A DNA stretch of 20,039 nucleotides from a virus, in the IMG/VR virus record IMGVR_UViG_3300028025_006541, positions 1-20,039 of that record; one strand, given 5' to 3'. A program made the translations under genes and the position numbers. Below the pieces are notes generated by a model. It ran no database searches. It was not told the origin of the DNA and saw only the letters and a program-made list of their open reading frames with translations. Positions 1-20,039 of this stretch are shown here, in pieces. Each line of letters starts with the position of its first letter. The stretch's first letter is position 1.

Positions 1-31
1 CTAACGCACTAATTGCAATGAGCTTTTTCAT
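1..31 (-). CDS. Start of a secreted or membrane protein gene, cut by the left window edge
   Basis: Only the first ten codons are in the window, reading MKKLIAISAL on the minus strand. A Met-Lys-Lys start followed by a hydrophobic run is typical of a signal peptide or N-terminal membrane anchor. An AGG-rich stretch lies a few bases upstream of the ATG. A TTGACA promoter lies just upstream (59-86), and a terminator separates this gene from the next one upstream on the same strand. The product cannot be named from ten residues. Confidence 0.5.
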   Translation of the reverse strand, partial: MKKLIAISAL

Positions 32-58
32 TGGCAGCCTACCTTTCAGAATTTGAAT

Positions 59-86
59 ACCTTAGTACTCGGCTGTTTATTGTCAA
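59..86 (-). promoter_or_regulatory. Sigma70-type promoter for the left-edge gene
   Basis: On the minus strand a perfect TTGACA (86-81) is followed after 16 bases by TAAGGT (64-59). Transcription would start near 52, about 20 bases upstream of the ATG at 31. The promoter lies between a terminator and the gene, which supports it. Confidence 0.45.
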
Positions 87-116
87 AGTGACATTGGTTC
101 TTATATTCAGTTATGC

Positions 117-155
117 AAAAACCCTAGCGCATGACTCGCATCCTGCGCAAAGGGT
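117..155 (-). terminator. Intrinsic terminator after the two-TM protein gene
   Basis: Read on the minus strand, ACCCT and GCGCA pair with TGCGC and AGGGT around a loop of about 12 bases, and a run of five T follows (121-117). It lies 34 bases past the stop codon of the 189-443 gene and ahead of the next promoter, so it closes that transcription unit. Confidence 0.65.
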
Positions 156-188
156 ACTAATATTTTACCACGGATTAGGGGGTGAGGG

Positions 189-443
189 TTACTTTTTGCG
201 CTTAAGTGTAGCAGGCTTTAGGCTTTTTAGCTTATTTACCCACGGCTTGTCCGCATACTTAAACCACTCATAGGTGAAGATACATGCGGCAATCAGAAGC
301 CCTAGAGACTCTGCCTGAACGATGTAGTAGGTAGAAGGATCCACCAAGTATGTCTCCCAAGGGAAGTTGTAGTAGACCACGGGAAAGGCAATCAAGTTGC
401 CAAAGACCACCGAGGTCACGATGCTTTTGTATGTGTTTTCCAT
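189..443 (-). CDS. Small two-transmembrane protein, function unknown
   Basis: An 84-residue protein with two hydrophobic segments, about residues 8-27 and 47-62, and a basic C-terminus ending KRKK. It resembles no family I can name. Size, two membrane spans and a charged tail would fit a class II-like holin, but also many small phage membrane proteins. It is a single-gene unit: a promoter with an inverted-repeat operator lies directly upstream, a LexA-type SOS box lies further upstream (579-594), and a terminator lies downstream (117-155). Such heavy regulation suggests expression at a particular moment, such as induction after DNA damage. That role is inference. The start at 443 is the first in-frame ATG after the purine-rich AAGAAAGAG stretch. 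Confidence 0.65.
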   Translation of the reverse strand: MENTYKSIVTSVVFGNLIAFPVVYYNFPWETYLVDPSTYYIVQAESLGLLIAACIFTYEWFKYADKPWVNKLKSLKPATLKRKK

Positions 444-471
444 CTCATCTCTTTCTTTAAACGATAATCAA

Positions 472-500
472 ACAGTACAAGACAGTTTAGGTCTTGTCAA
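472..500 (-). promoter_or_regulatory. Promoter with an embedded inverted-repeat operator
   Basis: On the minus strand TTGACA (500-495) is followed after exactly 17 bases by TACTGT (477-472). The arms ACAAGAC (477-483) and GTCTTGT (491-497) form a perfect 7-bp inverted repeat with a 7-base spacer, filling the gap between the two promoter boxes. This is a classic place for a repressor operator. A second overlapping TTGACA (513-508) with TAAACT (489-484) at 18-base spacing may form an alternative promoter. The likely target is the 189-443 gene, with a start near 465. Confidence 0.6.
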
Positions 501-530
501 GTACATATGTCAAATCGAGCGTACAAACTT

Positions 531-542
531 AAACTTAAGTTT
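531..542. repeat. 12-bp palindrome AAACTTAAGTTT
   Basis: A perfect palindrome, preceded by a further direct AAACTT copy (525-530). It lies between the SOS box and the TTGACA promoters upstream of the 189-443 gene. It could be a second regulator-binding site, but AT-rich palindromes of this length also arise by chance. Confidence 0.3.
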
Positions 543-568
543 ATACGGCATCTGCTGAAATATAGCAT

Positions 569-597
569 ATTATAGACATTCGAACAGCTGTTCGGTA
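569..597 (-). promoter_or_regulatory. LexA (SOS) box next to a TATAAT element
   Basis: Positions 581-594 read CGAACAGCTGTTCG, a perfect 14-base palindrome that matches the Gram-positive/actinobacterial SOS box CGAAC-N4-GTTCG. On the minus strand a perfect TATAAT (574-569) lies 6 bases downstream of the box, so the box fills the -10 to -35 spacer and bound LexA would block that promoter. No good -35 hexamer is visible. Transcription would run towards the two-TM gene at 443. The LexA reading rests on known consensus; the regulated gene is inferred from orientation. Confidence 0.6.
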
Positions 598-625
598 AGG
601 CTCTAGAGTCCAGTGTTTATAAGGG

Positions 626-718
626 TTAGTAGATGAAGCGGTCTTTTTCACGCTTCGAAGGGTAAATACAGTTCTTAACCTTCTTATAGACCTGCTGAAC
701 TAGATAAAGAATGCCCAC
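626..718 (-). CDS. Tiny basic ORF of 30 residues, possible gene
   Basis: A GTG-started frame begins five bases after the stop of the SGNH-like gene (723-1706) and encodes 30 residues. It starts MGILYLVQQVYKK and ends KREKDRFIY. It is amphipathic and lysine-rich. Position right behind the upstream stop codon fits the packing of this region, and AAGG lies near a workable distance from the start. Nothing else occupies 600-722. The plus-strand sequence also folds a 6-bp hairpin (635-640 with 651-656) inside this frame. Coding status is uncertain and no function can be assigned. Confidence 0.35.
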   Translation of the reverse strand: MGILYLVQQVYKKVKNCIYPSKREKDRFIY

Positions 719-722
719 TGGA

Positions 723-1706
723 CTAGCCCTTGGACTTAATGAACGAATAGAACTCTTCGGCCAGGTGCGTGTGCTCGTGGATGCCCATGTGGGAATCGTT
801 TCCTATAGCCCTGTAGAAGTTATCCCCGTACTTTTCGGCTAGCTCCGAGTGGCATAGTTTGGTGTCCTTAAAGTCATCGCGGTCCAAGATCTCTCTATCC
901 ATGAAGCCAGACATATCTAGCTGGGAGTAGCCCTCAAGAGTTAGGTCTCTATAGAACTTTAAGATCCTTGTGTTCCAACAACTCCATATGAGCTCTATGC
1001 CAGCAGCTTTGCAGTATGAGATTAAATAGGCCAAGGCTTGAGCAGAGAAGAAGAAGGGTACTTCGTATGGAAGAACCTCATATAGGTCGTAAGGCTTTTT
1101 GACATACCTGTCCCTAGGCCCATCAACGTCCTTAGAGTTGTTAGAGCTAAAGTTCACGCCCTCAACGTGCAGCCCTTCGCCGTTTCTAAGTCTTTCCCTT
1201 CCAGTATTGAATCTGTTTACATCAAACCTTAAAGGGATAATCATTCTTGCAAAATCGGGAAGCAGGATGACCATCTTCTTTGGTGCTCCGAATTCCTCTA
1301 TGTAAGCCAAGACCGAAGAAAGAATAGCCTGAACTGACCATCCAGGAGCTGCTAAGTTCACGTGAGACATCTTTAGCTTGTCAGCCAATTGCTTGCCCCA
1401 GATTTGATCGTCTGGCACCCCTAGACCATAAGTCTGGGAGCAACCAGCAATAATTAAGTCCACCTGCTTATCGAACTCAGGCGATCTGTGCCCATAGGAG
1501 TTGGTGGTGTAGTGGTTTCTGTCGTCATTTTTCCAGGGCTCCCCCGGCTCCGGACGTTCAAAAGTATGTATCTTGTGCTCGGTGAAGTTAAAGATGCCGC
1601 CCTCAGGAGCGGAAAAGACCTCGTCGCTAAGTCTTAAAAGGCCAGCGGTATTTTCTTTGCCTATAAATAGGTGCTTATTAGGCTGAGGTCTATCATTCAT
1701 GCGCAT
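723..1706 (-). CDS. SGNH/GDSL-like hydrolase fold protein, paralogue A
   Basis: This 327-residue protein shares a plan with two others in the window (14678-15772 and 16528-17490). The first shared element is an N-S-x-G-x-R-S motif (residues 69-75). Next is I-I-A-G-C-S-Q-T-Y-G-x-G (85-96), whose Ser90 sits where SGNH hydrolases carry the nucleophile. Then come IWGxQLAD and a block-II-like NLAAPGWS. Near the C-terminus is a histidine-rich H306-x-G-x-H-x-H-x-H-x-AEEF motif. SGNH enzymes hydrolyse esters such as O-acetyl groups on glycans, so trimming or modifying a surface polysaccharide is possible. Substrate and activity are unproven. No signal peptide is seen, so it is probably cytoplasmic or virion-bound. 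The start at 1706 has AGGA seven bases upstream; an ATG two codons later is an alternative. Confidence 0.65.
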   Translation of the reverse strand: MRMNDRPQPNKHLFIGKENTAGLLRLSDEVFSAPEGGIFNFTEHKIHTFERPEPGEPWKNDDRNHYTTNSYGHRSPEFDKQVDLIIAGCSQTYGLGVPDDQIWGKQLADKLKMSHVNLAAPGWSVQAILSSVLAYIEEFGAPKKMVILLPDFARMIIPLRFDVNRFNTGRERLRNGEGLHVEGVNFSSNNSKDVDGPRDRYVKKPYDLYEVLPYEVPFFFSAQALAYLISYCKAAGIELIWSCWNTRILKFYRDLTLEGYSQLDMSGFMDREILDRDDFKDTKLCHSELAEKYGDNFYRAIGNDSHMGIHEHTHLAEEFYSFIKSKG

Positions 1707-1735
1707 CTAATAATCCTACCCCAGAGGCTAAAACG

Positions 1736-1882
1736 CTACTTAGGTTCTGTTAAAGACCAGCCCTTCCAGGGCTTCTCTTCGGCTTTCTTGTTGCGCTTAA
1801 GGTTCTCTAGCTCAATCATGATGGTGAAGGCAATGGTGCCCAGGAGACATATAGCGCTGACCAGCATTAGAAACATATCCAT
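1736..1882 (-). CDS. Small single-TM protein of 48 residues
   Basis: The frame starts MDMFLMLVSAICLLG and runs to a TAG stop. A hydrophobic segment covers about residues 3-22, followed by a charged, lysine- and glutamate-rich tail with KPWKGW. Its ATG overlaps the stop of the 49-residue gene upstream in a TAATG junction, the same coupling seen at about ten other junctions here, which supports it as a real gene. It could be a small holin, spanin-like or superinfection protein, but nothing decides this. Confidence 0.6.
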   Translation of the reverse strand: MDMFLMLVSAICLLGTIAFTIMIELENLKRNKKAEEKPWKGWSLTEPK

Positions 1883-2031
1883 TAGCTAGTCCCCTTTTTT
1901 AGGAACTCCAAGACAATAAGCTCTGCAGTATCCTCTGTAAACCCAGAGTCCACAGCCTGCTGCTTAATCCCAGCTAACATTGCAACTAGGTTCTTCATTT
2001 CCTCTAGCATCTCTAGCATATTGTTATTCAC
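1882..2031 (-). CDS. Small acidic protein of 49 residues
   Basis: The frame starts at a GTG that lies seven bases after a strong GGAGGT ribosome-binding site, ideal spacing, and overlaps the last codons of the upstream two-TM gene. An in-frame ATG four codons on (at 2019) is a weaker alternative. The product, with LEMLEEMKNLVAML near the start and ending LEFLKKGTS, is predicted to be mostly helical. It resembles a small UBA/TPR-like helical module only in general character. No family is recognised. The stop TAA overlaps the next ATG (TAATG), implying translational coupling. Confidence 0.6.
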   Translation of the reverse strand: MNNNMLEMLEEMKNLVAMLAGIKQQAVDSGFTEDTAELIVLEFLKKGTS

Positions 2032-2275
2032 TCTTACTACCTCCGTGAGCCTCTACATAGTTTTCTGCTTTTTCAAATAGGAAGATGAGGACCCCCATTA
2101 AGGCAAGCCCAGCAGCTACTATCCCAAATATGAATAGCACTTCAGGTGGAACCAAAGACCAGATTCCCCACCCCATGAGACCAACCAGTCCAATTAGTGC
2201 AAGGACCATCATACCGATTGAGAAGTTGATCCAAGCCTTGGCAATCCAAAGCTTCTGTTTAGATGTTAATTTCAT
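2024..2275 (-). CDS. Small two-transmembrane protein
   Basis: I place the start at the ATG at 2275 (MKLTSKQKLW), giving 83 residues. The longer open frame up to 2341 would overlap the upstream gene by over 80 bases, while this ATG overlaps it by only 17 and follows a GAGGAAA stretch. Two long hydrophobic segments, about residues 15-36 and 42-65, are joined by a short turn containing VPPE. The C-terminus is charged (EKAENYVEAHGG). The topology would fit a holin or another small inner-membrane phage protein. No family match is recognised. Confidence 0.65.
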   Translation of the reverse strand: MKLTSKQKLWIAKAWINFSIGMMVLALIGLVGLMGWGIWSLVPPEVLFIFGIVAAGLALMGVLIFLFEKAENYVEAHGGSKSE

Positions 2276-2474
2276 AAACCATTTCCTCACCTTTTTGCTT
2301 AACGCTTTTCTCTCGGTTAGCGATGTAGCGAATAGCTGCACGCTTTGCCCCCCATTTAGTAAAGGTCACGTTATGCGCCGTAAGGCTGCCAAAGTCTACG
2401 TTCCAAAACCAGAACGGAGGAATACCGCCAGCAACCCCGGTGTCTTTGTGAATCCGAATTTTATAATGAGTCAT
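2259..2474 (-). CDS. Hypothetical protein, 71 residues
   Basis: The ATG at 2474 overlaps the stop of the upstream Mtd_N-like gene as TAATG. The sequence has an aromatic-rich middle (PPFWFWNVDFG) followed by a basic segment, WGAKRAAIRYIANREK, likely helical. No transmembrane span or metal motif is present. A small soluble phage protein of unknown role. Confidence 0.6.
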   Translation of the reverse strand: MTHYKIRIHKDTGVAGGIPPFWFWNVDFGSLTAHNVTFTKWGAKRAAIRYIANREKSVKQKGEEMVYEINI

Positions 2475-2719
2475 TAGTTAAAAGTCGCCTTATCTAGGTC
2501 ATTCCAGCGAGATACTCCATCTCCCCGGGCAATACGGCGAGTATCAACCTCATATCCAAGTTCATCTTTCTCCAGCACCGGATTCACTTCCGACCAACGG
2601 TCTGATGTATCACGACGAATATAGCTTTTAGTTTCGCGATTAAGTCCACTGGCAATATAAGGAACATCTTTTAAAAGAGCTGGAATACTATAACTTGGTT
2701 TCTTTTTCTTAAAAAACAT
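2474..2719 (-). CDS. Stand-alone Mtd N-terminal-like (tail fibre type) domain protein
   Basis: This 81-residue protein contains the pattern IRRDTSDRWSEVNPVL, then ELGYEVDT and RGDGVSRWNDL. I recognise this as the repeat motif (R-R-x-T-xx-W-xx-x-NPVL, E-x-G-x-E-x-DT, GDG-xx-W-x-DL) found at the start of many phage tail fibre and receptor-binding proteins, as in the major tropism determinant N-terminal family. In those proteins the module trimerises and attaches the fibre. Here it makes up almost the entire protein, with only a basic N-terminus (FFKKKKPSYS) added. It may act as a small adaptor or be a remnant of a longer fibre. Both ends are joined to neighbours by TAATG overlaps. Confidence 0.6.
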   Translation of the reverse strand: MFFKKKKPSYSIPALLKDVPYIASGLNRETKSYIRRDTSDRWSEVNPVLEKDELGYEVDTRRIARGDGVSRWNDLDKATFN

Positions 2720-2967
2720 TACTTACGCTTCTTCCCATTTTTGACAATCGGCTCGATATCCTCGACCTTAGGCTTAATCTGACGCTCATATTCAACGCCA
2801 CCATATGCATCTACGAACTGATACATCCATTCCATACCAGTAGTTGCGTGCGTCATAAGGTCCACGATGTGGCACTTATTGTTAGCGCCAAAGTCACGCT
2901 CAAGCGTGTTCTTTAGAGCCAAAGTGACCACCGAGATAAACTCGTCTGTTGTTAGGTACTTATCCAT
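2719..2967 (-). CDS. Hypothetical protein, about 82 residues
   Basis: I choose the ATG at 2967 (MDKYLTTDEFIS), which has AGGA about eight bases upstream and overlaps the preceding stop region only slightly. The longer frame to 2991 adds eight residues and more overlap. The protein is predicted to be helical, with His-rich CHIVDLMTHATTGMEWMYQFV in the middle and a basic end (KNGKKRK). No family is recognised. Confidence 0.55.
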   Translation of the reverse strand: MDKYLTTDEFISVVTLALKNTLERDFGANNKCHIVDLMTHATTGMEWMYQFVDAYGGVEYERQIKPKVEDIEPIVKNGKKRK

Positions 2968-3196
2968 TTTCATTCCTATCATTTGCATCAAAGTCTACCC
3001 AATCATTGTGGATAGAGTCAAAATCTCCATGATCTCCAGTGATAGCCTCTACGGCCATATCTAGAACACCATAGAACGTAGGGCCAGTTCCACCAGCTCC
3101 GCTGTCTAGATCATACTCCCAGTGGGTCGGCTCTCCGTCATACTTCACACGGGTGATTTTAATGGTCACAGAGTCTGAATAGTCCAGTTCACTCAT
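2960..3196 (-). CDS. Acidic hypothetical protein, 78 residues
   Basis: A strongly acidic protein. Its N-terminal half looks beta-rich (SVTIKITRVKYDGEPTHWEYDLD) with a glycine loop. Its C-terminal half is full of Asp, Asn and Glu. It overlaps the upstream gene by eight bases. Small acidic phage proteins sometimes act as DNA mimics against host enzymes, but no evidence here goes beyond charge. Confidence 0.55.
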   Translation of the reverse strand: MSELDYSDSVTIKITRVKYDGEPTHWEYDLDSGAGGTGPTFYGVLDMAVEAITGDHGDFDSIHNDWVDFDANDRNENG

Positions 3197-3395
3197 TAGT
3201 GCCTCCCTTAAGAATTTCCATTAGCTTAAGCTTGAACTCGCTACGTCCAATACTTTGAAATACTGCTGAATCAAATAGGTCGTCAATTCTGCTGTCCTCA
3301 GAGCGATCCGCCAGTATCACTTTGGCTACACGTTCTTGCTCGTCAAATATCGCATAGTGATATCCACGACGGAATTCATGTTCATGATCAATCAT
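3189..3395 (-). CDS. Hypothetical protein, 68 residues
   Basis: Starts MIDHEHEFRRGYHYA at an ATG that overlaps the upstream stop as TAATG. It is charged, soluble and mixed alpha/beta in character, with RSEDSRIDDLFDSAVF in the middle and a helical end. The last codons overlap the next gene by eight bases. No family is recognised. Confidence 0.55.
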   Translation of the reverse strand: MIDHEHEFRRGYHYAIFDEQERVAKVILADRSEDSRIDDLFDSAVFQSIGRSEFKLKLMEILKGGTNE

Positions 3396-3760
3396 TACTT
3401 CTCTCCCTTGATTGCAGCGATAGCTGGGTCAAGAACCATGTGAACTTCGCAATAGCATCCACACTTTCGTTCCTCTAACAGTTTGATGATATGCTCATTC
3501 TCTTCTTTTCGGATACGAGCTTCCCACTGCTCAAACAAGTGAACCTTGCTCCGAGGCTTAATCAGCGGATTATTAATCCAGTGTTGACTAGCGTCATACT
3601 CTTCCTGCCCCATTTCAGCAACTAGTTCATCTTCTAACTGCTGAGACAGTTCCATGTACTCGCGCATGGCTTTACGCTTTGCGTAAGCGGCTTGCTGTTC
3701 GGCATCAGGACCGTCGTACACAGCATCCTCTGCTGACTCCCAATCACTAAAATCAACCAT
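3395..3760 (-). CDS. Acidic helical protein with a C-terminal Cys cluster
   Basis: I set the start at the ATG at 3760 (MVDFSDWESAED), which follows GAAGGGA at good spacing. The frame could be read back to 3775, but that only lengthens the overlap with the upstream gene. The protein of about 121 residues is rich in Glu, Gln and Ala, with a likely coiled-coil segment. It ends with KCGCYCEVH, where three closely spaced cysteines and a histidine could bind a metal. Function unknown. Confidence 0.55.
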   Translation of the reverse strand: MVDFSDWESAEDAVYDGPDAEQQAAYAKRKAMREYMELSQQLEDELVAEMGQEEYDASQHWINNPLIKPRSKVHLFEQWEARIRKEENEHIIKLLEERKCGCYCEVHMVLDPAIAAIKGEK

Positions 3761-3971
3761 TGTTCGTCCCTTCAACTACAGCTATAGCATCTTCAATACC
3801 CATACAGTTTCCTGCTAGGCGAGCTTCTCTGGCTGGATTGTCAGTCGTGTCCCGATCTTTGCGAGTTTCAATTAGCAAAGCCCACAACCCACTCAGGATC
3901 CGATCGCGCTCTGCCAAAACAGAAGCAGCGACCAAAGCGTGAACTTCGTTAATCATTTCTTCAGTTGCCAT
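3753..3971 (-). CDS. Helical hypothetical protein, 72 residues
   Basis: Starts MATEEMINEVHALVAAS and is predicted to be almost wholly helical, with a charged RKDRDTTDNPAREARL linker and a C-terminal GIEDAIAVVEG segment. The motif is common in small phage proteins but is not diagnostic. It overlaps the zinc-ribbon ORF upstream by 11 bases and the next gene by eight. Confidence 0.55.
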   Translation of the reverse strand: MATEEMINEVHALVAASVLAERDRILSGLWALLIETRKDRDTTDNPAREARLAGNCMGIEDAIAVVEGTNNG

Positions 3972-4068
3972 CTTTTACTCCAATCCAAGTTGAGTGGCAC
4001 ACAGGACACTCATACCATCCCTTAGGCATCTTTACTAGCTCAGTAGGCGAGCAGTTAGGGCAGTTCAT
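3961..4068 (-). CDS. Mini zinc-ribbon protein of 35 residues
   Basis: The frame starts MNCPNCSPTELVKM and contains a second pair, WYECPVCHSTW, so two Cys-x-x-Cys knuckles lie 16 residues apart, the geometry of a zinc ribbon. Its ATG overlaps the upstream stop as TAATG and its end overlaps the next gene's ATG by 11 bases, which matches the packing of the region. Such mini ribbons bind nucleic acid or protein partners; the partner is unknown. Confidence 0.65.
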   Translation of the reverse strand: MNCPNCSPTELVKMPKGWYECPVCHSTWIGVKDGN

Positions 4069-4391
4069 TACCAGCCAGCTTCACACTCTGGACAGCCAAC
4101 GTTATCCTCGTACTTACGTATCTTTGCAATAAGACGAATTGCCATCTCAACACCGCGAGCTTCTTGCGCAAATACATCGTGGCTAGGAGTAAGATCAGCT
4201 GCTTCCGAAAATTGACGCAACTGCTCCGCCCTACGCTCTAGTTCCTCTACAATCTTTCCGCGTTCCAAGCTCGCACCTAGAATTTGATTCTCCATAGTCA
4301 GCTCATCATACTCATCGAGCGTTAGCTCGTGACTGATTCGCTTAGCAGGCTTCTCTTTTTTAATCTTAATTTTGTAATTAGTGGTTTTCAT
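4068..4391 (-). CDS. Coiled-coil hypothetical protein, 107 residues
   Basis: Begins with a basic stretch (KIKIKKEKPAKR) and continues as an acidic/leucine helical region, LTLDEYDELTMENQILGASLE then EELERRAEQLRQF, likely a coiled coil. It ends GCPECEAGW, a single Cys-x-x-Cys pair. The stop overlaps the next small zinc-ribbon gene as TAATG. The start is preceded by AAGAAAGAG. No family is recognised. Confidence 0.55.
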   Translation of the reverse strand: MKTTNYKIKIKKEKPAKRISHELTLDEYDELTMENQILGASLERGKIVEELERRAEQLRQFSEAADLTPSHDVFAQEARGVEMAIRLIAKIRKYEDNVGCPECEAGW

Positions 4392-4515
4392 TTTTTAACT
4401 CTTTCTTGGTTAGGTATTCGCCATACTGAATTCCAGCTATAAAACCTCGCCACTCAGCTTCGACTTCACGACGTCTAAAGTATCCACGAACCTTACGCTT
4501 AATCTTAGTAAGCAT
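4378..4515 (-). CDS. Small basic protein of 45 residues
   Basis: This frame fills the gap between two larger genes. It starts MLTKIKRKVRGYFRRREVEA inside the last codons of the upstream gene and ends 14 bases inside the next one. The first half is strongly basic and helical, the second half WRGFIAGIQYGEYLTKKEL. The charge suggests nucleic-acid binding, but no family is recognised. Confidence 0.5.
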   Translation of the reverse strand: MLTKIKRKVRGYFRRREVEAEWRGFIAGIQYGEYLTKKELKNENH

Positions 4516-4840
4516 CTGGGTCGAATCCTAACTGCTTCTCTAGTGGTTTGTTTGGATCAGCAAGCATAACCTTGCCAAGCTTCTCTGCATCTTTAGATGC
4601 GCGGAATGTTTTCTCAAGACGGCGAAGATCTTCCTTGCGGTGCGCAATCTGATCTAGGTTTACCTTCTTTAAAAACGTTGCAGTAAAAGCTTTAGGGGAT
4701 TTCTCAGCTGCAGCAAGGATCCCCTCACGGAGCATATCGTTCTCGTGAGTCAGCTTATCCGCAGCTTTCTTCCACTTAGACGCCCTATCCTCAGCGTTCA
4801 TCGCACGGATCTCGTCTCCGCTATACATTTGACATGGCAT
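4505..4840 (-). CDS. Helical hypothetical protein, 111 residues
   Basis: A charged, mainly helical protein (SKWKKAADKLTHENDML, then IAHRKEDLRRLEKTF) ending GFDPDAY. Coiled-coil propensity is visible around residues 20-45. The ATG overlaps the upstream stop as TAATG. Nothing identifies a function. Confidence 0.55.
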   Translation of the reverse strand: MPCQMYSGDEIRAMNAEDRASKWKKAADKLTHENDMLREGILAAAEKSPKAFTATFLKKVNLDQIAHRKEDLRRLEKTFRASKDAEKLGKVMLADPNKPLEKQLGFDPDAY

Positions 4841-5268
4841 TACTGATCCTCCAACTCTTCTTCTGTAAATTCATAGCCACGCTCAATAGCGCAACCTAGG
4901 CATAAGGTTTTGTACCAACCAGCATTAGAACGAACTTTAACCGTTTCATCTAGTCGAATATCCTTAGTACCGCGCACGGAGCAAGATCCACATACTTCAC
5001 AAGTTCTACTTGAGTAGTATTCTGCAAGTCGAATTAAATCATCTGCAATTTCAGACTTAACATTGCCACCGTCACCATATGCACAGTAGTAACGTAGTGT
5101 TCCAAATTTTTCTTTAATTTGCTGAATCTCATAGTCTGGATATAGATATGCCAACTTCTGGTTTAGGTCAGTAATAATTGGATACCAACCTTTATTTACA
5201 TCAACATAGGTCCCCCAGCCTTTACTAAATCGAGCCAGGACTGGCTCAAGTTCTTTATCGTCATTCAT
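4840..5268 (-). CDS. Phage zinc-binding protein with a GWYP..KEKFGTLRYY core
   Basis: The 142-residue protein has an N-terminal core GWYPIITDL (residues 27-35) and IKEKFGTLRYYC (51-62), a pattern I know from uncharacterised phage and bacterial proteins. A C-terminal zinc-finger-like part has cysteines at 90, 93, 96, 123 and 126. The paired C-x-x-C knuckles probably bind one zinc ion. The start at 5268 has AGAAAGG upstream. No enzymatic role is evident. Confidence 0.55.
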   Translation of the reverse strand: MNDDKELEPVLARFSKGWGTYVDVNKGWYPIITDLNQKLAYLYPDYEIQQIKEKFGTLRYYCAYGDGGNVKSEIADDLIRLAEYYSSRTCEVCGSCSVRGTKDIRLDETVKVRSNAGWYKTLCLGCAIERGYEFTEEELEDQ

Positions 5269-5280
5269 GTCATTGCCTTT

Positions 5281-5730
5281 CTATCCGATGTACTCTAACG
5301 TACCAGAGTCTGCAAGATTTAGCAACTTTTCCCAATCTTTTTCTGGCGTGTCCCAGATTCCCTTGCCTTCGTACTTAAAAAGGTTTGCCATAGAGTCCTG
5401 ATACCAACCAGTTGTGATTTTAGGAATTGGCTTTGGCTTTACCTTTTTTACCTTTTCACTCAGAGTAGTGGCGTCTACGATTTCAGCATCAGAATTGCCA
5501 AGCTTCTCTTCAAGGTTTTTGCCGTGCACATCAATAATCACTGGTTCGTCCGCAGGATCGAGACGCTCCCAAGTACTAGACCTACAGACCTCAGTCTTCA
5601 TTACGTAGATAATTCCATTTTTCTTACGAATCTGGACAATATCATTGTCCTCAGTCGCAATAGAGTTTGCCCACTCTTTGACTGTTTTAATCTGAGCCAG
5701 CGTAGGGCGTGCTTTTACTTTTGTTTTCAT
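5281..5730 (-). CDS. Hypothetical protein with a C-terminal GWYQD..W (DUF2510-like) module
   Basis: In this 149-residue protein the N-terminal 100 residues are charged and unrecognised. The last 40 carry GWYQDSMANLFKYEG, then W-x-x-x-x-x-x-W and the end TLEYIG. The same module ends the adjacent upstream gene (5727-6317). The pattern resembles DUF2510, whose signature is GWYxDP..LRYWDG..W, a short aromatic module common in actinobacterial proteins. This is a similarity of pattern, not proof. The start codon overlaps the upstream stop by four bases (ATGA). Confidence 0.55.
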   Translation of the reverse strand: MKTKVKARPTLAQIKTVKEWANSIATEDNDIVQIRKKNGIIYVMKTEVCRSSTWERLDPADEPVIIDVHGKNLEEKLGNSDAEIVDATTLSEKVKKVKPKPIPKITTGWYQDSMANLFKYEGKGIWDTPEKDWEKLLNLADSGTLEYIG

Positions 5731-6317
5731 CCGATGTACTCCAATTTTCCTAGGATTGCGTCTTCAGTAAGCTGCTTATTTGTAGCAAGGTCAACTTCTT
5801 TCCAGTGACTCTCGCCCTCGTAGTAGTAAAGGTCTGCTTTGTCATCCTGGTACCAACCAACCTCGAGTTCTTTGATTGCCTCAGAGATAATAGTTGGTAC
5901 TTCTTCTCCAGCATTTTCAGGAAATAGAAAATCTTTGTGGACAATGACTTCACGACTTACTACCGTAGCAGTGCCCATAAGTGCCGTGCGTGTAGTAATA
6001 ATTGAATCTCCAGAATTAAGTATGTAAGTAGTATCGCCAACACTTGGAATTAAGTCCCAGATCTTTTTAAGAGCCTCTTTTTGACCACGTTTGTATTCTT
6101 CTTCTTTCAGAAGCTTTACGCGATCATTAAGCCATGCAGGAATTGCCATATCCCCAGCATGCATGTGCGTGCCACCAGTAGAGGCTCCAGTCGTGTAGGT
6201 AACGTCAACACCCCGGTGGGTAGGTGCAGTAGTTACAAAACGACCAAGTGGATCACGAGTCGCCGATTCAACACCCTTAACCATATCTTTAATAGTTCCC
6301 TTAAGCGTCTTCGCCAT
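5727..6317 (-). CDS. Hypothetical protein with a C-terminal GWYQD..W module, paralogous tail
   Basis: This 196-residue protein shares its C-terminal module (GWYQDDKADLYYYEG ... LEYIG) with the following gene. The N-terminal part has a Thr/Gly-rich region (TYTTGASTGGTHMHAGDMA) and a middle with alternating hydrophobic residues, suggesting beta structure. The ATG overlaps the upstream gene by 17 bases and has GGAGG at good spacing. The tail may be a shared targeting or binding domain for two proteins. No function assigned. Confidence 0.55.
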   Translation of the reverse strand: MAKTLKGTIKDMVKGVESATRDPLGRFVTTAPTHRGVDVTYTTGASTGGTHMHAGDMAIPAWLNDRVKLLKEEEYKRGQKEALKKIWDLIPSVGDTTYILNSGDSIITTRTALMGTATVVSREVIVHKDFLFPENAGEEVPTIISEAIKELEVGWYQDDKADLYYYEGESHWKEVDLATNKQLTEDAILGKLEYIG

Positions 6318-6495
6318 CTTCTACCTCCACGAAATCAAAGATCTGTTTCTTCAAACGAACGTGTAGTTTGCTAGCGTACGCGCTTGCATCCCACATCTGA
6401 GTGTTGCCGTAGTGAATCTCCGCAAGCTTGAGTGCAGTCAATAGACGGTACACATCATCTTGGGGAATATCAATGTTTACTAGTTGCTTAGTCAT
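6301..6495 (-). CDS. Hypothetical protein, 64 residues
   Basis: Starts MTKQLVNIDIPQDDVYRLLTALKLAEIHYG at an ATG that overlaps the subtilase stop as TAATG, so it is probably translated from the subtilase message. Predicted helical with an acidic end (VEVEDGEDA). No family is recognised. Confidence 0.55.
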   Translation of the reverse strand: MTKQLVNIDIPQDDVYRLLTALKLAEIHYGNTQMWDASAYASKLHVRLKKQIFDFVEVEDGEDA

Positions 6496-7697
6496 TATCT
6501 AACCCTTACGGTCAAACTTGGAAGTCCAATTCCTAGATACCCAACTGCACTAACTCGGTAGTATCCAGCAACTGAAACATCTGCAAATACATCAGGAGTT
6601 GTAGTAGTGACCACCGTAGTCCAAACGCTACCATTTGCACTACTCTCTATCTTGTAGCCAATGACTCCAGAAGTATCAGCATTAGTTGGTGCCTTCCATG
6701 AGAGCTTGTAGCCAGAGGTTGCCTTACTTGCAAAGACTGCAGTTGGCTTTACAGGAACAGTAGTGGTTTTAGCTGGAGAACTAATAGCCATAGGTGCGTC
6801 CACTACAGCAGGTGCTGGCTTGACTACAGGAGTGCCACCAAGAAATGCAGTGCTAAGTAGGTAGTTACCATTGATTGACTTTGCATCTATTACTGCACCA
6901 GCAAGTGCACCATCACGTAGCGCCTTGGCAACTTCCCATGGTTTAGCGGTTGGATTTTTTTCTAGATACAAAGCAGCAACACCAACAACGTGAGGCGATG
7001 CCATTGAGGTTCCGGTCATGGTTTTGTAGGCACTAGGTCTAGCCCAGTCTTCAGAATTAATCAAACCACCTGGAGCAAAAATATCTACGCACTCACCATA
7101 AGCCGAACTAGTAGTGCGCTGATCATTCTTATTAATCCCGGCAACGGTAAAGGCATTAGGTGTACCAGAAGGGCTCCATCTACATGCATCAGTGTTTGTG
7201 TTTGATGCTGCAACTACTGGGAGAATGCCAGCAGCGTATAGACGATCAATAGCGGCATCTACAGTGGCGCTTTTGCCAACAGTCACACTGATGTTTACAA
7301 CTGCAGGGCCATTGTTCATAGCAATTACTTTGTCAATACCAGCAACCACGTCTTTAGGGTAGGCAGCACCTTTACAATCAGTCACCTTAATAGAGACAAT
7401 TTTTACGTCGCGGGCAACTCCGAACTCCGAAGAGCCAATGATCCCGGCTACGTGAGTCCCGTGCCCGTGGCAATCAACATCGCCAGAAGCGCGTCCACCA
7501 AATCCAGGGTCAGTAAGTGCAACACCAGTATCTAGAACATAGGCAGTTACGCCAGCCCCCGTGAGTGACGCGGAGTAGTTGCCGTCAACGGCACCATCAA
7601 TGCGGTCTAGACCCCATGAAGATACGGCAGCATAGGCAGGAACAGCGGTTAGTGTAAGTGAAGCAGCTAAGGCTCCAACAATCAGTTTTTTATTCAT
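6495..7697 (-). CDS. Secreted subtilisin-like serine protease (S8) with C-terminal Fn3-like domain
   Basis: A signal peptide (residues 1-23, ending AYA-A) leads into a proteinase-K-like S8 domain. The catalytic residues are Asp56 in YVLDTGV, His79 in CHGHGTHVAG and Ser231 in GTSMASPH, with the oxyanion Asn near 166. The usual I9 propeptide is missing: mature-looking sequence (WGLDRID) begins right after the signal. Cysteines at 76, 108, 172 and 203 could form disulfides, consistent with export. After a Pro/Val/Ala-rich linker (about 285-315), the last 85 residues look like a fibronectin type III fold. The protein should leave the cell or sit on the wall. Such proteases are uncommon in phages; roles could include surface remodelling, lysis or exclusion. 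It has its own strong promoter, with a start at the ATG itself (leaderless). Confidence 0.9.
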   Translation of the reverse strand: MNKKLIVGALAASLTLTAVPAYAAVSSWGLDRIDGAVDGNYSASLTGAGVTAYVLDTGVALTDPGFGGRASGDVDCHGHGTHVAGIIGSSEFGVARDVKIVSIKVTDCKGAAYPKDVVAGIDKVIAMNNGPAVVNISVTVGKSATVDAAIDRLYAAGILPVVAASNTNTDACRWSPSGTPNAFTVAGINKNDQRTTSSAYGECVDIFAPGGLINSEDWARPSAYKTMTGTSMASPHVVGVAALYLEKNPTAKPWEVAKALRDGALAGAVIDAKSINGNYLLSTAFLGGTPVVKPAPAVVDAPMAISSPAKTTTVPVKPTAVFASKATSGYKLSWKAPTNADTSGVIGYKIESSANGSVWTTVVTTTTPDVFADVSVAGYYRVSAVGYLGIGLPSLTVRVR

Positions 7698-7703
7698 ACC
7701 TAA

Positions 7704-7732
7704 ACTATAGGAGGCTAAAAACTATTTGTCAA
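7704..7732 (-). promoter_or_regulatory. Near-consensus promoter giving a leaderless subtilase mRNA
   Basis: Minus-strand TTGACA (7732-7727), a 17-base spacer and TATAGT (7709-7704). The box ends six bases before the ATG at 7697, so +1 should fall on or next to the A of the start codon. No usable ribosome-binding site lies before the ATG. It overlaps the 3' end of the dNMP kinase gene, so the protease can be expressed apart from the upstream genes. Confidence 0.75.
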
Positions 7733-8258
7733 GTTCTAGATCAACCTTTTTCCAAAGATCCTCTAAGGTGCCTTCATTGGCAAGTCTTATGCGGAATTTA
7801 TATAAATCTAAGGCACTTTCCGAAGGGTGCCCATTGGCAGGGCCTACCCCCGGTCTCTCTATGCGCCAAAGTTTTCCACCAGATTTTTGAATAGCATCGG
7901 CTTCGTTAGGGTATCGAACATCCGCAATAACTACTTTCATGTCAGGTGTAATTTTATTTAAGGCAGCGTCAACCCAGATATCTTCATAAAACATTTCACG
8001 ACCGACTTCGGTCCCCATTCGTTGCATGAGCTCACGGATGTCTTCACTCTGAGTCTTTAATTCTTCCCAGCCAATAAGCCGGACCGCAGTAGCTAGGGAC
8101 ATATAGTGGCCAGCCACGGAGATTGTGGGGTTTAGTCTAAGGAGAGACTCTCTAATAGGGTCAGCAAAAGACACCTTTGTAAACCCATAATTTTTTATAA
8201 GGTGATCTGCAACCGTGTCTTTGCCAGATCTTGCAACACCGCTTAGTCCAATAATCAT
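7722..8258 (-). CDS. Deoxynucleoside monophosphate kinase-like P-loop protein
   Basis: The 178-residue protein begins with a Walker A loop, GVARSGKDT (residues 7-15), followed by the SFADPIRESLL region. A later block, VVIADVRYPNEADAI, is typical of the phage dNMP kinase family (T4 gene 1 type). Such enzymes phosphorylate dNMPs, including modified hydroxymethyl-dCMP in T4, to feed phage DNA synthesis. ThyX nearby acts in the same pathway. A GAGGTT/AACCTC hairpin (8264-8280) sits just upstream of the ATG, and no clear ribosome-binding site is present. Confidence 0.7.
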   Translation of the reverse strand: MIIGLSGVARSGKDTVADHLIKNYGFTKVSFADPIRESLLRLNPTISVAGHYMSLATAVRLIGWEELKTQSEDIRELMQRMGTEVGREMFYEDIWVDAALNKITPDMKVVIADVRYPNEADAIQKSGGKLWRIERPGVGPANGHPSESALDLYKFRIRLANEGTLEDLWKKVDLELDK

Positions 8259-8263
8259 TACTA

Positions 8264-8280
8264 GAGGTTAGCACAACCTC
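8264..8280 (-). promoter_or_regulatory. Hairpin five bases upstream of the dNMP kinase start
   Basis: GAGGTT and AACCTC form a perfect 6-bp stem around a 5-base loop, directly in front of the start codon. No T-run follows on the minus strand, so it is not a classical terminator. It could hide or present the translation start. Confidence 0.35.
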
Positions 8281-8301
8281 AGGTAAAAAGTAACTAATGA
8301 C

Positions 8302-9120
8302 TTACTGAAGCCAAGGCTCTATTAGGTCCTCAGAATCGTTCTCTAGATCGTACTCGAAATTTAGTGCAGCAGTTAAGCTTGCAAGTACAGGAGACATCGC
8401 AGAGGCTTCGCTTGAGCGTGGGTGCATCTTAGGAAGCAGGTCATTATCTGTTGTGTACTTAGAGTTTTTAGGCTTACCGCTTTTGACTAGGTGCAAGAAA
8501 GCATTTACACGAGCCATAGCCCATGAGTTGCGGTTTTGGTCTGGACGGTGTGAGCTAGAGAAAGCGCCAGCACCACGACGATAAACAGCCTTCAACTTAG
8601 CAAGAGTAACCTTACGTCCGTTAGGGGCCTTCTCGTTGTGGGCAGAGACCTTATTTTCTAGTGACTTAATTATTGCCTCGGTAAAGTCGACACCCTTACC
8701 GCTAGCAGCAGAGCCAGCTTTATTTTTGCTAGAACCTTTTATCTGATCTTTTTTAGGAGCAGGTTTTGAACCAGCGGTTGCGGTTACAGAATCTTCTGGA
8801 TATTCAATTTCATCCATATCTAAAATTTCAGCAGGCGCTCCAGCCCCACCGCTTGCATTTACAGAGCCATCAGGAAGAACAGCAAAGCGGCACAACCCAC
8901 CATCCTCAACTTCAGCAACAATGATAGAACATCCATTAGGCGCGTTATAGAACACACAGTTGCCACACTTAACACCAATAGCGGCGTTCTCTTCGTTCTC
9001 AGAAGCAGGAGTGTAGCCAGCCCAGATGCCAGTGTTGTCATCGTTGAACTTGCCGTACTTGTCAGCAATGAGCTGCAAAGCATCGGCTAGCTCTTGTTCC
9101 TCTGGGATTAGATTAGGCAT
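8302..9120 (-). CDS. Phage protein with Cys cluster and a GAFSSSHRP..WAMARVNAFL block
   Basis: A 272-residue protein in three parts. The N-terminal part has Cys52, Cys55, Cys64 and Cys77 (KCGNCVFY ... GGLCRF), a pattern that could hold an iron-sulfur cluster or zinc, like small HiPIP-type domains. A Ser/Ala/Lys-rich linker (about 95-150) follows. The C-terminal part has AVYRRGAGAFSSSHRP, then WAMARVNAFLHLV and YTTDNDLLP. I have seen this last block in many phage genomes, often near head genes, but cannot assign a function. Whether the whole is structural is unknown. Confidence 0.55.
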   Translation of the reverse strand: MPNLIPEEQELADALQLIADKYGKFNDDNTGIWAGYTPASENEENAAIGVKCGNCVFYNAPNGCSIIVAEVEDGGLCRFAVLPDGSVNASGGAGAPAEILDMDEIEYPEDSVTATAGSKPAPKKDQIKGSSKNKAGSAASGKGVDFTEAIIKSLENKVSAHNEKAPNGRKVTLAKLKAVYRRGAGAFSSSHRPDQNRNSWAMARVNAFLHLVKSGKPKNSKYTTDNDLLPKMHPRSSEASAMSPVLASLTAALNFEYDLENDSEDLIEPWLQ

Positions 9121-9149
9121 AGATTAATTTTACCTTATATTGAAAATAC

Positions 9150-9494
9150 CTAGTGATCGGACAGTAGGTACTCTAAAAGCTTTGGATTATCTCTTAATAG
9201 AACCAGGAGTGATTCTTCCCAAATCCCGATAAAAAAGTGCTCCCAGGCATCAAAGCTATCGCTTTTCTTTGGGACAACGGAGGTGTCGTATACGTTTCTA
9301 GCTGCGTGCATAAGCTCGTGCCAGAGTGTCAGTTGTTTTCTACTATGAGCGATCTCTGAATCAATAACAATCAGATTTTCAGTATCAAGCGTATAACCAA
9401 AAGTGCCATCATTAAGCATGCCATCATCTTTGCGAGAGCGCTCAATTACGTCAAACCACTGGCTACCAACCCTGACTCTCTCAGGCATACCCAT
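9150..9494 (-). CDS. Small HExxH metallopeptidase-like protein (ImmA/IrrE or SprT type)
   Basis: The 114-residue protein has TLWHELMHAARN with H59-E60-x-x-H63, the zinc-binding HExxH motif. A helix with acidic residues follows (WEESLL, Glu93/94), from which the third zinc ligand could come. Size and motif resemble the ImmA/IrrE-like phage peptidases that cleave repressors in some phages. No repressor gene is next to it, so the target is unknown. The start is preceded by GGAG. Confidence 0.65.
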   Translation of the reverse strand: MGMPERVRVGSQWFDVIERSRKDDGMLNDGTFGYTLDTENLIVIDSEIAHSRKQLTLWHELMHAARNVYDTSVVPKKSDSFDAWEHFFIGIWEESLLVLLRDNPKLLEYLLSDH

Positions 9495-9520
9495 AAGACG
9501 CTCCTAGTAATGATGAAGTA

Positions 9521-9778
9521 CTAGTTTACCGCGGATTCTATTACCCCTAGAGCCCAGCCCACACAGGCGCTATCTTCGGCTTCAAAGGCCTGTATTAGCT
9601 TGAGTTTCATGTCTTCTGCCCCTAGCTCATAGCCAAAGTTAGTTGAAGAATCTATAGCCTCTGCTATAGAGTTCTGGAGGTTCTGCTTAGCGCTCATAGC
9701 CGATCGTACGGACGCTCCAATTTTTGACACAATTACGTCATCTAAATCAGGAACATTTTCAAAATCATTTAAAGACAT
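9521..9778 (-). CDS. Hypothetical protein, 85 residues
   Basis: Starts MSLNDFENVPDLDDVIVSK at an ATG that overlaps the thyX stop as TAATG, so it is probably co-translated with thyX. Predicted helical, with LQNSIAEAIDSSTNFGYELG in the middle. It has no recognised motif. Confidence 0.5.
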   Translation of the reverse strand: MSLNDFENVPDLDDVIVSKIGASVRSAMSAKQNLQNSIAEAIDSSTNFGYELGAEDMKLKLIQAFEAEDSACVGWALGVIESAVN

Positions 9779-10479
9779 TAGGGTGCAACTCTTCCATTTT
9801 TATTAAAGGTGTCATAAGTAATAGGCATCTTCTCAGCAAAGAACTCTTCCATCTTCTCCGCTACCATCTCAATCTCGCGCTGAGGGAAGCTAGGAAAGTG
9901 AGTACCTTCACGGCTAGTACGTAGGCTGAGGAAGTTCATAAGAGATCTGGCGTTCATAGTAACGTACATGCTCGAGTAGATGTTTAGCGGCAACACCATA
10001 CGGGCAACCTCGCGGGCAATACCCTCGTCCAACATATCTTGATAGCGAGCATAGGCATCCTCTGATGCAACAAAGACAGCATTGTCCACGGCCTCGTACT
10101 GCTCCTGATCGCCATCCTCAAATGTATAGGCACCAGGCTTACCAACCTGGACCAACTTGCGGGATATGTCTGGAGTATAGAAAACAGGGCTGAGCTCTTT
10201 GTAACGACCAGATTCTTCGTTGTAGCTGGCGATGCGGTGACGCATGAATTCACGGAACACGAAAATCGGTGCCTCGATAAAAAAGGTAAAAGCATTGTGC
10301 TCAAACGGAGAACCGTGGCGGTCACGCATCAAATAGTTGATGAGACCCACATCTTTAGATGTATCATCAGTAGTTTCCGCACCAGTTGATACGCGAGCGG
10401 CCATTGCCACCGCTTTATCACTAGCCATCGAATCTATTAGATTCACGGTCATATCACTGCGATAAGTAATTTCTATCAT
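9778..10479 (-). CDS. thyX: Flavin-dependent thymidylate synthase ThyX
   Basis: At 233 residues it has the family's normal length. The diagnostic ThyX motif R80-H-R-x-x-S-x-N-E-x-S-x-R-Y93 is perfect (RHRIASYNEESGRY). Also present are HGSPFEHNAFTF (FAD and substrate region) and ARSLMNFLSLRTS near the C-terminus. It makes dTMP from dUMP with FAD, NADPH and methylene-tetrahydrofolate. Phage ThyX keeps dTTP available during replication. The 85-residue gene follows in a TAATG overlap. Confidence 0.95.
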   Translation of the reverse strand: MIEITYRSDMTVNLIDSMASDKAVAMAARVSTGAETTDDTSKDVGLINYLMRDRHGSPFEHNAFTFFIEAPIFVFREFMRHRIASYNEESGRYKELSPVFYTPDISRKLVQVGKPGAYTFEDGDQEQYEAVDNAVFVASEDAYARYQDMLDEGIAREVARMVLPLNIYSSMYVTMNARSLMNFLSLRTSREGTHFPSFPQREIEMVAEKMEEFFAEKMPITYDTFNKNGRVAP

Positions 10480-10502
10480 GAGACCACCCTAGCACAGTAA
10501 TT

Positions 10503-11123
10503 TTATACAACACCATCTTCAGTCCAAACAAAAGAAGTGATTACATACCTCGTTGGGCCATCTCCAACTGGCTTAACCCCGTGTATGTATTCTTCACCCG
10601 AAGAAAATATGATCAGGCTTTTGGCCGGTGGCCTAAGGGATAGGCCCCTGTCAGGAAAATAGAGCTCACCGTCTAGATAGTTATCGTTGATATAGGTCAC
10701 AGATGCATAGTGGAGTCTATCGTCGTACCCTCTATCGTGGTGTTCTGGTAGGGCTACTCCTGGCTTTTGTCGCTGTATGTTAGAAAAATTTCTTAAAGAA
10801 TAAGATGGATCAAAGAATGCTGACATTCTTTTTGTCAATCGATCGGATAGGTCTTCGTCCGGTAGTGTGAGCGTCTTATCTACCCAAAACTCATTGAAAG
10901 GTATATCAGGGAAAAGCGTGTAATCCTCGTTACCATACTTCTCCATAGATTGTACCTTTAGGCCCTGCATGTAGCCATAGCACCAGTCTTCTTCAGTCGC
11001 TGATTCTGCTACATCATAGATATAAGAACGCTCTTCTTCGGTAATAAAGTCTTCTACCAGATAGATACCAGTATCTATCTCGGTTGCTTTAAATCCGCTA
11101 TTTTCAAATGAGCTAAGGTCCAT
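10503..11123 (-). CDS. 2-oxoglutarate/Fe(II) oxygenase, prolyl-4-hydroxylase-like (1 of 4)
   Basis: A 206-residue double-stranded beta-helix protein with an H128-x-D130 pair (LPEHHDRG), a distal His181 (YIHGV) and Arg192 (GPTRYVI) that would bind the 2-oxoglutarate carboxylate. All four iron and cosubstrate ligands are present. Such enzymes hydroxylate proteins, nucleobases or small metabolites. It sits directly after the carbamoyltransferase (12 bases apart), so both may act on the same product. No ribosome-binding site is obvious. Confidence 0.85.
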   Translation of the reverse strand: MDLSSFENSGFKATEIDTGIYLVEDFITEEERSYIYDVAESATEEDWCYGYMQGLKVQSMEKYGNEDYTLFPDIPFNEFWVDKTLTLPDEDLSDRLTKRMSAFFDPSYSLRNFSNIQRQKPGVALPEHHDRGYDDRLHYASVTYINDNYLDGELYFPDRGLSLRPPAKSLIIFSSGEEYIHGVKPVGDGPTRYVITSFVWTEDGVV

Positions 11124-11135
11124 AGAGTAAGTTTA

Positions 11136-12581
11136 CTAACTTTTGCCAGTTATAACTCTAGTTCCATATAGATTTTCCCAGATAAGTAAATCAGTTTTAT
11201 CATTTAGTAAGGGCTGACCCTTTATATTTAAGCTCGTATTTAGCAGCACGGGAACTCCTGTTAGCTTGTACCACTTCTCTAAAACAGAATATAGGCCGGG
11301 GTGCTGAGTCTTATTTACTGTCTGAACCCTAGAAGTTCCATCTTTGTGGACAACACTAGGAATTAGATCTGGCTTTAAACATTTAGGGGTGAACTGCATA
11401 TATGGAGACGCGTAGTCCATATCAAACCACTCGCTTGCATGCTCTTCCATAACTACCGGAGCAAACGGCCTAAACAGCTCACGTTGCTTAATCTTGTTTA
11501 CTTTATCCTTGATGCCAGGATCGCGAGGATCAGCGAGAATACTACGGTTGCCAAGAGCGCGCGGTCCATACTCTGCCCTTCCAATAGCTACTGGTGCCAC
11601 TTTATCTTTGATAAGGGCGTTTATTATTTCATCTACAGGATATTCCCCGGGGATATTAGTTCCCAGATAAGGCCCCTGCCAGTCAAGTTTCTTACCGTGA
11701 ACAATTGCTGCAGCACCTAGAGAAGACCCGGCATCTCCCGGATTAGGCATAATCCACACATTAGGAAATATGTCATGAAGAAGAGTATTTGCTTTGCTAT
11801 TGAGAGCGCAGCCTCCAGCAAAAACTAGATTCTCGCTCCACGACTCCTGCCGGGCGATGTAGATGAAATCCCAGAGCCTATCTTCATATACCTTTTGAAC
11901 TGCTGCAGCGATATGAAATTTGTCGTCTTTAGATATCTCTTGGCCCCAGTCATAGATGCCTTTATGAAAATTATATGTTTGCTCGTATACAGAAGGAAAA
12001 TACTCAGATACCTTATCGAAATACAAATCAGGATCTCCGTAGGCTGCCATACCCATCATGATGTACTCTTCTTCATTTGGCTTTAACCCGACCAGCTGAG
12101 TAAACGCCGAGTAAAAGAGCCCAAAACTAAAGGGGTATTTCCATCGCTTTACTTGCTTAAGCTCATCGCCCTTAGCGTGCCAGATCGAACTAGTGGTGAA
12201 CTCGCCGATTGCATCTAACACGACCACTACTGCATCGTCAAATGGCGAGGTGTAATACCCCGCTGCGGCATGGGAGTGGTGGTGATATGCCGAGTAGACA
12301 GGGATACCCTTAAGTTCTGACATAGTCTTGTAGAAAGGCCTACCCCCACCAAGACCTCCACGGGTTAGTATGCGCCACTTCTTTAACCAGCGGTCTTCGT
12401 AGTAAGCAATTTGATCCGGCTTACCGTACGACAGAGCCTCTAAAATAAGTTCTCTGTTTGTGTACCAATCATTCTTTTTCTTGGAATATCGCTCGGCATG
12501 GCCAGCAAATAAGACCCTACCGTCTTCGATTAAAGAAACTGAAGCGTCGTGAGTAGTCTCGTTGATTCCAAGAATGCGCAC
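11136..12581 (-). CDS. NodU/TobZ-type O-carbamoyltransferase
   Basis: The protein carries the family's marks: GINETTHDAS (His11), H-rich YHHHSHAAAGYY (100-109), VVLDAIGE, FAGGCALNSK, NPGDAGSSLGAA, EYGPRALGNRSIL and LLNTSLNIKGQPL. In TobZ the equivalent histidines and aspartates bind iron, and the Arg-rich part binds carbamoyl-phosphate. At 481 residues it is shorter than the usual 550-600. It transfers a carbamoyl group to a hydroxyl. Known substrates are antibiotics and Nod factors, and, for phage members of the family described in environmental viromes, 5-hydroxymethylcytosine in DNA. The start is GTG, overlapping the upstream stop as TAGTG, so it is probably coupled to the dehydrogenase-like gene. 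Confidence 0.9.
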   Translation of the reverse strand: MRILGINETTHDASVSLIEDGRVLFAGHAERYSKKKNDWYTNRELILEALSYGKPDQIAYYEDRWLKKWRILTRGGLGGGRPFYKTMSELKGIPVYSAYHHHSHAAAGYYTSPFDDAVVVVLDAIGEFTTSSIWHAKGDELKQVKRWKYPFSFGLFYSAFTQLVGLKPNEEEYIMMGMAAYGDPDLYFDKVSEYFPSVYEQTYNFHKGIYDWGQEISKDDKFHIAAAVQKVYEDRLWDFIYIARQESWSENLVFAGGCALNSKANTLLHDIFPNVWIMPNPGDAGSSLGAAAIVHGKKLDWQGPYLGTNIPGEYPVDEIINALIKDKVAPVAIGRAEYGPRALGNRSILADPRDPGIKDKVNKIKQRELFRPFAPVVMEEHASEWFDMDYASPYMQFTPKCLKPDLIPSVVHKDGTSRVQTVNKTQHPGLYSVLEKWYKLTGVPVLLNTSLNIKGQPLLNDKTDLLIWENLYGTRVITGKS

Positions 12582-13138
12582 TAATTATCTTCCGAGGTGC
12601 ATCTAGCATTGGCATCTTCAATTATTTCAACAATATCTTTGAAGATGTATTTAGCAGTAACCAAACCGTCAGCACCTCTAAATGCAAGTAGGTCGTGCAT
12701 GTCATAGTCAAGCAAGTTTTTATTCGTCAGATGTATGTCATCGTATTTACACGGCTCGGCACTTGCAGGGATAGAGTTCAAATAAAGTTTTTCGTGCTCT
12801 TTACCAGCAAGTTTTACTAGCTCGGCACCCTTTTCGCCAATCATCTGCTTATTACATGTAATCACTTTTTTGCCATCAGCAAGTGCACGCACTGCTAGGG
12901 AGAAAGAAGGCTCTATGCCAGGAAGCATGTCAACGACAACGTTGTGTCCCTCGCTATTAGATAGCCATTCGATGTCTGTAGTAAAGTTTTCATTCTCAAC
13001 GTCGGTGTGCTTGTACAGATTTTTTACGCAAATTGATTCAATACGAAAGTCCTGCAAGTGCAGGTCGCTTTCCTGAATTAGGCGAACTACTTCACGGCCC
13101 ACCGCGCCACAACCATATATAGCCAAACTAAGAGTCAT
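12581..13138 (-). CDS. Homoserine-dehydrogenase-like Rossmann protein lacking the catalytic domain
   Basis: Residues 1-115 follow the homoserine dehydrogenase NAD(P)-binding domain closely: GCGAVGREVV (9-18), VVVDMLPGIEP and ITCNKQMIGEKGAEL with Lys97. From about residue 120 the similarity fades, with only NSIPASAEPC where ASVAGG would stand. The whole protein is 185 residues against about 430 for the bacterial enzyme. The catalytic and ACT domains are absent. It may therefore be a different oxidoreductase, a truncated enzyme, or a binding protein. It lies between an oxygenase and the carbamoyltransferase and overlaps both by one base, so it probably belongs to the same pathway. Confidence 0.75.
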   Translation of the reverse strand: MTLSLAIYGCGAVGREVVRLIQESDLHLQDFRIESICVKNLYKHTDVENENFTTDIEWLSNSEGHNVVVDMLPGIEPSFSLAVRALADGKKVITCNKQMIGEKGAELVKLAGKEHEKLYLNSIPASAEPCKYDDIHLTNKNLLDYDMHDLLAFRGADGLVTAKYIFKDIVEIIEDANARCTSEDN

Positions 13139-13740
13139 TACTTTTTACTTTCTTTGTGAAATACAAACGCAGGAATTGCATATCTTGTAGGGCCAGGCTC
13201 TACTGTCATTACGCCGTGTTCGTAGTCATCGGTTGACGGGAACACCAAGAGGCTTCCCGCTTTAGGTTTAATCTCAAAATCGTGATCAACAAATCGTAGG
13301 TTGCCGCCGTTATAGTCATCATTTATATATAAAACAATAGACATGGCCATTGTATCATTGCCCTCAGCATCGTGGTGTACTCGAAGGTCACTGCCAGGAT
13401 ACTGCCTCTGGGCACGGGCTGGACTATTGATTTGATACAGATTAGGGTCAAATACCTCATATAGCCTGTCGTGAACAGCACCAGTGTATCCGCACTCATC
13501 AATGCTTAGGTGTTTATCTTCCCAGACCTTGTCCCAGCCACGCTCGAGGAACTCTGCACGAGCAACCTCATCGTCTGGAAACTTCTCTAAAGCCATCTGT
13601 TCGTAATCTTTTTTGATCTGCGCAGACCACTCTTCTTCGGTGGCCTCTCGGCAACGCTTATCAAAGGCCGCAATCTCTTCAGGAGTTAAAAACTCCTCGA
13701 TGAGAAACACCTTTGGAAATACTTCTACTTGCTCTTTCAC
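13138..13740 (-). CDS. 2-oxoglutarate/Fe(II) oxygenase, prolyl-4-hydroxylase-like (2 of 4)
   Basis: 200 residues with H122-x-D124 (LRVHHDAEG), His175 (YEHGVM) and Arg186 (GPTRYAI), the full iron and 2-oxoglutarate set. It is related in plan to the 10503-11123 protein but clearly different in sequence. The start is GTG with GGAG six bases upstream. The stop overlaps the next ATG as TAATG. Substrate unknown. Confidence 0.85.
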   Translation of the reverse strand: MKEQVEVFPKVFLIEEFLTPEEIAAFDKRCREATEEEWSAQIKKDYEQMALEKFPDDEVARAEFLERGWDKVWEDKHLSIDECGYTGAVHDRLYEVFDPNLYQINSPARAQRQYPGSDLRVHHDAEGNDTMAMSIVLYINDDYNGGNLRFVDHDFEIKPKAGSLLVFPSTDDYEHGVMTVEPGPTRYAIPAFVFHKESKK

Positions 13741-13749
13741 CTTAGACTC

Positions 13750-14376
13750 CTAGTCATTAAAGAACTGCCTTTGAGATACGTTTCCTCTTTTGCCAAAGAA
13801 AAAGACGAAATTTTTCCTAAAACCGCCAGTAACTTTACGAACCTCGTGGATGTGCTCTACATCACCTTTAAAGAACAAAAGCTGGCCCATCTTAGGCTCA
13901 ATCAGTACATCTTGTAATTCAAAATAAACTTCCCCGCCCTGAAAATCTTCCCCGTAGTTATTTAGATAAAGCAAAGCAGAGTACTCTAGCTCTTCAGGAA
14001 TTCCGTCATCGCGCCAAGGGGAACCATCTAATTTAGTGCTATCAGAGTGCATAGGGTTTTCGCCGCCCTCAGTGAGTATCTGGTAGTTGCAGTTAACTAA
14101 ATCCATCTCTACCCCGAAGTGCTCCTCAAGAGCAGACTGAACAGACGCAAACATCTCTTCAATTTTTAAGACAGTGCCTTCGTGCTCAGTATTTTCAAAG
14201 CCATTAATTGCTCGCCTTGTCTTGCCGACCTCAGCCGCCTCAGAAGAAGTACCGTAGCCTAATGCACCGCTCATGCCGTACCTTGGGGTTGGTTTAGAGA
14301 TCGGATCCAAGAAGTCGCAAAACTCTATAGAAAGCTCGTCTGATATGAACTTATCTATTACTACTGGATCTTCCAT
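13750..14376 (-). CDS. 2-oxoglutarate/Fe(II) oxygenase (3 of 4)
   Basis: 208 residues with H110-x-D112 (PMHSDSTK), a distal His at 177 (or 175) in VEHIHEV and Arg187. The strand YSALLYLN and the block GGEVYF are typical of the P4H-like family. It is less similar to the others, so the four enzymes probably do not simply duplicate one activity. It follows a short gap after the 79-residue gene. Confidence 0.85.
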   Translation of the reverse strand: MEDPVVIDKFISDELSIEFCDFLDPISKPTPRYGMSGALGYGTSSEAAEVGKTRRAINGFENTEHEGTVLKIEEMFASVQSALEEHFGVEMDLVNCNYQILTEGGENPMHSDSTKLDGSPWRDDGIPEELEYSALLYLNNYGEDFQGGEVYFELQDVLIEPKMGQLLFFKGDVEHIHEVRKVTGGFRKNFVFFFGKRGNVSQRQFFND

Positions 14377-14384
14377 TTTTTACA

Positions 14385-14624
14385 CTACTCCGGCAATACC
14401 GTAGGGTCTACATACTCCCCAGACAAGATGTGGTCGGTCGCCTCTCCACGGGCTCTAATCAAAGACAGCAAGTGGTTTGCTGGAACTCTAATTTCTGATA
14501 TCGTGTCGCCATCAGATAAGACTTTAGGTCGTACAAATTTTTCAATGAGCTTCATTACTTCAAGTCTTTCGTCTTGACGTGCTTTTGTAACTAGCTCTAG
14601 CTCTTTAGGCGTATATTCAGTCAA
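14385..14624 (-). CDS. Hypothetical protein, 79 residues
   Basis: A TTG start with a good AGGAG site seven bases upstream gives a 79-residue, mainly helical protein beginning MTEYTPKELEL. No motif is recognised. It lies between an SGNH-like gene and an oxygenase gene, only 8 bases from the latter, so it probably belongs to the same unit. Confidence 0.5.
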   Translation of the reverse strand: MTEYTPKELELVTKARQDERLEVMKLIEKFVRPKVLSDGDTISEIRVPANHLLSLIRARGEATDHILSGEYVDPTVLPE

Positions 14625-14660
14625 CTTAATCTCCTAATACTTTTAAGTGATGTTTTCCTA

Positions 14661-14675
14661 ATCCTAGCATAGGAT
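14661..14675. repeat. Perfect hairpin ATCCTA-GCA-TAGGAT
   Basis: A 6-bp stem with a 3-base loop lies just past the stop of the SGNH-like gene. There is no T-run on the minus strand, so termination is doubtful. It may protect the mRNA end or pause transcription. Confidence 0.25.
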
Positions 14676-14677
14676 AC

Positions 14678-15772
14678 CTAGTTAGCATCGGATTCAGTAC
14701 GTCCATCATTAATTGCAGATATAAAGTCCTCTGCAGTATGTACATGTCGATGCACCCCAAAGTGCGCACTCGGACCACCGACATATTCGACATCAGAGCC
14801 TATGTAGAAGTATTTACCATATACGGCTTGAAGTTCGGAGTGGCAATTAGTATAGTTACAGTCACCTGAATAGCAATTATCGATTATTTCCTGGATATCC
14901 AGGTCTCTGTGGTAGTACTGCTTAAATTCATCGCTTGCAAAATCATGCCATTTTTCATTCTTTAGATCGAGATACTCGGGGTACGAGTACTCTTCAGCCA
15001 TGTTCCTCATGAATATCGAGGCAGACACGTCCCACGTTGCCCAGTAAAACTCTATATCGTTGGTCTCGCAATATCTTGCCAACATGCTGATGTACTCGAC
15101 GGACAGCTCCATTGGTATTTCTACCGGAATGATGTCCTCCACCAGATGAGGCTTTTTCGAATACTTAGGTCTATTTACTAAATCTACGTGACCACCTAGG
15201 TGTAAATCATGCATAGTGGTCCAGGTGTCAACTCCACTGTGACCCTTAGCCGCAGCTATGTTGGGATTAAGGGGAATTGTCATCCTACAAAAATCAGGAA
15301 AAAGGCAGGTCAAAACTTTGGGGTGACCATATTCTCTAAAGTAGTTAAATAGATTTTTAACTATCCATTGAACAGAAGCGCCAGGTCTGGATAGGTTGCT
15401 ATAGGTATAGCCAAAATGATCGGCAACCTGAGAGCCCCAGATCTTTTCCTCAGCAACCCCCTCTCCGAAAGAGTAGGAGCATCCAGCGTATACAAACTCA
15501 GTCCCCTTTGAAAACTCATTTGACCTGTATCCCAGGGAGTTCATTCGATACTCGTTTACTGTATCTAGAAAATTACCGTGGCCACCAGTTAGCGCATAAT
15601 TGTTTTGCTCGTATATGCCATTCTCTCGATTTGTAACAGGTCTGACTTTACGGCTAAATATCTCGTTTTTTGCTGTAGCAGACAACCTATACTCGGCAAG
15701 GTCATAGACAATAAAAGGTACCGGAGGGTAGTACCTATTAGTCTTCGGGTTGCCACTTCCATTAGCAGACAT
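14678..15772 (-). CDS. SGNH/GDSL-like hydrolase fold protein, paralogue B
   Basis: The 364-residue protein is the longest of the three paralogues. Shared blocks are MNSLGYRSNEF (77-87), FVYAGCSYSFGEG (93-105) with Ser99 at the nucleophile position, IWGSQVAD, LSRPGAS, and near the C-terminus H-F-G-V-H-R-H-V-H-TAEDF. Acidic residues before the first C-terminal His, expected in a classical triad, differ between paralogues. The N-terminus is extended by a Pro/Tyr-rich region (NPKTNRYYPPVPFIVYDL). A weak extended -10 (TGCTATAGA, 15816-15808) lies upstream, and no ribosome-binding site is clear. Substrate unknown. Confidence 0.7.
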   Translation of the reverse strand: MSANGSGNPKTNRYYPPVPFIVYDLAEYRLSATAKNEIFSRKVRPVTNRENGIYEQNNYALTGGHGNFLDTVNEYRMNSLGYRSNEFSKGTEFVYAGCSYSFGEGVAEEKIWGSQVADHFGYTYSNLSRPGASVQWIVKNLFNYFREYGHPKVLTCLFPDFCRMTIPLNPNIAAAKGHSGVDTWTTMHDLHLGGHVDLVNRPKYSKKPHLVEDIIPVEIPMELSVEYISMLARYCETNDIEFYWATWDVSASIFMRNMAEEYSYPEYLDLKNEKWHDFASDEFKQYYHRDLDIQEIIDNCYSGDCNYTNCHSELQAVYGKYFYIGSDVEYVGGPSAHFGVHRHVHTAEDFISAINDGRTESDAN

Positions 15773-15922
15773 CAGTAAATGTGGCGCTTTCCGGGGTTTT
15801 TCATATTTCTATAGCACCTACGTACTTTGGATACCATAGCCGAGAATAAGTATTTAAATATCATATGGCTATCATACCCCCTTAAACTATCAATTTATAA
15901 TCATATAAACTAGGTAGTAAAC

Positions 15923-15935
15923 TGGTATAGTTACC
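15923..15935 (+). promoter_or_regulatory. Extended -10 promoter TGGTATAGT for the plus-strand oxygenase gene
   Basis: TGGTATAGT is an extended -10 (TATAGT at 15926-15931) overlapping a perfect 5-bp palindrome, TGGTA-TAGT-TACCA (to 15936). Transcription would start near 15938, 16 bases before the ATG at 15954. The AT-rich stretch upstream shows no TTGACA. The same 9-base motif recurs at three other gene starts in the window. Confidence 0.6.
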
Positions 15936-15953
15936 AAAAACTAGAGGAATAAG

Positions 15954-16526
15954 ATGGACACTAATCAGAGCAATTACGTCGTAGTAGAAGACTTTTTGAC
16001 GGCCGAGGAGGCTAAGTCATTTTGCGACGCCATCCTGGCAAACTGCGAACCAGACTCTAAGCCACTATATAGGTACATGCACATCGAGCACCGAAAAGAG
16101 TCGCCGGCACCGATTAGAGTACTCTGGGACCCGAAGCACAAACTAAACGAAGCAGTAGAGTTTGCGCGCAATCACTTCTCTAGCACTTACAAGATTTTAG
16201 GAAACCTAGAGTTCAGCCGTATTTTCGGTAACGTGATGGAAGAAGGGGCTTACCTAGGATCACACAGAGACGAAGACGCAAATATGGATGGCGTATTTGA
16301 CGGCAAAAAACGATCTTTTGTGGCCGGGCTATTTACTAATGATGATTACGAGGGTGGTAACTTAGTCTTCAGCGATCAAGATGTTGAACTCAAGCCAAAG
16401 GCGGGCACCTTAGTTCTATTCCCTGGCTTCTACACCAACCACGGTGTAAACGAGATCCTCAGTGGACTACGAGTAAACATTTTAATATTTTTCTACGACA
16501 TGGTTGATCACAAGCCAGAAGCTTAG
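15954..16526 (+). CDS. 2-oxoglutarate/Fe(II) oxygenase (4 of 4), plus strand
   Basis: 190 residues with H104-x-D106 (LGSHRDEDAN), His163 (TNHGVN) and Arg173 (GLRVNI), all needed for iron and 2-oxoglutarate binding. It resembles the others in fold but reads in the opposite direction, between two SGNH paralogues. AGAGGA gives a good ribosome-binding site. It ends one base before the converging SGNH-like gene. Substrate unknown. Confidence 0.85.
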   Translation: MDTNQSNYVVVEDFLTAEEAKSFCDAILANCEPDSKPLYRYMHIEHRKESPAPIRVLWDPKHKLNEAVEFARNHFSSTYKILGNLEFSRIFGNVMEEGAYLGSHRDEDANMDGVFDGKKRSFVAGLFTNDDYEGGNLVFSDQDVELKPKAGTLVLFPGFYTNHGVNEILSGLRVNILIFFYDMVDHKPEA

Positions 16527-16527
16527 A

Positions 16528-17490
16528 TTACACGTCAGCTGCAAGTATTTTAGCGAGGAACGCCTCAGCAGTATGTAGGTGAGAGTGAGACCCATTGTGA
16601 CCCCAGTGGCCGCCCCCGTGATCCAGTGACCAATCAAAGGTTTCCAGATTTTTCTCTCTATCCTCTAAGTGACAGTCAGGCATAGGGTCGGTCTCCCATA
16701 TCGCTCGATCTAGGGGAACATAGCCGCTTAGGTCCATTAGCTTGTCTGGATACTCTGATACTTGACGCAGTAGGTCACTAAAATCCCAGCTCCAAGTTGA
16801 CCAATAAAACTTTATGTTAGCTGCCTTACAGTACTGAATCAACATCTGTAGGTAGTGAAATGACATCATTATAGGCATTTCTACTGGAATTACATCTTCC
16901 CAAGAGTGAGGAATCTTAGAGTACTTAGGTCTTAAAGATATGTCATACTCTCTAAGGTGAGTATGTGACGGAGTGTATTGGAACATTTCTTCAGTCTCGT
17001 ACCTAGGGTCTGACTTGCCATACTGTCTAAGCACGAATGGATTCAATGCAGTAGACATTCGCTGAAGATCAGGGAAAAGACAAACTAAAACTTTAGGGTG
17101 GCCGTACTCTTCAAAATATGAAAAAAGATTTTTTACAATAGCCTGAGTAGACCAGCCTTCTTGACCCAAGTTAGATCTGGACATGCCAAGCGAATCCGCC
17201 AGCTGATTCCCCCATATGTATTTATCCTCAAGTCCAGTGGCAAACGTGTAGGAGCATCCAGAATAGACTAGCTCGGTAGAGGCAGAAAGCTCTTCAGATC
17301 TGTAGCCCTTCGAGTTCATAGAGTAGGTCATTGACTTACCACTAGGCCAGGTTTTATGCATCTGATCCGGCTTATACGCATCTACATGAACTTTACTATC
17401 GATGATCTTAGCTAGCTTCCACGCATTTAAGCTGTCATAGTGCGGCTCACACCCTTCAATTCCACCGATAATTAGCTTGGGTTTTTTCAA
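16528..17490 (-). CDS. SGNH/GDSL-like hydrolase fold protein, paralogue C
   Basis: 320 residues. It shares SMNSKGYRSEEL (58-69), LVYSGCSYTFATG (74-86) with Ser80 in the nucleophile slot, IWGNQLAD, LGQEGWS and PDLQRMS, plus a C-terminal H-W-G-H-N-G-S-H-S-H-L-H-TAEAF. The start is TTG (reading MKKPKLIIGG), the only in-frame start after an upstream stop, with AGGA close before it. The minus-strand motif TGGTATATT (17565-17557) gives an extended -10 promoter. It converges with the plus-strand oxygenase gene, leaving no room for a terminator. Substrate unknown. Confidence 0.7.
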   Translation of the reverse strand: MKKPKLIIGGIEGCEPHYDSLNAWKLAKIIDSKVHVDAYKPDQMHKTWPSGKSMTYSMNSKGYRSEELSASTELVYSGCSYTFATGLEDKYIWGNQLADSLGMSRSNLGQEGWSTQAIVKNLFSYFEEYGHPKVLVCLFPDLQRMSTALNPFVLRQYGKSDPRYETEEMFQYTPSHTHLREYDISLRPKYSKIPHSWEDVIPVEMPIMMSFHYLQMLIQYCKAANIKFYWSTWSWDFSDLLRQVSEYPDKLMDLSGYVPLDRAIWETDPMPDCHLEDREKNLETFDWSLDHGGGHWGHNGSHSHLHTAEAFLAKILAADV

Positions 17491-17519
17491 GAGTCCTGGC
17501 CTTTTCCTAGTTTTTTACA

Positions 17520-17531
17520 CTACTTAAGTAG
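17520..17531. repeat. 12-bp palindrome CTACTTAAGTAG
   Basis: A perfect palindrome in the leader between the SGNH-C promoter and its start codon. It could be an operator or a short RNA hairpin. AT-rich palindromes of this size can also arise by chance. Confidence 0.3.
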
Positions 17532-17556
17532 CATACTATCACACGGTTTTAATTAA

Positions 17557-17565
17557 AATATACCA
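17557..17565 (-). promoter_or_regulatory. Extended -10 promoter TGGTATATT for SGNH paralogue C
   Basis: On the minus strand TGGTATATT is followed by the palindromic TTTTAATTAAAA. It faces away from the TGGTATACT promoter at 17604, so the two form a divergent pair 38 bases apart. The start would lie near 17550. Confidence 0.55.
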
Positions 17566-17603
17566 GGTTTATTGATTGTAATAAAATAATAGAAACATAA
17601 AAA

Positions 17604-17623
17604 TGGTATACTGCTTATATACC
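17604..17623 (+). promoter_or_regulatory. Extended -10 promoter TGGTATACT with GGTATA/TATACC palindrome
   Basis: TGGTATACT (TATACT at 17607-17612) overlaps GGTATA (17605-17610), which is mirrored by TATACC (17618-17623) seven bases later, a perfect inverted repeat across the promoter and start site. It precedes the tandem glutathione-peroxidase-like genes, and the start would be near 17619. Confidence 0.6.
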
Positions 17624-17648
17624 GAGACATTTAGAATTTGGAGTTACT

Positions 17649-18296
17649 GTGGACGCATCAATTTATGATGTAAAGATCGCTTCCTGGGACGGCCTGGAAG
17701 ACAACTTTTTAGAGAAGTATAAAGGTAAGGTCTGCCTAATAATTAACGTCACCGCGGACTGCGGCAACGCTCCTCAGTACGGAATCATAGAAGAGATCTA
17801 TCAGAAGTATAAAGACCAAGGCTTTGAAGTAATTGCTGTACCTACCAACGACTACTGTGGTCCTGGAATTACCTATGGTAAATGGGAGCCAGGCATCGAG
17901 AACGCCGGAGAAGCCAAGGAGTATGCGGAGAATGTCTATGACGTTACATACTCATTCACTGAACTGGTCACCTCTAACCCAACTACCCAGTGGTCAGGCA
18001 AACTAAAGCCAGGACAAACTACCCACCCGCTATACAAGGCTCTGACTGCATCTGAAGAAAACGGAGAGTATTTTATGGGCGGTAACTTCGAGAAGTTCTT
18101 AGTAGGGCGTTCTGGTCAAGTAGAGGGTATATTCCCAAACTACACACTTCTGGACTACGCTAGAGTTAATTTCCTAAACGGAAATGCTAAAGCCGGAGGC
18201 GAGACAGAAAACATCATGCCAAAAGATTCATCAACTTCATATGACGATATTTGTAAAGCCATTGAAACAGCTCTTGCCGAGCCGGCCCTAGTATAA
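17649..18296 (+). CDS. Glutathione-peroxidase-fold protein, copy 1 of a tandem pair
   Basis: 215 residues in the thioredoxin/GPx fold. The core KVCLIINVTADCGNAPQYG (Cys38 in the peroxidatic position), then IYQKYKDQGFEVIAVP and NFEKFLVGRSGQV match the GPx family. The usual glutamine of the CNQF block is replaced (VPTNDYCGPG), the resolving-type Cys has moved to the DYC segment, and the Trp before NFEKF is Gly. The enzyme may therefore reduce another peroxide or do a different thiol chemistry. It starts at GTG with GGAG seven bases upstream. It lies in a phage genome with few recognisable redox genes. Confidence 0.8.
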   Translation: MDASIYDVKIASWDGLEDNFLEKYKGKVCLIINVTADCGNAPQYGIIEEIYQKYKDQGFEVIAVPTNDYCGPGITYGKWEPGIENAGEAKEYAENVYDVTYSFTELVTSNPTTQWSGKLKPGQTTHPLYKALTASEENGEYFMGGNFEKFLVGRSGQVEGIFPNYTLLDYARVNFLNGNAKAGGETENIMPKDSSTSYDDICKAIETALAEPALV

Positions 18297-18310
18297 TAGA
18301 AAGAAACAAT

Positions 18311-18937
18311 ATGTCAACTTCAGTTTATGACATCCCACTCAAGACCTGGGACGGACAAGAAAATTTCCTTGAAAAATACAAGGGCAAAGTCTGCATGGTA
18401 ATCAACGTGACTGCTGACTGTGGTAATGCCCCTCAGTACGGAATTGTTGAAGAGATATACCAGAAGTATAAAGACCAGGGCTTCGAGGTCATAGCAGTAC
18501 CTACTAACGATTACTGCGGACCGGGAATCACGTACGGCAAATGGGAACCGGGCATAGAGAACGCCGAGCAGGCTAGAACTTACGCTAAAGAAATTTATGA
18601 CGTGACTTATGACTTCTCGGAATTGATTACTTCAAAAGCCGGAGCCCCATGGTCCAATAAGTTTAAAGAAGGACAAACTCCTCACGCGCTGTATGAGAAG
18701 CTGGTTGGAGACACCAATGGTGACGGTATGTATGGAAACTTTGAAAAGTTTCTAGTAAACCGTAAGGGCGAGGTAGTGGACAACTTCTCTAACTACACTC
18801 TTCTTGACTACGCCTACGACAACATGGTTAAGGGTGTCAAGCCTATTGGTGGCAAGCCACACGGCATCGCTCCTATGACTTCAGAAGAAGCATACAACGC
18901 AATCTGCGCATCTATTGAAAAAGCACTAGCCGAATAA
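18311..18937 (+). CDS. Glutathione-peroxidase-fold protein, copy 2 of a tandem pair
   Basis: 208 residues, starting 14 bases after copy 1 and probably on the same transcript. Cys37 is the peroxidatic residue. From FLEKYKGKVC to WEPGIENA the two proteins are nearly identical (about 70 residues), while the C-terminal halves differ much more. At DNA level the matching part differs mostly at third codon positions, so the pair is old and selected, not a recent copy. The same substitutions at the catalytic Gln and Trp positions are found in both. Confidence 0.8.
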   Translation: MSTSVYDIPLKTWDGQENFLEKYKGKVCMVINVTADCGNAPQYGIVEEIYQKYKDQGFEVIAVPTNDYCGPGITYGKWEPGIENAEQARTYAKEIYDVTYDFSELITSKAGAPWSNKFKEGQTPHALYEKLVGDTNGDGMYGNFEKFLVNRKGEVVDNFSNYTLLDYAYDNMVKGVKPIGGKPHGIAPMTSEEAYNAICASIEKALAE

Positions 18938-18949
18938 GAGTATTAAAGT

Positions 18950-18984
18950 AAAAACCCCTCGCCTTCCCGGGCAAGGGGTTTTTT
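18950..18984. terminator. Bidirectional intrinsic terminator
   Basis: CCCCTCGCC (18955-18963) pairs with GGCAAGGGG (18970-18978), eight of nine pairs, around a 6-base loop. Six T follow on the plus strand and five A precede the hairpin, giving T on the minus strand. It can end the GPx genes from the left and the structured RNA from the right. Confidence 0.85.
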
Positions 18985-19053
18985 GCTAATGACGTAACCT
19001 AGGCCGAGAATCCCAGCCCCTCAGTGCTTAGCAACACCTTCTCGATTACACCG

Positions 19054-19134
19054 CGGACTAGATGGGATTTGCACCCACTAGCAGAGTTTTACTAGTACCT
19101 CTACACCTTGTCCTCTATCGCTAGAGGCTAGTCC
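19054..19134 (-). other. tRNA-like domain within the structured RNA
   Basis: A perfect 7-bp acceptor stem, GGACTAG (19134-19128) with CTAGTCC (19061-19055), is followed on the 3' side by a T-arm with a seven-base TGCAAAT loop (19078-19062). The D-arm is a short CCTCT/AGAGG hairpin lacking the GG of normal D-loops, and the anticodon arm has a stem AGAG/CTCT with an oversized loop. No CCA is encoded. This is more like a tRNA-like domain (as in tmRNA) or a degenerate tRNA than a working tRNA, so I give no anticodon. Confidence 0.4.
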
Positions 19135-19244
19135 AACGCCTTAGACTCCTTCAACCGTCCGGAACAGGGTGTCTAACACTTGCCCTACCGCACCCTGGGC
19201 CATTTAGCTTGTTGCGCTTTGTGAGCGGTACGGAATTTTATTCA

Positions 19245-19273
19245 ACTCTAAGTATAGATGAATCTTAAGTCAA
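19245..19273 (-). promoter_or_regulatory. Promoter of the structured RNA
   Basis: On the minus strand TTGACT (19273-19268), 17 bases, then TAGAGT (19250-19245). The start would be near 19238, just before the first paired segment of the RNA. Spacing and both boxes are close to consensus. Confidence 0.6.
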
Positions 19274-19302
19274 GTACTCCCTAATAAACCAGTGGAGATA
19301 CT

Positions 19303-19311
19303 TGGTATAAT
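19303..19311 (+). promoter_or_regulatory. Extended -10 promoter TGGTATAAT for the HNH gene
   Basis: TGGTATAAT, with a perfect TATAAT at 19306-19311, lies six bases before the ATG at 19318, so +1 should coincide with the start codon (leaderless mRNA). The sequence to 19317 is a near palindrome, GGTATAATTATATC. It shares the 9-base motif with three other promoters in the window. Confidence 0.6.
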
Positions 19312-19317
19312 TATATC

Positions 19318-19779
19318 ATGACATACAATACTCAAAACTGCTCCACTTGCTCTAAATCTTTTGTCCCTAGTAGCAGACATAAAAACTGCCCCTCATGTAG
19401 AGGAGCATCTCAAAGGAAAACCTGCCAATGCGGAAATCTAATGAATAAAAACTCGGCTTCATGCACCAACTGCGCAGACAGGTCTAGGGAGTTAAACGGA
19501 AATTGGAAGGGGGGAAAGACTAGGCAGAGCAAGGGGTATGTCTACACATTAGTCTCTAGCAAACCAACTAAGTACAAACTAGAGCACATAGTAGTGATGG
19601 AGGCGCATCTTGGTAGGGCACTACTTCCAGGAGAGAATATTCACCACATAAATGGCATAAGGGATGATAATAGATTAGAAAACCTTGAGCTATGGCTTAG
19701 ACCTCAGCCTACAGGTATTAGAGCAAAAGACGCCGTAACCTGGGCAAAAGAGATACTACTCAGGTACGGCGACTTCTAG
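19318..19779 (+). CDS. Freestanding HNH endonuclease with zinc-ribbon N-terminus
   Basis: 153 residues. Two zinc ribbons come first: C8-x-x-C11 with C24-x-x-C27, then C36-x-C38 with C49-x-x-C52. The HNH_3-type nuclease core follows: EHIVVMEAHLGR (His90), ENIHHINGIRDDNRLENL (His109/110, Asn112, Asn118, Asn122). Such freestanding HNH enzymes spread as homing endonucleases, cutting phage DNA beside their own insertion point. It reads against the RNA genes on both sides and ends only a few bases before the tmRNA 3' end, as expected for an element sitting between conserved RNA genes. It seems to be translated from a leaderless message. Confidence 0.9.
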   Translation: MTYNTQNCSTCSKSFVPSSRHKNCPSCRGASQRKTCQCGNLMNKNSASCTNCADRSRELNGNWKGGKTRQSKGYVYTLVSSKPTKYKLEHIVVMEAHLGRALLPGENIHHINGIRDDNRLENLELWLRPQPTGIRAKDAVTWAKEILLRYGDF

Positions 19780-19784
19780 GGGTG

Positions 19785-20039
19785 TGGAGATGGGGGTATT
19801 CGAAACCCCGTCCAATTACCAGTCAACTATTCTTCTACAAGCTTAGGCTTTACCAGCCACGGTACTGCGTTGGGTCCGATATTCTCAAGCCTCGTCACCC
19901 GCGGGCCTTAGGGTTGTTCTATTTATTTAAAACCTGACTGCCCAGCTAGAACTACTGCTTTGTCAGGGGCATAAGCGGCTATTAAGCAGCTAGTGCGAAT
20001 GCTGAACGTGAGTTTGCATTTATGGTTTGCCACACTTAA
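19785..20039 (-). ncRNA. ssrA: tmRNA (transfer-messenger RNA), 3' part, cut by the right window edge
   Basis: On the minus strand the tag frame reads ANSRSAFALAA and ends in TAA followed by TAG (resume GCA at 20017-20015, stop at 19984-19982); the ALAA end is the classic proteolysis tag. Downstream, CCTGAC (19967-19962) pairs with GTCAGG (19938-19933), and its loop GTTCTA (19952-19947) pairs with TAGAAC (19921-19916), the H-type pseudoknot expected after the tag. The gene ends in a T-arm, GGGGT-TTCGAAT-ACCCC, and an acceptor half CATCTCC plus A; CCA is not encoded. The 5' half with the GGAGATG partner and start is outside the window. Phage tmRNAs can rescue ribosomes stalled during infection. 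Confidence 0.9.

Follow-up and report, generated by a model that had tools for sequence, protein, structure and literature searches.

The window, the whole stretch of DNA that was analysed, is an entire linear IMG/VR virus fragment of 20,039 bases. It carries a structured RNA on the minus strand in the neighbourhood of a phage tmRNA gene, an HNH_3 endonuclease gene and a glutathione-peroxidase-like (GPx-like) gene. The features are given below; contigs of other viruses are designated by L numbers.

19782..20039, minus: phage tmRNA gene (RF00023, 61.9 bits), its 5' part lost at the contig end
19318..19779, plus: HNH_3 endonuclease gene, between the tmRNA gene and the structured RNA
19245..19273, minus: promoter-like TTGACT-17-TAGAGT; expected start near 19238, at the beginning of conserved module A
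19236-18950, minus: structured RNA in three parts (5' pseudoknot module, tRNA-like domain, 3' three-way-junction module)
19136..19236, minus: module A, the 5' domain; homologues in L097, L098, L118/L190, L199 and L200
19233-19228/19193-19188, minus: module A helix P1, CCGUAC/GUGCGG in the window, interleaved with P3
19200-19197/19185-19182, minus: module A helix P3, GCCC/GGGC, interleaved with P1
19179-19171/19146-19138, minus: module A long helix P4, supported by alignment A1
19055..19134, minus: tRNA-like domain, acceptor GGACTAG/CTAGTCC; homologue in L040 (2002-2078), partial in L097
19127-19112, minus: D-like hairpin CCTCTA-GCGA-TAGAGG, inside the tRNA-like domain
19104-19081, minus: anticodon-like arm with a 12-nt loop, inside the tRNA-like domain
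19090..19097, minus: 8-nt palindrome UACUAGUA in the anticodon-like loop, a candidate kissing-dimer site
19078-19062, minus: T-arm GTGGG-TGCAAAT-CCCAT (T-loop UGCAAAU), inside the tRNA-like domain
18956..19053, minus: module B2, a three-way junction (19052-18989) and the terminator hairpin
18950..18983, minus: terminator hairpin, 14 bp and a T-run
18311-18937: GPx-like gene, its end facing the terminator hairpin of the RNA

The tag of the phage tmRNA, read from the sequence, is ANSRSAFALAA, and those of related phages are ANSRSAFALAA or AESRSAFALAA. We take this tag type to be actinobacterial, which hints at the host only loosely. The HNH_3 gene lies flush with the tmRNA 3' end, and a 69% homologue occupies the same place in L008 (1646-2107); the position suggests endonuclease homing beside the tmRNA.

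The transcription signals of the original prediction were both found. The promoter-like TTGACT-17-TAGAGT lies at 19273-19245 on the minus strand, and the start expected from it fits the beginning of module A; two promoter-like sites occurred in 450 bases against 0.5 +/- 0.9 in shuffles, which is weak when taken alone. The intrinsic terminator is a 14-bp hairpin with a T-run at 18983-18950 that covaries in relatives. A consensus terminator scanner did not call this hairpin, a miss probably due to pairing between the hairpin's A-run and T-run. The hairpin is probably bidirectional and serves the GPx-like gene ending at 18937 as well.

Folding of the whole RNA gave a z of -2.0 against shuffles, which is moderate only, and module A alone folded no better than shuffles (z -0.04). 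The decisive evidence is comparative. The case for module A in particular rests on covariation, since nested folding is blind to its pseudoknot.

Homologues and compensatory changes

Homologues were reached by two routes: a T-arm pattern scan, which led to L040, and the fetching of phages, first by their tmRNA tag and then by a module A pattern. Module A is shared with six further virus contigs, among which five sequences are distinct, and module B2 with three, two sequences being distinct. All homologues are metagenomic, and the distinct sequences including the window amount to six for module A, three for module B2 and two for the full tRNA-like domain. The T-arm pattern GGGTGCAAATCCCATC matched 53 contigs, mostly at ordinary tRNAs or by chance, with L040 as the only true homologue; a second pattern, covering the linker and T-arm, again gave L040 only. 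Searches with covariance models added no members, the best remaining matches being noise (E >= 0.16). BLAST of the window RNA against INPHARED phages gave no match, and with L098 as query the matches listed were all on or around its tRNA-Thr. A weak BLAST match of L040 in Arthrobacter phage Auxilium, within a CDS and with a TTC T-loop, was judged unrelated, and the one Prevotella match from a pattern search of genome contigs is probably due to chance. Scans with the GPx and HNH proteins found relatives without this RNA.

Alignment A1 of module A had seven rows, six of them distinct and the window included. With the pseudoknot, 96.3% of the alignment cells were paired and double-sided changes occurred at six pairs. 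None of 500 shuffles reached the covariation score, and sliding the structure by 1-3 columns lowered the pairing to 26-41%. At P1 pair 6/55, G-C and A-U each occurred in three distinct rows, as did C-G and U-A at P3 pair 46/62. Since P1 and P3 interleave, the module A fold is a pseudoknot, although a different one from that predicted originally. The H-type pseudoknot proposed at 19141-19197 (CAGGGTG/CACCCTG) was 69% paired in the homologues with no double changes, a result equal to that of shuffles. The expectation of a pseudoknot in the RNA held, whereas the helix proposed for it gave way to the covarying P1/P3 pair.

Module B2 homologues were found in L098 and L118/L190, which together with the window gives three distinct sequences, and pairing was kept through double changes at 7 of the 30 pairs. 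The proposed pairing of the two RNA ends was not conserved: in L118/L190 approximately 1.1 kb, including four tRNA genes, separates the 5' module from the 3' module.

The tRNA-like domain folded at -29.3 kcal/mol (z -3.2 against shuffles). It has tRNA geometry in its 7-bp acceptor, 5-bp T-stem and 7-nt T-loop, while the canonical D-loop and 7-nt anticodon loop are absent, with a 4-nt GCGA loop and a 12-nt loop at these positions. The earlier description of a perfect 7-bp acceptor and T-arm at 19134-19055, with D and anticodon arms unlike those of a tRNA, was accurate. In L040 a domain with 77% identity lies approximately 200 nt upstream of that phage's own tmRNA. The two share the acceptor, the D-like hairpin, the linker ACAAGGUG, the anticodon-like arm and the T-arm; compensated differences were observed at acceptor pair 5 (U-A/C-G) and at three pairs of the D-like hairpin. 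The exact 7+5 bp acceptor/T stack is kept in both, and the other arms vary. In L097, which is cut by the contig end, the 5' strand of the acceptor is identical and the D-like hairpin similar. The full window-type domain is represented by two sequences, the window and L040, that is, by one full homologue.

Homologues with compensatory base changes, the absence of which would have refuted the original prediction, were found and support a discrete, structured noncoding RNA that includes a tRNA-like domain. Judging from the compensatory changes in relatives, the RNA folds are kept by selection.

tRNA-like domains and the tRNA slot beside phage tmRNAs

The window domain is part of a wider set located beside phage tmRNAs. 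Members have a GGACTG-type acceptor and a T-loop of the form TGCRANY rather than TTCRANY, and the canonical anticodon arm is absent. We performed a strict scan for cloverleaf ends (7-bp acceptor and 5-bp T-stem) in 124 loci comprising 1.16 Mb. TTC T-loops gave 129 annotated and 3 unannotated matches. TGC T-loops gave six matches, none of which was an annotated tRNA, and one of these (L120) is probably a chance match; T-loop dinucleotides other than TC or GC gave three matches (one annotated, two unannotated). A relaxed scan revealed a recurrent GGACTG...CAGTCC class with TGC T-loops beside tmRNA, and a TGC domain was present within 900 nt in 11 of the 45 distinct tmRNA loci. Real tRNAs at the same loci had widely varying acceptors, none of which used GGACTG. 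In place of GGACTG, the window has GGACTA and L040 has GGACCA.

One phage, L178, has three GGACTG tRNA-like domains downstream of its tmRNA (9202-9761). Connecting the last two is module E, a structured spacer which also follows the tmRNA in L121, L140 and L166. A manA RNA (RF01745) lies beside the tRNA-like domain in L121 (7233-7410) and L166 (1645-1822).

Module A was located immediately 5' of a tRNA slot, at a distance of a few bases, in all seven contigs. The slot held tRNA-Thr in L098, tRNA-Asn in L118/L190, tRNA-Trp in L199 and L200, and a tRNA-like domain in the window and L097. Shared context with differing content indicates that tRNA and tRNA-like domain are interchangeable in an otherwise conserved RNA. 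Module A starts right at the tmRNA 3' end in L097, L098 and L118; in the window the HNH gene intervenes. In several relatives the module that directly follows the tmRNA gene is probably co-transcribed with it.

A conserved spacer of approximately 180 nt, module C, was found in L040 (2079-2256), L107 (4907-5084), L118 (1519-1698) and L132 (3922-3778), among other contigs. It follows tRNA-Asn in L118, L190 and L107 and a tRNA-like domain in L040 and L132. Every copy found was preceded by a tRNA or tRNA-like domain, and module C matched no Rfam family.

Relation to known RNAs and possible function

ARAGORN called no tRNA in the RNA, and a lenient Rfam search gave no credible family; the sole Rfam match overlapping the RNA at E<=10 was rnk_pseudo (16 bits, E 9.8, cutoff 55). 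Neither RNase P RNA nor group I introns, the signature blocks of which the original prediction had likewise not seen, gave an Rfam match. A plain tRNA cluster was rejected, as relaxed ARAGORN gave only mutually overlapping, implausible models. The tRNA-like domain resembles tRNA (RF00005) in its 7-bp acceptor, 5-bp T-stem, 7-nt T-loop and cloverleaf-like order of arms, but differs in the TGC T-loop, the 4-nt GCGA D-like loop and the 12-nt anticodon-like loop, and it matched neither the Rfam tRNA model nor ARAGORN. Its earlier reading as a tRNA mimic is borne out at the level of structure only, as acceptor/T-arm geometry without a usable anticodon. Like tmRNA (RF00023), the RNA has a tRNA-like domain and a pseudoknot, and a tmRNA gene lies adjacent. 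However, its tRNA-like part is not built from the RNA's two ends and the true tmRNA is next door; as a tmRNA it gave no Rfam match, no tag reading frame and no hit with ARAGORN -m. The manA RNA (RF01745) is a structured RNA that in L121 and L166 neighbours a tRNA-like element of the same type, but it is a separate element and absent from the window.

GOLLD, an Rfam family of phages and prophages, and ROOL both lie near tRNA islands and assemble into homo-oligomers; tRNAs can be placed in the linkers of GOLLD (PMC12286853). A mycobacterial GOLLD locus has a pseudo-tRNA inside and an HNH gene in the cluster (PMC6582537). The setting of the window RNA is similar to that of GOLLD: a phage, a tRNA array, an internal tRNA or pseudo-tRNA and an HNH gene nearby (PMC12286853, PMC6582537). 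It differs in that the window RNA is approximately 290 nt long versus more than 400-800, and that its modules can occur apart. Neither the window nor the homologue L098 was matched at E<=10 by the GOLLD covariance model, with its universally conserved 3' region, so the relationship to GOLLD that had been suggested was not supported by sequence or structure. ROOL is likewise a structured RNA of phages and prophages with pseudoknots, near tRNA islands (PMC12286853), but the window RNA is about half its length and has no Rfam match. Lacking matches to the GOLLD and ROOL models, the window RNA was not filed as GOLLD; by analogy it may work like GOLLD. By the searches described above, the RNA is a new family, uncatalogued in Rfam or INPHARED.

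The best explanation, to which we assign a probability of about 0.42, is a modular phage RNA in which the tRNA-like domain serves as processing punctuation. Structure, conservation, slot exchange and acceptor/T-loop bias were observed; processing, release, stability and any regulatory target are inferred. Pseudoknotted module A would be the leader of the tRNA slot, the modules being common to tmRNA-carrying phages. In the window the slot is filled by the anticodon-less domain, followed by the three-way-junction module and terminator, and the RNA, separated from the tmRNA by the HNH gene, has its own promoter-like site. The domain keeps the acceptor/T-arm stack that is measured by RNase P and 3'-tRNA-processing enzymes. 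Host enzymes would cut at its ends, as at the real tRNA of sister phages, and thereby either free modules A and B, as small RNAs that are stable and protected at their ends, or cap them with a tRNA-like end. RNase P reads the T-arm/acceptor stack, and the D-loop is dispensable while a T-loop or similar loop is required (PMC4919913); the domain is therefore probably punctuation. An RNase P substrate would need a cleavable leader and behind it an acceptor and T-arm that stack, with a T-loop; this stacked geometry is predicted for the domain.

Punctuation leaves two features unexplained, the conserved acceptor sequence and the fixed-position loop palindromes. Ordinary tRNAs occupy the slot of several phages, so punctuation alone needs no special element. 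An enzyme that measures distance would not need GGACTG to be conserved to this extent; the conservation suggests a sequence-specific partner and counts against punctuation. That GGACTG is kept in domains with divergent bodies, when the acceptors of real tRNAs in the same phages vary widely, would fit a tRNA-like substrate or decoy acting off the ribosome, either CCA-tailed and perhaps charged or binding a tRNA-targeting host enzyme or toxin, as would the non-standard T-loop and missing anticodon arm. Non-proteinogenic tRNAs of S. aureus with altered elbow and T-stem offer a precedent (PMC4052509). We nevertheless regard this role as unlikely, as most synthetases could not recognise a domain without a canonical anticodon, the G3-U70 alanine determinant is absent, no partner gene was identified, and the acceptors of the window and L040 are themselves not GGACTG. 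The palindromes differ in sequence at the same loop position (ACUAGU in the window versus CUUAAG in L040), and type-2 domains have UCGCGA, CCGCGG, CCAUGG and UUGUGA (GU) in their loops. Column permutation reproduced the palindromes in 136/40000 (0.3%) and 1003/40000 (2.5%) of cases, in a test chosen after the data had been seen. Such fixed-position, sequence-varying palindromes suggest kissing-loop dimers. The uncut RNA could then dimerise or oligomerise into an RNA-only particle, a self-assembling scaffold with its precedent in the GOLLD/ROOL homo-oligomers and the tRNAs in GOLLD linkers (PMC12286853). This is unlikely to the same degree: the palindromes were spotted post hoc, type-1 domains have no conserved loop palindrome, the RNA has just about 290 nt, and modules A and B are so far apart in L118/L190.

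Slightly less likely than either is that the RNA represents a new class in phages, with an interchangeable, anticodon-less cartridge of conserved sequence that takes the place of the tRNA within a pseudoknotted scaffold and, through covarying palindromic kissing loops, homodimerises into an RNA-only assembly. The RNA is a discrete unit with its own promoter-like site and terminator hairpin, as expected of an independent trans-acting small RNA that pairs with host or phage mRNA, its tRNA-like part merely stabilising the 3' side; this we consider improbable, as the same modules in relatives are spacers of tmRNA/tRNA clusters and not stand-alone units. The real tRNAs in the slot of sister phages and the pseudo-tRNA within the mycobacterial GOLLD locus (PMC6582537) could point to a decaying tRNA gene cluster, with pseudo-tRNAs and spacers of leftover pairing. 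Decay is very improbable, however, given the compensatory changes in modules A and B2, the perfect acceptor with its compensated change in L040 (T-A to C-G) and the recurrence of the TGC T-loop class.

An uncatalogued RNA family is added to phages that already bear their own tmRNA and tRNAs. The slot suggests that larger structured RNAs can have, as an exchangeable part, either a tRNA or a look-alike that lacks the decoding arm. This bears on why GOLLD, ROOL and similarly ornate phage RNAs occupy tRNA arrays, sometimes enclosing tRNAs. The system is small enough, at about 290 nt, for direct tests of cleavage and assembly.

Elsewhere in the window, the GPx-like gene facing the RNA is the second of a tandem pair (17649-18296 and 18311-18937). 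A carbamoyltransferase gene (11136-12581) lies amid several 2OG-Fe(II) oxygenase genes (10503-11123, 13750-14376), which suggests a modification island. The ORF at 6495-7697 reads like a secreted subtilase-type protease, and a similar ORF is present in L040 (3236-5146).
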